DNA of 63,619 nt from Clostridiales bacterium. Lineage in GTDB: Bacteria; Bacillota; Clostridia; Lachnospirales; Lachnospiraceae. The translations under genes and the position numbers were made by a program. This document shows, piece after piece, positions 1 to 63,619 of this stretch (the stretch's first letter is position 1; each line of letters starts with the position of its first letter). The stretch covers positions 1 to 63,619 of the forward strand of contig JAJQAA010000028.1 in the NCBI GenBank assembly GCA_021204045.1, written 5' to 3'. The notes beneath the pieces were generated by a model. The model saw nothing but the letters and a program-made list of their open reading frames with translations, did no database searches and was not told the DNA's origin.

Positions 1-2
1 CA

Positions 3-143
3 GTGTGTCGACATCACAGTGAAGAATGGGTAAGGGAGCTTCTTGGGGATTTCTCAGAACTGGAATACCAGAACTTGATTTTTACAACAATGAACGGACA
101 TAAATCAAATGGGTTCTATTTTATCGGAGCACGGGATGTCTGA
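3..143 (+). CDS. C-terminal end of an unrecognised protein (partial)
   Basis: An open frame enters from the left edge and ends at the TGA at 141-143, giving about 46 residues (SEEWVRELLGDFSELEYQN and, near the end, NGHKSNGFYFIGARDV). It reads like a real folded C-terminus with mixed hydrophobic and charged residues rather than random frame. I do not recognise the family. Because it lies beside a relaxase remnant it may be a cargo gene of the same mobile element; this is inference from position only. Confidence 0.45.
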   Translation: MCRHHSEEWVRELLGDFSELEYQNLIFTTMNGHKSNGFYFIGARDV

Positions 144-472
144 TGGGGAACGGTATTGTGCCGCTTTCCTCATTTGAAATACGGGGCATTTCCGGAATTA
201 TCGGCATAATCTCAGGTTTTGGGGCAAGCAATGCCTCGGTATATACCTCGGCTGCTTGTTGGTAGCTGACTGCCCACAAACCCCTGTGAACCCCGGCTGC
301 GAGTGGCCGGGGTTTTAAGCCGCCTTCGGCGTCTGCTGTTGAAGCTCGATATGAAATTTTTACTCCTTGACGCAGCTTCATTTTTGATTTTTTTAAGATG
401 CGCTTCTCCATAAAATAAAAAAATCCGGGACTGCGATACATGCCGCAGTCCCGAAAAACGTCAAGCCATTTA
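144..472. other. Non-coding stretch of a mobile-element scar
   Basis: No convincing gene on either strand. It holds a GC-rich hairpin (arms 289-296 and 307-314, AACCCCGG/CCGGGGTT) followed by a short T-run, usable as a terminator for the partial gene on the left, and the minus-strand terminator described separately at 411-453. Confidence 0.5.
411..453 (-). terminator. Rho-independent terminator of the relaxase remnant
   Basis: Perfect 10-bp stem (426-435 with 444-453, CGGGACTGCG) and 8-nt loop. On the minus strand the stem is followed by a T-rich tract (complement of the A-run 411-424). It lies about 20 nt after the minus-strand stop at 473. Confidence 0.75.
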
Positions 473-719
473 TCAACGGCTTTCTTCTTTTTTCTTTTCT
501 TCCCGATCAGGCTGATCGATTTTGATTTCCAGGAAACGCTCCACATTATTTTTGGCGGTGAGCAGGTCGATCATTTCTTTCCGGGCCGCTTTCTGTTCCA
601 GATAGAGTTTCTTATTCTCCGCGCTCAGCTTGGCGTACTCCTGCTTCAATTCTTTGATCGTAGGCAGCTTTTGTTGGTGAAGTGAATCAAAATATTTCTT
701 TGCCGCCTCGTGGACAGTG
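473..719 (-). pseudogene. C-terminal fragment of a MobA/MobL-type relaxase
   Basis: About 82 residues on the minus strand, beginning around TVHEAAKKYFDSL and ending in a charged helix (KAARKEMIDLLTAKNNVERFLE). This is the helical C-terminal tail typical of mobilisation relaxases of Tn4451/Tn1549-like elements in Clostridia; the relaxase catalytic domain is absent. The frame runs a few codons further right (to 736), but those codons belong to the neighbouring DUF362 sequence. So an element end or deletion endpoint lies near 716-722. The family is recognised by pattern; the junction is inferred from the abrupt change of protein homology. Confidence 0.65.
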
Positions 720-917
720 ATGCATGATATCGGCATTCTGGCGTCCGCAGATCCGGTCGCGCTGGATCAGGCGTGTATCGACCTGGTCTGGGTATCGGAG
801 GGCAACGCATCGTTTGTCAACCGGGTGCAGGACAGAAACGGTCTTCACACACTGGAAAACGCAGAGGCGATCGGACTGGGAAGCAGAAGCTACCAGTTGG
901 TTGATATCAGCCGGTAA
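717..917 (+). pseudogene. 3' remnant of a DUF362 iron-sulfur protein gene
   Basis: 66 residues with the conserved DUF362 ending (DIGILASADPVALDQACIDLV, then HTLENAEAIGLGS and YQLVDI). Full DUF362 proteins are about 350 residues with ferredoxin-type clusters; only the last fifth remains, with no ribosome binding site. The 5' part was probably lost when the mobile element carrying the relaxase inserted or was partly deleted. Confidence 0.7.
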
Positions 918-999
918 AAAGCAATAGGGAAACCGGCCTGTGTTTTTTAACAGAATCCCACTGCGGAACAGGGATGGCTGTGAACGCGTTTATTTTGCC

Positions 1000-2439
1000 T
1001 CACGGTACCGTATAATATTTCTGGTTTGGACTTTTTGGAGTTTCCGGTTTGGTATAAGCGAGAAATCCATGCTGTACTAACGGTTCGACATATGTTTTCA
1101 TAACATAATATTGAGTTTTCCCGGTGAATTCCGCAATTTCCGCTCTGCCGCGCGGCATGCGGCAAAATTCCAGAATTTTCCGCTGAATCGCGTTTAATGA
1201 TATGTCTGCGGCAGAGTGTTCTGCGTTGTAAAGAACGACGGTAAACATTCCTTTTTCATCCTTAAATACCGGTTCCGGTAATGCTGCCTCGGACATCAGC
1301 CTCCTTATCGTTGGAATTCCGGAGAACCGGTTCTCTACTATATGCATTAACTCTAACAAAGAGATCAGGGCAGGATTCCTGGTATCTGATTGCACTCTGC
1401 CGAGCGTATCGACGGTTACCATGCCAAACAGCCCGCCGGGATTGCTGATTTCCAGCCGATCCCGGTACATCTCCATTCTGACCGGAATTCCCTCGGTATA
1501 TACACTGTAATCCCGATGGACGAGTGCGTTCAATATAACCTCACGTACGGCTTCCAGTGGGTATTCCGGAACATCGATCCGGTTACCTTTTGAATCAAAT
1601 TTTACCTGTTCTTTCATATTCACAGCGACAAAATTTACGGCGCCGTCGACCATTTCTTTGATCGTTCCTTCGATACGCTTATTATCCAGAAATCGTTTTC
1701 CATCTGTGGTAATTTCTCCCATGTTTGTTCCCGGAACAAGCACTGCGGTTACACAGAATTGGGGAAACGTTGCCTGCGGATATTTTGAAAAACTCATAAT
1801 AGCGGACAAAGTCGGAAGGCCATCTCTGCGAATATTCATTAAGTTCAGTATTTCATCATCAGACATATTGCGGATATTTGTCCGGTTTAGTTTTAAAGCA
1901 AGCAGATATTGCTGTACCAGTTCCGGATTTAAAAGATCAAAGCTGGTTCCGGGCACAGTACGAATATCGTCCCGGATGCGTCTGCGATATGCTTCATAGC
2001 GATATATTTCATATTCGTTCATTGGTTCATCTGCGTCGCCAACGCGAATGTACGAGCCGTTCATAATGCCGGAACCTTTATAATATACCGGCCGCTTGGC
2101 AAATTCCACTCCGGGAATTTCTGCGGCAACAATGGTTTTGCCGTCAATCTCTGCGGAAGTGATGACAGCTCTTACTTCCGGTTCCATTTGTTTGCATGCT
2201 TCGGAAATTCGGTGCTGTAAATCCTGGATATCATTTTTATAAGTTCCGACAATTTCAAAATCCTGGTTTTCGTCAATCCCGAAGATAATCGTTCCGCCTT
2301 CTGTTTGATTGGAAAAAGATGATAATGTATCATAAATCCTGGGGAAGCCGCTATGGGCCGCTTTCGTTTCGATCGTTTGCGTCTCTTTTTTATCTTCTGT
2401 CACTTTGCGAACGAGAGTGATTACTTCATTTTCAAGCAT
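1000..2439 (-). CDS. Schlafen/AlbA_2-domain transcriptional regulator-like protein
   Basis: 479 residues. The N-terminal AlbA_2 (Schlafen-type) domain covers roughly residues 15-130, with ETKAA, a GGTIIFGI strand and GSYIRVGDAD. The middle part has the ATPase-like region seen in these regulators (PLEAVREVILNALVHRDYS, then ISNPGG), and the end is a winged-helix-like segment. Proteins of this architecture are annotated as ATP-binding or putative transcriptional regulators; the ligand is unknown. The start at 2439 is chosen for the GGAGG at 2447-2451; an upstream in-frame ATG lacks one. A sigma-A promoter lies just upstream. No partner gene is adjacent. It could belong to the mobile scar or be a stress/defence-type regulator. 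Confidence 0.8.
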   Translation of the reverse strand: MLENEVITLVRKVTEDKKETQTIETKAAHSGFPRIYDTLSSFSNQTEGGTIIFGIDENQDFEIVGTYKNDIQDLQHRISEACKQMEPEVRAVITSAEIDGKTIVAAEIPGVEFAKRPVYYKGSGIMNGSYIRVGDADEPMNEYEIYRYEAYRRRIRDDIRTVPGTSFDLLNPELVQQYLLALKLNRTNIRNMSDDEILNLMNIRRDGLPTLSAIMSFSKYPQATFPQFCVTAVLVPGTNMGEITTDGKRFLDNKRIEGTIKEMVDGAVNFVAVNMKEQVKFDSKGNRIDVPEYPLEAVREVILNALVHRDYSVYTEGIPVRMEMYRDRLEISNPGGLFGMVTVDTLGRVQSDTRNPALISLLELMHIVENRFSGIPTIRRLMSEAALPEPVFKDEKGMFTVVLYNAEHSAADISLNAIQRKILEFCRMPRGRAEIAEFTGKTQYYVMKTYVEPLVQHGFLAYTKPETPKSPNQKYYTVP

Positions 2440-2467
2440 GAGAAAACCTCCAGCCTCTTTTGCTTTG

Positions 2468-2496
2468 AATTTAACACAAAAGAACAAAAATGTCAA
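2468..2496 (-). promoter_or_regulatory. Sigma-A promoter of the AlbA_2 gene
   Basis: Minus strand -35 TTGACA (2496-2491), 17-bp spacer, -10 TAAATT (2473-2468), about 30 bp before the start codon. Confidence 0.65.
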
Positions 2497-2536
2497 TCAA
2501 ACAAACAAAATATTTTATCTATAAAACAAAATAAAA

Positions 2537-2569
2537 AAGAAACAAGCAAAATAATTTTGCCTGTTTCTT
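2537..2569 (-). terminator. Terminator after the flavodoxin-AKR gene
   Basis: Stem of about 14 bp with one mismatch (2537-2551 with 2555-2569, AAGAAACA/TGTTTCTT ends). Read on the minus strand it is followed by a T-rich tract (complement of 2525-2538). It ends the 5641-2603 transcript. Confidence 0.65.
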
Positions 2570-2602
2570 TGAATCTATTTGCAATTAAGTTCCTGATTAT
2601 CT

Positions 2603-4075
2603 TTAATACCAGTCATGTTTTTCATTCCGGTCCAGTGCGTTCATCTGCGCCATTTCCTCATCGGTCAGTTCAAAGCCGAACAGATCGAGATTTTCCCGGA
2701 TGTGATCCGGATTGCTGGAGCCGGGAATTACCACGACACCCTTCTGCATATTCCACCGCAGAATCACCTGGGCGGAGGAAACGCCGTGGGTCGCAGCGAT
2801 CGCGGTAATGGTTTCGTCGTTAAGCAGTTCTGAAGTGTGCCCACGGCCTCCAAGCGGATACCAGCCCTGTACGACAATCCCCAGCGATTGGATATAAGGA
2901 ATTACATCATTTTCTTGATAGTACGGATGAATTTCGTTTTGCACAAGCGCCGGGGTAATGTTTACCTGAGGCAGAAATTCCCCCAGCTCCTTTATATACC
3001 AGTTGGACAGGCCAATGGAATGCACTTTACCGTCGGCGACCGCCTGTTCCAATGCCAGGTACGCTTCCACGTCGCCATCACCCGGATGGTGCAGCAGGAT
3101 CATATCGATGTAGTCCAGCCCCATACGCGCCAGAGCATCGTCGATGGCCTCGGCGGCATGGTCAAACTGGTTGGGATAAAGCTTGGTGATCACGAAAATT
3201 TCTTCCCGCGGTATGGCGGAATCGCGGATCGCCTGACCGACCGCCGCCTCATTGTGATACATGTAGGCGGTATCAATCAGTCTGCCTCCCGCTTCCAGCA
3301 ACGCAGCGATGGAAACGGCGCACTCGGCGTCCGTCAGGCTGTAGGTGCCGAGTCCCATGATGGGCATTTCATAACCGCTGTTCAGCTGTACCGTCTTTGT
3401 TTCAAAATTAAATTCTCGCACGATATTCCCCCTGTTTTCTTCCGCTTCCGACAATGCCGGGTTGTTTTCCAATTTATTTTCCTCAGCTTCCGGCAATGTC
3501 AGGCTGTCCACCCATGCGCTTACGTCGTTTGCGGATGCGCTTCCGGAAAATCGCTGTCCATCCATCCAGGTAACGCTGTCGGAACAGATTGCATGCAGAT
3601 TCGCGGCGCTGGAGCCGAGGCCGCTGCTGTGGGAGGTACAGAAGGGGATGATCGTCTTGTTGGAGAAGTCATAGCTTTCTAAAAAAGTGCTGATGATTCT
3701 CGGCGCCTGCCCGTGCCAGATAGGATAGCCGAGAAAGATTACGTCATACTGCTCGATGTTCTCCACGTTGCCGGAGATTGCGGGCCGGGCGGAAGCATCG
3801 GCCTGCTCCCGGTTGGCGCGGCTGGAAGAATTGTTGTAGTTCCGGTCTTCCGCCGTATAAGGTGTCTCCGCTATAATCTCATAAAGATCCGCGCCGGTCT
3901 CTCCGGAAATCCACTGGGCAATCTGCCTGGTCGTTCCCGTGCAGGAAAAATAGGCGACGAGGATATTGCTACTTTGCAACTTGGAATTCGCGGATATCTC
4001 CGCTCCCTGCGAGCTGCAGGCTGCCAGCATGGTCAGTGTGCAAACCGAAAGAAATAATGCAATTAAGCGCTTCAT
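2603..4075 (-). CDS. Exported lipoprotein: flavodoxin fused to aldo/keto reductase
   Basis: 490 residues. A lipoprotein signal peptide ends at the lipobox LAAC (Cys20). Residues about 35-195 form a flavodoxin-like domain (VAYFSCTGTTRQIA phosphate loop, FLGYPIWHGQAP). Residues about 220-490 form an aldo/keto reductase barrel with the tetrad in DTAYMYHNE, VITKLYPN and LLHHPGDG. An NADPH-dependent carbonyl reductase and an FMN electron carrier are thus on one chain predicted to sit outside the membrane, where NADPH should not be available. Either the signal is not used or the protein takes electrons differently. The start at 4075 follows GGAGG and is 1 nt from the acetyltransferase stop, so the genes are co-transcribed from the LysR gene. 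Confidence 0.85.
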   Translation of the reverse strand: MKRLIALFLSVCTLTMLAACSSQGAEISANSKLQSSNILVAYFSCTGTTRQIAQWISGETGADLYEIIAETPYTAEDRNYNNSSSRANREQADASARPAISGNVENIEQYDVIFLGYPIWHGQAPRIISTFLESYDFSNKTIIPFCTSHSSGLGSSAANLHAICSDSVTWMDGQRFSGSASANDVSAWVDSLTLPEAEENKLENNPALSEAEENRGNIVREFNFETKTVQLNSGYEMPIMGLGTYSLTDAECAVSIAALLEAGGRLIDTAYMYHNEAAVGQAIRDSAIPREEIFVITKLYPNQFDHAAEAIDDALARMGLDYIDMILLHHPGDGDVEAYLALEQAVADGKVHSIGLSNWYIKELGEFLPQVNITPALVQNEIHPYYQENDVIPYIQSLGIVVQGWYPLGGRGHTSELLNDETITAIAATHGVSSAQVILRWNMQKGVVVIPGSSNPDHIRENLDLFGFELTDEEMAQMNALDRNEKHDWY

Positions 4076-4076
4076 G

Positions 4077-4646
4077 TTATCCCTCCTTGTCAATGGTCTC
4101 GATTATTTTTGCGGGTACGCCGCCCACGACCGTGAAAGGCGGCACATCCTTTACTACTACAGCTCCGGCCGCCACGACGGACCATTCCCCGATGGTTACG
4201 CCGGGCAGTATGGTTGAATTGGAGCCGATCCATACATGATCGCCGATCTGAATGGGCGCGTAGTGGTTTCTGCGGTTCTGCGCCGGTCGGAGGTCGTGGT
4301 TAATGGTGGCCAGCACCACATTGTGCCCGATCAGCGTGCCGTCGCCAATCGTGATTCCACCCTGATCCTGAAAATGACAGCCGGAATTGATGAAAACATC
4401 TTTTCCGATGTGGATATTCTTCCCAAAATCCGTATAAAACGGAGGAAACAACCGGAAAGAAGCATCGATGCCGCACCCGGTCAGCCGGCTCATAATCTCC
4501 CGGATTTCACCGGGAGTATGGTAGCGGCTGTTCAGTTCCATCGTAATGCGGAGCGCTTCCTGATAAAGGACATCCGCGTAGGCGTCGCATGCTTTATTTT
4601 CGGTCGTTTCCTCAAAAAAATTTTCAATAACTGCTTTTGTTGTCAA
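4077..4646 (-). CDS. Hexapeptide-repeat O-acetyltransferase (maltose/galactoside type)
   Basis: About 189 residues. An N-terminal helical segment is followed by a left-handed beta-helix of hexapeptide repeats ([35 protein letters not shown]) with the catalytic His region ATINHDLRP and the ending [10 protein letters not shown]. The family transfers acetyl from acetyl-CoA to sugars or other small acceptors; the acceptor here is unknown. I prefer the TTG start at 4646 because AGAGGGGG precedes it by about 8 nt; an ATG at 4667 has no such site. It sits between the LysR gene and the flavodoxin-AKR gene in the same direction. Confidence 0.8.
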
Positions 4647-4741
4647 TGTCAGTTCCCCCTCTTTCATGCATGGTGGAGCGCCGCGATAGCGGCACATGTT
4701 GATTTTATCTTAGAATGGGAGAAATGACAAATACTTGCTTT

Positions 4742-5641
4742 CTATTTCTGGTTATTCTCAAAATGAATATCTGTCTGGCGTTTCAATTCGTCAAGCAGTT
4801 TTTCCGCGGCTGGCGTAAACACCGGATATTTTTTCCAGATCGCGTACATGGGCGTTGTCAACTCCGGCTCCAGCGGAAGGAAGCACAGCTCGCTGTCCGC
4901 TCCCGTGTAGATCAGTCTGTCAAATCCGAGCGCGCAGCCCAGTCCCTCTTTTACCATGATGGAGGCGTTAAAAATCAGATCATAGGTGGCCACGATATTC
5001 AGTCTGTCCTGTTTTTCCCCGAGCCATCGGGGGAAATCCTCGGTCACGCCCTGGCGGGATATGATAATCGGCAGATTCAGCAAATCCTCCGCCCGGATGG
5101 ACGTCCGGTCCGCCAGCGGATGATCCTTTCGCATGAGCAGTCCCCAGGAATCGGAAAAGGGGAGCCTTAAATAATTATACTTTTCCGGGTCGACCTCCTG
5201 GACAATGATGGCAAAATCGAGAAGCCCCTTGTCGAGACGCTCGCTGACGGAATCTGTCCCACTGCTGTAAATATGGTAGCGGATGCGGGGATATCGGGTT
5301 TGCAGTGCTTTGGCCGCATGGATCAGGAATTTCACTCCGTCCGATTCCGCGCATCCGATCCGGATGTCGCCGCCGCTGATGTCATCCATGGATTTGAATT
5401 CGTCGGTCGTTTTATCAACCATATCCAGGATATCTTCCGCTCGCGTGCGCAGCAGCATTCCCTCGTCCGTCAGCTTTACGCTGTAATTGCTGCGCACAAA
5501 CAGCTTTTTTCCCAATTCTTCCTCTAACTCCTTCAGCTGCCGGGACAGCGTAGGCTGAGAAACATGCAGATGCTCGGCCGCCCTGGTAACGCTGCCTCTC
5601 CGCGCAACCTCCAGAAAATAACGTAATACCCGTAACTCCAT
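4742..5641 (-). CDS. LysR-family transcriptional regulator
   Basis: 299 residues. The N-terminal winged helix (residues 1-60: MELRVLRYFLEVARRGSVTR, AAEHLHVSQPTLSRQLKELE) is followed by the effector-binding type-2 periplasmic-like domain. The start at 5641 is set by GGAGG at 5649-5653. It is divergent from the lipoprotein hydrolase gene at 5821 and heads the minus-strand transcript with the acetyltransferase and flavodoxin-AKR genes. By the usual LysR arrangement it should control both directions and itself; the effector is unknown. Confidence 0.9.
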   Translation of the reverse strand: MELRVLRYFLEVARRGSVTRAAEHLHVSQPTLSRQLKELEEELGKKLFVRSNYSVKLTDEGMLLRTRAEDILDMVDKTTDEFKSMDDISGGDIRIGCAESDGVKFLIHAAKALQTRYPRIRYHIYSSGTDSVSERLDKGLLDFAIIVQEVDPEKYNYLRLPFSDSWGLLMRKDHPLADRTSIRAEDLLNLPIIISRQGVTEDFPRWLGEKQDRLNIVATYDLIFNASIMVKEGLGCALGFDRLIYTGADSELCFLPLEPELTTPMYAIWKKYPVFTPAAEKLLDELKRQTDIHFENNQK

Positions 5642-5660
5642 AAAATCGCCTCCATGAAAT

Positions 5661-5724
5661 AGTATACCGCAAACAGTTATTTGAAACAAGAATAACTTGA
5701 AATTACTTTTAAGTATTTTACATT
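5661..5724. promoter_or_regulatory. Divergent LysR control region
   Basis: Minus promoter: TTGTTT (5689-5684), 17 bp, TATACT (5666-5661). Plus promoter: TTGAAA (5697-5702), 16 bp, TACATT (5719-5724). Between them lies a perfect dyad AGTTATT-9-AATAACT (5675-5681, 5691-5697) and a second ACTT-12-AAGT element (5695-5714). These are the expected LysR recognition and activation sites. Positions are read directly; the roles are inferred. Confidence 0.55.
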
Positions 5725-5820
5725 TCTGAACCCGGACGGTACAATACCGTTACAAGGGGAGTGTGAAAATGAATGTGGCAGTACAGAATGTGGCAGCACA
5801 AAAAGAAAGGAGAGCAAGTT

Positions 5821-7071
5821 ATGAAGAAAAACTTAAGAAACATGATGGCAGGTGCGCTGGCACTGACGGTATTGATGAGCACGGGGTGTTCGGCGCAGAG
5901 CGGCCAGAGCAGCACGCAGGCGCAGGCTACCACGCAGGCACAGACGGCGGAGCAGACCACAGCCGCGGAAACGGAGCAGACTGCGCAGACAGAGGCAGAG
6001 ACGACGGCCGCCGCCGGGCAGGAGGAGAAGGCCGAAAGCGAATCCTCCGCACAGTCCGCCGGAGCCGTCAATTACGGAGAGATTCAGGATACCACGATTC
6101 AGGCAGAAGACATCGTGCTGACGGATGAGTGGGATAAGGTTTTCGAGCTCAGCGATGAAGTGAATCACAGGAAGGTAACCTTCGTCAATCACTTTGGCAA
6201 CACGCTGGCTGCCGATCTGTATGAGCCGAAGGAATATACCGGCAAGCTTGCGGCTGTCGCGGTCTGCGGACCGTTCGGCGCGGTCAAGGAGCAGAGCTCC
6301 GGGCTTTACGCGCAGGAGATGGCGAAACGGGGCTTTCTCGCGATCGCGTTTGATCCGTCCTATACCGGTGAAAGCTCCGGATACCCCAGGTATTTCAACT
6401 CGCCGGACATTAATGTAGAGGATTATCAGGCTGCGGTTGACTTCCTTTCTGTGCAGGACAATGTTGACCCGGAGCGGATCGGCATCATTGGCATCTGCGG
6501 ATGGGGCGGCATGGCGCTTCAGACGGCTGCGCTGGATACCCGGATTAAGGCGACCGCGGCGATGACGATGTATGACATGAGCCGGAATACGGCGCTGGGA
6601 TATTTTGACTCCGTCGATGAGGAGGGCAGATACGAAGCCCGTGTCACGTATAACAATCAGCGGACGGAGGATTATAAAAACGGTTCCTATACTCTGGCGG
6701 GCGGTGTGCCGGATGAGCTGCCGGAGGACGCCACGCAGTTTTTGAAAGACTATTTTGCTTACTATAAGACCGAGCGGGGCTATCATCCGCGTTCGCTCAA
6801 TTCCAACAACGGATGGGCGTCTACGGCCAGCGGTTCCCTGATGAATATGCGGCTGTTCGAGTATGCGCCGGAGATCCGCAGCGCGGTTCTGCTTGTGCAC
6901 GGGGAGGAAGCGCATTCCCTGATGTACAGCGAGGCGGCTTACGAGCTTCTTCAGGGCGACAACAAAGAGCTGATGATTATCCCGGGCGCGAACCACACCG
7001 ATCTGTATGATCAGATGGATATCATTCCATTTGATAAGCTGGAGAGCTTCTTTACGGAAGCGTTTCAGTAA
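5821..7071 (+). CDS. Alpha/beta hydrolase lipoprotein (dienelactone hydrolase-like)
   Basis: 416 residues. A lipoprotein signal ends at Cys23 (MSTGC), followed by a Gln/Thr/Ala/Glu-rich linker to about residue 85. The hydrolase fold then shows a nucleophile elbow GICGWGG, with Cys in the place of the usual Ser, and a late GANHTDLYD histidine. Dienelactone hydrolases also use Cys, so this may cleave activated esters or lactones outside the cell. The start at 5821 follows AAAGGAGAG. It is divergent from the LysR gene and only 5 nt upstream of the first HgdB-like gene, so it probably heads the 5821-12986 operon. Confidence 0.82.
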   Translation: MKKNLRNMMAGALALTVLMSTGCSAQSGQSSTQAQATTQAQTAEQTTAAETEQTAQTEAETTAAAGQEEKAESESSAQSAGAVNYGEIQDTTIQAEDIVLTDEWDKVFELSDEVNHRKVTFVNHFGNTLAADLYEPKEYTGKLAAVAVCGPFGAVKEQSSGLYAQEMAKRGFLAIAFDPSYTGESSGYPRYFNSPDINVEDYQAAVDFLSVQDNVDPERIGIIGICGWGGMALQTAALDTRIKATAAMTMYDMSRNTALGYFDSVDEEGRYEARVTYNNQRTEDYKNGSYTLAGGVPDELPEDATQFLKDYFAYYKTERGYHPRSLNSNNGWASTASGSLMNMRLFEYAPEIRSAVLLVHGEEAHSLMYSEAAYELLQGDNKELMIIPGANHTDLYDQMDIIPFDKLESFFTEAFQ

Positions 7072-7076
7072 ATCAG

Positions 7077-8381
7077 ATGACAAGGGAAATCCTTTTATAC
7101 AGGCAGGAAATCCGGGATACGCTGGAAAGGCTGAAACGGACGGCGCCGCCATGGAAGGAACTGGATTACTTTTATGAGATAGCGGAGGACGGCTGCCTTC
7201 TGACAAAGGATAACTGCAGAAAAGGAACCGTTGTCACGCTGGGGAACAGTGTACCGGAGGAACTGTTGCTGGCCTCCGGCGCACACTGCCGCCGGGTGTT
7301 TGGCGGCAGCATGCGCGCTGGCGACTGGGGCAGCGACAGGGTACCGAGAGATGCGGACGGCGTCAGCCGTTCCGCACTGGGGTATCTTATCAATGCGGAA
7401 GGTATTTCTCCAGATGATATCCTGATTCTTGTTCCGGTTGTGAATGACAGCAATCGCAAGCTGGCAGGCCTGTTGAGACAGTCCGGTTATCGGGTACATA
7501 CCATCGATTTTCCTCCGGTGAAAGGTGCCTGGGCGGAGGAAAAATGGCTCCGGCAGTGGGAAGACTGCAGAGAAGCTTTCTCCATCCACACGGGCAGACG
7601 GATTACCTCACGCGCGCTGGGAAGGGCATACGACTGTTTATCCGACTGCCGTGCGCAGATATGCCGTTTTCTTCCGATCACGTACAGGCGAAAGAATTTG
7701 ATATCCGGCAGCCTGCGGATGTTTCTCCTGTTCAGTTATTTCCAGGCGATGGATCTTAAGGAATGGAGCTTCCGCCTGTCTGCACTTGTTGAAAAAATTG
7801 AGAAAACGCCGGAAGAAGACAATTCATTCAGGTCGGATAAACGGGCGGACATTCTGTTAATGGGGTCTCCCGTTTACTTTCCCAATTACAAGGTGCCGTT
7901 TCTGATTGAGGATGCGGGTATGGATATCAGCGCTCATATCGACGGCACGACATGGGAACTGGCGGGAAGTGGTTGGTGTTGTGAAAGCGACAAAAAGCGA
8001 TTTTCGGTTCCGGGCTATGCAAGGCGACCCTCAGCAATAAGCCATGCAAAAAGGCCTTCCGCATTAAGCCGTGCAATCCGATTTTACCGGGACGACTGCT
8101 CGGGCGCATATGTCCGGAACAACACGCTGATGGATCGGGTTTTGCGGCTTATCGGGCAAAGGCCGGTTGACGGCATCATTTATCAGGTGCTGAAAGGCCA
8201 GGTGGAAGCGGATTTTGAGATGGAACGGTTTGAAAAATGCTTTGAAGCGCATGGCCTGCCTGTGTTCCGGCTGGAAACGGATTACAGCAGCCAGGATATC
8301 GGGCAGTTGTCCATCCGGTTGGACGCGTTTATGGAACTGTTGACCCAACAGCGTTACCGGAAAGGAATAAAAGCGATATGA
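7077..8381 (+). CDS. HgdB-like 2-hydroxyacyl-CoA dehydratase subunit lacking cluster cysteines
   Basis: 434 residues with the two-domain HgdB fold (PEELLLASGA, LAGLLRQSGYRV, ADILLMGSPVYFPNYKVPFLIEDAG, LKGQVEADFEME). In related proteins three Cys bind the [4Fe-4S] or double-cubane cluster. Here the equivalent positions read RDADGVSR instead of RDxCPLVK, VVNDSNRKLAG instead of TCDxKKKLAG, and KGQVEADFE instead of xGCxxYDFE. It is therefore probably a non-catalytic partner of the second HgdB-like protein. A 9-residue tandem repeat (8017-8070) lies between the domains. There is no clear ribosome binding site, so translation is likely coupled to the hydrolase; the stop overlaps the next start (ATGA). 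Confidence 0.78.
   Translation: MTREILLYRQEIRDTLERLKRTAPPWKELDYFYEIAEDGCLLTKDNCRKGTVVTLGNSVPEELLLASGAHCRRVFGGSMRAGDWGSDRVPRDADGVSRSALGYLINAEGISPDDILILVPVVNDSNRKLAGLLRQSGYRVHTIDFPPVKGAWAEEKWLRQWEDCREAFSIHTGRRITSRALGRAYDCLSDCRAQICRFLPITYRRKNLISGSLRMFLLFSYFQAMDLKEWSFRLSALVEKIEKTPEEDNSFRSDKRADILLMGSPVYFPNYKVPFLIEDAGMDISAHIDGTTWELAGSGWCCESDKKRFSVPGYARRPSAISHAKRPSALSRAIRFYRDDCSGAYVRNNTLMDRVLRLIGQRPVDGIIYQVLKGQVEADFEMERFEKCFEAHGLPVFRLETDYSSQDIGQLSIRLDAFMELLTQQRYRKGIKAI
8017..8070 (+). repeat. 27-bp tandem duplication inside the HgdB-like gene
   Basis: Two imperfect 27-bp units (8017-8043 and 8044-8070; both start ATGCAA and end TAAGCC) and the start of a third (from 8071). In frame they encode ARRPSAISH and AKRPSALSR, an added basic linker not seen in the paralogue at 10197. 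Confidence 0.7.
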
Positions 8382-10213
8382 AAAGAAAATACGGAGCCGC
8401 GCTGTTGTACATGGCCTGTGGCCTGCTGACTGTCGCGGCTTTTTTTGCGAAAGATTTCGTGCTTTATGATTTTCATATGGAAGCGTCGGATTACACGTTT
8501 CGTCTGACGGATCAGGCGCGTCCGGACGCTGCGGTTCCGGATGTCTGGTTTGATTATGGCGACGGCGGGAAGGAAGTCCTGATCGGCGTATTGGAAGAGA
8601 TTGATCCGGAAGATGTGAAAATGTATACGCTCACAGCGGATGGCAGTATTGCCGTGGACATGGAGGAATCTGCTTCGTTCCAATCGAATCTTCTGAGCAA
8701 CTACGTTATTGTTGCGCTTCCGGAGCGGCTGAAAGATATCGATGGGGACGGAGATCTGGAACGGGTCCGGGATTTTGCCCGCGCGGATATTGGAGAACCG
8801 GCATTCAATCCGACGCCACAGATATTCGCTCACGAGGACATTCCGTTTGAGCTGGTATTTTCGGAACGGAAGTACATAAGAGTATTTCTTCATAATCAGC
8901 TGCTGACGGAGGGAGAAGTTTCTGTCACATCGGCCGACGGCAGTTCAAAGGTTTATCCGATTGACGGCCGCGGCTGGATTGACGGGCTCCCCATCCGGGA
9001 TATCCGGGAAGGGTTCAGCGCCGTATATGTTTCGGCGGATGATCAGACAGTCTATCGGATGCAGTATGCGCTGGAGGATTACCCGCTAGGCGGCCTGCAT
9101 TTCTGGAAAGCGCAAATCCATCTGCTGCTGGTATGCGCGCTTGCTGCCATCGGGATTATCCTTATCCAGGCTGTCCGATGCAAACTATCCGAGGGCGCTC
9201 CCGATTATCGGATATACAGCCGGGAACAGCCGGGATATTATCCCCAAACCCCGCTGCTGGAAAAAACAGGCTCCCGATTCCTGCTGATTCGCTGGCTCTG
9301 CATGCTGCTTGGAATGTTCGCGCTTACGTATCTCGGAAAACTGATCGGTCAGGGACAGATCGGGAATGAAATTGCCATACCGTCCTTCGCGTGCCCGTTT
9401 AACATGGATCAGATTGTAGAGATGCCCTGCTATTATTTGTCCCATCTGCCGAACCTTTTGCTGCGCGGCGGGGAGGCGTTTCCGATGCGCACCGTGCGGT
9501 ATATCATTTTGTTCACGGTCACGCTTCTTCTGTCCTTTGTATTTCTGGGACGCATTCTCTGCGGGTTTCTGTGTCCGGCCGGCCTGCTCCAGGATGTGAT
9601 GGATCAGCTTCGGCGGGCGCTGCATATCCGTCCGGTGACGGTGACGGATCGGATGTACCGCATCCTCCAGCCGGTAAAATGGCTGTGGATCGTTCTGTTT
9701 CTCGGCGCGTTTTTTGTCGGCATTGATTTTTGCGATATCTGTCCGCTCAAGGTATTTAATACCGCGCAGGGAGGCTTCTGGACGAATCTGTATCTGGGCG
9801 GTTTCCTGTCGGTGTTCATACTGGTAGGAAGCTTTTTTATCCGGCGCTTCTGGTGCCTGATCTGTCCGCTCGGTTATCTGATGGGGCTGTTCCATAAATA
9901 CAATCTGTTTCAGCTGAAAAAAGACTGTGTTGCCTGCACGGAGTGCGGCGGCTGCTACGAAGCGTGTCCCATGCGCCTGAAGAATATCTATACGGAGCGG
10001 GAAACGCAGGATATTCAGACGGTGGATTGCCTGATGTGCGGCGAATGCATCGGCAAATGTCCGGAGACGGGAGCGCTTTCTCTGATATTTTGCGGAAAGA
10101 AGATTTACCGTTCGGATCGTATGACGTTTCTTTCCCGCTATCAGCCCATGACAGGAAAGAAAGCGTCGGACGATGAGGAGAGGGAGGCGGAGCGGGATGA
10201 AAAAAATAAGTGA
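8378..10213 (+). CDS. NapH/NosR-like polytopic membrane iron-sulfur protein
   Basis: 611 residues. A first membrane segment (about 7-24) is followed by an extracytoplasmic domain of about 200 residues that includes a calcium-like loop (DIDGDGDLE). Several membrane helices follow from about 240, carrying CGFLCPAG, DICPLKVF and CLICPLGYLMG motifs of the NapH/NosR/RdxA type. At the end is a 2x[4Fe-4S] ferredoxin (Cys517-Cys530 CVACTECGGCYEACP, then CLMCGECIGKCPE). Such proteins pass electrons between quinols or flavins and soluble partners. Its place between two HgdB-like genes suggests it supplies low-potential electrons to them. It overlaps both neighbours. Confidence 0.82.
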   Translation: MKRKYGAALLYMACGLLTVAAFFAKDFVLYDFHMEASDYTFRLTDQARPDAAVPDVWFDYGDGGKEVLIGVLEEIDPEDVKMYTLTADGSIAVDMEESASFQSNLLSNYVIVALPERLKDIDGDGDLERVRDFARADIGEPAFNPTPQIFAHEDIPFELVFSERKYIRVFLHNQLLTEGEVSVTSADGSSKVYPIDGRGWIDGLPIRDIREGFSAVYVSADDQTVYRMQYALEDYPLGGLHFWKAQIHLLLVCALAAIGIILIQAVRCKLSEGAPDYRIYSREQPGYYPQTPLLEKTGSRFLLIRWLCMLLGMFALTYLGKLIGQGQIGNEIAIPSFACPFNMDQIVEMPCYYLSHLPNLLLRGGEAFPMRTVRYIILFTVTLLLSFVFLGRILCGFLCPAGLLQDVMDQLRRALHIRPVTVTDRMYRILQPVKWLWIVLFLGAFFVGIDFCDICPLKVFNTAQGGFWTNLYLGGFLSVFILVGSFFIRRFWCLICPLGYLMGLFHKYNLFQLKKDCVACTECGGCYEACPMRLKNIYTERETQDIQTVDCLMCGECIGKCPETGALSLIFCGKKIYRSDRMTFLSRYQPMTGKKASDDEEREAERDEKNK

Positions 10214-11510
10214 CGAACATGTGGATTTCACGGAGACACGAAGAAAGACCCTTTTCCGCCAGAAATCCGCGAGGGTAGCTTCGTCTTATCTTCGGCGCGT
10301 AGCCGCGCTGGGAAATCTCCCGGAATCGGCGCAGCCGTTTCTGGATGTATTAAAGCAGATCTTCATTGATTTTCAGCCGGTTTCCATATTGTCGGAAAGG
10401 AAAACGGTGGGGACGTTCTGTCTTATGGTGCCGCCGGAGCTGGTGGAAGCGGCGGGTGCGGCGCCGGTGCGTCTCTGTTCCGGAAGCTATACGGCATATT
10501 CCATCGGGGACGGCCTGGCGCCGAGAGACGCCTGTCCTCTGGTCAAAGCGGTCCTGGGCATGGAGGAAATGGGAATTTCTCCTCTGTACAGGGATTGCGC
10601 GCTTTTGGTTATCCCCGCAACCTGCGATTGTAAAAAGAAGCTGGCCGGGCTGCTGGAAGAACGTCGTCCCACGGCAATCCTTTCGGTTCCCTCTTCAAAA
10701 GAACGGGACGCCGATACGGAGCAGTTTTTGCAGGAATTGTATCGTCTGGTTCCGGTGCTGGAACAGCACACCGGAGGACGCGTCACGGCAAAAACCCTGG
10801 CCGACAGCATCAACCGGCGCGGTTACGCGCAGTACGAGATGACCCGTTTCCTCACCTTCCGCCGGAATGTACCGTATCTTCTGTATGGCACGCAGGCGAT
10901 GGCGGTTATGAACGCGTTGTCCTACATGCCGGCTCTGGAATGAGCCAGGTGTCTGCATGGACTGAATGAGGAGCTTGCGGCGCGTCTCGCCGGACGGCAG
11001 TTCGTGGCAAAGGGAAATCGTCCACGTATTCTGATAACCGGTTCCCCCATTACATTTCCCAACATAAAAATTCCACTGCTTATTGAGGAAATGGGAGGAA
11101 TGCTGGTGGCGGACGAGACCTGTATGGGAGAACGCAGCCTGTATGATCCTCTTGTCATTACGGACAGAAACCTGGACGGTATGATGCGGGCGCTCGCAAA
11201 CAGGTATATCCGCCCCTGTACCTGCCCGTCCTTTGTAGAAAACCGCCAGCGCATTTTCCGGATCCGGCAGATGGTGAAAGATTATCAAGTGCAGGGTATT
11301 ATCTGCCATATTCTGCGTGGGTGCCTGGTTTACGATTATGAATATCAGATGCTTGAGGAGGAGCTGGAAAAGCTTCGCATTCCCGTTATCCGGGTGGAAA
11401 GCGATTACAACGAAGAAGATGTGGAACAGATTCGCATCCGCATTGAAGCGTTTATTGAGATGCTGAAACTGAGAGAATTTGCACGGAAAAAAGAGGAGAT
11501 GGTGCGATGA
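10197..11510 (+). pseudogene. HgdB-like dehydratase subunit with in-frame TGA at codon 249
   Basis: The reading frame stays unchanged from 10197 to 11510 (437 residues) except for the TGA at 10941-10943. It keeps all expected cluster ligands: RDACPLVK, PATCDCKKKLAG and RGCLVYDYE, plus GAAPVRLCSGS. The first part (10197-10943) holds two ligands and the second (for example from GTG 11004, no ribosome binding site) the third. The TGA sits in the linker after ALSYMPALE, where relatives have no conserved Cys. A CGA-to-TGA nonsense mutation, a sequence error or readthrough are the options. GAGGGAGGCGG precedes the start, and the stop overlaps the activase start (ATGA). The homologue families are R-2-hydroxyacyl-CoA dehydratases and double-cubane cluster proteins. 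Confidence 0.75.
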
Positions 11511-12292
11511 AATCATATTTTGCAGGATTGGACGGAGGTTCGACCTACCTGAAAGCGGCTCTTTTAAAGGACGGCCGGGTTGTGGGCGCCATGGTGCGCA
11601 GCACGGGAATTGACAATAATCAGTCGGCAGTGTCGCTGCTGGACGAACTCTGTCATAAAACAGGAATTTCAAGGGATGATATCGGCTATACGATGGCAAC
11701 CGGATACAGCCGGAAAATTCTCTCTGTCGCGGACGATGATATTTCGGAAATTACGGCTCATGCGTGCGGCGCTCGGATTACCGCCCCGAAAGGCTTCACT
11801 CCCGGCATGATTGTCGATATCGGCGGCCAGGACAGTAAAATTATTTATCTGGACAGAGATTACAACATTAAAAATTTCACGATGAATGACAAATGCGCCG
11901 CTGGAACCGGTAAATTTATGGAGGTCATCGCACAGCTTCTGGAAACGACCATCGACCAGGTCGGCCCGTTGTCTCTCGAAAGCAGAGAACCCTGTGATAT
12001 CAACAGCACCTGTGTAGTCTTTGCCCAGTCGGAAGTCATCTCTCTGGTTGCCCGTCAGTTTGACCGAAAAGATATCCTGGCGGGAATGCATCTGTCCATG
12101 GCAAAACGCATTGTTAAAATGATGAAAAAATCAGAACGGAACGGGGATATTCTGATGACCGGCGGCGGGGCAATGAACGTCGGCATTCAGAAAGCATTTG
12201 AAGAAGAACTGATGAGACCGGTGTATGTGGCGGAATATCCGCAGTTTAACGGAGCGATCGGCGCAGCGCTGATTGCCAGCGAAAGGGGATAA
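11507..12292 (+). CDS. HgdC/BadF-type ATP-dependent activase (ASKHA ATPase)
   Basis: 261 residues of the CoA-substrate-specific enzyme activase family: phosphate loop LDGGSTYLKAAL, the signature VDIGGQDSK, and the cluster motif NDKCAAGTGKF with a second Cys in NSTCVVFAQSE, which bind one [4Fe-4S] between two subunits. Family members use ATP hydrolysis to push an electron into the HgdB-type partner. It starts inside the stop of the HgdB-like gene (ATGA), so the partner is almost certainly that protein. The electron source could be the membrane iron-sulfur protein at 8378; that is inference. Confidence 0.9.
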   Translation: MKSYFAGLDGGSTYLKAALLKDGRVVGAMVRSTGIDNNQSAVSLLDELCHKTGISRDDIGYTMATGYSRKILSVADDDISEITAHACGARITAPKGFTPGMIVDIGGQDSKIIYLDRDYNIKNFTMNDKCAAGTGKFMEVIAQLLETTIDQVGPLSLESREPCDINSTCVVFAQSEVISLVARQFDRKDILAGMHLSMAKRIVKMMKKSERNGDILMTGGGAMNVGIQKAFEEELMRPVYVAEYPQFNGAIGAALIASERG

Positions 12293-12293
12293 A

Positions 12294-12986
12294 ATGGAGA
12301 TGACAGAATTCCTGTCTGTTCTGGCGACGGCAGTGGCAGTCGGACTTGGCTGCGGAACCTGCTGTGGTTCGGTTGTCAGCGTGTTCCTTTCTTCTTATGT
12401 TATTTCCCATGGGAATGGGATAAAAACCGGCATTCTGGCGTTTGCAAATTTTTTTCTCGGAAAAGTTCTGAGCGTGACCGCTCTCTGTATTGTCGCCTCC
12501 CTGGCCGGGAGCTGTTTTATCGATGCGAATGGTTATATTGGCTCCCTTAATCTGCGTCTGATCGTCCGGCTGGCGATGGGCGGAATCGGTCTGATTATGG
12601 CTGTCCGATGGGGGATTCAGGAAAAGCAGAAGAGCAGTGATTGCCAGGAATGCAAAAGTTGTGATAGAAAATCGGAGAAGCTGCCGTTTGGTACAGTTCC
12701 TGCCTTTCTGGCCGGGATGATATATGGTTTCACACCCTGCGCTCCGTTGCTGATGGTCATGGGATGCGCCTTTACTCTTTCTGCTCCGCTGGCAGGTCTG
12801 ACAGGCGCGGCCTTCGCGGTGGCCAGCGCGGTCAGCCCGGTTCTGCTTCTGTCTGTCATTTCCGGGGCATTATCCGGGAGAATGATCCGGGAAATTCCGA
12901 TGTATGTGAAATGGTTCCGGCTGGCGTCGTATCTGCTGTTGATGGTCATGCCGCTGTATTCGATTATCTTTGTGAAATCTCTGTGA
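12294..12986 (+). CDS. DsbD_2/TauE-like membrane protein with cysteine motifs
   Basis: 230 residues, about six membrane helices. Conserved cysteines lie in the first helix (GLGCGTCCGS), a cytosolic loop (CQECKSCDRK) and a later helix start (GFTPCAPLL), resembling DsbD/CcdA-type thiol carriers and the UreH-like TauE branch. It could carry reducing equivalents or a metal across the membrane for the cluster proteins upstream. It starts 2 nt after the activase stop with GAAAGGGGA, so it is the last gene of the island operon. The exact subfamily is uncertain. Confidence 0.65.
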   Translation: MEMTEFLSVLATAVAVGLGCGTCCGSVVSVFLSSYVISHGNGIKTGILAFANFFLGKVLSVTALCIVASLAGSCFIDANGYIGSLNLRLIVRLAMGGIGLIMAVRWGIQEKQKSSDCQECKSCDRKSEKLPFGTVPAFLAGMIYGFTPCAPLLMVMGCAFTLSAPLAGLTGAAFAVASAVSPVLLLSVISGALSGRMIREIPMYVKWFRLASYLLLMVMPLYSIIFVKSL

Positions 12987-13052
12987 AAACGTGGAAAAGT
13001 GGCGGACATTCTGTTATTATAAAAAATAATACTGTAAAACAGATCCGATGAT

Positions 13053-13085
13053 TTGGGCAACAAAACCTTTTGTCCCTTGTATCAT
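13053..13085. repeat. Dispersed hairpin repeat, copy A
   Basis: TTGGGCAACAAAA (13053-13065) followed by CTTTTGTCCCTTGTATCAT (13067-13085). The second block is identical to 37838-37856, and the first differs at one base from 37799-37811. GGGC(A)ACAAAA can pair with TTTTGTCCC. It lies about 55 bp before the response-regulator gene. Confidence 0.55.
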
Positions 13086-13140
13086 CAGATAAGCAGAATG
13101 CAAGGATTCGCAGTAAGTACGCAAAACGGAGGTGTCAGAT

Positions 13141-13818
13141 TTGGAACAGTTAAAGGTTCTGGTGGTGGACGACGAGGCCAGAATGCGCAAGCTGGTCAAA
13201 GACTTCCTGACCATAAAGGGATTTCAGGTGATTGAAGCGGAGGACGGGGAACAGGCCGTCGATATTTTCTTTAAGCAGAAGGATATCGCGCTGCTGATCC
13301 TCGATGTGATGATGCCGAAGATGGACGGCTGGGAGGTCTGCAAGACGATCCGTCAGTATTCCCAGGTGCCGATCATCATGCTGACGGCGCGCGGGGAGGA
13401 GCGGGACGAGTTGCAGGGCTTCAAGCTCGGAGTGGACGAATACATTTCCAAGCCGTTCAGTCCGAAGATTCTTGTGGCGCGCGTGGAAGCGATCCTGCGT
13501 CGCAGCAGCAGTACGCCCGGCGAGAAGACGGAGGTCGGCGGTATCTGTCTGGACAAGGCGGCTCATGAGGTCACGATCGACGGGAAGCCGGTGGATTTAA
13601 GCTATAAGGAATTTGAGCTTCTGACGTATTTCCTGGAAAATCAGGGAATCGCGCTTTCCCGTGAGCGCATCCTGAACCATGTGTGGAATTACGATTATTT
13701 TGGCGACGCACGCACGATCGATACCCATGTCAAGAAGCTGCGCAGCAAGATGGGCGAGAAGGGCGAGTACATCAAGACGATCTGGGGCATGGGTTACAAG
13801 TTTGAGGTGAACGAATGA
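13141..13818 (+). CDS. OmpR-family response regulator
   Basis: 225 residues. The receiver domain has the acidic pair VVDDEAR, phosphoacceptor Asp55 in LILDVMMPKMDG, and switch Thr/Lys in MLTARG and YISKPFS. A C-terminal winged helix (YKEFELLTYFLENQG, VWNYDYFGDARTIDTHVKKLR) binds DNA. I choose the TTG at 13141 because GGAGGT (13128-13133) lies 7 nt away; the GTG at 13132 would overlap that site. It is coupled to the kinase gene by an ATGA overlap. Confidence 0.9.
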   Translation: MEQLKVLVVDDEARMRKLVKDFLTIKGFQVIEAEDGEQAVDIFFKQKDIALLILDVMMPKMDGWEVCKTIRQYSQVPIIMLTARGEERDELQGFKLGVDEYISKPFSPKILVARVEAILRRSSSTPGEKTEVGGICLDKAAHEVTIDGKPVDLSYKEFELLTYFLENQGIALSRERILNHVWNYDYFGDARTIDTHVKKLRSKMGEKGEYIKTIWGMGYKFEVNE

Positions 13819-15500
13819 TCCGGTTTTCAATCCGGCGCCGGATCACGTTTGTTTTTATCGCTGTCATGACGGTGGTGCTGGTGGTGATCTGCCTGATCAA
13901 TGGCTTGTTTCTGGAACGATACTATGTCGATCAGAAGCTTCAGGTGATGAAAGAAGCTTATGAGGAGATTAACGCCGCGGTGCTCAAATACGTCGACGCC
14001 GGGGAGAGTATTGGCGACGTGCTGGATCGGGAACTGAGCCGGGAGTGGGAACTGTGGACAAGTTCCGGTGTGAAGGTAGCCGGCCGGAACGGACGGGAAA
14101 ATGGAACAAAGCGGGGGGAAAATGAGGACGGCGTGCCGTCCCAGCAGCCGGCTCAGATTGAAGCGGTCAGCGAGGAAGTGATGGAGGAGCTGCGCAATTC
14201 CCTGGTTGGTTCAATCCGCGGCTACAGTGAGATGAATAACATCGCCGTCGTGCTGGTCGACAGCAGCAGCGGCGATATGCTGCTCAGCTCCGGGCGCGAG
14301 AGCGAATTCCTCGCGCGCAAGGCGCAGCAGTATGTTCTCGGCCAGGGTGACAAAGACAACGAAATTCTTGCCGAGACGGACGACTACACGATCGAGCGGA
14401 ACCACGACGCCCGCACGGACGCGAGCTATCTGGAAAGCTGGGGTTATTTTTCCGACAACAATACGCTTTTCTTTATGCAGATGCCGCTCTCAAGCATTCG
14501 TGAGAGCGTGGTCCTGTCCAACAAATTTACGACGACGGTTGGCTTGATTGCTCTGGTAGCGGGGAGCATTCTGATGTATTTTGTAACGCGTCAGGTGACC
14601 AATCCGATCCTGAAGCTGGCAAAGATTTCCGAGCGGATGTCCAACCTGGATTTTGACGTTGCGTATGATGATGACGCAAAGGATGAAATCGGCGTACTCG
14701 GGCGCAGTATGAACGAGCTGTCCAGAAAGCTGAAAGTAACGATTGATGAGCTGAAGGAAGCGAATACCCAGCTGCAGCATGATATTGAGGAAAAAATCCA
14801 GATTGATGAGATGCGGAAAGATTTTATTGCCAACGTTTCTCACGAGCTGAAGACGCCGATCGCGCTGATTCAGGGCTATGCCGAGGGACTTACGGAGGGT
14901 ATGGCGGAGGATGAGGAAAGCCGCAATTATTACTGTGAGGTCATCAGCGACGAAGCTGCGAAGATGAACAAGATGGTCAAGCAGCTGCTGACGCTGACGG
15001 CCCTGGAGTTTGGCAATGATGCGCCGGTATTGTCGGATTTTGATATCAACGAGCTGATCGGCGATCTGCTGAATTCGGCCAGCATCCTGACTCAGCAGAA
15101 GGAGGCACGGGTCGAGTTTGCGCCGGAGGAGCCGCTTTATGTGCGCGCGGATGAGTTCAAGATCGAGGAGGTCCTGACCAACTACTTAAACAACGCGATG
15201 AACCATCTTGACGGCGAGCGTGTGATCCGCATTCGTTCCCGGCGTGAGGGAGATCAGGTGCGGGTCTGGGTGTACAACACCGGCGAGCACATCCCGGAGG
15301 AGGATATCCCGAATCTCTGGACAAAATTTTACAAGGTGGATAAAGCACGCACCCGCGCCTACGGCGGCAGCGGGATCGGCCTGTCGATTGTGAAAGCGAT
15401 TATGGACGTCCACCATCAGGATTGCGGCGTCAGCAATATCGAGGGCGGCGTGGAGTTCTGGTTCTCTCTGGAGGCGGTACGGGCGGAAAGCGGAGCGTAG
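13815..15500 (+). CDS. Sensor histidine kinase
   Basis: 561 residues. Membrane helix near 10-32, an extracellular sensing domain of about 200 residues without a recognised ligand motif, a second helix near 237-258, HAMP, then HisKA with phospho-His343 in FIANVSHELKTPIALIQGY. The ATPase domain has NYLNNAMNH and GSGIGLSIVKAIMD. It partners the response regulator encoded just before it. The signal is unknown; no target genes are adjacent. Confidence 0.9.
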   Translation: MIRFSIRRRITFVFIAVMTVVLVVICLINGLFLERYYVDQKLQVMKEAYEEINAAVLKYVDAGESIGDVLDRELSREWELWTSSGVKVAGRNGRENGTKRGENEDGVPSQQPAQIEAVSEEVMEELRNSLVGSIRGYSEMNNIAVVLVDSSSGDMLLSSGRESEFLARKAQQYVLGQGDKDNEILAETDDYTIERNHDARTDASYLESWGYFSDNNTLFFMQMPLSSIRESVVLSNKFTTTVGLIALVAGSILMYFVTRQVTNPILKLAKISERMSNLDFDVAYDDDAKDEIGVLGRSMNELSRKLKVTIDELKEANTQLQHDIEEKIQIDEMRKDFIANVSHELKTPIALIQGYAEGLTEGMAEDEESRNYYCEVISDEAAKMNKMVKQLLTLTALEFGNDAPVLSDFDINELIGDLLNSASILTQQKEARVEFAPEEPLYVRADEFKIEEVLTNYLNNAMNHLDGERVIRIRSRREGDQVRVWVYNTGEHIPEEDIPNLWTKFYKVDKARTRAYGGSGIGLSIVKAIMDVHHQDCGVSNIEGGVEFWFSLEAVRAESGA

Positions 15501-15537
15501 AAGCCGGCGGGAAGCATCAAAGAACAACAGAAATATA

Positions 15538-15585
15538 AAGAGGATCTTGCAAAATCATAACAGACTGCAGGATCCTCTTTCATTC
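15538..15585 (+). terminator. Terminator of the two-component operon
   Basis: 13-bp stem (15538-15550 AAGAGGATCTTGC with 15567-15579) with one G-U pair and a 16-nt loop, followed by TTTCATTCT. Confidence 0.75.
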
Positions 15586-15716
15586 TAGTAGCGATACAAT
15601 TCTATCTATAGAAAATAATAATGGTTTGACTGGGAGAAATTTCAAAATTAAATATAGACGAAGTAAAATCAGTTTAAAAAAATTGAACTGAAAATTAAAT
15701 TGTAAGACAAAAAGTA

Positions 15717-15745
15717 TTGCAATTTATTTTCCATTTTAATATGAT
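15717..15745 (+). promoter_or_regulatory. Promoter of the BrnA-like gene
   Basis: TTGCAA (15717-15722), 17-bp spacer, TATGAT (15740-15745) in an AT-rich intergenic region. The rest of 15586-15769 shows no gene and no BrnT toxin remnant. Confidence 0.5.
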
Positions 15746-15769
15746 AAAAAAAGGAGAAAGAGGTTTATT

Positions 15770-16081
15770 ATGATAGTAAGAAAAACAATTGATGTAAATC
15801 AGGAGCCAACGCAGGAACAGATAGATACATTGATTAAAGCGGGAGATCATCGAATCATGTTTGATGAAGATTGTCCGCAACTGACGGACGAGGATCTGGC
15901 ACAGTTTTATCGCGTATCTGAAAAGCGCAGAGAAGAGAGAAAGAAACAAACGGTAACAATTCGTCTTTCTCCTCAGGCATTAAATACGGCAAAGTCTCTT
16001 GGAAAAGGTTATACGTCTGTGCTATCCAGAATTTTAGAAAACGCATTGAAAGATAAAGATGTGATAAAACGATATCTTTAG
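15770..16081 (+). CDS. BrnA-like antitoxin / ribbon-helix-helix protein (orphan)
   Basis: 103 residues. The N-terminal half is acidic (DEDCPQLTDEDLAQFYRVSE). The C-terminal half is a ribbon-helix-helix segment (VTIRLSPQALNTAKSLGKGY, then VLSRILENALKDKDVIKRYL) as in BrnA-family antitoxins, which bind DNA and neutralise BrnT. No BrnT-like gene is upstream or downstream, so this is an orphan or a stand-alone regulator. Its base composition is clearly more AT-rich than its neighbours, which fits acquisition. Ribosome binding site GGAGAAAGAGG. Confidence 0.7.
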   Translation: MIVRKTIDVNQEPTQEQIDTLIKAGDHRIMFDEDCPQLTDEDLAQFYRVSEKRREERKKQTVTIRLSPQALNTAKSLGKGYTSVLSRILENALKDKDVIKRYL

Positions 16082-16115
16082 AGAGTAGAAACACGGATCA
16101 TCTATCTGGATAACG

Positions 16116-16186
16116 AAAATCCGAATATCTTCCGGGGAATCATGTGATAGGAATCACAGAATTCCCGGAAGATATCCGGATTTTTT
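16116..16186. terminator. Bidirectional terminator between convergent genes
   Basis: Long imperfect stem (16116-16147 with 16154-16184; core ATATCTTCCGGG/CCCGGAAGATAT) with a short loop. TTTTTT follows on the plus strand (16181-16186) and TTTTCGTT on the minus strand. It serves the antitoxin gene and the 20503-16199 gene. Confidence 0.8.
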
Positions 16187-16198
16187 AAATCAGCTTTA

Positions 16199-19100
16199 TC
16201 AGGCGCTCGCAGTAGACAGCTCTGTCTTTTCTGCTTTCGCCAAGTTTTTCTGCGCCGTAGCCAGCATCAGCTTGATGCGGTTGAGCTGGTTGACCTCGCT
16301 CGCGCCGGGGTCGTAGTCGACGGCGATGATGTTCGCCTCCGGGTGGGCGCGGCGTAGCTCCTTGATCACTCCCTTGCCGACGATGTGGTTGGGCAGACAG
16401 CCAAATGGCTGGGTGCAGACGATATTTGCCACGCCGGAATGAATGAGCTCCAGCATTTCGCCGGTGAGGAACCATCCTTCCCCGGTCTGGTTGCCGAGGG
16501 AGACAAAGTCCTTTGCCATCCCGGCCAGGTCGCGGATGTGGGAGGGCGGCATGAAGTGCTGGCTGCGCTCCAGCTCCTTGCGGGCGACGCGGCGGAAATA
16601 TTCCAGCAGCGAAATGCCCATGTTGCAGAGTGTGGCGGTCTTGCGGCTGCCGCCCAGGTGATCGGCCTTGAAATTGCTGTTGTAGAAGCTGTAGAGCAGG
16701 AAGTCGAGCAGATCCGGCATCACAGCCTCAGCGCCCTCGCGTTCGAGCAGGTCGACGATATGGTTGTTGGCCAGCGGCGAGAATTTCACGAGGATCTCGC
16801 CGACGATGCCGACTTTCGGCTTGACGGCGTCGGTCCGCGGCAGTGCGTCAAAGTCGCGGATGATCCCGCGCAGGTTGCGGCCGAATTCGACCATGCCCAT
16901 CTGGCGTTTTGAGAGGGCAGCGACGCAGCGTTTGCGCCATTTATCATGCAGGGCGTTGGCTGCGCCTGCGACTTTTTCGTAGGGGCGGGTCGCGTAGAGG
17001 ACGCGCATGAAAACGTCGCCGTAGACGATGGCCTGAGCGGCCTTGGCCAGCAGGCCCGGCGTGAAGGTAAAGCCCGGGTTGGTCTCCATGCCGTTGGCGT
17101 TAACAGAGATAACGGGCACCTGGCTCATGCCGGTACGCTCCAGGGCGCGGCGGATAAAGCCGATGTAGTTGGAGGCGCGGCAGCCGCCGCCGGTCTGGCT
17201 CATCAGTACAGCCGTGTGGTCAAGATCATACTTTCCGGAGAGCAGCGCCTGCATAATCTGTCCGATGACGATCAGCGACGGATAGCAGGCGTCATTGTTG
17301 ACGAACTGCAGCCCGGTATCGATCGCGGAGCGGTTGTCATTCTGCAAGACCTCGATGTGGTAGCCGAACGCGCGGATAGCCGGTTCGAGCAGTTCGAAAT
17401 GGATCGGTGACATCTGCGGGCAGAGCAGTGTGTAGTCCTGTTTCATCTCTTTTGTGAAGAGCACGCGGTTGTAGGCGCTCGAGACGACGCGATGGCTGTA
17501 ATGTTTCTGCTCGCGCACGCGCAGCGCGGCGATCAGCGAGCGCACGCGGATGCGCGCCGCGCCGAGGTTGTTGACCTCGTCGATCTTGAGCACGGTATAA
17601 ATCTTGCCTGCGTCGGAAAGAATATCATGTACCTGGTCTGTGGTCACGGCGTCCAGGCCGCAACCGAAGGAATTGAGCTGAATCAGGTCAAGGCAGTCGG
17701 TCTTTTTGACCAGAGTGGCCGCTCTGTAGAGCCGGGAATGGTACATCCACTGGTCGGTGACGATCAGCGGACGTTCGACCTCGCCCAGATGCGAGACGGA
17801 ATCCTCCGTCAGCACGGCCAGGCCGTAGGAGGTGATCAGTTCCGGGATACCGTGGTTGATCTCCGGATCGACGTGGTAGGGGCGTCCGGCCAGCACGATG
17901 CCGTGTCGGTGGTTGGCTTTGAGCCAGGCGATCGTCTCCTCGCCCTTTTTCTCCATGTCGCGGCGCGAGGCAAGCAGCTCATCCCAGGCGCTGTGCGCCG
18001 CCTTGCGGGTCTCCTCCGCCGGGATGTGATATTCTTTTTCAAATTCGGCCACGAGCTGTCTGGTGAGCACATCCTCGTTGGTGAACGCGAGGAACGGGCT
18101 CATAAAATGGACGGAGTATTCTACCAGCTCCTCAACGTTGTTTTTGATGTTCTCCGCGTAGGAGGTGACGATCGGGCAGTTGTAGTGGTTCCCGGCGTCC
18201 GGCGTTTCATTGCGCTCGTAGGGAATGCAGGGATAGAAAATATCGCGCACGCCCTGTCGGATCAGCCAGGAAATATGTCCGTGCACCAGCTTTGCCGGAT
18301 AGCATTCCGACTCGCTGGGGATGGATTCGATGCCGAGCTCGTAGATACTGCGCGTTGACTGTGGCGAGAGCACGACGCGAAAGCCCAGCTCCCGGAAGAA
18401 AACGGCCCAGAAGGGGTAGTTTTCGTAGAGGTTGAGCACGCGCGGAATACCGATGACGCCGCGGCTTGCTTGGTCGGCCTCCAGCGGCTCATAGTCGAAC
18501 ATGCGCTGATTTTTGTAGTGGAACAGATTGGGCACCTGCTCCCGGGTCTTTTCCTGCCCCAGGCCGCGCTCACAGCGGTTACCGCTGATGAACTGGCGTC
18601 CGCCGCCGAAGCGGTTGACCGTCAGCACGCAGTGGTTGACGCAGCCCTTGCAGCGGGCCATGGAGGTCTGGTATTTCAGGCTGATAATCTTGTCGAGCGG
18701 CAGCATGGAGGTCTGCTTTGACCTATCGTACCGCTCGCGCGCGATCAGCGCCGCGCCGAACGCTCCCATGATACCGGCGATGTCCGGGCGGACGGCCTCG
18801 CAGCCGGCGATCTTCTCAAAGCTGCGCAGGACGGCGTCGTTGTAAAAGGTGCCGCCCTGGACGACGACGTGTTTTCCGAGATCCGCCGCGTTGGTGATCT
18901 TGATGACCTTGAACAGGGCGTTTTTGATAACGGAATAGGCCAGACCGGCGGAGATGTCCGCGACGGTGGCGCCCTCTTTCTGCGCTTGCTTGACGTTTGA
19001 GTTCATGAAGACCGTGCAGCGGGTGCCAAGATCGGTCGGATTTTGTGCGAACAAGGCCTCATGCGCGAAGTCGACGACTTCGTAATTTAATGATTTGGCA

Positions 19101-20503
19101 AACGTTTCGATAAAAGAGCCGCAGCCGGAGGAGCAGGCTTCATTCAGCTGCACGCTGTCGACGGTGCCGTCCTTGATGCGGATGCATTTCATGTCCTGGC
19201 CGCCGATGTCGAGGATGCAGTCCACGTCCGGCTCGAAGAAAGCCGCCGCGTAGTAGTGGGAGATCGTCTCAACCTCGCCCTCATCGAGCATCAGCGCCGC
19301 CTTGAGCAGCGCCTCGCCGTAGCCGGTGGAGCAGGACCAGGCAATGCGCGCGTCCGCCGGTAACTGGTCTTTGATTTCGCCCATGGCGCGGATCGCGGTG
19401 GCCAATGGGCTGCCGTTGTTGTTGGAATAAAAGCTGTAGAGCAGCTTTCCGTCGTCGTCGACCAGCGCTACTTTCGTGGTGGTCGACCCGGCGTCGATGC
19501 CGAGATAGCAGTTGCCATGGCAGGACGACAGATCGCCCCTGCGTACGCGGTGCGCGGCGTGCCGTTCACAGAACGCGTCATAATCTTTCTGAGAGGCGAA
19601 CAGCGGCTCCATGCGCTTGATCTCCATATCCATAGTGATACCGCTGCGCAGGCGCGTGATCGTCTCAGACAGAGAAATCTCAGCTTTTGTCCCGGCGTTC
19701 ATCGCGGCTCCGGCCGCGGCGAAAAGATGCGAATGCTGGGGTGCGACGATGTGCTCTTTATCCAGGTTCAGCGTGCGGATAAAGGCGCGGCGCAGCTCCG
19801 GAAGGAAGTGGAGCGGGCCGCCGAGGAAAGCCACGGTGCCGCGGATCGGCTTGCCGCAGGCCAGGCCGCTGATGGTCTGGTTCACGACCGCCTGGAAAAT
19901 CGAGGCGGCCAGGTCCTCGCGGGTGGCGCCTTCATTAATCAATGGCTGAATGTCCGTCTTCGCGAAGACGCCGCAGCGCGCCGCGATCGGGTAGATCATC
20001 TGATAATTGCGGGCGTATTCGTTCAATCCGGCCGCGTCGGTCTGGAGCAGCGCCGCCATCTGATCGATGAAAGAGCCGGTGCCACCGGCGCAGATGCCGT
20101 TCATGCGCTGATCAATCCCGCCGGTAAAGTAGATGATTTTGGCGTCCTCGCCGCCCAGCTCGATGGCCACGTCGGTCTGCGGCGCTTCCGCCTGCAGGGC
20201 GGTGGCTACCGCGACGACCTCCTGCGTAAACGGCAGACCGAGGTGCGAGGCGAGCGTTAAGCCGCCGGAGCCGGTGATGCTGGCGTATACCTGCTGTTCG
20301 CCGAGTGTTTCGACCGCTCTTGACAACAAAAGAGCGAGCGTCTCCTGGATATTGGCATAGTGGCGCTCGTAGTCAGAAAACAATATATGGTTGTCCTGGT
20401 CCAGAATGGCAACCTTGACGGTTGTGGAACCGATGTCGATTCCGAGATAATTATGTAAGGTCATTCGTTCGGGATGAAACCCTGCCTCCTTAAGATTTGA
20501 CAT
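16199..20503 (-). CDS. Multidomain acyl-CoA dehydratase activase / HgdB-like fusion protein
   Basis: About 1434 residues. Two consecutive BadF-type ATPase domains ([16 protein letters not shown] near the start; [18 protein letters not shown] about 350 later, each with a GG(Q)D and a CxxGxG cluster loop) are followed by a DUF2229-type region ([15 protein letters not shown]) and a C-terminal HgdB-related part ([28 protein letters not shown]). The family is common in anaerobic Clostridia and is thought to couple ATP hydrolysis to low-potential electron transfer; its substrate is unknown. I choose ATG 20503, preceded by AGGTGAG; ATG 20464 is an alternative with AAGGAGG about 20 nt away. Transcribed alone. 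Confidence 0.85.
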
Positions 20504-20589
20504 AAGTCGATATTTCTCACCTAGTTTAGCACAAATCCGGATGGAATACAATTTTCTGGCCATAAAAAAAGAGTTAAGATTATAAGTAT

Positions 20590-20618
20590 TTGACAAATCC
20601 TGATACAGAAATTATAAT
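20590..20618 (+). promoter_or_regulatory. Consensus sigma-A promoter for 20666-22967
   Basis: Perfect TTGACA (20590-20595), 17 bp, TATAAT (20613-20618), about 48 bp before the rhomboid-like gene. It drives that gene and pyk. Confidence 0.8.
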
Positions 20619-20665
20619 CGAAATGCGAAAATGGCATCGTTTTTCAGGAAAGGAAAGGACTCCGG

Positions 20666-21574
20666 ATGAAATTTTTCAGGGATTTTGAACGGAAATATGC
20701 GCGATACGCGATTCACAATCTGATGTACTATATCGTGATCCTCTACGCCATCGGTCTGGCGCTCACGGTCATGAGCTGGAACATGAATTTTTCGTTTGTG
20801 GATCTGTATTATAATTATCTGGCGCTGGACGCGCCGATGCTTTTGCGTGGCCAGATCTGGCGGATCGCGACGTTTCTGATTTACCCGCCGTCGTTTGGCA
20901 TGTGGCAGTTTTCAACGTTATTTTTCGGCGTGATCGCCCTGTTTGTCTACTACAGTCTCGGGCGGACGCTGGAGAGCGTGTGGGGATCGTTCCGCTTTAA
21001 CGTATTTTTCTTTATGGGCGTTGTTTTCCAGGTGCTGGCCTGTCTGCTGGGATACCTGCTGTTCCACCAGCGCATGATTCTGACGACGGGCTATATCAAT
21101 CTGTCTATTTTCCTCGTGTTCTGTATCAGCTTTCCGGATACGATGTTTTATGTTTTCTTTGTGCTTCCGGTGAAAGCAAAATGGCTGGCGATCGCGGATC
21201 TATGCGTTTACGGCTATTCGTTTATATTTGGAAACGCGGCCAGTCGCTGCGAGATTGCCGTCTCGCTGGCAAACGTGATTATTTTCTTCCTGATGACCCG
21301 CGGAACGGCGCGCTTCTCTCCGAAGCAGGCAAAGCGCCGCCAGGAGTTCCGCCGCGAGGTGAAGATCATGCCCCAGGGAGGGACGCGCCACCGCTGTGCG
21401 GTCTGCGGCCGCACGGAGCGCGACAATCCTGATCTGGAGTTCCGCTATTGCTCAAAATGTGCGGGAAGCTATGAATACTGCCTCGACCATCTTTATACCC
21501 ACCAGCATGTGACTGCGGAAGGAGCGGAAAATGAAAAAGACGAAAATCATCTGCACAATGGGTCCGAACAGTGA
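20666..21574 (+). CDS. Rhomboid-like membrane protein with C-terminal zinc ribbons
   Basis: 302 residues. Six or so membrane helices in residues 20-215 resemble the rhomboid fold (LLRGQIWRIATFLIYP, FFMGVVFQVLACLLGYLL). The GxSG catalytic motif is not present; the equivalent stretch reads TGYINLSIF, so proteolytic activity is doubtful. The tail has cysteine pairs CAVCG, CSKC and C..HLYTHQH, likely two zinc sites in the cytosol. The gene overlaps pyk by 44 bp and shares its promoter, which is an unusual link to glycolysis. Ribosome binding site GGAAAGGA. Confidence 0.75.
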   Translation: MKFFRDFERKYARYAIHNLMYYIVILYAIGLALTVMSWNMNFSFVDLYYNYLALDAPMLLRGQIWRIATFLIYPPSFGMWQFSTLFFGVIALFVYYSLGRTLESVWGSFRFNVFFFMGVVFQVLACLLGYLLFHQRMILTTGYINLSIFLVFCISFPDTMFYVFFVLPVKAKWLAIADLCVYGYSFIFGNAASRCEIAVSLANVIIFFLMTRGTARFSPKQAKRRQEFRREVKIMPQGGTRHRCAVCGRTERDNPDLEFRYCSKCAGSYEYCLDHLYTHQHVTAEGAENEKDENHLHNGSEQ

Positions 21575-22967
21575 CGACCGTGAGCTGACGAGGCAATTGA
21601 TTCTAAATGGGATGGACATCGCGCGCTTCAATTTTTCCCACGGCGATCACGCCGAACAGAAGGCGCGTCTTGATATGTTGAAATCTCTGCGCGAGGAGCT
21701 TGATGTGCCAGTCGCGGCGCTTCTTGACACGAAGGGGCCGGAGATCCGCACCGGGCGTTTGAAGGAAGGAAAAAAGGTGACGCTTCAGAGCGGCGGCACC
21801 TATACGCTCACGACCAGAGAACTCGTTGGCGACGAAACAACTGGCCACATCAATTATGAAGGACTGCCCGCCGATGTGACGGCAGGCGACCGGATCCTGA
21901 TCGACGACGGCCTGATTGAGCTTGAGGTACGTAAGGTACAGAACCAGGATGTTGTCTGCCATATCGTCAACGGCGGTGAGCTCGGTGAGCGCAAGGGCGT
22001 CAATGTTCCGAATGTGCGCGTCAATCTTCCGGCATTGACCGACAAGGACAAGGAAGATATCCGTTTTGGCATTGAGGAGGGCTTCGATTTCATCGCGGCG
22101 TCCTTTGTGCGCACCGGAGACGCGATCCGCGAGATCCGGGAAATTTTAAGTGAACAGGGATCCCAGATGCAGATCATTGCCAAGATTGAAAACGCTGAGG
22201 GCATTGAAAATCTGGACGATATCATCGAGGCCAGCGACGGGATCATGGTCGCCCGCGGCGATATGGGCGTGGAGATCCCGGCGGAGCAGGTGCCGCATAT
22301 CCAGAAAATGATTATCAACAAATGTAATATGGCCTGTAAGCCGGTGATCACGGCCACGCAGATGCTGGATTCGATGATCCGCAATCCGCGGCCGACGCGC
22401 GCGGAGACGACGGACGTCGCGAACGCCGTGTATGACGGCACGGACGCGGTGATGCTTTCCGGCGAGACCGCGATGGGCAAATATCCTCTCGAAGCGCTGC
22501 GCATGATGGCGGGGATCTGCGAGGCGTCCGAGCAGTACCTCGATTACCATGGCTATCAGAAACGGATGGTCTCCGGGGAAAACCGGCGCAACATTTCCAA
22601 CGCGGTCTGCTATTCCTCGGTATCGACGGCACATGATCTGGGAGCGAAAGCGATTATCGCGCCGAGCATCAGCGGCTATACCGCGCGTCTGCTTTCCAAG
22701 TGGCGGCCGGGCGCGCAGATTATCGGGCTCTCGCCGAGCGCGACCGCGGTGCGGCAGATGCAGATTTACTGGGGCGTGCGGCCGTTTCAGGCCAGACGCG
22801 CCGCCTCGACCGACGAGCTGATCGAGGCCTCGGTTGATCTGTTAAAAGAGAAAGGAATGCTTGCCGACGGCGATATCGCCGTCGTGACAGCCGGTGTGGT
22901 AAACCGGGCGACGCGCAACAAACCGGCCACACACACCAATATTATGCGTATCGTTGAGGTGGACTAA
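21531..22967 (+). CDS. pyk: Pyruvate kinase
   Basis: 478 residues, the normal length for a pyruvate kinase without the extra C-terminal domain. It converts phosphoenolpyruvate and ADP to pyruvate and ATP. Visible are KIICTMGP, the substrate segment LDTKGPEIRTG, the catalytic Lys region IIAKIENAEG, MVARGDMGVEIP and ATQMLDSMI. ATG 21531 follows GGAGCGG and lies inside the end of the rhomboid-like gene, so the two are translated from one message. Confidence 0.97.
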   Translation: MKKTKIICTMGPNSDDRELTRQLILNGMDIARFNFSHGDHAEQKARLDMLKSLREELDVPVAALLDTKGPEIRTGRLKEGKKVTLQSGGTYTLTTRELVGDETTGHINYEGLPADVTAGDRILIDDGLIELEVRKVQNQDVVCHIVNGGELGERKGVNVPNVRVNLPALTDKDKEDIRFGIEEGFDFIAASFVRTGDAIREIREILSEQGSQMQIIAKIENAEGIENLDDIIEASDGIMVARGDMGVEIPAEQVPHIQKMIINKCNMACKPVITATQMLDSMIRNPRPTRAETTDVANAVYDGTDAVMLSGETAMGKYPLEALRMMAGICEASEQYLDYHGYQKRMVSGENRRNISNAVCYSSVSTAHDLGAKAIIAPSISGYTARLLSKWRPGAQIIGLSPSATAVRQMQIYWGVRPFQARRAASTDELIEASVDLLKEKGMLADGDIAVVTAGVVNRATRNKPATHTNIMRIVEVD

Positions 22968-23050
22968 GACGACAATAGCGTTTACCGGGGCAGGAAAGTC
23001 GCTGACAGATTGTCCGGGACGAACGCGAAATTTTACAACGAAGGGGAGAA

Positions 23051-24328
23051 ATGACAGTGGAAAAGAGACCGTTTGTGACAAAGGCACAGCTTGATGAGAT
23101 TGCTAAGACGCATCCGACGCCGTTTTATCTGTACGATGAGAGGGGTATCCGTGAGAACGCGAAGAAACTCAAACAGGCGTTTTCCTGGAACATGGGCTAT
23201 AAAGAATATTTCGCGGTGAAGGCGACGCCGAATCCGTACATTCTTCAGATTCTGAAGGAATACGGCTGCGGCACGGACTGTTCTTCCGCGACGGAACTGA
23301 TGATGTCAGACGCGGTCGGCTTTTCCGGCCATGATATCATGTTTTCTTCGAATGATACGCCGCCGGAGGAATTTGCTCTGGCGGACCGCCTGGGCGCGAT
23401 CATCAATCTCGACGACATCACGCACATCGAGAGTCTGGAGCAGGCGATCGGGCATATCCCGGAGACGATCAGCTGCCGCTTCAATCCGGGCGGCGTATTC
23501 ACGCTGAGCAACGGGATCATGGACAACCCCGGCGACGCCAAATACGGCATGACGGAAGCGCAGATGGTCGAGGCGTTCACGATTCTCGCGGCGAAGGGCG
23601 CGAAAGAGTTTGGTATCCACGCGTTTCTTGCGAGCAATACGGTAACCAACGAATATTATCCGGAGCTGGCGCGGGTGCTTTTTTCGCTCGCCGTGCGCCT
23701 GCATGAGAAAACCGGCGTTCACATCAAATTTATCAACCTCTCCGGCGGTATCGGCATTCCCTACCGCCCGGATCAGGAGCCGAATGATATCCTCGTGATC
23801 GGGGAGGGCGTGCGCCGGGTTTATGAAGAGATTCTGGTTCCGGCCGGAATGGGTGATGTGGCGCTGTGCACGGAGCTGGGCCGTTTTATGCTCGGGCCGT
23901 ACGGCGTCCTGGTGACGAAAGCCATTCACGAAAAACATACCTATAAGGAATACATCGGCGTCGACGCCTGCGCGGTCAACCTGATGCGTCCGGCGATGTA
24001 CGGCGCTTACCACCATATCACCGTGATGGGCAAGGAGGACGCGCCCTGCGACCACAAGTATGACGTGACCGGCTCACTCTGCGAGAATAATGATAAGTTC
24101 GCGGTCGATCGCATGCTGCCTAAGATTGATATGGGCGACCTGCTCGTGATCCACGATGCCGGAGCGCATGGTTTCGCGATGGGCTACAACTACAACGGCA
24201 AGCTCAAATCGGCCGAGCTTCTTCTGAGGGAAGACGGTTCCGTGCAGAAGATCCGCCGCGCCGAGACCGCAAAAGATTATTTTGCGACGCTGGACGGGTG
24301 CGGGATGATGCAAAAGTACCTGAAGTAG
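23051..24328 (+). CDS. lysA: Diaminopimelate decarboxylase
   Basis: 425 residues of the fold-III PLP decarboxylase family. PLP-Lys is in EYFAVKATPNP; GGIGIPYRPDQEP and the glycine loop bind phosphate; HDAGAHGFAMGYNYNG is near the C-terminus. It makes lysine and CO2 from meso-diaminopimelate at the end of the lysine pathway. Start by GGGGAGAA. Stands alone between pyk and the Cys-rich peptide gene. Related carboxynorspermidine decarboxylases share the fold but are less likely. Confidence 0.9.
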   Translation: MTVEKRPFVTKAQLDEIAKTHPTPFYLYDERGIRENAKKLKQAFSWNMGYKEYFAVKATPNPYILQILKEYGCGTDCSSATELMMSDAVGFSGHDIMFSSNDTPPEEFALADRLGAIINLDDITHIESLEQAIGHIPETISCRFNPGGVFTLSNGIMDNPGDAKYGMTEAQMVEAFTILAAKGAKEFGIHAFLASNTVTNEYYPELARVLFSLAVRLHEKTGVHIKFINLSGGIGIPYRPDQEPNDILVIGEGVRRVYEEILVPAGMGDVALCTELGRFMLGPYGVLVTKAIHEKHTYKEYIGVDACAVNLMRPAMYGAYHHITVMGKEDAPCDHKYDVTGSLCENNDKFAVDRMLPKIDMGDLLVIHDAGAHGFAMGYNYNGKLKSAELLLREDGSVQKIRRAETAKDYFATLDGCGMMQKYLK

Positions 24329-24464
24329 AAGAAAGCCAAATGCCTGGCAGCAGCTGGAAACGCTTCCAGCGATCGCCGATGGATTTCGCCTTCTGTATGT
24401 GTTACCATAATTTTGTAACAGAAATGTAAAACCTGCGCAACACAAAAGAAGGAGGAAATCGTAT

Positions 24465-24779
24465 ATGAAAAAAAACAAGCTGCGTACAGCGCTGGCGGCG
24501 GCCATGATGAGCGCCTGCCTGGCCGGGACGGCCCAGGCGGCTGTGGTACCGGTCGCGCTGAACGGGAATTGTGGCAGCGCTTCGTGTGGAAGCTGTGACA
24601 GTACATATGCCGGGAACAGTTGTGGCAGCGTACTAAGTGGCAGTTGTGGCAGTGTACAGAGCGGGGATTGCAGCAGTCTTCCGGATATTCTCTCCTGCCT
24701 GTTATCAGGCCAGGGGTGCGGTTCTGACTTTAGCTGCGGCTCCGGGTTCGGCTGTGGTTCCGGATCCGGCTGCTACTAA
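24465..24779 (+). CDS. Secreted Cys/Gly/Ser-rich small protein
   Basis: 104 residues. A clear signal peptide ends near AQA (residue 25). The roughly 79-residue mature part has 11 cysteines, mostly in CGS units (seven occurrences), with spacing C-3-C-2-C in the first block and a C-terminal run of Gly, Ser and Cys ending in GCY. I do not recognise a family. It could be a disulfide-rich surface or matrix peptide, a metal binder, or a precursor of a modified peptide such as a heterocyclised bacteriocin; no modification enzymes are adjacent. Strong ribosome binding site AAGGAGG. Followed by a terminator at 24843. Confidence 0.75.
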   Translation: MKKNKLRTALAAAMMSACLAGTAQAAVVPVALNGNCGSASCGSCDSTYAGNSCGSVLSGSCGSVQSGDCSSLPDILSCLLSGQGCGSDFSCGSGFGCGSGSGCY

Positions 24780-24842
24780 CAGATCGTAGCAGGGAAAGCC
24801 TGGATACGAAATGTTGTCCGCAATTGTTTCAATGGTGAGACT

Positions 24843-24872
24843 GGCTGTTGGGATTTTCTCAACAGCCTTTTT
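24843..24872 (+). terminator. Terminator after the Cys-rich gene
   Basis: Perfect 8-bp stem GGCTGTTG/CAACAGCC (24843-24850, 24860-24867) followed by TTTTT. It ends only 15 nt before the next start codon, so it could also attenuate that gene. Confidence 0.8.
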
Positions 24873-24886
24873 ATGGAGCAGATGCG

Positions 24887-25273
24887 ATGACGAGGGAAGC
24901 ATTATTTTCTTATGTAAAAAAGGCATATGGTGTGGAGCCGGATTTTCCGTTTGACCGGGATTTCGAGTCGGCGGTTCTGAGACACAAAGACACCCGAAAA
25001 TGGTTCGCTTTGGCAATGTATGTCAGGGCGGACAGGCTGGGGCAAGATGATGAGAAATTCATCGGCGTCGTCACCATGAAATGTGAGCCAATGCTGATCG
25101 ATACTTTGATAAAGCGGGACGGGTACCATCGCGCTTATCACATGAACAAAACGCAGTGGCTGACGATTGAGCTTGCGGGCGGCGTGCCGGATGAGGAAAT
25201 CAAAGATCTGATCGATTTGAGTTACCATCTTACCGATAAATCAAAGAAAGACGGCGCAGGGGGAGAAGATTAG
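24887..25273 (+). CDS. MmcQ/YjbR-family protein
   Basis: 128 residues of the YjbR (CyaY-like fold, double-wing) family: FSYVKKAYGVEPDFPF, RHKDTRKWFALAMYV, KCEPML, GYHRAYHMNKTQWLTIEL and a short C-terminal helix with SYHLT. The cellular role of the family is not established; DNA binding has been proposed from the fold. The start at 24887 is chosen because TGGAGCA precedes it and the family begins here. First of three tightly packed genes (2-nt gap to the next). Confidence 0.85.
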   Translation: MTREALFSYVKKAYGVEPDFPFDRDFESAVLRHKDTRKWFALAMYVRADRLGQDDEKFIGVVTMKCEPMLIDTLIKRDGYHRAYHMNKTQWLTIELAGGVPDEEIKDLIDLSYHLTDKSKKDGAGGED

Positions 25274-25274
25274 T

Positions 25275-25868
25275 ATGAATCGGATTAAAAAGCTGGAATT
25301 AGAGGAATTACAGCGGATTTATAACAATCACGTTATAGAGGATTTTCCCCGCAATGAGCGCCGCCCGCTTTTCTCTATGGAAAAATTGATGAAAACTGGA
25401 AAATATGAGTGCTTTGGTTATTGTGACGACGGCAGCCTCCTGGCCTATGCCTTTTATTTTTTGGCAGAGAGCAGGCAATATGCGCTGCTGGATTATTTTG
25501 CGGTGGTTCCCGGATTGCGAGGACATGGAACTGGCAGTGAATTCCTACGGATCCTAAAGGGTGCCGTTTCGGCAAAAAACGGGGTGTTCATTGAAGCAGA
25601 AAATCCAGATTCGGCAAAATCTGAGGAGGAAGCGACGCTCCGCCGGAGACGGATCCGCTTTTACCGTTCAAACGGCGCGGCGCTGACAAATGCGAAAGCT
25701 CAGTTGTTTGGCGTGGATTATGACATTTTATATATCGGTCTGAATGGAACGGATCTTTCGATAAAACAACTGGATCACGCTGCGGAAAATTTATACAGGG
25801 AGGTTTATCGTCCGATCTACGGGCGGTTCTGTAAACTTTATACGGAGGATAAATCAGATGAAAACTGA
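25275..25868 (+). CDS. GNAT-family N-acetyltransferase
   Basis: 197 residues with the GNAT core: ALLDYFAVVPGLRGHGTGSEFL is the strand 4 and acetyl-CoA pyrophosphate loop (RGHGTG), followed by IEAENP and RRRRIRFYRSNGA. The acceptor is unknown. It starts 2 nt after the MmcQ-like stop and its end overlaps the Nudix gene by 11 bp, so the three are likely one operon. Confidence 0.85.
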   Translation: MNRIKKLELEELQRIYNNHVIEDFPRNERRPLFSMEKLMKTGKYECFGYCDDGSLLAYAFYFLAESRQYALLDYFAVVPGLRGHGTGSEFLRILKGAVSAKNGVFIEAENPDSAKSEEEATLRRRRIRFYRSNGAALTNAKAQLFGVDYDILYIGLNGTDLSIKQLDHAAENLYREVYRPIYGRFCKLYTEDKSDEN

Positions 25869-26337
25869 GAAGACGGAGACGGAACAGCACCTGCCGGAGC
25901 ATGTGATTTTCATGAATATGTGTATGCTGTGCGATGGGGACCGGGTGCTCGCACTGGATAAGACCGGAAGTGGCTACAGCGGGACGACATTCCCCGGCGG
26001 CCATGTGGAAGCGGGCGAAACATTCACAGAAGCGGTGATCCGGGAGATGAGGGAAGAGACGGGACTGACGATTCATCATCCGGTGCTGCGGGGAATTTAT
26101 CACTGGTATCGCGACGGCTTACATAATATCGGTTTGCTTTACCGTGCGGATTCCTATGAGGGAACCTTGAAAAGCTCCGAAGAAGGGCAGGTCTACTGGA
26201 TCTTAAGGGCAGAGTATGAGAAGAAAAAGCTGGCCGCCGGCATGCCGCAGGTACTGCAGATTATGGATGATGATAATCTGACGGAATGCTTTGAAGAGCG
26301 GCAGGCGGACGGTAGCTTTCTGGGACGGTTATTTTGA
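25858..26337 (+). CDS. Nudix hydrolase (8-oxo-dGTP diphosphatase-like)
   Basis: 159 residues. The complete Nudix box runs from GGHVEAGETFTEAVIREMRE to ETG, giving the metal-binding REMREE glutamates. Family members remove oxidised or other nucleoside diphosphate derivatives; the MutT-like form suggests nucleotide sanitation, but the substrate cannot be read from sequence. Last gene of the 24887-26337 group; convergent with ychF with no obvious terminator in between. Confidence 0.88.
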   Translation: MKTEKTETEQHLPEHVIFMNMCMLCDGDRVLALDKTGSGYSGTTFPGGHVEAGETFTEAVIREMREETGLTIHHPVLRGIYHWYRDGLHNIGLLYRADSYEGTLKSSEEGQVYWILRAEYEKKKLAAGMPQVLQIMDDDNLTECFEERQADGSFLGRLF

Positions 26338-26355
26338 AAAAGGTGAGCGAGGGGG

Positions 26356-27453
26356 TCAGACGTTAAAACGGAACAGGATCACGTCCCCATCCTTTACCAC
26401 ATAGTCTTTTCCTTCCAGACCTACCAGGCCTTTTTCTCTTGCCTTGGCGTAGGAACCGCTATTCAGCAGATCCTGGTAATTGACGACCTCGGCGCGGATA
26501 AAGCCGCGCTCAAAATCGGAGTGAATCTTACCGGCTGCCTGCGGGGCCTTGGTGCCGATCTTGATGGTCCAGGCGCGGGTCTCATCTTCGCCGGAGGTGA
26601 GGAAACTCATCAGGCCGAGCAGCTGGTAGCTCGCGGCGATCAGCCGGTCCAGGCCGGACTCGGAAAGTCCAAGGGCTTCGAGGTATTCCTGCTTTTCGTC
26701 GTCGTCGAGCTGTGCGATCTCCTCCTCGATCTGAGCGCTGATCACAAAGACGCCGGAGTGGTTTTCTGCGGCAAAGTTTCGTACGGCGGTCACCTGCGGG
26801 TTGGAAGCGCCGTCATCGGCCAGATCATCCTCAGCGACATTGGCGGCAAAGATCACGGGCTTGCAGGTGAGAAGATTGAGCGAGCTGACGAAGGCCATCA
26901 GCTCCTCGTCGTCGTTGGTATAGGTGCTCGCGAGCTGTCCGTTTTCCAGAATATCCTTCAGTTCCTTTAATACGGCGAGTTCTTTGGCAAGCGATTTGTC
27001 ATTGAAGGCCGACTTGCTGGTCTTGGCGATGCGGCGCTCCAGAATTTCCAGATCGGAGAAGATCAGCTCCAGATTGATCGTCTCGATATCGCGCAGCGCG
27101 TCGACGCTGCCGTCGACGTGGATGATGTTGGCGTCCTCAAAACAGCGGACGACGTGAACAATGGCGTCGACCTCGCGGATATTGGCGAGAAACTGGTTGC
27201 CGAGTCCTTCGCCTTTGGAGGCGCCTTTGACCAGACCGGCGATATCGACAAACTCGATCACGGCCGGCGTGACTTTTTTGGAATGATAGAAATCGCCCAG
27301 AAGCTTCAGACGCTTGTCCGGCACGGCGACGACGCCGATGTTCGGGTCGATGGTGCAGAACGGGTAGTTGGCGGATTCCGCTCCCGCTTTGGTCAGTGAA
27401 TTAAACAGCGTGCTCTTGCCGACATTCGGCAGGCCGACGATTCCCAACTTCAT
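26356..27453 (-). CDS. ychF: Obg-like ATPase YchF
   Basis: 365 residues, full length. The G domain has [28 protein letters not shown] and a non-standard G4 (NVAEDD) that explains ATP rather than GTP preference, then a coiled insertion and a C-terminal TGS domain ([31 protein letters not shown]). It binds ribosomes and is linked to redox stress control in other bacteria. Monocistronic on the minus strand. Confidence 0.95.
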
Positions 27454-27486
27454 AATTCTATTTACCTACTCAAAAGCCCTTGATTT

Positions 27487-27612
27487 TCAAGGCTTTCTGC
27501 CTTTCTCTATATTTTGTCTACGCCCTTTTTCATTGCTGATGGGTGTAATTGTTTCAAATTGGCATATTGCATTTACCAATGATTCGTCTGTTACATGAAC
27601 ATACCTACTGTC
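27487..27612 (-). pseudogene. C-terminal remnant of a tyrosine integrase
   Basis: Minus-strand reading, stop at 27487: YDSRYVHVTDESLVNAICQF, then about 20 residues to the stop. The YxRYVHVTxESL pattern is the region around and after the catalytic Tyr of phage/ICE tyrosine recombinases. Upstream the frame is closed by a stop within a few codons, so only about 40 residues survive. Confidence 0.6.
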
Positions 27613-27739
27613 ATATCAGGGAGAGTAACGATTAAGCTATACTCTTTATCCTTTAAATTTTTGCTCATATATGGATCCCTTTCTTCGTTAAAAAAGAGTC
27701 CGACGCCGATATAAATATACCATAAAGGCCCTGTTTTTT

Positions 27740-27937
27740 TCAATCTTTATAAGCAAGCTCAATCAGTTTGTTAACTTTTTCATGAACTTCCTCAGCTTGT
27801 TGCTCAGCATGTTTGCTTTGAAAATAAATGATTTGACTCACCAACGCTTGTATTTCGTCTAACATATCTCTGTCAGGCTCAATGTATGGTAATTGCTTTA
27901 CATAATTTGCAGAATGATTAGCCGTAGGATTGATAAT
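27740..27937 (-). pseudogene. C-terminal remnant of a restriction/DNA-methyltransferase-like protein
   Basis: 65 minus-strand residues ending at 27740 with no start codon: NPTANHSANYVKQLPYIEP followed by a helical tail. The N-T-A-N-H-S-A-N-Y-V-K pattern is typical of the target-recognition end of type II (Eco57I/TaqI-like) adenine methylase or restriction proteins. The identification rests on this motif and is moderate. Confidence 0.45.
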
Positions 27938-28204
27938 TCATAAATACGGAAAAAGGAATTTGACAACGTGCGTGATAATATTTAAAATGTACCTAAAGCA
28001 TTCGTGCAAGATATCATGAAAATGCTCAGGAAAGATGGAATGTAAGGGGAAATTGAACAATCGAAAAAGCACCTGAGCAATGCCTGTGTGTAAATTCTGA
28101 TTTTGCCCCTTAATTCTACAATTGTAGCATTATCTTCGGGGTGTTGCAAGAAGTGGAATTTGTGTTTTTTATTTTTTACAAAAAATGAAAGAAAGGTGAT
28201 TTGT

Positions 28205-28753
28205 ATGAGCAAAAAATTAAAGAAAGGCGATTGGATGCCTGATTTTGAGGTGAACACAGCATATGATCAGGGAATTAAAATTTCAGATCTTGTAAAAAGA
28301 CAGAAAAAGACGATTTTCTGGATTCTGCGCTATGTGGGGTGCAGAGTCTGTCGTTATGATATTCATCTTCTGTCACAGCGTTACCAGGAATTTTTGGATA
28401 AGGGATGTCAGGTTCTTGTGGTGATGCAGAGTGAGCCGGAGGTGGTGCGTCAGGATCTGGAAGACGCGGGCATTCCATTTGATATGATCTGTGACCCTAA
28501 GATGGAAATTTATAAGGAGCTTGAGATTGGTTCCTGGACGTCAATCACGGAGGAAGTGAGAGCGAAGCTTAAGGAAAAAGCGGCGGCCGCAAGCAGCTGT
28601 GGTTTCCAGCATGGCAAATATGAGGGAAATGAGGAACAGCTTCCGGCAATGTTCATTGTGGATGATACTCGCCGGGTTCTGTATGCGCATTATGCGGAGA
28701 GCATTGTGGATATGCCGGATATCAGCGATGTTCTGAAGATGGATGTTCTATAA
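28205..28753 (+). CDS. Peroxiredoxin-like (AhpC/TSA-type) redoxin
   Basis: 182 residues with a thioredoxin fold: KGDWMPDFEVNT, FWILRYVGCRVCRYDIHLL with a CxxC pair in place of the usual single peroxidatic Cys, EPEVVRQDLEDAGIPF and LPAMFIVDDTRRVLYAHYAE. The GCRVC motif suggests thiol-disulfide exchange or peroxide reduction. A further Cys lies in the insertion SSCGFQHGKYEGN. Start by GAAAGGTG. Stands alone beside the degenerate island. Confidence 0.82.
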   Translation: MSKKLKKGDWMPDFEVNTAYDQGIKISDLVKRQKKTIFWILRYVGCRVCRYDIHLLSQRYQEFLDKGCQVLVVMQSEPEVVRQDLEDAGIPFDMICDPKMEIYKELEIGSWTSITEEVRAKLKEKAAAASSCGFQHGKYEGNEEQLPAMFIVDDTRRVLYAHYAESIVDMPDISDVLKMDVL

Positions 28754-28884
28754 TTAAAATATCCGTGATTATAAGCCCTATATGAAGTGATGCCTGGTGT
28801 TCGGATGGTAATTTAAGTAGATATTTGTCGTGCAGCGGCGAAATCCGTCGCACGATTCTGTTTGATTTCCACACTTTTTCGGAG

Positions 28885-28890
28885 TAAAAT
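28885..28890 (+). promoter_or_regulatory. -10 of the lgt promoter
   Basis: TTGATT (28862-28867), 17-bp spacer, TAAAAT (28885-28890), 23 bp before the lgt start. Upstream, a weak hairpin TCGTGC/GCACGA (28828-28855) may end the redoxin transcript. Confidence 0.6.
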
Positions 28891-28913
28891 GAAGAAAAGC
28901 TCGAAAGGGGGCA

Positions 28914-29774
28914 ATGTCAATGGTAGGTGCGGATGTAGCGTTTGTCCATCTGGGAATCGCGGTGCAGAATCTGCGCAACAGCATTTCCATTTTTGGATTC
29001 CGCATTGCCTATTATGGGATCATTATCGGCATTGGCATGCTGGCGGGGATCTGGCTGACGCAGGCGGACGCGAAAAGGAGAGGACAGGATCCGGAACTTT
29101 ACCTCGACTTCGCGCTCTACGCGATTATTTTTTCCATTATCGGCGCTCGTGTTTATTATGTGGCGTTTCAGTGGGATCTGTATCGTGATCAGCCGCTCCA
29201 GATTTTCAATCTGCGTGCCGGCGGACTGGCGATCTACGGAGGCGTGATCGGCGGGATACTGACTGCGCTTGTGTATACGCGGATCAGAAAACTGTCTTTT
29301 TTTTCGATCGCGGACAGCGCGGTACTGGGCCTGGTCACCGGACAGATTATCGGGCGCTGGGGAAACTTTTTCAATTGCGAGGCGTTTGGCGGCTATACGG
29401 ATTGCCTGTTCGCGATGCGCATCAAAAAATCCCTGGTGTCCAGTCTGATGCTGAGCGAGGACGTCCTGAATCATCAGATCATTGAAAACGGCGTCGAGTA
29501 CATTCAGGTACATCCCACCTTCCTGTATGAGTCCTGCTGGAATCTTGGTCTGCTGATCTTCATGCTCTGGTATCGGAAACGCAAGCGCTTTGAGGGCGAG
29601 ATGCTCTGGATTTACCTTTTGGGCTATGGCCTGGGACGTTTCTGGATCGAGGGGCTGCGCACGGATTCTCTGCTTCTATGGGGGACCGGGATCGCGGTTT
29701 CACAGGTGTTGTCTCTGGCTTTGGTGGTTGTTGCGGCGGTGATGCTTGCGTCACGGCGATTCGCGCACAGGTAG
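28914..29774 (+). CDS. lgt: Prolipoprotein diacylglyceryl transferase
   Basis: 286 residues, polytopic membrane enzyme that adds diacylglycerol from phosphatidylglycerol to the lipobox Cys of prolipoproteins. Seen are FRIAYYGIIIGIGMLAG (essential first-helix region), GARVYYVAFQWD, RAGGLAIYGGVIGG and the signature GRWGNFFNCEAFGG, then HPTFLYESCWN. The two lipoproteins of the redox island would be its substrates. ATG 28914 follows AAAGGGGG; the ATG two codons later is equally possible. Confidence 0.93.
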   Translation: MSMVGADVAFVHLGIAVQNLRNSISIFGFRIAYYGIIIGIGMLAGIWLTQADAKRRGQDPELYLDFALYAIIFSIIGARVYYVAFQWDLYRDQPLQIFNLRAGGLAIYGGVIGGILTALVYTRIRKLSFFSIADSAVLGLVTGQIIGRWGNFFNCEAFGGYTDCLFAMRIKKSLVSSLMLSEDVLNHQIIENGVEYIQVHPTFLYESCWNLGLLIFMLWYRKRKRFEGEMLWIYLLGYGLGRFWIEGLRTDSLLLWGTGIAVSQVLSLALVVVAAVMLASRRFAHR

Positions 29775-29811
29775 CATATTAACAAGGCTTTACAGGGAAA
29801 AGGAGAAATCT

Positions 29812-29967
29812 ATGGAAGTTGCAAGAGAGAGACTGGCGGCCGATATTGAAGCGGCGCGCATCCGTCTGGATGAGAGTATGGAGACCAGGCAGAATTACGA
29901 AGAAGTTTATCGGGACAGCGTAAAACTGGACCAACTGATTGAACTATATATTGCGTCCGGATTTTAG
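29812..29967 (+). CDS. Spo0E-like aspartyl-phosphate phosphatase (micro-ORF)
   Basis: 51 residues: two predicted helices joined by a short turn, the second with SVKLDQLIELYI, which matches the Spo0E/YnzD motif SxxLDxLIxxY. Members dephosphorylate Spo0A~P and so delay sporulation. A ribosome binding site (AAAAGGAGA) stands 5-6 nt before ATG 29812, and a terminator follows at 29985. It may be co-transcribed with lgt (gap 37 nt). Confidence 0.7.
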   Translation: MEVARERLAADIEAARIRLDESMETRQNYEEVYRDSVKLDQLIELYIASGF

Positions 29968-29984
29968 AATGGTACATATCTTGG

Positions 29985-30022
29985 GGTGGTCGAAAAAACC
30001 TTTCGGCCACCTTAATTTTTTT
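29985..30022 (+). terminator. Terminator before the division cluster
   Basis: 11-bp stem GGTGGTCGAAA/TTTCGGCCACC (29985-29995, 30001-30011), one G-U pair, 5-nt loop, then AATTTTTTT. Confidence 0.85.
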
Positions 30023-30044
30023 GCCTTTTTTCTTTAAAAATTCC

Positions 30045-30073
30045 TTGCTATTTTGGGGATCCTGTACTAAAAT
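30045..30073 (+). promoter_or_regulatory. Promoter of the mraZ division cluster
   Basis: TTGCTA (30045-30050), 17 bp, TAAAAT (30068-30073). The expected start point near 30080 falls at the first MraZ box. Confidence 0.65.
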
Positions 30074-30081
30074 AAGCATAC

Positions 30082-30128
30082 AAGTGGTGGGAAGTGGCGT
30101 AAAGTGGTAGGAAATGGTTTTAGAGTGG
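30082..30128 (+). promoter_or_regulatory. MraZ operator: GTGG repeats with 10-bp period
   Basis: AAGTGG at 30082, 30092 and 30102, then AAATGG at 30112 and a further GTGG at 30125. The 10-bp spacing places the repeats on one face of the helix, as in MraZ boxes upstream of mraZ in other bacteria. MraZ is expected to repress its own cluster here. Confidence 0.75.
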
Positions 30129-30141
30129 TGTGGTGATGACA

Positions 30142-30567
30142 ATGTTCATGGGCGAATATAATCATACGGTAGACGCAAAAGGCCGTTTGATCGTACCTTC
30201 CAAATTCAGGGAGCAGCTCGGAGAGGAATTCGTGGTTACGAAGGGACTGGACGGCTGCCTTTTTGTCTATGAAAATTCGGAGTGGAAAGCTCTTGAGGAA
30301 AAACTGCACGCCCTGCCACTCACCAATGCCAACGCCAGAAAATTTTCCCGGTTTTTCCTGGCTGGAGCCACCACCTGTGAGGTGGACCGACAGGGCCGGA
30401 TCCTGCTGCCCGCGATCCTGCGGGAGTTTGCCGGCATCGACAAGGACGCCGTGCTTGTGGGGGTTGGCAGCCGTATCGAGATCTGGAGCAAGGAATCCTG
30501 GAACGCCTCCAATACCTATGACGACATGGAAGAGATTGCGGAAAATATGGAAGGCCTTGGCATATGA
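30142..30567 (+). CDS. mraZ: Transcriptional regulator MraZ
   Basis: 141 residues. Two AbrB-like swapped-hairpin halves, each with the family signature: [14 protein letters not shown] and [15 protein letters not shown]. Toroid-forming DNA-binding protein that regulates the division and cell wall cluster. The start is taken at ATG 30142 (MFMGEYNHT), which matches family N-termini; in-frame GTG/ATG codons 6-12 nt earlier cannot be excluded. It overlaps rsmH by ATGA. Confidence 0.93.
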
Positions 30568-31499
30568 GCTTTGAGCACAAATCCGTCCTGCTGACAGAGA
30601 CGGTGGACAACCTGATGGTGCATCCGGGCGGCGTTTACGTGGATGGCACCCTGGGGGGAGGCAGACATGCTTTTGAGGTATGCCGGCGGCTTTGCGGCGA
30701 GGGCAGATTCATTGGCATCGATCAGGACGAGGACGCGATTTGCGCGGCGCGGCAGAGGCTGGCGCCATTTTCTGACCTGGTGACGACCGTGCGCAGCAAT
30801 TATGTGCATCTGCCGGATATTCTGGATGAGCTTGGCATCGGCCTGGTCGACGGGATCTATCTCGATCTCGGCGTATCTTCCTATCAGCTGGACACGGCGG
30901 AACGCGGGTTTTCCTACAGTGTGGAGGCGCCGCTGGATATGCGCATGGATCAGCGCGGCACGCGGACGGCGGCCGACATTGTCAACACCTATCCGGAGGA
31001 CGAGCTGTGCCGCATCATCCGCGATTACGGCGAGGACCGCTTCGCGAAAAACATTGCCCGGCATATTGTGCGGGCCCGGGAGAAAAAACTGTTTGAGACG
31101 ACAGGGGAGCTGGTGGCGGCGATCCGTGCGGCGATCCCCATGAAGATACAGGCGACGGGAGGGCATCCCGCCAAGCGGACATTTCAGGCAATCCGCATTG
31201 AGCTCAATCAGGAGCTGGAGGTACTGCGATCCTCGCTCGATGAGATGATCGGACGACTGCGGCCGGGCGGCCGGCTGTGTGTGATTACCTTTCATTCGCT
31301 GGAGGACCGCATCGTTAAGCAGCATTTCCGCAAAAATGAGAATCCCTGCATCTGCCCGCCGGATTTTCCGGTATGCATGTGCGGACGGGTGAGCGCAGGC
31401 GTGGTAGTGACGCGCAGACCGATTGTGCCGAAAGAGATGGAAATCACAGAAAACAAACGTGCAAAAAGCGCGAAGTTACGCGTGTTCGAGCGCAGATAA
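30564..31499 (+). CDS. rsmH: 16S rRNA m4C1402 methyltransferase RsmH
   Basis: 311 residues, also called MraW. S-adenosylmethionine-dependent N4-methylation of C1402 in the ribosomal P site. Visible are [15 protein letters not shown] (SAM loop), [30 protein letters not shown] and [12 protein letters not shown]. Translationally coupled to mraZ. Confidence 0.96.
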
Positions 31500-31572
31500 A
31501 ACCCGGCAAAGGAGGATCCGGTTTGCTGTCGCGACAGCGGTACGGATTGACCGGGAGAAGGGGAGGGAACGT

Positions 31573-32121
31573 ATGGCTCAGAGAGCGAGAACGACAGATA
31601 ACGCTTATATCTACGGCAATACGGTGCGATCCGGTACGGTGCGGTCCGGCCAGGATCAGCCGCTGCGGCGTTCCCGGAGCGAACGGCGTTACGGAGAGGA
31701 ATCATATACCAGGCCAGCGGGAGAAATGCAGAGCCGGACGCGGACGCTGCACCGCGCGGTGGTGAGTGAGACCGTCCGGAGAAATCAGGAAAAGGCGCTG
31801 CAGATGGATCTTCCCTATGTCATGATGCTGACCATCGCGGCGTTCTGTGTGCTTTACATCTGCGTCAATTATCTTCACGTACAGTCGTCGATTACCGCCC
31901 GGATCCGCAATATTGAATATCTGGAACAGCAGATCGAACAGGTCAAGGCGGAGAATGACGCGCTGCAGACCAATATTAACACCAATATCGATCTGGATCA
32001 TATTTATGATGTAGCGACGAAGGAGCTTGGCATGGTCTACGCGAATCGCAGCCAGGTGCTGCTCTATGACAGGACGGAAAGTGAGTACGTGAGACAATAT
32101 GAAGACATCCCGGAACACTGA
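31573..32121 (+). CDS. ftsL: FtsL-like division protein
   Basis: 182 residues. A long basic cytoplasmic N-terminus (about 1-85, rich in Arg/Ser/Thr, with a repeated SGTVRSG), one membrane helix (about 90-110, YVMMLTIAAFCVLYICVNYL) and an external coiled coil (IEYLEQQIEQVKAENDALQ). Topology and position after rsmH fit FtsL, the bitopic partner of FtsQ/DivIC; the cytoplasmic part is longer than in most relatives. Ribosome binding site GGGAGGG. Overlaps the following PBP gene by 23 bp. Confidence 0.8.
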   Translation: MAQRARTTDNAYIYGNTVRSGTVRSGQDQPLRRSRSERRYGEESYTRPAGEMQSRTRTLHRAVVSETVRRNQEKALQMDLPYVMMLTIAAFCVLYICVNYLHVQSSITARIRNIEYLEQQIEQVKAENDALQTNINTNIDLDHIYDVATKELGMVYANRSQVLLYDRTESEYVRQYEDIPEH

Positions 32122-34666
32122 CCAGCAGCCAAGACCGCAGGGAAAACGGATTTTTACCATGTATATGCAGAGAAAGCTGGCGATCACGGTAATCGTGATT
32201 ACGCTGGCTTTGTTTGCGCTTATCTACCAGATTTACCGCATTATCAATGGAAATCAGGACAACTACAACCAGATCGTGCTCTCACAGCAGGAATACGACA
32301 GCCGCGTGATTCCCTATCGGCGCGGCGATATCGTCGACCGCAACGGCACCTATCTGGCGACGACGGAAAAAGTATATAATCTGATCATCGATCCGTCGCA
32401 GATCATGGCGGATGAGGAAAATTTTCTCGAGGCAACGGTATCGGCGCTGGTCCAGGTTTTTGATTATGACGCGCAGGAATTGCGCACCCTAATCCGGGAA
32501 GATCCCAAGCGGCTGTATATTCGCTACAAACGTCATCTGGAGTACGATCAGAAACAGGCTTTTGAGACATTACAGTCGGAAACCAACCGCGCCAATGCCG
32601 AGGCCGGGGAGCGCGCCCGTATCCGCGGCGTGTGGTTTGAGGACGAGTACCGACGCATCTACCCCAACAATGCTCTGGCCTGCAACGTGGTCGGCTTTTC
32701 CACGAATGACAACGGCATCGGAGGCATTGAACAATCCTACAATGAGGATCTCATCGGCACCAATGGCCGCGAGTATGGCTATCTGAATGACGACTCGAAC
32801 CTGGAGCGCGTGATCAAATCTGCGGAGAACGGCAATACGGTAGTGTCGACGATCGATGTCAACATTCAGAATATCGTGGAAAAATACATTGCGCAATGGA
32901 TGGACGAGGTGGGTTCTAATCATATCGGCGTCATCGTGATGGATCCGGACAACGGGGAGGTGCTGGCGATGGCCAGTGACGAACCGTTTGACCTGAACAA
33001 CCCGCGTGCGGTTTCCGATCGCTATACGGAGGAAGAGCTGATGGAGCTGGGACGGGCCGAGGCGGTCAATGTTTACAAAAACCGGCATCGTGACAGCGAC
33101 GGCGCGACGATTACCGCCGATGAGGTATCGGAATATTTCGAGGATGAAGATATCCTTTCCTACGGCCGGCAGGTGGCCTGGAACCAGGAATGGCGTAATT
33201 ACTGTGTCAGCGATACCTATGAGCCCGGTTCCCCGGCCAAAATTTTCACGGTGGCCGCGGCGCTCGAGGAGGGCGTGATCGGCACGGAGACGACCTTTTT
33301 CTGCGATGGCTATCAGACCGTGGGTGATTATGACATCAAGTGTACCGCGTATTCCAAGGGCGGGCACGGGCTGCTGACGCTTGAGGAAACCCTGATGCAG
33401 TCCTGCAACGACGCGATGATGCAGATTGCCGCACTGACCGGGAAAACGCGGTTCTCCCGGTATCAGCAGATGTTCGGCTTTGGCGCGAAGACCGGGATTG
33501 ACCTGCCGGGCGAGGCGGACACGGGAACGCTGGTCTACACGGAGGAAACCATGGGGCTGACGGAGCTGGCGACAAACTCGTTCGGCCAGACATTCAACTG
33601 CACAATGATTCAGATGGCGGCGGCTTATTGTTCCGTGATCAACGGCGGTTCCTATTATGTGCCGCATGTGGTGAAGCAGATCCTGAACGAGCAGGGCTCG
33701 ATTGTGCGCAAGGTGGACGCGACTCTGGTGCGGGAGACGGTGTCGGAGAGCACGGCGGCGTTCATCCGCGAGGCGTTGTTTGAGACCGTGGAGCAGGGCA
33801 CCGGCAAGGCGGCTCAGATTGAAGGCTACGCGATCGCCGGAAAAACCGGTACCGCCGAGAAGCTGCCGCGCAAACAGGGAAATTATCTGGTATCCTTCTG
33901 CGGCTTTGCTCCTGCAGAGGATCCCGAAGTGCTGGTGTATGTCGTCGTCGACGAGCCGCATGTGGATGATCAGGCGCACAGCACCTATGCGAGCGGCGTG
34001 TTCGCCGAAATAATGGGCGATATTCTGCCTTATCTGAATGTATTCCCGGAAATTGACGAGGAATCAGAACCGGAAATTGCGGCGCAGCTGCCCGATCAGG
34101 AAGGAATCACGGAGAATACCGGAGAGACAAACGGAGAGACGGAAGTCGAATCCGAACCGGAGTCAAAGGCGTACGATACCGAGGAATATGTCTCGCCCGA
34201 GGTCGAGCAGGACAGCGGCATTCCCAATGTACTGCCGGGCACGGACGAGGAGGGCCCGCGGATTGTGATTGAACAGGACGATACAGCGGAAACTGCGTCA
34301 GCCACCACGGCTTCCGCGACGACGGCTGCTGCAACAACAAAGGCTGCAACAACAAAGGCTGAAGCAACAAAGGCTGCGGCAACAAAGGCTGCGTCCGATA
34401 CGACGGCGACAAAGAAAAGTACGAGCGCCGCATCCGCCACGAAATCGACAACATCTGCAACCGCGGCCACCACGGCCGCCGCGACAGCTGCGGCAAGTGC
34501 CGGGACCACGACCGCGGCAGCTGTGGAGGAGACGACGCAGGCAGCCGTCTCACAGACCGCTGCGGGCAACGGGACGACCGTGGCCTCGCCGCTGCCGCAG
34601 GAGAGTCCGGTCGGGGATCAGCCGGGAGGAATGACGATTATCGCCCCTTATCCGGGAGGGACGTAA
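32099..34666 (+). CDS. Class B penicillin-binding protein with long Thr/Ala-rich tail
   Basis: 855 residues. Cytoplasmic N-terminus, membrane helix (about 25-45), dimerisation domain and transpeptidase domain with Ser378 in EPGSPAKIF, SCNDA and AGKTGTAEK. The active-site tetrad is SPAK rather than the common STFK. The last 210 residues are not PBP-like: an acidic segment (EIDEESEPEI...) and then Ala/Thr/Lys low complexity made partly by a 15-bp DNA repeat (34331-34390). With the next gene it forms a pair of FtsI/SpoVD-type transpeptidases for septal peptidoglycan. The start within ftsL has a poor ribosome binding site. Confidence 0.85.
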   Translation: MKTSRNTDQQPRPQGKRIFTMYMQRKLAITVIVITLALFALIYQIYRIINGNQDNYNQIVLSQQEYDSRVIPYRRGDIVDRNGTYLATTEKVYNLIIDPSQIMADEENFLEATVSALVQVFDYDAQELRTLIREDPKRLYIRYKRHLEYDQKQAFETLQSETNRANAEAGERARIRGVWFEDEYRRIYPNNALACNVVGFSTNDNGIGGIEQSYNEDLIGTNGREYGYLNDDSNLERVIKSAENGNTVVSTIDVNIQNIVEKYIAQWMDEVGSNHIGVIVMDPDNGEVLAMASDEPFDLNNPRAVSDRYTEEELMELGRAEAVNVYKNRHRDSDGATITADEVSEYFEDEDILSYGRQVAWNQEWRNYCVSDTYEPGSPAKIFTVAAALEEGVIGTETTFFCDGYQTVGDYDIKCTAYSKGGHGLLTLEETLMQSCNDAMMQIAALTGKTRFSRYQQMFGFGAKTGIDLPGEADTGTLVYTEETMGLTELATNSFGQTFNCTMIQMAAAYCSVINGGSYYVPHVVKQILNEQGSIVRKVDATLVRETVSESTAAFIREALFETVEQGTGKAAQIEGYAIAGKTGTAEKLPRKQGNYLVSFCGFAPAEDPEVLVYVVVDEPHVDDQAHSTYASGVFAEIMGDILPYLNVFPEIDEESEPEIAAQLPDQEGITENTGETNGETEVESEPESKAYDTEEYVSPEVEQDSGIPNVLPGTDEEGPRIVIEQDDTAETASATTASATTAAATTKAATTKAEATKAAATKAASDTTATKKSTSAASATKSTTSATAATTAAATAAASAGTTTAAAVEETTQAAVSQTAAGNGTTVASPLPQESPVGDQPGGMTIIAPYPGGT
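34331..34390 (+). repeat. 15-bp tandem repeat in the PBP tail
   Basis: Four units of 15 bp, each ending AACAAAGGCT, encoding ATTKA, ATTKA, EATKA, AATKA. Expected to vary in copy number between strains. Confidence 0.75.
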
Positions 34667-34734
34667 GCGGATATGCAGTCATAAAAACGCACGTTCCGCA
34701 TAAGCTGTACGGATGAGCAGCCGTGGGGGCGGGT

Positions 34735-36468
34735 ATGAATTCCAATCAGACCCGGCATCGCAGGAAAACAGCCATCCTGTGTCTGCTGCTGTGCCTGTGC
34801 ATGGCGGGGCTGGCGGGACGGCTCGTTTTTCTGATGCTGTACCGATCCGAATATTACAGCGGACGGGCGGAGGATCTTCATCAGCGGGAACGCACGATCA
34901 AGGCGGCGCGCGGCCGCATTCTTGACAGAAATGGGGAGGTAATCGCCGCGAACCGTACGGTCTGTACGATCTCGGTGATTTACAATCAGGTGACCGACCG
35001 TGAGCAGGTGATCCGGACGCTTTCCGAAATGCTTCCGATGGATGAGGAAAAGGTGCGGGAGAAGGTGGAAAAGCGCAGTTCCCGTGAGATTATCCGTTCC
35101 AATGTCAGCAAGGAAACGGGGGACGCGATCCGCGCCTGTCATCTGGACGGCGTGAAGGTGGACGAGGATTATAAACGTTGGTATCCGCATGGTTCGCTGG
35201 CCTCGAAGGTGCTCGGCTTTACCGGCGGCGACAACCAGGGGATTGTGGGACTGGAGGTCATGTATGAGGAGATTCTTGGCGGCATCAGCGGACGTATCCT
35301 GACGATGACGGACGCGGCCGGGATTGAGATTACAAATACCTTTGAAGACCGCGTGGAGCCGGTGCCCGGAGCGGATCTTACGGTCAGCCTGGATGTCAAT
35401 ATCCAGCGCTACGCCGAACAGGCGGCGTATGAGACCATGGAGCGCAAAGGCGCGAACCGCGTCTCCATTATCGTGATGGATCCTCGAAACGGTGAGATTC
35501 TGGCGATGGTCAATGTGCCGGAGTTTGATTTAAATGACCCGTTTACGTTGAATACGGAGGCTCCTTCCGGAAGCACGGCGAAGGAAAAGCAGGAGCTGCT
35601 CAATCAGATGTGGCGCAATCCCAGCATCAACGATACCTACGAACCGGGGTCCACCTTCAAGATCATCACGGCCGCAGCCGGCCTGGAGGCCGGGGTAGTG
35701 ACGCTGGAGGATACGTTTTCCTGCCCGGGATTTCGCATTGTCGAGGATCGAAAAATCCGTTGTCATAAGGTTGGCGGACATGGCAGCGAGACCTTCCTGC
35801 AGGGCGCGATGAATTCCTGCAATCCGGTATTCATCGACGTCGGGCAGAGACTGGGCGTGGAGAATTATTATCATTATTTTGAACAGTTCGGCCTGAAGGA
35901 AAAAACCGGCATTGACCTGCCGGGGGAGGCGGCGACAATCATGCACCGCAAGGAAGATATGGGGCTGGTGGAGCTGGCGACGGTCTCCTTCGGGCAGTCG
36001 TTTCAGGTCACGCCGATTCAGCTGATTACGACCGCGGCATCGATCGTAAACGGCGGAGACCGTGTCACGCCGCACTTTGGCGTGCGCGTCACCGGCGCGG
36101 ACGGAACCTATGTGCACGATCTGAGCTGGCCGGTGAAGCAGGGAATCGTCTCAGCTGAGACGAGCGAAAAAATGCGTTATATTCTGGAACAGGTGGTCGC
36201 GGATGGCAGCGGTAAAAAGGGCGCCGTGGCAGGGTATCGTGTCGGCGGCAAGACGGCAACTTCGGAAAAACTGCCGCGCAGCCTGAAAAAATATATTTCT
36301 TCTTTCATCGGATTCGCTCCGGCAAACGACCCCCAGGTGATTGCCCTGATCACGATCGACGAGCCGCAGGGTGTGTATTACGGCGGCACGATCGCCGCCC
36401 CGGTCATCGCCAATCTGTATCAGAATATATTGCCATATCTGGGAATCGAAGGAGAACCGTTGGAATGA
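34735..36468 (+). CDS. FtsI/SpoVD-type class B penicillin-binding protein
   Basis: 577 residues. One membrane helix (about 12-32), RGRILDRNGEVIAANRT dimerisation motif, transpeptidase with Ser306 in EPGSTFK, SCNPV and GGKTATSEKLPR. The third motif is KTA instead of KTG. No PASTA domain is visible, unlike some SpoVD proteins. Two adjacent PBPs in this cluster usually serve vegetative division and spore cortex; which is which cannot be told from sequence. ATG 34735 follows GGGGGCGGG; a GTG 12 nt earlier is less likely. Confidence 0.88.
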   Translation: MNSNQTRHRRKTAILCLLLCLCMAGLAGRLVFLMLYRSEYYSGRAEDLHQRERTIKAARGRILDRNGEVIAANRTVCTISVIYNQVTDREQVIRTLSEMLPMDEEKVREKVEKRSSREIIRSNVSKETGDAIRACHLDGVKVDEDYKRWYPHGSLASKVLGFTGGDNQGIVGLEVMYEEILGGISGRILTMTDAAGIEITNTFEDRVEPVPGADLTVSLDVNIQRYAEQAAYETMERKGANRVSIIVMDPRNGEILAMVNVPEFDLNDPFTLNTEAPSGSTAKEKQELLNQMWRNPSINDTYEPGSTFKIITAAAGLEAGVVTLEDTFSCPGFRIVEDRKIRCHKVGGHGSETFLQGAMNSCNPVFIDVGQRLGVENYYHYFEQFGLKEKTGIDLPGEAATIMHRKEDMGLVELATVSFGQSFQVTPIQLITTAASIVNGGDRVTPHFGVRVTGADGTYVHDLSWPVKQGIVSAETSEKMRYILEQVVADGSGKKGAVAGYRVGGKTATSEKLPRSLKKYISSFIGFAPANDPQVIALITIDEPQGVYYGGTIAAPVIANLYQNILPYLGIEGEPLE

Positions 36469-36785
36469 ACTGTAACCGCCCGCTATTGATTATTCCGCAA
36501 AAAGGACGTATACTAAATAACAGCCCAGGACTGCACGAATTTTTCGGGAAGCAGCCGCGCAGGCTCGTCTGCAGGCGGCTGCTTCCCGGAAAATTCGTAT
36601 AGGATGGACATCCAAAGCTTCTTGAATATTCAGAATGAATATTCAAGAAGACGCAGTCCTGGGCCCGGTTGCCCAGAATGAATATTCAAGAAGACGCAGT
36701 CCTGGGCCCGGTCGCCCGGAATGAATATTCAAGAAGACGCAGTCCTGGGCCCCGCATCCAGATACATAAATTACAGGAGATTCCC
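36469..36785. repeat. Repeat-filled intergenic region before mraY
   Basis: It contains a 24-bp stem-loop with one G-U pair (36535-36558 with 36575-36598, ends ACGAAT/ATTCGT), a perfect 14-bp inverted repeat CTTCTTGAATATTC (36618-36631 with 36637-36650), and 2.8 copies of a 43-bp tandem repeat (36634-36676, 36677-36719, 36720-36752). Each tandem unit contains GCAGTCCTGGGC, the reverse complement of 36523-36534. No gene; an in-frame reading upstream of mraY runs through the repeats but lacks a start signal. Confidence 0.8.
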
Positions 36786-37754
36786 ATGATAAATGAAACG
36801 ATATTAGCCGTCATCATCGCCTTCGCGATCAGCGCTATTCTCTGTCCGATCGTGATTCCGTTCCTGCACCGCCTGAAATTCGGCCAGCAGGTGCGTGACG
36901 ACGGACCGCAGACGCATCTGAAAAAACAGGGGACGCCGACGATGGGCGGACTGATGATTTTAAGCAGCATTGTCGTCACCTCGCTGTTTTATCTGCGCAG
37001 CTATCCGAAGATTATCCCGGTGCTGTTTGTCACGGTTGGCTTCGGGATCATCGGATTTATGGACGATTATATCAAGATTGTCATGAAGCGTTCCGAAGGG
37101 CTGAACCCGAAGCAGAAGCTGGCCGGGCAGTTTGTGATTACCGGCATTTTTACCTATTATCTGCTTTGCTCGGGCGAGGTGGATACGGCGATGCTTGTGC
37201 CGTTTACCGGCGGTTTCCGGCAGGGACTGATGCTGAATCTGGGGATTTTCTATGTGCCCTTTGTGTTTTTTGTCATGCTGGGCACGGACAACGGCGTCAA
37301 TTTCACGGACGGACTGGACGGTCTCTGCACGAGTGTGACGATCCTGGTGGCGACGTTTCTGACGATCGTTGCGATAGGCGAGGAGAGCGGCATCAGCCCG
37401 ATCACGGGCGCGGTTGTCGGCAGTCTGTTAGGGTTTCTGCTGTTCAACGTCTATCCCGCCCGCGTGTTTATGGGCGATACCGGTTCGCTGGCTCTGGGAG
37501 GTTTTGTGGCTGCCAGCGCCTTTATGATGCAGCTGCCGCTGTTTATTCCGATCATCGGGCTGATTTATCTGGCGGAGGTGTTGTCCGTGATCATCCAGGT
37601 CGGATATTTTAAGGCTACCGGCGGAAAACGGTTTTTCCGCATGGCTCCGATTCATCATCATTTTGAACTCGGCGGTTGGAAGGAAACGCAGGTAGTGGCG
37701 GTATTTTCCGTGACCACGGCGATATTGTGCCTGGTGGCTTATCTGGGGCTGTAG
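36786..37754 (+). CDS. mraY: Phospho-N-acetylmuramoyl-pentapeptide transferase MraY
   Basis: 322 residues, about ten membrane helices. Makes lipid I from UDP-MurNAc-pentapeptide and undecaprenyl phosphate. Seen are GTPTMGGLMI, FGIIGFMDDYIKI, the Mg-binding NGVNFTDGLDGLC and APIHHHFELGGWKE. The start at 36786 is set by AGGAGA six nt upstream and by the family length. Confidence 0.96.
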   Translation: MINETILAVIIAFAISAILCPIVIPFLHRLKFGQQVRDDGPQTHLKKQGTPTMGGLMILSSIVVTSLFYLRSYPKIIPVLFVTVGFGIIGFMDDYIKIVMKRSEGLNPKQKLAGQFVITGIFTYYLLCSGEVDTAMLVPFTGGFRQGLMLNLGIFYVPFVFFVMLGTDNGVNFTDGLDGLCTSVTILVATFLTIVAIGEESGISPITGAVVGSLLGFLLFNVYPARVFMGDTGSLALGGFVAASAFMMQLPLFIPIIGLIYLAEVLSVIIQVGYFKATGGKRFFRMAPIHHHFELGGWKETQVVAVFSVTTAILCLVAYLGL

Positions 37755-37798
37755 GACAATGTAAGACCCGCAGATGTGCATAAATCAAAGATATGGTT

Positions 37799-37856
37799 TT
37801 GGGCGACAAAAGGTATGATACTACGGATTGCTTCGTGCTTTTGTCCCTTGTATCAT
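37799..37856. repeat. Dispersed hairpin repeat, copy B
   Basis: TTGGGCGACAAAA (37799-37811) and CTTTTGTCCCTTGTATCAT (37838-37856) flank a 26-nt insert absent from copy A (13053-13085). Inside, ATGATAC (37815-37821) is inverted relative to GTATCAT (37850-37856). Located 37 bp before murD. Confidence 0.55.
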
Positions 37857-37892
37857 GACATAGGACGGATAGAGATCTACAGGAGGGAAACG

Positions 37893-39248
37893 ATGAGTGA
37901 TCAGAAAGTACTGGTAGCCGGGGCAGGTAAGAGCGGCATTGCCGCGGCGAAGCTGATGCTGTCGATGGGCGGCGAGGTTGTGCTGTATGATGGCAATGAT
38001 AAACTGGACGCGGAAGCATTGAAAAAGACATTTCCGGAGAAGGCAAAGCTGCAGATTCTGCTTGGTGAACTGAGCCGTACCGATTTAAGGGGCGTGGAGC
38101 TGTCGGTCATCAGCCCGGGGATTCCGCTGGACGCTCCGTTTGTGTCGGTACTCGATGAGGCGGGCATTCCGATCTGGAGCGAGATTCAGCTTGCCTGGCA
38201 TGTGGCGCAGGGGAAACTGATCGCGATCACCGGGACCAACGGCAAGACGACGACGACGGCGCTGACCGGTGCGATCATGAAGACGCATTTTGACGAGGTG
38301 TTTGTGGTGGGAAACATTGGCATTCCTTACACGGAAACCGCGCTTAAAACCACGGAAAAATCAGTGACCGTGGCGGAGGTGTCCAGCTTCCAGCTTGAGA
38401 CGATCATGGATTTCCATCCTAATGTGAGCGCGATTCTGAATATCACACCGGATCATCTGAACCGTCACGGGACGATGGAGAACTATGTCGCGGTCAAGAA
38501 GCGGATCTGTGAGAATCAGACGGCCGAAGATACGGTTGTGCTCAACTACGATGATCCGCTGCTGCACGCGTTCGGAGAGAGCGGAGAGCAGAAGGCGAAG
38601 GTTTTTTATTTTTCCAGCAGACAGACGCTGGCGGAAGGCATTTATCTGGACGGCGATGCGATTGTATATGCTCATGACCGGCGGCGTGAGACGGTTGTGG
38701 ATGTTCACGATTTGCAGCTGCTTGGCCGTCATAATTACGAAAATGTGATGGCGGCAGTTGCGATCGCGATCACTATGGGGATACCGATGGACGATATCCG
38801 ACGGGCGGCTTGCACGTTCAGGGCGGTGGAGCACCGCATTGAGTTTGTGCGTGAGCGCTCCGGCGTCAGGTATTATAATGATTCCAAGGGTACCAATCCG
38901 GACGCCGCGATCCAGGCGATCCGAGCGATGCCGGGACCGATCGTGCTGATTGCCGGCGGTTATGATAAGCATAGCGAGTATGACGAGTGGGTCGCGGAGT
39001 TTGAAGGCCGGGTGAAATATCTCGTTTTGATCGGTCAGACCCGCGATAAGATTGCCGAATGCGCGCGCGCTCATGGGTTCACGGAGATCATGTATGCCGA
39101 GGATATGGCGGAGGCTGTGCGTGTCTGCGCCGCTTATGCCGACGCGGGGGACAACGTCCTGCTCTCCCCGGCCTGCGCCAGCTGGGGTATGTTCAAAAAT
39201 TACGAGGAGCGCGGCGATATCTTTAAGGAGTGCGTCCGGAATCTGTAG
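37893..39248 (+). CDS. murD: UDP-N-acetylmuramoyl-L-alanine:D-glutamate ligase MurD
   Basis: 451 residues. ATP-dependent addition of D-Glu to UDP-MurNAc-L-Ala. N-terminal Rossmann loop VAGAGKSGIAAAK, ATP site ITGTNGKTTTTALTG, then EVSSFQLE, ITPDHLNRHGTM, FRAVEHRIEFV and NDSKGTNPDA. Ribosome binding site AGGAGGG. Follows mraY in the conserved order. Confidence 0.97.
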   Translation: MSDQKVLVAGAGKSGIAAAKLMLSMGGEVVLYDGNDKLDAEALKKTFPEKAKLQILLGELSRTDLRGVELSVISPGIPLDAPFVSVLDEAGIPIWSEIQLAWHVAQGKLIAITGTNGKTTTTALTGAIMKTHFDEVFVVGNIGIPYTETALKTTEKSVTVAEVSSFQLETIMDFHPNVSAILNITPDHLNRHGTMENYVAVKKRICENQTAEDTVVLNYDDPLLHAFGESGEQKAKVFYFSSRQTLAEGIYLDGDAIVYAHDRRRETVVDVHDLQLLGRHNYENVMAAVAIAITMGIPMDDIRRAACTFRAVEHRIEFVRERSGVRYYNDSKGTNPDAAIQAIRAMPGPIVLIAGGYDKHSEYDEWVAEFEGRVKYLVLIGQTRDKIAECARAHGFTEIMYAEDMAEAVRVCAAYADAGDNVLLSPACASWGMFKNYEERGDIFKECVRNL

Positions 39249-39305
39249 AATGATGCCAGGGTCAGAAGATACGCAATGAATCAAAATCAGGGAGGGAGCA
39301 AAGCC

Positions 39306-40439
39306 ATGGCGAAAAAGCACAGGCCGAAACATTTTTATGATTACAGCCTGCTTTTCTGTGTCATTTTTCTGACGGCCTTCGGGCTGGTGATGATTTACAG
39401 TGCCAGCTCCTATACGGCGCAGCTGAGGTACGGCGACGCTTCCTATTTTATGATGCGGCAGTTAAAGATCGCCGCGGGCGGTCTGATTCTGGCGGTGGTG
39501 GTCTCCAAGATTGATTATCACCATTATGCGAAATTTGCGGTGTTCTCTTATATTCTTTCCTATATTCTGATGATCGCGGTATCGCTGGTGGGCAGGAGAG
39601 TGAACGGCAAGCGGCGCTGGCTGGGAGTCGGTTCACTGAGCTTCCAGCCGACGGAATTTGTCAAAATTGCCCTGATTGTGCTTCTGGCCGTCGTCATCAC
39701 GGCGATGGGCCGCAAGATTAACAGCTGGCGTTGTGTCGGCGTGATCGCGGCGCTCACGCTACCGATCGCGGCGATTGTCGCGGCAAATAATTTAAGCTCG
39801 GGTATTATCATCGTCGGGATTGCCTTTGTGATGCTGTTTGTCGCCTGCCGGAAGACAGCGCCGTTTTTTGCCTGCGCGCTGGCCGCGGTCGGCGTGACGG
39901 TGATTGCCGGACCGCTGGCGACATTCCTGGAGAAGATCAACCTGCTGCATGGTTATCAGCTGAACCGCATCTATGTCTGGCAGAATCCGGAAGCCTATTC
40001 CCAGGAGGGCGGCTACCAGGTGCTGCAGGGGCTTTACGCGATCGGTTCCGGAGGCCTGTTTGGCAAGGGACTGGGTGAGAGCATTCAGAAGATGGGGTTC
40101 GTCCCGGAAGCGCAGAACGACATGATTTTTTCAATCATATGCGAGGAACTGGGATTGTTTGGCGCGGTGTCGGTGATCCTGATTTTTCTGTTTATGATCT
40201 ATCGTTTTATGCTGATTGCCAGCAACGCTCCGGATCTGTATGGCGCGATGCTGGTAGTGGGCGTCATGGGACACATCGCGATTCAGGTGATTCTGAATAT
40301 CGCCGTGGTGACCAATACGATACCCAACACGGGTATCACGCTGCCCTTTATCAGCTACGGAGGGACTTCCGTGCTGTTTCTGATGATTGAGATGGGGATG
40401 GTGCTCAGCGTTTCCAACAAAATTAAACTGGAAAAGTAG
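39306..40439 (+). CDS. ftsW: FtsW-type lipid II glycosyltransferase
   Basis: 377 residues, about ten membrane helices of the SEDS family; polymerises lipid II at the septum together with class B PBPs. Visible are MIYSASSYTAQ, GKRRWLGVGSLSFQPTEFVK, NLSSGIII and the conserved FVPEAQNDMIFSIICEELGL, PNTGITLPFISYGGTSV. ATG 39306 is chosen for the GGGAGGG 9 nt away; an ATG at 39276 lacks such a site. Confidence 0.93.
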   Translation: MAKKHRPKHFYDYSLLFCVIFLTAFGLVMIYSASSYTAQLRYGDASYFMMRQLKIAAGGLILAVVVSKIDYHHYAKFAVFSYILSYILMIAVSLVGRRVNGKRRWLGVGSLSFQPTEFVKIALIVLLAVVITAMGRKINSWRCVGVIAALTLPIAAIVAANNLSSGIIIVGIAFVMLFVACRKTAPFFACALAAVGVTVIAGPLATFLEKINLLHGYQLNRIYVWQNPEAYSQEGGYQVLQGLYAIGSGGLFGKGLGESIQKMGFVPEAQNDMIFSIICEELGLFGAVSVILIFLFMIYRFMLIASNAPDLYGAMLVVGVMGHIAIQVILNIAVVTNTIPNTGITLPFISYGGTSVLFLMIEMGMVLSVSNKIKLEK

Positions 40440-40502
40440 AAGCCTGACGGGCTGCCTGCACATAAGATGACAGTATAGCGGATTTTTATGGAGGTAGTGG
40501 CT

Positions 40503-41783
40503 GTGCCTGTCATTTGTGTCCAGGGCCTGCGCAGGCTGAATGGGGAGATCTGGATTCAGGGCTCCAAGAACGCGGTGCTGCCGATGATGGCAGCATCACT
40601 TCTTTGCAGGGGAACGGTTACCATCGCAAACGTCCCGCTGATTGAAGATGTCTTCTGCATGCTGGAGATTCTGAGGACCCTGGGCTGCCGCTGCGATCTG
40701 CGGGAGCATGTGCTGACCGTCGATGCGCGTGATGCGGTCGGCCGTCCGGTCCCCGAGGAAGCGTGCCGGAGTATGCGTTCCTCAATCATGCTGTTGGGGC
40801 CGCTGCTCGGCCGTTTCGGTGCGGCGCAGATCTGGTATCCGGGCGGCTGTTCGATCGGCAGCCGGCCGATTGATCTGCATCTTGGAGCGCTGCGCAGTCT
40901 GGGCGCACAGATTGTGGTGGAGGGAGAACAGATCCGTGCGCAGGCATCCGGTCTGCATGGCGCTAGGCTGCGATTTCCCTATCCGAGTGTCGGCGCGACG
41001 GAAAATGCGGTAATGGCTGCCGTTGCCTCGGAAGGAACGACGCGGATTTCCGGCGCAGCCAGAGAACCGGAGATTGAGGCTCTCTGCGACTTTCTGCGGA
41101 CGCTTGGAGCCGGGATCAGTGGGATTGGCAGCGGCACGCTGACCGTGACAGGAGGATCTTTGCTGCATGGAGGTTCGTTTACGGTTCCGGGAGACCGGAT
41201 CGTTGCCGGAACCTATCTTGGGGCGGCGCTGACGGCAGGCGGGGAATTGCTGCTGCGCGGCGCGCCTGAGGGGCAGATGGGGGCAGCGCTGGCAGCCGCC
41301 TCCCGGATGGGAGCGGAAATTGCCGTGGAACCGTGCAGCATCCGGATAAAAATGACCGGCCGTCCGCGGCCGGTCAGCCTGACTACGGAGCCTTATCCGG
41401 GTTTCCCTACCGATCTCCAGTCGGTGATGCTGGCGGCCGCTTCGGTAGCGGAGGGGGATTCGTTTATCCGCGAAACGGTGTTTGAAGAACGATTTTCCAC
41501 CGCAAAGGAATTGCGAAAACTGGGGGCGCATATTATAATAAATGGCGGAACCGCGGCTGTGGAGGGGCGTTGGCCGCTTTGCGGCGGTTCGGTATCCGGA
41601 CGCGATCTGCGCGGCGGCGCGGCGCTGGCCGTGGCCGGTCTCGCGGCAGAGGGGACGACGTTTGTGGACGGTTATGCCCATATCCGGCGCGGCTATGAGG
41701 ATATCTGCGGAGATCTCGCCGGAGCCGGAGCAGAGATCTGCCTTGAGGATATCGACAGAAGAAAGGAACACGGCGCATTGTGA
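40503..41783 (+). CDS. murA: UDP-N-acetylglucosamine 1-carboxyvinyltransferase MurA
   Basis: 426 residues. Transfers enolpyruvate from PEP to UDP-GlcNAc, the first committed step of peptidoglycan synthesis and the fosfomycin target. Catalytic Cys116 is in YPGGCSIGSRPIDLH; also GSKNAVLPMMAASLL and the PGFPTDLQ signature. GTG 40503 is preferred because GGAGG (40490-40494) lies 8 nt upstream; the ATG at 40488 overlaps that site. It overlaps ftsQ by GTGA. Confidence 0.94.
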   Translation: MPVICVQGLRRLNGEIWIQGSKNAVLPMMAASLLCRGTVTIANVPLIEDVFCMLEILRTLGCRCDLREHVLTVDARDAVGRPVPEEACRSMRSSIMLLGPLLGRFGAAQIWYPGGCSIGSRPIDLHLGALRSLGAQIVVEGEQIRAQASGLHGARLRFPYPSVGATENAVMAAVASEGTTRISGAAREPEIEALCDFLRTLGAGISGIGSGTLTVTGGSLLHGGSFTVPGDRIVAGTYLGAALTAGGELLLRGAPEGQMGAALAAASRMGAEIAVEPCSIRIKMTGRPRPVSLTTEPYPGFPTDLQSVMLAAASVAEGDSFIRETVFEERFSTAKELRKLGAHIIINGGTAAVEGRWPLCGGSVSGRDLRGGAALAVAGLAAEGTTFVDGYAHIRRGYEDICGDLAGAGAEICLEDIDRRKEHGAL

Positions 41784-42511
41784 CAGAGCAAGCTTTGGAA
41801 AAAAAACGGACGGGACCGGTTCTGGCGGCCGTGGCGGTGCTGCTTCTGGCAATTATCCTGCTTTCCGTAAATGTGAAGGAAATTACGGTCACCGGAAACG
41901 AGCGCTACACCGAGCAGGAAATGGTGGATCTCGTTTTTCCGGATCACATCAGCCGGAATTGCGCATGGTGTTATCTGCGTGACCATTTTGGGACACATGA
42001 GACGATCCCGTTTGTCGAGGATTACAGTCTGGTATTCCATGGGCCGCGGCAGGTGGAGATCATCGTTTATGAGAAGACGGTGGTCGGCTACGTCTCTCCG
42101 ATGAGCAACAGCTATATGTATTTTGATAAAGATGGCATTGTTGTGGAAAGCTCCAGCCAGCGCCTGCAGGGCGTTCCGCAGATTACCGGACTGGATTTCG
42201 GGTACATTGTCCTCTATCAGAAAATACCGGTAGCGGACGAAACGGTGTTTCAGGAGATATTAAACCTGACACAGATTCTGTATATTTATGGCATGAATGT
42301 GGATCGCATCCAGTATGACAGTTTTGGCGAGGCGACGCTCTATATCGGCGAGGTGGAGGTGACGCTGGGCAGCAATGACAACCTGAACGGCAAGATCGCC
42401 GAGCTTGGCGATATGCTGCCATTGCTGGAGGGACGCCGCGGCACGCTTCATCTGGAGGATTACGACGATACGAACACGACGGCCGGTTACTCCTTCCAGC
42501 CGAAAGGATGA
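41780..42511 (+). CDS. ftsQ: FtsQ/DivIB-family division protein
   Basis: 243 residues. A short cytoplasmic part, one membrane helix (about 12-29, VLAAVAVLLLAIILLSV), a POTRA domain (VKEITVTGNERYTEQEMVDL) and a beta domain (VVGYVSPMSNSYMYFDKDGIVV). Scaffold of the FtsL/DivIC complex. GTG start inside the murA stop. The tail is acidic (LHLEDYDDTNTT). Confidence 0.87.
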   Translation: MTEQALEKKRTGPVLAAVAVLLLAIILLSVNVKEITVTGNERYTEQEMVDLVFPDHISRNCAWCYLRDHFGTHETIPFVEDYSLVFHGPRQVEIIVYEKTVVGYVSPMSNSYMYFDKDGIVVESSSQRLQGVPQITGLDFGYIVLYQKIPVADETVFQEILNLTQILYIYGMNVDRIQYDSFGEATLYIGEVEVTLGSNDNLNGKIAELGDMLPLLEGRRGTLHLEDYDDTNTTAGYSFQPKG

Positions 42512-42579
42512 AACAGGCGCTTTATTGCAGAAAAATGTTACAGGAAAATTTTGCAATTGGGAAAATAAGAGTTGATATT

Positions 42580-42608
42580 TTGACAGAAATCAACTATAGT
42601 TATAGATA
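42580..42608 (+). promoter_or_regulatory. Probable ftsZ promoter
   Basis: TTGACA (42580-42585), 17 bp, TAGATA (42603-42608) within an AT-rich 169-bp gap. This suggests ftsZ is also transcribed apart from the upstream cluster. Confidence 0.5.
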
Positions 42609-42680
42609 GATTATTTTGCATGGCTTTGTTACAGAATTGTTACAAAACCGACGGAGTGGAGGATTAAGGAGGAGACAGTC

Positions 42681-43937
42681 TTGTTAGAGATTAAGATAAA
42701 TGAAGCGGAAAATTCGGCGAGGATTGTGGTGATCGGTGTCGGCGGCGCCGGGAACAACGCGGTGAACCGCATGATTGATGAGAATATCGCCGGGGTTGAG
42801 TTCATCGGGATCAACACGGATAAGCAGGCGCTGCAGTTCTGCAAGGCGCCGACCGCGATGCAGATCGGCGAGAAGCTGACGAAGGGGCTGGGAGCCGGAG
42901 CGAAACCGGAGATCGGTCAGAAGGCGGCGGAAGAGAGCTCGGAAGAGCTGGCTCAGGCGATGAAGGGCGCGGACATGGTTTTCGTGACCTGCGGCATGGG
43001 CGGTGGCACCGGTACGGGCGCGGCTCCTGTGATTGCCAAGCTTGCCAAGGATATGGGGATTCTCACGGTCGGCGTTGTCACGAAGCCGTTCCGTTTTGAG
43101 GCAAAGACGCGCATGAGCAACGCGCTGGCCGGTATCGAGCGCCTGAGAGAGAGCGTCGATACGCTGATTGTGATTCCCAATGACAAGCTTCTGGAGATCG
43201 TGGATCGCCGTACGACGATGCCGGACGCTTTGAAGAAGGCGGACGAGGTTCTGCAGCAGGCGGTGCAGGGTATTACCGATCTGATCAATGTTCCCGGTCT
43301 GATCAATCTGGATTTCGCGGACGTGCAGACGGTTATGACAGATAAGGGGATCGCTCATATTGGTATCGGACATGCCAAGGGCGATGACAAGGCGCTTGAG
43401 GCTGTGAAGCAGGCGGTCGCGAGTCCGCTGCTGGAGACGACGATCGAGGGCGCGACCCATGTGATTATCAATATTTCCGGTGATATCAGCCTGATCGAGG
43501 CAAACGACGCGGCGAGCTATGTGCAGGAGCTTGCCGGAGACGACGCCAATATTATCTTTGGCGCGATGTACGATGAGAACGCGCAGGACGAGGCGAGCAT
43601 CACCGTGATTGCTACGGGTCTTGACGCGCACGGCGCCAATAGCCCGGTGAACAAGGCGATGGCAGGCTTTGGCAACTATAAGCCTAAGATGCCGTCTTCC
43701 GTTGGCCTGGGCGGTGCTTCCTACGCACAGGCACAGGCGGCGCCGACCAGGGATGCCGGTTATACGGCTTCCGCGGCGCGTCCGGTTGTGCAGCCGCAGT
43801 CCGCGGCCGCTCCCAAGACGGAGACCGCTCCGTCTCAGCCGCAGCAGACACAGGCTCCCACGCAGCCGGCATACCGTCCGCTCAAGCGCGACAGCCAGCA
43901 GATCAACATTCCGGATTTTCTCAAAAACCGGCGTTAA
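42681..43937 (+). CDS. ftsZ: Cell division GTPase FtsZ
   Basis: 418 residues. The tubulin-like GTPase has the signature [26 protein letters not shown] and [13 protein letters not shown]. It is followed by a Gln/Ala/Pro-rich linker (about 325-400) and the conserved C-terminal peptide [11 protein letters not shown], which binds FtsA/SepF-type partners. TTG start 8 nt after GGAGGAG. Followed by a strong terminator. Confidence 0.98.
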
Positions 43938-43977
43938 ATTCTGATCAAGAACAAATTTTTCAGACAGGATTTTTACA

Positions 43978-44010
43978 GGGCAGAAAGCAAGATGCTTTCT
44001 GTCCTTTTTT
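43978..44010 (+). terminator. Terminator of the division cluster
   Basis: Stem GG-CAGAAAGCA/TGCTTTCTGTCC (43979-43989 with 43993-44004), 3-nt loop, then TTTTTT. Confidence 0.85.
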
Positions 44011-44042
44011 GTCGTTCAAAAAAACGGCGCTGTACGACGCCC

Positions 44043-44076
44043 TTTGACAACATCCGCTTTGACAGACTGGTATACT
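44043..44076 (+). promoter_or_regulatory. spoIIG-type promoter with two Spo0A boxes
   Basis: TTTGACA occurs twice, 15 bp apart (44043-44049, 44058-44064); its reverse TGTCAAA fits the 0A box TGTCRAA. The -10 TATACT (44071-44076) is 21 bp from the first TTGACA, a long spacer like that of the Spo0A-activated spoIIG promoter of Bacillus. Confidence 0.6.
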
Positions 44077-44157
44077 GTCCGCAAAGGGCAGAACCGGGTG
44101 AATGAGAGTGGCTTTGATCCGGATGAATCCAGTCCGATGAAAGGAGGCGGTGCGGAT

Positions 44158-45024
44158 TTGCAGGCGGCAGGCGCTGTCATCTATCTGGATCTGTATTTTC
44201 TGGTAAATTTCCTGATGGATTTCCTGCTTCTTGAACTGACAGGCCGTTTACTTGGCCTTGCGGCTGCGCGGATGTGATTGCCTGTGGCAGCGGCGGCAGG
44301 GGCCGTTTGCGCCTGCCTGACGTTGATTTCGCCACGCCAGAATCCTCTGACGGAACTGATCCTTTTTCTTATGGTTCCGGCCGCATTGATGCTGCGCCTG
44401 GCTTTTGGCCGGGCTGCGATAAAAGAATTTTTATGCCGCCTGCTTTTTTTCTGGTTGCTCGGCATCACAGCCGGTGGTTTGCTGGGATTTCTGGAAAGCC
44501 GTGTACCGATGGTGGTTTACGCTTCCGCGAACCTTCCGGTGCGTCAATGGCGGCTGGCCGCGCTGGCCACGGCGATAACCGGCGCGGGAGGGTTATTGTG
44601 GGTCACCATTGGAAGTTTGCGACATTACCGCTGCCTTTGTGCCGGTCTCTGCAGGGCGACTCTGTATTACCGGGGAAAACAGACGACGGTGACGGCGCTC
44701 TGGGATACCGGGAACCGTCTTTATGAGCCATACGGCCACCAACCGGTGCATGTGATTACAGCCGCTGCTCTGCGCCGTGTCTGCGACGCGGTAGGGCAGG
44801 TGATTTACATCCCGTTCCGGACGGTTGGGACGGAGACGGGGATTATGCCGGGAATCCGGATCGATAGGATTGAGGTGCGCCGGGATGGCCGTCTCATCCG
44901 AAATTATGAAAAACCGTGGCTTGCTGTGAGTCGGCTGCCGTTGTCTGCGGCTTACAGCTATGAAATGCTTTTGCATGGGGATGGCCAGGAAACCGAAAAA
45001 TCGGGAGGGACAAAATCATGTTAG
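44158..45024 (+). pseudogene. spoIIGA: SpoIIGA pro-sigma-E protease gene with in-frame TGA at codon 40
   Basis: The frame is continuous from a TTG start (44158, after AAGGAGG) to the stop at 45022-45024 except for TGA at 44275-44277. Before it: IYLDLYFLVNFLMDFLLLEL, the typical first SpoIIGA helix. After it come further helices and the aspartic-protease motif TALWDTGNRLYEP. Full length would be 288 residues. SpoIIGA cleaves pro-sigma-E in the mother cell. The TGA is one C-to-T change from CGA (Arg). It may be a real null mutation (asporogenous strain), a sequence error, or bypassed by restart at GTG 44284 without the first helix. It overlaps sigE by 7 bp. Confidence 0.8.
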
Positions 45025-45758
45025 TAAAAGTATCGATATCAAATCGATTTCAATTTAAGGCGGCACCGTCATTTAAGACCATGCTGATGCAGAGACAGGG
45101 GGAGGTTCATTACATAGGCGGGGCGGATATCCTGCCGCCGCCGCTGGACGCCGCGAGTGAGGCGGAGATGATCAGCCTTCTGGGCTCGGAGGATGAAAAG
45201 GAGGCGCGTTCATCGCTGATTGAGCATAATCTCCGCCTGGTCGTCTATATCGCGAAGAAATTTGACAATACGAGCGTCGGCGTTGAAGATCTGATCTCCA
45301 TCGGCACGATCGGGCTGATCAAGGCGATCAATACGTTCAATCCGGAGAAAAAGATCAAGCTGGCAACCTATGCCTCGCGTTGCATCGAAAATGAGATTCT
45401 GATGTATCTGCGCCGCAATAATAAGACGCGGCTGGAGGTCTCGATCGATGAGCCGCTGAATGTCGACTGGGATGGAAATGAGCTGCTTTTATCGGACATT
45501 CTTGGTACGGATGACGATATCATTTACCGGGAGATGGAGGACGAGACGGAGCGGAACCTTTTAAAGAACGCGATTAACCGCTTAAACCCCAGGGAGAAGA
45601 AGATTGTCGAGCTGCGCTATGGACTCAAAGACATTGACGGGACAGAGATGACGCAGAAGGAGGTTGCGGATCTGATGGGAATTTCTCAGTCTTACATTTC
45701 CCGTCTGGAGAAAAAGATTATGAAGCGGCTGAAAAAGGAAATTGTCCGTTTTGAGTAA
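45018..45758 (+). CDS. sigE: Sporulation sigma factor SigE precursor
   Basis: 246 residues. The N-terminal pro-sequence region (about 1-30, [18 protein letters not shown]) lacks a full transmembrane-like helix but precedes sigma region 2 ([54 protein letters not shown]) and region 4 ([30 protein letters not shown]). Directs early mother-cell transcription. It needs SpoIIGA cleavage, so the interrupted upstream gene matters for it. Confidence 0.95.
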
Positions 45759-46923
45759 AAGCGGCGGTCTGGGACAAATGCTTTTCGGATTCCTGCTGCT
45801 GGCTTTGGCCTGTGCCTGTCCGCTGTTTATGTGCGCGAAGGACGTCTGGCCGGAACTTTCGCTTTCAGAGGTGGGTGCGTCGATATTTTCCGGATTATTA
45901 TTCGTGAAAAATGCGGGTACGGGAGGAAACGTGGCGGATCCGGCCTATGCCATCTATAAAAAATACAGGTATGCGTATGAAATGTACGGATACCTGTTTT
46001 TGTCTTCGGGGACGGACGTGGGAAAACGGACAGAAGGCGGAACGGTGTCGGGAATGATTCCGGCGGGAAATGCCGCCGTGCCGTTACCGGAAATCACCCT
46101 TCCCGGAAGTCCTGACGGAGACTGGTTCGGAGCGGGTACCAATGGCGGCCCGGCCACGTTGCCGACGCTTGCGCAGCTGCAGGATTATGATTTTCTGATG
46201 AAACATTATTACAGCGTTCACACCTCGACGACGGCCGGGCGTGATCTGATGAGAGTGGAGACGTTCCTTGGGATGAATCTGCGCCTGGAGAAAAATGCCG
46301 ACGTGCCGCAGATTCTGATCTATCACACGCATTCGCAGGAAACCTACGCCGATTACGGGCCGGGAAATACGCAGGCAAATGTGGTGAGCGTCGGGGATGA
46401 TCTGGCGCGGCTTTTGCGGGAGCGTGGCTGGAATGTCATTCACGATACTTCCGTCTATGATATGCGGGACGGGGAACTCGATCGGAACCGCGCTTACAAC
46501 TACGCGCTGGAAGGAATTACGGAAATCTTGCGGGAAAATCCGACTGTGGAGGTCATCCTCGATCTCCACCGCGACGGCGTTGCTGATAATGTGCGGCTGG
46601 TGAGCGAGATCGATGGAAAGGAGACGGCCAATATCATGTTTTTTCAGGGCATGTGCCGTACGCCCGAGGGGGAGATCAGCTATCTGCCCAATCCTTATCT
46701 GGAACAGAATCTGGCCTTCAGCTTCCAGATGCAGTTGCTTGCCTCCGGGCGCTATCCGGGCTACGCGCGTAAAATCTACCTGAAAGGACTGCGCTACAAC
46801 ATGCACCTGCGCCCACGCTCCGCGCTGATCGAGGTGGGAGCGCAGACAAATACACTGCAGGAAGCCCGAAACGCGATGGAGCCGCTGGCGGAACTTTTGG
46901 ATACGGTCTTGCGGGAAGATTGA
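45751..46923 (+). CDS. spoIIP: Stage II sporulation protein P (SpoIIP)
   Basis: 390 residues. N-terminal membrane helix, a spacer, and the amidase/endopeptidase domain with metal ligands: [27 protein letters not shown] and [20 protein letters not shown]. With SpoIID/SpoIIM it thins septal peptidoglycan during engulfment. The start is TTG 45751 (AAGGA about 10 nt upstream) or TTG 45742, both inside the end of sigE, so it is coupled to sigE. Confidence 0.9.
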
Positions 46924-47255
46924 AAAAATGATATCATACGAAAAGGGCAGAGCCAGATGGATGAATATGTGGACGCCGTGTTTACACGAGCGGACACATG
47001 TTTATCCATATGGCGAGCGAAGCGACCGAGAAAAACCGAAGGTTTTTCGAGGCTCTGCCCGTGGAGAAGAGCCAGATGGATGAATATGTGGACGCCGTGT
47101 TTACACGGGCGGACACATATTTATCTATATGGCGAGCGAAGCGACCGAGAAAAACCGAAGGTTTTTCGAGGCTCTGCTCGTGGAGAAGAGCCAAAGGTTT
47201 TTCGAGGCTCTGCCCGTAAGATTGCCATAACAAATGCAAAGAAAGGAACCCACAC
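46924..47255. repeat. 119-bp tandem repeat between spoIIP and lepA
   Basis: Unit starts at 46950, 47069 and 47188 (constant 119-bp period). The first two are complete and nearly identical; the third has lost most of its middle. Each full unit begins with GGCAGAGCC-like sequence, ends with GGCTCTGCCC, and contains the hairpin GAAAAACC-GAA-GGTTTTTC. The period is not a multiple of three and reading frames across it shift, so it is not coding. The short remainder (47220-47255) holds the lepA ribosome binding site. Confidence 0.85.
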
Positions 47256-49070
47256 ATGTCGGCGGAGGAACAGAGCAGGATACGCAATTTTTGCATCATC
47301 GCCCACATCGACCACGGCAAGTCAACACTGGCGGACCGGATCATTGAGATGACCGGTCTGCTGACCAGCCGGGAGATGCAGGCGCAGGTGCTTGACAATA
47401 TGGATCTGGAGCGGGAGCGCGGGATCACGATCAAATCGCAGGCCGTGCGCACAGTCTACCAGGCGAAGGACGGTAAAGAATATATTTTCAATCTTATCGA
47501 TACTCCCGGACATGTCGATTTTAACTACGAGGTTTCCCGGAGTCTCGCGGCATGCGACGGCGCGATCCTGGTCATCGATGCGGCGCAGGGGATTGAGGCG
47601 CAGACGCTGGCCAATGTCTACCTGGCGCTGGATCACAACCTTGACATCGTGCCGGTGATCAATAAGATTGATTTGCCGAGCGCCGAGCCGGACCGCGTCG
47701 CCGCGGAGATCGAGGATGTTATCGGTCTGGAGGCGCACGATGCGCCGCGGATCTCGGCAAAGACCGGTCTGAATGTCGAGGATGTGCTGGAGGCGATTGT
47801 ACACAGGATTCCGGCCCCGGCGGGTGATGCAAAAGCGCCCTTAAAAGCGCTGATTTTTGATTCCCTCTATGATTCCTACAAGGGCGTGATTGTGTTCTGC
47901 CGTCTGGTGGATGGATCTGTGCGCAAAGGTACGCGCGTGCGCATGATGGCGACGGGCGCCGAGGAGGAGGTTGTTGAGGTCGGCTATTTCGGAGCCGGAC
48001 GTTTTATCCCCTGCGAGGAGCTGACGGCGGGCATGGTGGGCTACATTACCGCCAGCATCAAAAATGTGCGCGACACGATGGTGGGCGATACGGTGACAGA
48101 CGCGGATAACCCCTGCGCGGAGCCGCTGCCCGGCTACAAAAAGGTGACCTCGATGGTCTACTGCGGCGTCTATCCGGCGGACGGCGCGAAGTACAACGAT
48201 CTGCGCGACGCGCTGGAAAAGCTGCAGCTCAACGATGCCTCACTTTTCTTTGAGCCGGAGACCTCGATCGCCCTGGGCTTTGGTTTCCGCTGCGGGTTCC
48301 TGGGTCTGTTGCACCTGGAGATCATCCAGGAGCGGCTGGAGCGCGAGTACGACCTCGATCTGGTGACGACGGCTCCCAGTGTGGTCTACCGCGTGCATAA
48401 AAAGAACGGCGAGATGATCACATTGACCAACCCGACCAATCTGCCGGATCCGACGGAAATCGAATACATGGAAGAGCCGGTCGTCTCCGCGGAGATCATG
48501 GTGACGACCGAATTTATCGGCGCGATCATGACGCTCTGCCAGGAGCGCCGCGGCGTCTACAAGGGCATGGAATACATGGAGGAGACGCGGGCGCTGCTGC
48601 GCTACGAGCTGCCGCTCAATGAGATTATCTATGACTTCTTTGACGCGCTGAAATCGCGCTCGCGCGGCTATGCTTCGTTCGACTATGATCTGAAAGGATA
48701 CGAGCGCTCGGAGCTTGTGAAGCTGGATATCCTGATCAACAAGGAGGAGGTGGACGCGCTTTCCTTCATCGTCCACGCCGATTCGGCTTACGAGCGCGGC
48801 CGGAAGATGTGCGAGAAGCTTAAAGGGGAGATCCCGCGCCATCTCTTTGAGATCCCGATCCAGGCGGCCGTGGGCGGCAAGATCATCGCCCGTGAGACTG
48901 TGAAGGCGATGCGCAAGGATGTGCTGGCCAAATGTTACGGCGGCGATATTACCCGCAAGAAAAAACTGCTGGAGAAACAAAAGGAGGGCAAGAAGCAGAT
49001 GCGCCAGATCGGCAGCGTGGAGATTCCGCAGAAAGCCTTTATGAGCGTACTGAAGCTGGACAATGAATAA
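47256..49070 (+). CDS. lepA: Elongation factor 4 (LepA)
   Basis: 604 residues. Ribosomal GTPase with [18 protein letters not shown] (G1), DTPGHVDF (G3), NKIDLPSA (G4), EF-G-like domains and the LepA-specific C-terminal domain ([20 protein letters not shown]). Back-translocates or remodels stalled ribosomes. Start by GAAAGGA. It overlaps hemW by 8 bp, a pairing common in Firmicutes. Confidence 0.97.
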
Positions 49071-50313
49071 AAACGAGCTGGAGCTGTACATCCATATTCC
49101 CTTCTGCGTCCGCAAATGTGCCTACTGTGATTTTTTATCGTTTGTGGTGCCGGAGCGGGACTATCGGATTTATATGGAAAAACTGGCGGATGAGATCCGC
49201 GGCCAGTCCGCCTGCTTCGCGGACAGACGTGCGGTCAGTATCTTCCTGGGGGGAGGCACGCCCTCCATTTTGCCCGCTGATTTGATCAGCGGGCTGTTTG
49301 ACGTGCTGCGCGAATGCTTTGTGATCGACGCGGATGCGGAGATCACGATTGAGGCGAATCCCGGTACGTTGACGATGGAAAAGCTAGGCGTTTACCGTGC
49401 CTGCGGGATCAACCGCATCAGCCTTGGGCTGCAGTCCGCCGACGATGAAGAACTGAAAAATCTCGGGCGTATCCACACCTACGATGATTTCCTGAAAAGC
49501 TATGAGCGCACCAGACAGGCGGGCTTTTCCAACATCAATGTCGACCTGATGTCGGCCATTCCGGGTCAGGATCTGCGCTCCTGGCGCAATACCCTGCGCA
49601 AGGTGCTGATGCTCAAGCCGGAGCACATTTCCGCCTACAGCCTGATCATCGAGGAGGGAACGCCGTTTTTTGAGCGTTACGGTAGGGCGGCCGAAAAGGA
49701 GGAAAATGTAAGCTATGTGGGAAATGCGGGAAACGCGGAAGACCTGGAGAACGCCGAAATTACAACCGGTGCTCCGGCTGCCGTAAGCACGGCATTTCCG
49801 CCTCTTCCGGACGAGGACACGGACCGGGAGATGTACCATCTCACGAAAGAGATCCTCGCGGAGCATGGCTATGAGCGCTATGAAATATCGAATTACGCGC
49901 GGCCGGGGTATGAATGCCGCCACAATATCGGCTACTGGACGGGGGTAAATTATCTTGGTCTCGGCCTTGGCGCGTCGTCATTGATCGATGGCTACCGCTA
50001 TCACAACACCTCTGATCTTGCAGAATATCTGAGTATGGATTTGTGGAAAGCGGGAGCGGCGGCCCGCGATATCCAGAAGCTGACCGTGGAAGAGAGGATG
50101 GAAGAGTTTATGTTCCTCAGCCTGCGCATGATGGAGGGAGTTTCCGGCAGCGAGTTTCTCGCGCGCTTTGGCCGCAATCTCTGGAATGTCTACGGGGAAG
50201 TGCTGCCAAAGTTAAAGGCGCAGGGGCTGATCGAAGAAAATCCGCCCATCCTGCGCCTTACGGACTATGGAATTGATGTCAGCAACGTGGTGCTGAGTGA
50301 ATTCCTGCTGTAA
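49063..50313 (+). CDS. hemW: HemW-type radical SAM heme chaperone
   Basis: 416 residues. Radical SAM motif [10 protein letters not shown] plus the preceding [19 protein letters not shown] and EANPGTLT, then a C-terminal domain of the HemN family. It lacks the N-terminal extension of oxygen-independent coproporphyrinogen III dehydrogenase, so heme chaperone HemW is the better name. An insertion of about 35 residues rich in Ala/Gly/Glu (around 210-245) is unusual. Confidence 0.9.
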
Positions 50314-50347
50314 AAGTCCGATTCTTGCAATCTTTATAAAAAAATGC

Positions 50348-50375
50348 TTGCGTAATTAAAAAGCTGTGATAAAAT
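50348..50375 (+). promoter_or_regulatory. Promoter of the glycerol-3-phosphate dehydrogenase operon
   Basis: TTGCGT (50348-50353), 16 bp, TAAAAT (50370-50375). The transcript leader would be about 140 nt and contains the terminator-like hairpin at 50403-50444. Confidence 0.55.
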
Positions 50376-50402
50376 AAAGAATAGGAAGCACGTGGAAGAG
50401 AG

Positions 50403-50444
50403 AAAGAGGGCATGCGTCTTGCGGAAGGTGTATGCTCTTTTTTT
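50403..50444 (+). terminator. Terminator-like hairpin in the leader (possible attenuator)
   Basis: Arms 50403-50415 and 50430-50440 pair over 11 bp with a 2-nt bulge (AAAGAG..CATGC / GTATGCTCTTT), followed by a T-run to 50444. It lies between the promoter and the first gene, so transcription would need antitermination or partial readthrough. Confidence 0.55.
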
Positions 50445-50523
50445 ATCTTACAGGGAGAATATTATGTTCTGTGAGAGACCCGCTGCTGCCGGTAAAAAGC
50501 GCTTACTCTGGAGGAGGATGATG

Positions 50524-51954
50524 ATGAGCGAGAAATTTTATGACGTAATTGTGATTGGCGGCGGCGCGATTGGCTGCGGCATCGCCCGCGAGCTGTCCCG
50601 CTACCGCTGCAATGCGGCGCTGCTGGAAAAGGAGGAAGATGTCTGTTCCGGGACGTCGAAAGCAAACAGCGCGATTGTCCATGCCGGTTATGACGCGATG
50701 CCGGGGACATTGAAGGCAAAGCTGAATGTGCGTGGTAACGCCATGATGGAGCAGCTTTCCAAAGATCTGGATTTTGACTTTAAACGCAATTCCTCGCTTG
50801 TTCTCTGTTTTTCAGAGGAAGACCGGCCGGCGCTGCACGCGCTGTATGAGCGGGGTCTGGCCAACGGTGTGCCGGATCTGAAGCTGATTTCCGGCGATGA
50901 GGTGCGCAAAAGAGAGCCGAATATCACGGACGAGGTGGTTGAGGCGCTGTACGCGCCGACCGGCGGTATCGTCTGTCCTTTCGGTCTGACGATTGCACTG
51001 GCGGAGAATGCCTGCGAAAACGGCGTCGACTTTTATCGCAGCACGGGGGTAACGCGGATCGAAAAGACGGGGAAGGGTTATCTTCTACATACAAACCAGG
51101 GCGATTTCCGCGCGACCTATGTGGTCAATGCCGCCGGCGTCTATGCGGATGAGCTCCACAATATGGTCAGTGCACGGAAGCTGCACATTGTGCCGCGTCG
51201 CGGCGACTATTGTCTGCTCGACAAGGAAGCCGGGAATCATGTTTCGGCGACGGTCTTCCAGCTGCCGGGCAAATATGGCAAGGGAATTCTGGTCAGCCCG
51301 ACCGTCCATGGCAATCTTCTGGTCGGCCCGACCGCAATCGATCAGGATGATAAGGATCTGACGGCGACGACAGCGGAGGGGCTTGCCGAGGCGATGGAAA
51401 AGGCGACTAAGAGCGTAAAGAATATTCCTTTCCGTCAGGTGATCACTTCCTTTGCAGGTCTGCGCGCCCATGAGGATGGAGATGATTTTGTTCTCGGGGA
51501 AGCGGAAGACGCCGAGGGATTTTTCGACGCGGCCGGGATTGAGTCTCCGGGACTTTCCTGCACGCCGGCGATCGGCGAGTACGTCGCGACCATGGTAGCT
51601 CAAAAGGGCGGTTACGCGAAAAAGGATGACTTTAAGGCGACGCGTCAGGGTATTGTCCGGGCCGCTTCGCTCCCGGTGGAGGAGAGAGCCGAGCTGATCC
51701 GCAAAAATCCGGCTTACGGCACGATCATCTGCCGCTGTGAGGGCGTCAGCGAGGCTGAGATTGTGGACGCGGTGACGCGCACGCTGGGAGCGCGCTCGCT
51801 TGACGGGATCAAGCGCCGGGTGCGTCAGGGTATGGGGCGCTGCCAGGCAGGCTTCTGCACGCCGAGGGCGATGGAGATTCTGGCCCGCGAGACCGGGATG
51901 ACGATGGAAGAAATTTGCAAGAACCGTGAAGGTTCCGAGATGATAAAAGGTTAG
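50524..51954 (+). CDS. Anaerobic glycerol-3-phosphate dehydrogenase A-like FAD oxidoreductase
   Basis: 476 residues. N-terminal FAD-binding DAO domain (VIVIGGGAIGCGIARELSRY) and a C-terminal BFD-like [2Fe-2S] domain with four Cys (IICRCEGVSEAE and GRCQAGFC). Relatives oxidise glycerol-3-phosphate or related 2-hydroxyacids and pass electrons on through the next two proteins. ATG 50524 is preferred (GGAGG 9 nt upstream); two further ATGs directly precede it. First gene of the 50524-53597 operon. Confidence 0.87.
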   Translation: MSEKFYDVIVIGGGAIGCGIARELSRYRCNAALLEKEEDVCSGTSKANSAIVHAGYDAMPGTLKAKLNVRGNAMMEQLSKDLDFDFKRNSSLVLCFSEEDRPALHALYERGLANGVPDLKLISGDEVRKREPNITDEVVEALYAPTGGIVCPFGLTIALAENACENGVDFYRSTGVTRIEKTGKGYLLHTNQGDFRATYVVNAAGVYADELHNMVSARKLHIVPRRGDYCLLDKEAGNHVSATVFQLPGKYGKGILVSPTVHGNLLVGPTAIDQDDKDLTATTAEGLAEAMEKATKSVKNIPFRQVITSFAGLRAHEDGDDFVLGEAEDAEGFFDAAGIESPGLSCTPAIGEYVATMVAQKGGYAKKDDFKATRQGIVRAASLPVEERAELIRKNPAYGTIICRCEGVSEAEIVDAVTRTLGARSLDGIKRRVRQGMGRCQAGFCTPRAMEILARETGMTMEEICKNREGSEMIKG

Positions 51955-51966
51955 GAGGCAGAGAAG

Positions 51967-53235
51967 ATGATCCGACATGACATCGTAGTGATTGGCGGCG
52001 GTCCGGCGGGACTGGCTGCGGCGGCTGCGGCCAAAAAGAAAGGCATTGACGACATTCTGATCCTGGAGCGGGATACGCTGCTGGGCGGTATTTTGAATCA
52101 ATGTATCCACAATGGTTTCGGCCTCCACACCTTCAAGGAGGAGCTGACGGGACCGGAGTATGCGGCACGTTACATTGAGCAGGTGAAAGAGCTGGGTATC
52201 CCATACCGTACGGGAAGCATGGTCATTGATGTAAATAATAAAAAGGAAATCACGGTGATCAGCCGCGAGGAAGGCCTGCAGATTATTCAGGCGAAGGCCA
52301 TCATCCTGGCAATGGGATGCCGGGAACGGCCGCGCGGCGCGCTGAATATCCCCGGCTGTCGGCCGGCCGGTATCTACACGGCGGGCACGGCGCAGCGTCT
52401 GATGAATATCGAAGGCTATATGGTTGGCAAGGAGGTCGTGATCCTCGGTTCCGGCGATATCGGCCTGATCATGGCCCGGCGTATGATGCTGGAGGGCGCG
52501 AAGGTGAAAGTGGTTGCCGAGCTGATGCCTTATTCCGGCGGTCTGAAGCGGAATATTGTCCAGTGCCTGGATGATTATGGAATCCCCTTAAAGCTCAGCC
52601 ACACGGTGGTTAATATTGAGGGAAAAAGCCGCGTGACCGGAATTACGCTGGCTGAGGTTGGCCCGGACCGCAAACCGATTCCCGGCACGGAGGAACATTA
52701 CAGCTGCGATACGCTGCTGCTTTCCTGCGGACTGATTCCGGAGAATGAGCTGACAAAGGAACTGGGTGCGTCGATCAGTCCGATCACTTCCGGCCCGGTG
52801 GTCAATGACCGGCTGGAGACCGACCAGCCCGGCGTATTTGCCTGCGGCAACGTTCTGCATGTGCATGATCTTGTGGACTATGTTTCGGAGGAAGCAGCGC
52901 TGGCCGGCGGCTATGCGGCGGATTTTGTGAAGACGGAGAAAGACGCCGGAAAGGCGCCGGTAGCATTGAAAGCGGAGAATGGCGTGCGCTACACGGTGCC
53001 GCAGTATCTTGATCCGGAAGCGATGGCCGACAAGCTGACCGTGCGTTTCCGTGTCGCGGATATTTATAAAAACCGCTCCATCTGTGTCTACTTTGACGGG
53101 AAACTGGTGAGCAGGACGAAAAAACGTGTGCTGGCGCCGGGTGAGATGGAACAGGTAGTACTGAAAAAAGAAGAAGTGCTCGTGAGCGCCGGATTAAAGG
53201 AAATTACAATACGCACGGAGGTGGAGGAGTCATGA
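51967..53235 (+). CDS. FAD/NAD(P)-dependent oxidoreductase (GlpB-like partner)
   Basis: 422 residues. Two Rossmann folds: VVIGGGPAGLAAAAAAKKKG for FAD and VVILGSGDIGLIMARRM for NAD(P), with FACGNVLHVHDLVDYV near the FAD site and a small C-terminal domain. It resembles the second subunit of the three-gene anaerobic dehydrogenase sets. The gene starts 12 nt after its predecessor and overlaps the DUF1667 gene by 4 bp. Confidence 0.87.
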   Translation: MIRHDIVVIGGGPAGLAAAAAAKKKGIDDILILERDTLLGGILNQCIHNGFGLHTFKEELTGPEYAARYIEQVKELGIPYRTGSMVIDVNNKKEITVISREEGLQIIQAKAIILAMGCRERPRGALNIPGCRPAGIYTAGTAQRLMNIEGYMVGKEVVILGSGDIGLIMARRMMLEGAKVKVVAELMPYSGGLKRNIVQCLDDYGIPLKLSHTVVNIEGKSRVTGITLAEVGPDRKPIPGTEEHYSCDTLLLSCGLIPENELTKELGASISPITSGPVVNDRLETDQPGVFACGNVLHVHDLVDYVSEEAALAGGYAADFVKTEKDAGKAPVALKAENGVRYTVPQYLDPEAMADKLTVRFRVADIYKNRSICVYFDGKLVSRTKKRVLAPGEMEQVVLKKEEVLVSAGLKEITIRTEVEES

Positions 53236-53597
53236 CGGAAGTAAGGGAAATGATCTGTATCAACTGCCCGCTGGGCTACCCGCTGACAGTGACGATCGAT
53301 GGTGAAAATATTAAGGTAGAAGGAAATACCTGCCCGCGCGGCGAGGCGTACGGAAAGAAAGAAGTGACGAATCCGACGCGCATTGTGACCTCGACGGTGC
53401 CGGTGGAGGGCGGCGATCTGCCGCGGGTCTCCGTGAAGACGGCGAGCGATATTCCGAAGGGGAAGATATTTGCCTGCATGGACGAGATCCGTAAGGTGAA
53501 GGTGAATGCTCCGGTAAAGATCGGCGACGTGATTATTCCGGATTGCGCCGGGACCGGCGTGGCGATCATTGCCACAAAAGCGACGGGTCAGGCGTAG
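53232..53597 (+). CDS. DUF1667 cysteine-rich protein
   Basis: 121 residues. Cysteines in MICINCPLGYPL, GNTCPRGEAYG, FACMDE and IPDCAGTG are the conserved DUF1667 set and probably bind an iron-sulfur cluster or zinc. The family is almost always the third gene after GlpA- and GlpB-like oxidoreductases, as here, and may play the electron-transfer role of GlpC. Overlaps the previous gene (ATGA). Confidence 0.88.
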   Translation: MTEVREMICINCPLGYPLTVTIDGENIKVEGNTCPRGEAYGKKEVTNPTRIVTSTVPVEGGDLPRVSVKTASDIPKGKIFACMDEIRKVKVNAPVKIGDVIIPDCAGTGVAIIATKATGQA

Positions 53598-53663
53598 GGC
53601 AGATCGGCGTGCGGAAATGTTCGCATGACGGATTGCTCACAGGAATAAAGAAAGGACAGTGCG

Positions 53664-54500
53664 ATGGATGAAAAGAAACAGTACCAGATGAGCCTGACGG
53701 AAGAAGCAAAGCAGAAGGTATTGCGGGAGACGGAACTGTTCGTGCTGGACATGGACGGAACATTTTACCTCGATACGGATATTCTGGATGGCTCACTGGA
53801 ATTTCTGCGCCAGGTGGAGCGGCTGGGGAAGCGGTTCGTGTTTTTCACGAACAATTCCTCCAAGTCGCCGAAAACCTACATGGACAAGCTGGCGAAGATG
53901 GACTGCGTGATTACGCGTCAGCAGATCATTACCTCAGGTGATGTGATGATCGAATATCTGAAGCAGTACTATCCGGACAGGCGTATTTATCTGGTCGGAA
54001 CGCCGGATCTGGAAGAAAATTTCCGCGAAAACGGTATCAGCCTGACGAAAGACATGCCGGACGCGGTGGTGATCGGCTTTGATCTGACGCTGACCTACGA
54101 GAAGCTGGAGCGGGCCTGCACCTATATCCGCAACGGCGCGGTGTTTCTGGCGACGCATCTGGATATCAACTGCCCGACGCGGGACGGCTTTATCCCGGAC
54201 TGCGGCGCGATGTGCGCGGCAATCTCGCTGTCGACCGGGAAACAGCCAAAGTATGTGGGCAAACCGTTCCGGGAGACCGTCGATATGGTGTTATCGCTGA
54301 CAGGGGCGGTTCGCGAGAAGGTTTCCTTCGTGGGTGACCGCATCTATACGGACGTGAAGACCGGCGTGGATAACGGTGCGCACGGGATCCTGGTACTCAG
54401 CGGCGAGACGAAAATGGCGGATCTGGAGATTTCGGAAACGGTGCCGGATGCCGTATTTACGGGTCTGAATGAGATGGGGCAGATGTTGGCGAAGATGTAA
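53664..54500 (+). CDS. HAD-IIA family phosphatase (NagD/PGP-like)
   Basis: 278 residues. HAD motifs: nucleophile LDMDGTFYLD, FFTNNSSKSP, the Lys in KYVGKP and metal site FVGDRIYTDV, with the C2a cap in between. Family members dephosphorylate sugar phosphates, p-nitrophenyl phosphate or glycerol phosphates. Its position after the glycerol-3-phosphate dehydrogenase-like genes makes a glycerol-phosphate phosphatase plausible, but that is inference. Ribosome binding site AAAGGA. Confidence 0.87.
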   Translation: MDEKKQYQMSLTEEAKQKVLRETELFVLDMDGTFYLDTDILDGSLEFLRQVERLGKRFVFFTNNSSKSPKTYMDKLAKMDCVITRQQIITSGDVMIEYLKQYYPDRRIYLVGTPDLEENFRENGISLTKDMPDAVVIGFDLTLTYEKLERACTYIRNGAVFLATHLDINCPTRDGFIPDCGAMCAAISLSTGKQPKYVGKPFRETVDMVLSLTGAVREKVSFVGDRIYTDVKTGVDNGAHGILVLSGETKMADLEISETVPDAVFTGLNEMGQMLAKM

Positions 54501-54526
54501 CGGAACGTCAGCTGTTTTATCGAATG

Positions 54527-54568
54527 AAAGCGGCCATATCGGGCGTGCAGACGCTGATTGGCCGCTTT
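54527..54568 (+). terminator. Terminator after the HAD gene
   Basis: 10-bp stem AAAGCGGCCA/TGGCCGCTTT (54527-54536, 54559-54568). The T-run is weak. Confidence 0.6.
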
Positions 54569-54605
54569 GTTAATGAAACAGACAGAAAAATTTAATAGAA
54601 GTGCG

Positions 54606-54634
54606 TTGTTCTTTTTCTCTGCTTTTGGTATACT
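54606..54634 (+). promoter_or_regulatory. Promoter of the secreted glycosidase-like gene
   Basis: TTGTTC (54606-54611), 17 bp, TATACT (54629-54634), about 38 bp before ATG 54673. Confidence 0.6.
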
Positions 54635-54672
54635 GGGTTTATCTGGCAACACAGGAAAAGCGGGGAAAAAGA

Positions 54673-55953
54673 ATGTTTTTTTTGGAAAAGAAGATCCGAC
54701 GCGCGCTGGGGCTTGCCCTGGCGTTTTGTCTGGCGATGTCGGCGTCGTTTCCCGCGGCGGCCGATACAGCTAAAAATAATCTGATCACCGCCGGTTCCTC
54801 CCTGGACGCAGGTCCGGGTGCGTCCGCGGAGCTGCGCGGCGTGTGGATTTCTTATCTTGACTGGCTGAAATTTCCCTCCGATGAGGCGGGGTTTGAGAAG
54901 GCGGTCGACCAGGTGCTCGACCGCTGTGTAGAATTAAATATGAACGCCGTCTTTGTGCATGTGCGGGCGGACGCGGACGCGATGTATCCGTCGGATTATT
55001 TCCCCTGGTCACGTTTTATCACGGGGACGCAGGGACTGGATCCGGGTTATGATCCACTCGATTATTTTGTCGAAGCGGCCCATGACCGCGACCTGCAGTT
55101 TCATGCCTGGATCAATCCGCTCCGCGTGACCGGTTACCGCAACCGCTGGGATTATGTGAGCGAAGATAATCCTGCGAAGATATGGCTGACTGACAGCAGC
55201 ACCCACAACGACCGCTGGGTGCTCAAACAGGGCGGCGAGTATTATTTTAACCCCGCGGTTCCCGAGGTGCGCGAACTGATCGTGAGCGGCGTGCGGGAGG
55301 TGGTCGATATGTATGATATCGACGGGGTTCATTTTGATGACTATTTTTATCCGGAGGTGGACGACAGCAGCCGGGACAAATGGTTTGACAAACCGGAATA
55401 TGACCGTTCCGGGAGCAGTCTGTCGATCGCCGACTGGCGGCGGGAAAATATCAACACGCTGATTCAGGCAGTCTATGAGGCGGTGCACGAATCCCGCGAG
55501 GAGGCGGTATTCGGCATCAGCCCGGAGGGCTATATCGATAATCTGCGCAGCGATACCCGGCTTTTTACGGACGTCGATACCTGGATGACGCAGCCGGGTT
55601 ATGTGGATTACATCATGCCGCAGCTGTACTGGGGATTTGAGCACCGCCTGGCGGATGGTAGCCTTGCGCCTTATGCGTTTGAGAACAATCTGCGCACCTG
55701 GGTGGGGTTGCGACAGGAGGGCGGGGAACGGGTCACGCTCTATCTGGGGCTGGCAATGTACAAGGCCGGTTCCGGCACAAAGGATAACAACGCGGTTCCA
55801 GAATGGCTGCGCCGCAGCGATATTATCAAACGTCAGGTGGAGGCCGGGCGAAAGAGCGGCGCGGTAGCGGGATATTGTTTTTACTCCTACAGTTCGTTTC
55901 AGGACGCGGACTGCCAGGAGGAAGTGGAAAATCTGATGAAAGTGCTGAAATGA
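54673..55953 (+). CDS. Secreted GHL10/DUF187-type glycoside hydrolase-like protein
   Basis: 426 residues. A signal peptide (RRALGLALAFCLAMSASFPAAA) is followed by a TIM barrel of the DUF187 family: LRGVWISYLDW, MNAVFVHVRADADA, FHAWINPLRV, DIDGVHFDDYFYPE and YIMPQLYWGFEH. Homologues are believed to act on cell wall or other polysaccharides; the acidic residues in HFDDY are candidate catalysts. The start is set at 54673 because an upstream frame lies between the -35 and the ribosome binding site. Likely co-transcribed with apt (14 nt). Confidence 0.85.
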   Translation: MFFLEKKIRRALGLALAFCLAMSASFPAAADTAKNNLITAGSSLDAGPGASAELRGVWISYLDWLKFPSDEAGFEKAVDQVLDRCVELNMNAVFVHVRADADAMYPSDYFPWSRFITGTQGLDPGYDPLDYFVEAAHDRDLQFHAWINPLRVTGYRNRWDYVSEDNPAKIWLTDSSTHNDRWVLKQGGEYYFNPAVPEVRELIVSGVREVVDMYDIDGVHFDDYFYPEVDDSSRDKWFDKPEYDRSGSSLSIADWRRENINTLIQAVYEAVHESREEAVFGISPEGYIDNLRSDTRLFTDVDTWMTQPGYVDYIMPQLYWGFEHRLADGSLAPYAFENNLRTWVGLRQEGGERVTLYLGLAMYKAGSGTKDNNAVPEWLRRSDIIKRQVEAGRKSGAVAGYCFYSYSSFQDADCQEEVENLMKVLK

Positions 55954-55967
55954 GGAGGAAGACTGCG

Positions 55968-56492
55968 ATGAAAAAGCTGGAGGATTACGTAACAAGTATC
56001 CCGGATTTTCCGGAGCCGGGGATTATTTTCCGGGATGTGACTTCGATTTTGCAGGATCCGGAAGGGCTGCATCTGGCGATCGCCGATCTGTGCGCGATGG
56101 TAAAAGGTCTGGATTATGACGTGGTGGTCGGCCCGGAGAGCCGTGGGTTTATTTTCGGGATGCCGGTGGCTTACATCGAGCACAAGAGCTTTATTCCGGT
56201 GCGCAAAAAAGGCAAGCTGCCGCGCGAAACCATCACGGAAACGTATGATCTGGAATACGGCAGCGCGGAGATTGAGATGCATAAGGACGCGATCCGGCCC
56301 GGCGACAAGGTCGTGATCATCGATGACCTCATTGCCACCGGCGGTACTACGGAGGCGATCATCCGCCTGGTTGAGCGGCTTGGCGGCCAGGTCGTCAAAA
56401 TCTGCTTTATCATGGAGCTTGCCGGTCTGAATGGGCGGGATAAGCTTGCCGGGTATGAGGTGGAGTCAGCGATTGTCTACGAGGGAAAGTAA
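55968..56492 (+). CDS. apt: Adenine phosphoribosyltransferase
   Basis: 174 residues, usual length. Salvages adenine with PRPP to AMP. Seen are IPDFPEPGIIFRDVTSIL, VGPESRGFIFG and the PRPP loop VVIIDDLIATGGTTEA. Ribosome binding site AGGAGGA. Convergent with trpF; a 9-bp stem (56503-56511 with 56526-56534) in the gap may act as a two-way terminator. Confidence 0.96.
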   Translation: MKKLEDYVTSIPDFPEPGIIFRDVTSILQDPEGLHLAIADLCAMVKGLDYDVVVGPESRGFIFGMPVAYIEHKSFIPVRKKGKLPRETITETYDLEYGSAEIEMHKDAIRPGDKVVIIDDLIATGGTTEAIIRLVERLGGQVVKICFIMELAGLNGRDKLAGYEVESAIVYEGK

Positions 56493-56558
56493 TGCTGCAG
56501 GGATACTGCTGGAGTGATGCTGTTGCAGCAGTATGCTGTAGTAGTGAGTGCTGATGAG

Positions 56559-57191
56559 CTACGAGGCCGCTTCGATAAATCGTTTTATCTTCCGGTAATC
56601 CTTGACTCCATCCGTTTCCAGTGAAGAGCTGGCGTCCACCGCGAAGGGATGGCAGGCTTCAATGGCAGAGGTGACATTTTCGGGTGTCAGTCCGCCCGCG
56701 AGAAAGAAGGGGCGGTCTACATTGCGCAGCAGCGTCCAGTCAAAGGGCACGCCATTTCCGGCGCCGCCGTCAAAGAGCAGATAGTCTGCGCGGGACAGCA
56801 GAGCATGCTGCACGTCGTCGGCGGAGCGGATCACGAAGGCCTGAATCACCGGAGCAGACATCAGGGCGCGCAGTCCTTCCAGGTAAGCGGCGTCCTCCTG
56901 TCCGTGCAGCTGGATGCAGTCGATGACGCCGTGGTTTGCCAGTCCGGCCGCGAGAGCGGCGGGCGCGTCGCGAAAGACACCCACCGCGGGTATCCGTGGA
57001 TCCAGCTTTGCTTTTAACTCCGCCGCGTGTTCCGGTGTGACACAGCGGCGGCTTTTTTTTGCAAAAACGAACCCAATGTAATCGGGCTGCAGTTCATTTA
57101 CGTAATCGATGTCAACGTCGCGGGAAAGTCCGCAGATTTTAACCTTTACCGGAGATTTTTCTTCAGACTTCCGGCATTCTTTAACCTTCAT
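56559..57191 (-). CDS. trpF: Phosphoribosylanthranilate isomerase
   Basis: 210 residues. TIM-barrel isomerase of tryptophan synthesis; catalytic Cys in [11 protein letters not shown], Asp in [11 protein letters not shown], and the phosphate loops [12 protein letters not shown] and VDASSSLE. The N-terminus carries about 14 extra residues ([14 protein letters not shown]); a start at a later Val cannot be excluded, but GGAGA precedes ATG 57191. Overlaps trpD by 11 bp. Confidence 0.94.
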
Positions 57192-58200
57192 TGGAGATTC
57201 TCCGGTAGGCTTCCAGCGTTTTCATGGCCGCGCCGGAGTCAATGACACTGGCCGCTTTCGCGATGCCTTCCGCGATACTCTTTACCGCGCCTGCCGCGTA
57301 AAAGGCAGCGCCGGCGTTGAAGAGAACAACGTCACGTTTCGGACCGGTTTCGCCGTTTAAGATCGCCAGCGTGATCGCCGCGTTTTCTTCCGGGCTTCCC
57401 CCGCGCAGATCATCCCGCTTGCAGCGTGTGAAGCCGAACGCTTCCGGCGTGATCACATAATTTTCGTAGGAGCCGTCATGGAATTCACAGACCGTGGTCG
57501 GCGCGCTCAAAGAGACCTCGTCCAGCTTATCCTGACCGTAGACGACAAGGCCGCGGCGCACGCCGAGACTGGTGAGTACTCTGGCGAGCGGCTGCACGAG
57601 AGATTCGTCGTAGACGCCCTGCAGCTGGTAGGCCGGATGAGCCGGGTTGGTCAGCGGTCCGAGAATATTGAATACGGTGCGGATGCCAAGTTCTTTGCGG
57701 ATGGCACCGACGTATTTCATCGAGGTGTGATATTTCTGGGCGAACAGAAAGCAGATGCCGATCTCGTTCAGCAGACGGACGCAGGTTTCCGGCTCCTGGT
57801 TGATGTTGACGCCGAGAGCCCGCAGACAGTCGGCGGCGCCGCTGCTCGAGGAAGCGGCCTGGTTGCCGTGCTTTGCAACGATGACGCCGCCGGCGGCCAG
57901 TACCAGCGACGCGGTTGTGGAAATGTTGAAACTGTGAGCGTTGTCGCCGCCGGTGCCGACGATTTCCAGGACGTCCAGACCATGATTGATCGGAACGGCG
58001 TGCTCGCGCATCGCGGCGGCGGAGCCGGAAATCTCATCGATCGTCTCGGAACGGGTATTTTTTGTGGAGAGCGCCGCGAGATAGGCCGCGTTCTGTGTGG
58101 GCGTCGTCTCGCCGTTCATGATTTCATTCATCACGGCGTAGGCCTCGTCGTAGGTCAGATCTCCTTTGTCAACAATTTTGATGATTGCTTCTTTAATCAT
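57181..58200 (-). CDS. trpD: Anthranilate phosphoribosyltransferase
   Basis: 339 residues. Transfers phosphoribose from PRPP to anthranilate. Visible are [20 protein letters not shown] (PRPP loop) and [17 protein letters not shown], plus the metal-binding DKLDEVS. ATG 58200 follows AGGAGGT. Only trpD and trpF are present; other trp genes are not in the window. Confidence 0.95.
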
Positions 58201-58369
58201 ATCGTTACCTCCTGATAAATCTGTCAAATTTAGTGTTTATAGCAACAACGCTTTGCAAGTCTGTTCCGTTGTGACTTCGTTCAATGTTTCTATTTTCCAT
58301 CGTTTTTTTCGTACTGTCAAGCAGAAAGAGGAATATTATGTGAAATTTGCCGGAAATATAATAATGTAC

Positions 58370-58433
58370 TTGAAAAATACCCAAGGGGGGTATATAATGA
58401 CAGTCATGAACTAAAAATACCCACCAGGGGTAT
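58370..58433 (+). promoter_or_regulatory. Copper-responsive promoter with two CsoR operators
   Basis: TTGAAA (58370-58375), 17 bp, TATAAT (58393-58398). One operator ATACCCAAGGGGGGTAT (58377-58393) fills the spacer and a second ATACCCACCAGGGGTAT (58417-58433) lies downstream of the start point, 40 bp apart centre to centre. The rest of 58201-58499 shows no gene. Confidence 0.85.
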
Positions 58434-58499
58434 GATGATCACATGGAATATATCAATTATCTGATATGATTACACAGTGTTGTGAGGAAAGGTGGAAGG

Positions 58500-58895
58500 A
58501 TGACGGAAAATATAAGAGACGAAGAGAGTGTTTTAAAGCCCCTTCCGGAAGAGATGGGAGAGATGGAGATCACGGCGGCGGAGGCGGCAGTGCAGGCGGA
58601 AGGATGTCTGGGCTGTCACAGGAAGAAGGAGCGCTCCGAGAAGGAGTATAAGGATCTGATTCACCGGCTCAACCGTATTGAGGGGCAGATTCGCGGCATC
58701 CGCGGCATGGTCGAGCGGGACGCTTACTGTCCGGATATTCTCATACAGGTGGCGGCGGCAAATGCGGCGCTCAACAGCTTCAACCGGGTGCTGCTGGCTA
58801 ACCATATTAAGACCTGCGTGACGCGCGACATCCGCGAGGGCAGGGAAGAAACGGTGGATGAGCTGGTGAATATGCTGCAGAAGCTGATGAAATGA
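58500..58895 (+). CDS. csoR: Copper-sensing repressor CsoR
   Basis: 131 residues. A four-helix-type core with Cu(I) ligands Cys-His-Cys in RDAYCPDIL and NHIKTC, and the DNA-binding basic helix LIHRLNRIEGQIRGI. An N-terminal extension of about 45 residues carries GCLGCHRKKE, an additional CxxCH that might bind metal. It represses its own promoter through the two operators upstream and is released by Cu(I). Followed by copA. Confidence 0.92.
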   Translation: MTENIRDEESVLKPLPEEMGEMEITAAEAAVQAEGCLGCHRKKERSEKEYKDLIHRLNRIEGQIRGIRGMVERDAYCPDILIQVAAANAALNSFNRVLLANHIKTCVTRDIREGREETVDELVNMLQKLMK

Positions 58896-58932
58896 TGAAT
58901 GTTAACATAAATTTTAACACGAGGTGAATGAC

Positions 58933-61461
58933 ATGAAGCAATATATCGTTACCGGGATGAGCTGCGCGGCCTGCAGCGCCCGGGTAGAAAAAGCCGTGTC
59001 GAAGGTGCCCGGTGTGACCGCCTGCTCGGTCAGTCTGCTGACCAATTCCATGGGCGTGGAAGGCACGGCAGCGGACGGAGAAATTATCCGGGCTGTGCAG
59101 GACGCTGGTTACGGCGCTTCTGTAAAAGGAGAAGCGAAGACCGGGAATACACAGAGCGCGGCGGCCGCCGAGGAGGCGTTGGCGGATCACGAGACGCCGG
59201 TGCTGAAACGCCGCCTGATCTGGTCGATCGGGTTTCTGGTTGTTCTGATGTATTTTTCAATGGGACACATGATGTGGGGCTGGCCTTTACCGGCGTTCTT
59301 TGCTGACAATCATGTGGCCATGGGTCTGGTACAGCTGCTTCTGACAATCATTGTCATGGTGATTAACCAGAAATTTTTCGTGAGCGGTTTTAAGGGACTA
59401 GTTCACCGCGCCCCCAATATGGACACGCTTGTGGCGCTGGGTTCGGCCGCGGCGTTCACCTACAGCACTTACGCGCTGTTTGCGATGACGGACGCCCAGG
59501 TGCGCGGGGATATGGAAGGCGTCATGTCCTATATGCACGAGTTTTATTTTGAGTCGGCAGCAATGATTCTCTCACTGATTACAGTCGGTAAGATGCTGGA
59601 GGCGCGTTCCAAGGGACGAACGACGGACGCGCTCAAAAGCCTGATGAAGCTGGCGCCGAAGACGGCGACGGTGGTGCGCGGCGATACGGAGGTCGAGGTC
59701 TCCATCGATGAGGTGCGCAAGGATGATGTTTTTGTGGTGCGCCCCGGAGAGAACGTGCCGGTGGACGGCGTGGTACTTGAGGGCAGCAGCGCGGTCAATG
59801 AGGCGGCGCTGACGGGGGAGAGCATTCCGGTTGACAAGGCGGAAGGCGATCCTGTCTCCGCGGCGACGGTGAATCAGTCCGGCTTCCTGCGCTGCCGCGC
59901 GACGCGGGTCGGCGAGGATACGACGCTCTCGCAGATTATTCAGATGGTGAGCGACGCGGCGGCAACAAAGGCGCCGATCGCCAAGATCGCGGACCGCGTT
60001 TCCGGCGTGTTTGTACCGGCGGTGATTACGATCGCGGTGATCACGACGATCGTATGGCTGCTTGTCGGGCAGAGCTTCGGGTTCGCGCTGGCGCGCGGCA
60101 TTTCCGTGCTGGTGATCAGCTGTCCCTGCGCGCTGGGCCTGGCGACGCCGGTGGCGATCATGGTCGGCAACGGTATGGGTGCGAAAAACGGTATTCTGTT
60201 TAAAACGGCGGTTTCCCTCGAGGAAGCGGGAAGGACGGAGATCGTCGCGCTGGATAAGACCGGCACGATCACGAGCGGCGAGCCGAAGGTGACGGACATT
60301 GTCCCGGCTGCGGGTATGAGCGAGGAGGAGCTGCTGCAGCTTGCCTGTTCCCTGGAGCGGCGCAGCGAACATCCTCTGGCAAAAGCAGTGCTGGAGTATG
60401 GAGAAGCGCATCAGGTACGCATGGACGAGGTTCGTGATTTTACCGCGCTTCCGGGCAACGGCCTTTCGGCGGTTATGGAAAGCAAAAAGCTGATCGGGGG
60501 CAATTATAAATTTATATGCGGGCACGCGGAGGTTCCGGAGGATCTGCGCGAGCGCTCCGAACGCATGGCGGAGCAGGGAAAGACGCCGCTGTTTTTTGCG
60601 AGAGATGGGAAGCTGGCCGGGATCATCGCGGTGGCTGATGTGATCAAGGAGGACAGCGCCAGAGCGGTGAAAGAACTGCAGGGCATGGGCATCCGGGTTG
60701 TGATGCTGACCGGCGATAATGAGCGCACGGCCCGCGCGATCGGCGGGCAGGCCGGTGTGGATGAGGTCATTGCGGGCGTGCTGCCGGAAGGCAAGGAGAG
60801 TGCGATCCGGGGTTTGAAGCGGGAGGGCAAGGTGGCGATGGTCGGTGACGGCATTAACGACGCCCCGGCGCTGACGCGGGCGGATATCGGTATCGCCATC
60901 GGAGCGGGAACGGATATCGCGATCGACGCGGCTGATGTGGTGCTGATGAAAAGCCGTCTGTGCGACGTCCCGGCGGCGATCCGTCTGAGCCGAGCGACGC
61001 TGAAAAACATTCATGAGAATCTGTTCTGGGCGTTCTTTTACAATGTGATCGGCATTCCGCTGGCCGCCGGCGTATGGATCCCGCTGTTTCACCTGCAGCT
61101 CAATCCGATGTTCGGCGCGGCTGCGATGAGCCTTTCCAGCTTCTGCGTTGTGACAAATGCCCTGCGTCTGAATCTGTTTAAGATGTACGACGCGGGTCAT
61201 GATAAAAAAATTAAAACAAACAAAACAAAAAGGAACAAGGAGGAAAGAGCAATGACGAAGACAATGAAAATCGAGGGAATGATGTGCGAACATTGCGAGG
61301 CACGTGTGAAGAAGGTGCTGGAGGCTCTGCCGGAGGTGACGGAGGCGCGCGTCAGCCATACAAGCGGTACGGCGGAAGTGGTGCTTGGCGCGGATGTTGC
61401 TGACGATGTGCTGTGCAAAGCGGTTGAGGATCAGGATTATAAGGTCCTTGGTATCGAGTAA
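58933..61461 (+). CDS. copA: Copper-exporting P1B-ATPase fused to CopZ
   Basis: 842 residues. N-terminal heavy-metal domain (GMSCAACSARVEK), membrane helices, TGES, the transport motif SCPCALGLATP, DKTGTIT with phospho-Asp and GDGINDAPALTRAD. After the last helices a Lys/Asn-rich linker (DKKIKTNKTKRNKEER) leads without a stop into a second heavy-metal domain (EGMMCEHCEARVKK). Exports Cu(I) to the outside. ATG 58933 follows GAGGTG. The linker DNA contains a full ribosome binding site and ATG for free CopZ (listed separately). Confidence 0.95.
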   Translation: MKQYIVTGMSCAACSARVEKAVSKVPGVTACSVSLLTNSMGVEGTAADGEIIRAVQDAGYGASVKGEAKTGNTQSAAAAEEALADHETPVLKRRLIWSIGFLVVLMYFSMGHMMWGWPLPAFFADNHVAMGLVQLLLTIIVMVINQKFFVSGFKGLVHRAPNMDTLVALGSAAAFTYSTYALFAMTDAQVRGDMEGVMSYMHEFYFESAAMILSLITVGKMLEARSKGRTTDALKSLMKLAPKTATVVRGDTEVEVSIDEVRKDDVFVVRPGENVPVDGVVLEGSSAVNEAALTGESIPVDKAEGDPVSAATVNQSGFLRCRATRVGEDTTLSQIIQMVSDAAATKAPIAKIADRVSGVFVPAVITIAVITTIVWLLVGQSFGFALARGISVLVISCPCALGLATPVAIMVGNGMGAKNGILFKTAVSLEEAGRTEIVALDKTGTITSGEPKVTDIVPAAGMSEEELLQLACSLERRSEHPLAKAVLEYGEAHQVRMDEVRDFTALPGNGLSAVMESKKLIGGNYKFICGHAEVPEDLRERSERMAEQGKTPLFFARDGKLAGIIAVADVIKEDSARAVKELQGMGIRVVMLTGDNERTARAIGGQAGVDEVIAGVLPEGKESAIRGLKREGKVAMVGDGINDAPALTRADIGIAIGAGTDIAIDAADVVLMKSRLCDVPAAIRLSRATLKNIHENLFWAFFYNVIGIPLAAGVWIPLFHLQLNPMFGAAAMSLSSFCVVTNALRLNLFKMYDAGHDKKIKTNKTKRNKEERAMTKTMKIEGMMCEHCEARVKKVLEALPEVTEARVSHTSGTAEVVLGADVADDVLCKAVEDQDYKVLGIE
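61252..61461 (+). CDS. copZ: CopZ-like copper chaperone, internal start within copA frame
   Basis: 69 residues from ATG 61252, preceded by AAGGAGG (61237-61243) at 8 nt, in the same frame as copA. MxCxxC metal site in GMMCEHCEARVKK with the beta-alpha-beta-beta-alpha-beta fold pattern. CopZ hands Cu(I) to CopA and CsoR. The arrangement suggests an ancestral separate copZ whose upstream stop was lost, so both free and fused forms may be made. Confidence 0.7.
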   Translation: MTKTMKIEGMMCEHCEARVKKVLEALPEVTEARVSHTSGTAEVVLGADVADDVLCKAVEDQDYKVLGIE

Positions 61462-61477
61462 TCGGGGCGGATCGATC

Positions 61478-62065
61478 ATGAGCATGCGAATGATTCTTGC
61501 TTCCGCTTCGCCCCGCCGCCGCGATCTTTTGCGGCAGGCGGGGATTGAGCCGGAAATTGTGCCAAGCCATGTGCAGGAAAACGTCACCGTGCCGGAACCG
61601 GATGAGGTTGTGCGGCAGCTTTCCTTAAGGAAAGCCCGGGACGTCGCGGCCGGTTTTGCCGGAGAAAATACTGATGACGTGGTCATTCTCGGCGCGGATA
61701 CGGTGGTGTCAATTGACGGCCGTATTCTGGGCAAACCCGCTGATGAGGCGGAGGCGATCGCGATGATCGGATTATTACAGGGATGTGCGCATCAGGTCTA
61801 TACTGGTGTGACATTGATTTTCCCGGGCACCGGCGAGGAGGTTAACTTCGCCGAGCGGACCGACGTGCATGTCTGCGCGATGACGGCGTCCCAGATCGCT
61901 GCTTACGTCGCGGCGGGAGAATCGCTTGACAAAGCCGGCGCCTATGGCATCCAGGGACGATTTGCCGCTTATGTCAGCGGGATCACGGGCGATTACAATA
62001 ACGTAGTCGGCCTGCCGCTGTGCAGAGTGTGCCAGGAGCTGGTGGCACGTAATCTATATGAATGA
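61478..62065 (+). CDS. maf: Maf-family nucleotide pyrophosphatase
   Basis: 195 residues. ILASASPRRRDLLRQAG, GADTVVSIDGRILGKP and DKAGAYGIQGRFAAYV are the family motifs. Hydrolyses dTTP/UTP or modified nucleotides; linked to septum control in Bacillus. The start at 61478 follows GGGGCGG, 16 nt after copA. A 10-bp stem CCGAAGGGCG/CGCCCTTCGG (62078-62110) just after the gene may end transcription, though without a T-run. Confidence 0.92.
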   Translation: MSMRMILASASPRRRDLLRQAGIEPEIVPSHVQENVTVPEPDEVVRQLSLRKARDVAAGFAGENTDDVVILGADTVVSIDGRILGKPADEAEAIAMIGLLQGCAHQVYTGVTLIFPGTGEEVNFAERTDVHVCAMTASQIAAYVAAGESLDKAGAYGIQGRFAAYVSGITGDYNNVVGLPLCRVCQELVARNLYE

Positions 62066-62170
62066 GCGCAAGTGAGTCCGAAGGGCGCTTGCGCAAGGTA
62101 CGCCCTTCGGGTATACGCATTCCTGGCGAACGGTGAATGGTGATCATGAAATAAAATATCATAAACGGGG

Positions 62171-62226
62171 CATACTGTCAGTATCCGGAGTATCCGGAAA
62201 AATGAGGAAAGAAGGCTGACAGTATG
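62171..62226 (+). promoter_or_regulatory. Inverted repeat covering the cfa ribosome binding site and start
   Basis: Perfect 11-bp arms CATACTGTCAG (62171-62181) and CTGACAGTATG (62216-62226). The second arm contains the ATG start, and the 34-nt loop holds the purine-rich ribosome binding site. Folding would hide the start codon, so translation may be controlled here. Confidence 0.6.
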
Positions 62227-63396
62227 AACCGTTCTAATCAGGCGGGCGGCCTCGCCCGCTATCTTCAAAATATTGTCCCCGTATCGTTTGAACTGGAAAC
62301 CGCGACAGAGTTTCATTTGGTCGGCACGGGTCCGGCCCGTTTCCGTATGAAGCTGAAAAATGAGCTTCCCAGGCGGGAACTGCTGCGCAGCACCTCGCTC
62401 GCTCTGGGGGAAGCCTACATGCGCGGCGATATTGAGCTTGACCGGGATCTTTACGAGGTTCTGGATCTGTTTATGGGGAGTATGGATCGGTTTAAGGTCA
62501 ACGAATCCGCGCTGTATTCCCTGCTTCATACGTCGCAAAGTCCGAAAAACCAGAAGCGGGAAGTGACATCCCATTATGATATCGGCAATGATTTTTATTC
62601 CCTGTGGCTGGATGAAACGATGAGCTATTCCTGCGCGTATTTTCGCCACGAGAGCGACAGCCTGTTCACAGCGCAGGTGGCCAAGACTGATCACATTCTG
62701 GAAAAATTGCAGCTGAAAGAGGGTCAGACGCTGCTGGATATCGGCTGCGGGTGGGGCTTTTTGATGAAACGCGCGGTTTACCGTTATGGAGTTCAGGGAA
62801 CGGGAATTACGCTCAGCAGAGAGCAGTACCAGAAATTATCGGAGGAAATCCGTGAGGAGCACCTGGAGGACCGGCTACAGGTATATTTGATGGATTACCG
62901 GGAACTCGCCACAAAAGGGTGGCAGTTTGACCGTGTCGTCAGCGTCGGCATGCTGGAGCATGTCGGGCGGGGCCATTATGGGCGTTTTCTGGAAGCCGCC
63001 GGGAATGTGTTAAAGCCGGGCGGGCTGTTCCTGCTTCATTATATCAGCGCGCAGAAAGAGCACAGCGGAGATCCATGGATCCGGAAATATATCTTCCCGG
63101 GCGGAGTGATTCCCAGTCTGCGCGAGATCATCCAGCTGCTGCCGGATCATGACTTTCACACGCTGGATGTCGAAAGCCTGCGTCGCCATTATACGCGCAC
63201 ATTGCAGTGCTGGCGCGCCAATTTTCTCACCCATCGGGCACAGATTGAGACGAAATTTGGAGAAGAATTCGCACGCATGTGGGAGCTTTATCTGGCGGCC
63301 TGCGCCGCGAGCTTTCACAATGGCGTTGTCGACCTGCATCAGCTTCTGCTTTCCAGGGGGATCAACAACGAACTGCCGATGACGCGGACGGTGTAA
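62224..63396 (+). CDS. cfa: Cyclopropane-fatty-acyl-phospholipid synthase
   Basis: 390 residues. N-terminal lipid-binding part (RRELLRSTSLALGEAYMRGD), then the SAM methyltransferase domain: YDIGNDFYSLWLDETMSYSCAYF, TLLDIGCGWGFL, SVGMLEHVG and FPGGVIPSL. Methylenates unsaturated acyl chains in membrane phospholipids, a stress and stationary-phase adaptation. The ribosome binding site GAGGAAAGAAGG is inside the inverted repeat described at 62171. Confidence 0.93.
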   Translation: MNRSNQAGGLARYLQNIVPVSFELETATEFHLVGTGPARFRMKLKNELPRRELLRSTSLALGEAYMRGDIELDRDLYEVLDLFMGSMDRFKVNESALYSLLHTSQSPKNQKREVTSHYDIGNDFYSLWLDETMSYSCAYFRHESDSLFTAQVAKTDHILEKLQLKEGQTLLDIGCGWGFLMKRAVYRYGVQGTGITLSREQYQKLSEEIREEHLEDRLQVYLMDYRELATKGWQFDRVVSVGMLEHVGRGHYGRFLEAAGNVLKPGGLFLLHYISAQKEHSGDPWIRKYIFPGGVIPSLREIIQLLPDHDFHTLDVESLRRHYTRTLQCWRANFLTHRAQIETKFGEEFARMWELYLAACAASFHNGVVDLHQLLLSRGINNELPMTRTV

Positions 63397-63425
63397 AATA
63401 AGTTAAAAAAAGTGTAAAAAAATGG

Positions 63426-63454
63426 TTGACTTTTGGCGGCAGGTTTGATATTCT
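63426..63454 (+). promoter_or_regulatory. rRNA operon promoter P1
   Basis: TTGACT (63426-63431), 17 bp, TATTCT (63449-63454). Confidence 0.75.
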
Positions 63455-63508
63455 AATACACGTCCTCAAAACGAGGCAGCAAGAAAATAAAAAAGATTTA
63501 AAAAGTTG

Positions 63509-63537
63509 TTGACAAAGAAATTACGATGTGGTATATT
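63509..63537 (+). promoter_or_regulatory. rRNA operon promoter P2
   Basis: TTGACA (63509-63514), 17 bp, TATATT (63532-63537), 83 bp after P1. Tandem strong promoters of this kind precede rRNA operons in Firmicutes. Confidence 0.8.
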
Positions 63538-63544
63538 AAACAAG

Positions 63545-63619
63545 TTGCCGCTAAAAAGTCAGCGACGAGACGGACCTTGAAAATGGAAGATTGAACAGTG
63601 TTTAAAACCCTGAAGATTC
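63545..63619 (+). ncRNA. rRNA-type leader RNA (cut by the window edge)
   Basis: Starts near the P2 transcription point with an imperfect hairpin (GCCGCT/AGCGAC, about 63549-63569) and the purine-rich GGACCTTGAAAATGG typical of Clostridia rRNA leaders. The 16S gene itself is not inside the window. Confidence 0.55.

Follow-up and report, generated by a model that had tools for sequence, protein, structure and literature searches.

Organization of the locus

The window, which is the whole stretch of 63,619 nucleotides analysed here, is a contig of a 2.75 Mb Clostridiales genome that is 99% complete. It contains a five-gene core, preceded by genes that we class as accessory:

2603-4075, minus strand: Flavodoxin_4-aldo/keto reductase (AKR) lipoprotein (Pfam/NCBIfam); accessory
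4077-4697, minus strand: hexapeptide acetyltransferase (Pfam); accessory
4742-5689, minus strand: divergent LysR regulator (Pfam); accessory
5773-7071, plus strand: alpha/beta-hydrolase lipoprotein, co-directional with hgdB1 and 5 nt before it; accessory
7077-8381, plus strand: hgdB1, HGD-D protein, a double-cubane-fold paralogue without the six cluster cysteines
8378-10213, plus strand: napH-like membrane Fe-S protein (Fer4_5/Fer4 matches, cysteine conservation, hydropathy, model)
10197-11510, plus strand: hgdB2, double-cubane-like subunit with all six cluster cysteines, interrupted here; start chosen by alignment to a relative (locus L039)
10941-10943, plus strand: in-frame TGA within hgdB2
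11507-12292, plus strand: hgdC, acyl-CoA-dehydratase-activase-type ATPase (TIGR00241)
12294-12986 (or from TTG 12273), plus strand: DsbD_2/CcdA-like membrane protein (PF13386)

At the level of families, the original prediction had annotated these genes correctly (Pfam/NCBIfam), and its account of their tight packing is borne out by the coordinates: a 5-nt gap precedes hgdB1, hgdB1/napH and hgdB2/hgdC overlap by 4 nt, and napH overlaps hgdB2. It missed that the second HgdB-like gene is not one open frame, being split by the TGA, and that the product is nearest the double-cubane type and not a generic dehydratase subunit. The other core genes are open frames.

HgdB2 is nearest the double-cubane type and HgdB1 lacks its ligands

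Nearest to HgdB2 in sequence and in its HGD-D fold are the double-cubane proteins (DCCPs). Read through the stop, it scored 306 bits against NF040772, below the curated cut-off of 350, versus 84 bits against HadC and 58 against BzdN, and it matched PDB 7yyl over 357 residues with an E value of 4e-61. All six cluster cysteines were found in 31 of 33 full-length HgdB2 rows; the two rows with five of six, L088 and L090, come from single-HgdB sets in other phyla.

HgdB1 has the DCCP fold in its model but lacks the cysteines that hold the cluster, which the original prediction missed. Its six ligand columns hold no cysteine in 41 of 44 rows and a single one in the other three; further counts gave one in L099 and L102 and none in L100 and L101. 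Two of the columns are occupied by Asp (in PRDxD) and Gln (in LKGQ), and no cysteine occurs among the columns kept in at least 90% of 40 rows. Since a DCCP homodimer carries a cluster in both halves and one half here lacks the ligands, we call the putative HgdB1-HgdB2 pair DCCP-derived, not a DCCP. We infer that HgdB1 is probably the cluster-less other half of an HgdB2 dimer, so that an HgdB-HgdB-HgdC complex of the kind originally envisaged would combine one cluster-bearing subunit with one cluster-less paralogue. HgdB1 sequences form one group, and their divergence runs parallel to that of the partner, at a faster pace (median distance 0.59 versus 0.43 for HgdB2). The parallel is in part a product of the shared ancestry of the loci, and the role of HgdB1 could be purely structural.

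HgdC scored 227.5 bits against TIGR00241, above the cut-off, and is thus the HgdC-type ATP-dependent reductase partner expected of a DCCP. Residues C130 and C169 are present in all 38 aligned rows and, judged by this conservation, are probably the cluster cysteines.

Two membrane proteins accompany the pair

The NapH-like protein comprises a first transmembrane helix, a β-ectodomain at about residues 40-236, five further transmembrane helices and a 2x[4Fe-4S] ferredoxin tail. PF12801 and PF13187 matched above their cut-offs, identifying it as a NapH/NosR-like membrane ferredoxin; TIGR02163 reached 70.2 bits, under its cut-off of 213. Its membrane part holds two sets of cysteines. Of 16 generic NapH relatives, 11 share three of the four outer ones (C339, C452 and C455) and 15 have all four inner ones, so we did not use these cysteines as a mark of the system; by their pattern, the protein appears to be largely a membrane Fe-S wire of known type. 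A long open reading frame in L088, considered as a NapH-HgdB fusion, merely reads the napH DNA in another frame.

Among the folds that Foldseek ranked high, the modelled ectodomain resembles DUF4198/Zcp proteins and has the DUF4198 fold. Because Pfam gave no PF10670 (DUF4198) match in the window protein and the ectodomain has no conserved metal site, with a histidine near its start in just 22 of 26 rows, we describe the predicted domain as DUF4198-like only. The outer domain has no FMN-binding Pfam match, and the single ApbE gene of the genome lies on another contig. As for the Flavodoxin_4 lipoprotein, the insertion described for covalent flavin attachment in a passage of PMC11334425 was not evident by eye.

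The second membrane protein matched PF13386 at 38.8 bits. Residues C27, C124, C127 and C156 (numbered from TTG 12273) occur in all 31 rows, and the protein carries a CxxC loop besides Cys27 and Cys156.

An in-frame stop interrupts hgdB2 in this genome

The TGA is codon 257 of a frame, 10173-11510, that is open on both sides, and the hgdB2 frame is unbroken in three same-genus relatives. Such a codon could encode selenocysteine, in which case HgdB2 would be a selenoprotein connected with selenium metabolism, and PMC10418091 contains a provisional link of DCCPs to selenium loci. However, the aligned residue in HgdB2 rows from other loci is Trp in 39 of 43, with one Phe, three gaps and not a single Cys, and the same column in HgdB1 holds Trp in 46 of 47. 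The genome has no selB above the cut-off, the best candidate reaching 186.9 bits against 242.25, and the window gave no Rfam match at the gathering score. With neither the selenocysteine machinery nor Cys or Sec homologues at the site, the selenoprotein reading is largely refuted and retains hardly any credibility. Given the Trp of the relatives and the sub-threshold SelB, the TGA reflects either a nonsense change or faulty assembly.

With hgdB2 interrupted, the system is probably off in this genome, unless the stop is an assembly error. We give even odds to the copy in the window being a remnant in decay, without present function, a reading compatible with any of those below. This reading agrees with the interruption itself and with the state of 37 other loci that extend at least 3.6 kb beyond HgdB1, in eight of which hgdB2 is absent or not complete. 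Against it, the remaining core genes are open, and the dN/dS of hgdB2 relative to its nearest relative, with the stop codon excluded, is 0.115, so any loss would be recent.

The core is conserved, rare and found also without the exported enzymes

Scanning named genomes with the HgdB1 alignment yielded 49 loci, 46 of which contain HgdB1 by construction. Most belong to records labelled Lachnospiraceae, Oscillospiraceae or Clostridiales, several of which carry sample names that refer to gut or rumen; Pseudobacteroides cellulosolvens, Anaerosacchariphilus polymeriproducens and Pseudoramibacter alactolyticus are also represented. All five core genes occur together in 31 of the 49, counting partial genes, which is beyond chance: of the 32 loci that continue for 5.5 kb or more past HgdB1, 24 have the full core, as do 7 of the 17 shorter ones. 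The genes are thus neighbours elsewhere, as the original prediction required; gene order deviates in L075 and L085. Our literature searches turned up no published operon of this composition; one may be mentioned in the two Jeoung and Dobbek PNAS papers or the 2020 ChemBioChem review, which lay outside those searches.

The gene set is rare, with an HgdB1-level match in 4 of 392 genomes of the order sample, including the window's own; three more over the threshold (G075, G176 and G200), with HgdB2-like scores, are outside this count. In the class sample, 19 of 391 genomes passed with the HgdB2 profile and five, the window's among them, exceeded 350 bits. The other four all have HgdB1, NapH and HgdC adjacent, and two of them DsbD_2. 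Two of the 14 lower-scoring genomes (L103 and L104) were inspected and have HgdC, with no HgdB1 or NapH match.

With the score limits applied, and with some loci on short contigs, the 46 HgdB1 loci include LysR in 29, the hexapeptide transferase in 20, the flavodoxin and AKR in 16 each, and the hydrolase in 11. Where 1.3 kb or more of upstream sequence is available, LysR lies divergent beside hgdB1 in 23 of 40 loci. None of these genes accompanies the core in L099, a single-contig genome, or in P. cellulosolvens (L081), and we regard the LysR regulator, the lipoproteins and the acetyltransferase as accessory. This distribution does not support the suggestion that the exported hydrolase and reductase make the substrate of the system.

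Neighbouring genes hint at partners outside the membrane

In L066 the gene for a tethered four-cysteine protein is divergent from hgdB1, and a FeoB gene adjoins this gene on the same strand; L067 looks alike. Around the L119 operon lie a FeoB gene (above the Pfam cut-off and, at 305 bits versus 316, just under that of NCBIfam), genes for an iron-dependent repressor, a P-type ATPase and a DUF4198 protein, and one for a lipoprotein that matches an iron(III)-binding protein at 25 bits. By a rough estimate, the occurrence of FeoB close to the operon in two lineages is only modestly above chance; as nine genomes have one to four FeoB copies each, this proximity is a lead, not proof. We noticed no iron gene near the operon in the window, and our queries found none near most other loci. 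The transporter adjacent in L060 was not counted as an iron transporter, its nearest match being of the aminoethylphosphonate type (NCBIfam), below cut-offs. DUF4198 genes are described as Fur-regulated in Caulobacter, where they share one cluster with ApbE and DUF2271 genes (in a passage of PMC3751524), and as adjoining Fe-responsive receptors in Alteromonas (likewise in PMC7190382); one DUF4198 protein is reported to bind Ni (PMC12537917).

The tethered protein, found beside the operon in 7 of 55 loci, is predicted to be anchored in the membrane, ends after a long linker in a CxxCxxxC-x5-C domain, and is probably located outside. This domain was found in five other genomes, in four of which it forms a fusion with DUF4405 (three scoring above the Pfam cut-off, one below). 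PMC11334425 treats DUF4405 as a heme-B cytochrome linked to electron transfer outside the cytosol. Together, these neighbours and fusions point to partners outside the membrane.

A proposed membrane-coupled electron system

We propose, with a probability of roughly 0.4, that the operon encodes an ATP-driven electron system that is coupled to the membrane and has a heteromeric double-cubane protein at its heart, its most likely role being extracytosolic reduction in metal (iron) acquisition. HgdC, an ATPase with a bridging cluster, would raise electrons to very low potential and pass them to HgdB2, which would hold the [8Fe-9S] double-cubane cluster. HgdB1, as the probable other half of the dimer, might use its vacated pocket, with Asp and Gln, as a site for docking or for a substrate. 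The NapH-like protein would connect the cytosolic pair to the outside through a transmembrane chain of Fe-S clusters, ending in an outer β-domain predicted to fold like secreted metal-binding proteins, and the DsbD_2 protein probably carries thiol electrons over the same membrane. Strongly reducing electrons would thereby be supplied outside, most likely for metal (iron) acquisition.

These elements differ in strength: the computations show the gene set, which subunit has the six cysteines, the modelled folds, the conservation of Fe-S ligands and the parallel divergence, whereas the HgdB1-HgdB2 dimer, the coupling to NapH, the outward direction and the metal role are inferred from them. We are fairly confident of the architecture, namely a DCCP-type HgdB2, a cluster-less HgdB1, HgdC and a membrane Fe-S protein, in line with the original prediction of a low-potential system that HgdC activates and that has a membrane iron-sulfur protein of its own. 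Gene linkage makes it reasonably probable that NapH exchanges electrons with the HgdC/HgdB2 pair. Outward flow is about an even bet, and the metal role is tentative. A bolder version, which we think improbable, is an ATP-powered, electron-exporting 'super-reductase', in which HgdC and HgdB2 would feed the Fe-S wire below about -600 mV, HgdB1 would be the cluster-less coupling half and the outer domain would release metal bound in highly stable chelates such as ferric catecholate siderophores. The potential of these siderophores is about -750 mV.

The original prediction had electrons flowing inward, with NapH gathering them from the membrane and HgdC/HgdB2 reducing a cytosolic compound. DCCP is reported to reduce the small molecules acetylene, hydrazine and azide (in a passage of PMC11971306), NapH-like proteins are described as modular and serving reductases or oxidases (in part of PMC8238504), and several Lachnospiraceae loci have oxidoreductase genes nearby (Flavodoxin_4, FMN_red, nitroreductase, GFO/IDH). 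However, no tested accessory enzyme is common to all loci, and the outer domain and the tethered four-cysteine protein of other lineages suggest an outside partner, so we consider inward feeding somewhat less probable than the outward system. Far less probable still is a classic R-2-hydroxyacyl-CoA dehydratase or benzoyl-CoA-reductase-type enzyme with a CoA substrate. The proteins belong to the same superfamily (PF06050, PF01869), but HgdB2 scores far higher as a DCCP, and HgdB1 does not have the three cysteines for an active-site [4Fe-4S] cluster expected in the second subunit of a dehydratase or class I benzoyl-CoA reductase, with which BzdO holds its cluster (PMC11971306, section 8). The original prediction was right to set this classic enzyme aside.

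Comparison with known systems

For the outward, membrane-coupled system that we favour, E. coli YjiM-YjiL offers a comparable HgdB-HgdC pair, with a single HgdB and no known membrane protein. Both names appear in a gene table of PMC9068703. NosR and PceC, NapH-like flavinylated systems, likewise have an N-terminal outer domain and a cytosolic ferredoxin tail (described in part of PMC8238504), whereas the outer domain here is DUF4198/Zcp-like in its model, without an FMN-binding match, and the partner is an ATP-driven DCCP-type pair.

With DCCP and its reductase DCCP-R (PDB 6eno, 7yyl and 7yzm; NF040772), the system shares the six cysteines of HgdB2, the HgdC ATPase type and the modelled fold of HgdB1. 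PMC11971306 describes DCCP as homodimeric, each half holding a cluster, whereas one half here would be cluster-free and the operon also encodes a DsbD_2 protein and a membrane Fe-S protein. What double-cubane proteins do biologically is given as unknown in the legend to Fig. 7 of that article. A conserved operon now gives such a protein testable partners, in the membrane Fe-S protein, the metal-protein-like outer domain and the cluster-less partner, and offers a place to search for its substrate.

BzdNO and HadBC are likewise heteromeric members of the superfamily, in which parts of the cluster were lost and catalytic function was gained, according to a passage of PMC11971306. Each of their halves keeps a cluster, whereas HgdB1 lost all six ligands, and Pfam/NCBIfam gave no CoA ligase or transferase match among the nine window proteins tested. 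Having lost every ligand, formed one group and diverged in step with its partner, HgdB1 broadens the known pattern in which cluster loss gives rise to new function.

Genes adjoining the operon

In the window, the operon is followed after 145 nt by a two-component system, and at L070, L077 and L079, loci from other genomes, it likewise has response-regulator genes after it. At two further loci, the DsbD_2 gene is immediately followed by one for a DUF362 lipoprotein. At seven loci the operon is also adjoined by a protein that has a predicted membrane anchor and, at its C-terminus, a domain with four cysteines (CxxCxxxCxLxxPxC), along with a linker of low complexity; neither of the two examples tested gave a Pfam match. 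At L107–L110, the same domain is joined to DUF4405 in one protein.

Features beside the operon
Window 13132–15500: OmpR-type regulator and histidine kinase
L050:15801–17730: DUF362 lipoprotein, directly 3′ of the DsbD_2 gene; ArsP_1 permease also there
L082:15076–16428: DUF362 lipoprotein, directly 3′ of the DsbD_2 gene
Anchored four-cysteine proteins:
L066:9229–9903
L067:9202–9915
L070:2500–3120
L075:7936–8595
L099:6358–6918
L102:5803–6321
L119:13753–14163

Variation in HgdB content

HgdB2 is broken or absent at L045, L051, L052, L053, L067, L069, L071 and L083, on contigs that extend past the site and come from isolates as well as MAGs. L083 looks like a deletion fusing hgdB1 to hgdB2.

NapH-HgdB-HgdC trios, with HgdB1 absent, were found in MAGs of Acidobacteriota, Desulfobulbus and Deltaproteobacteria (L088, L089 and L090). 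The two complete HgdB proteins, those of L088 and L090, each carry five of the six cluster cysteines. The single-type HgdB gene of the Desulfobulbus MAG (L089:9716–11125) contains an in-frame TGA directly after TCD, a position occupied by Trp in L088 and L090.
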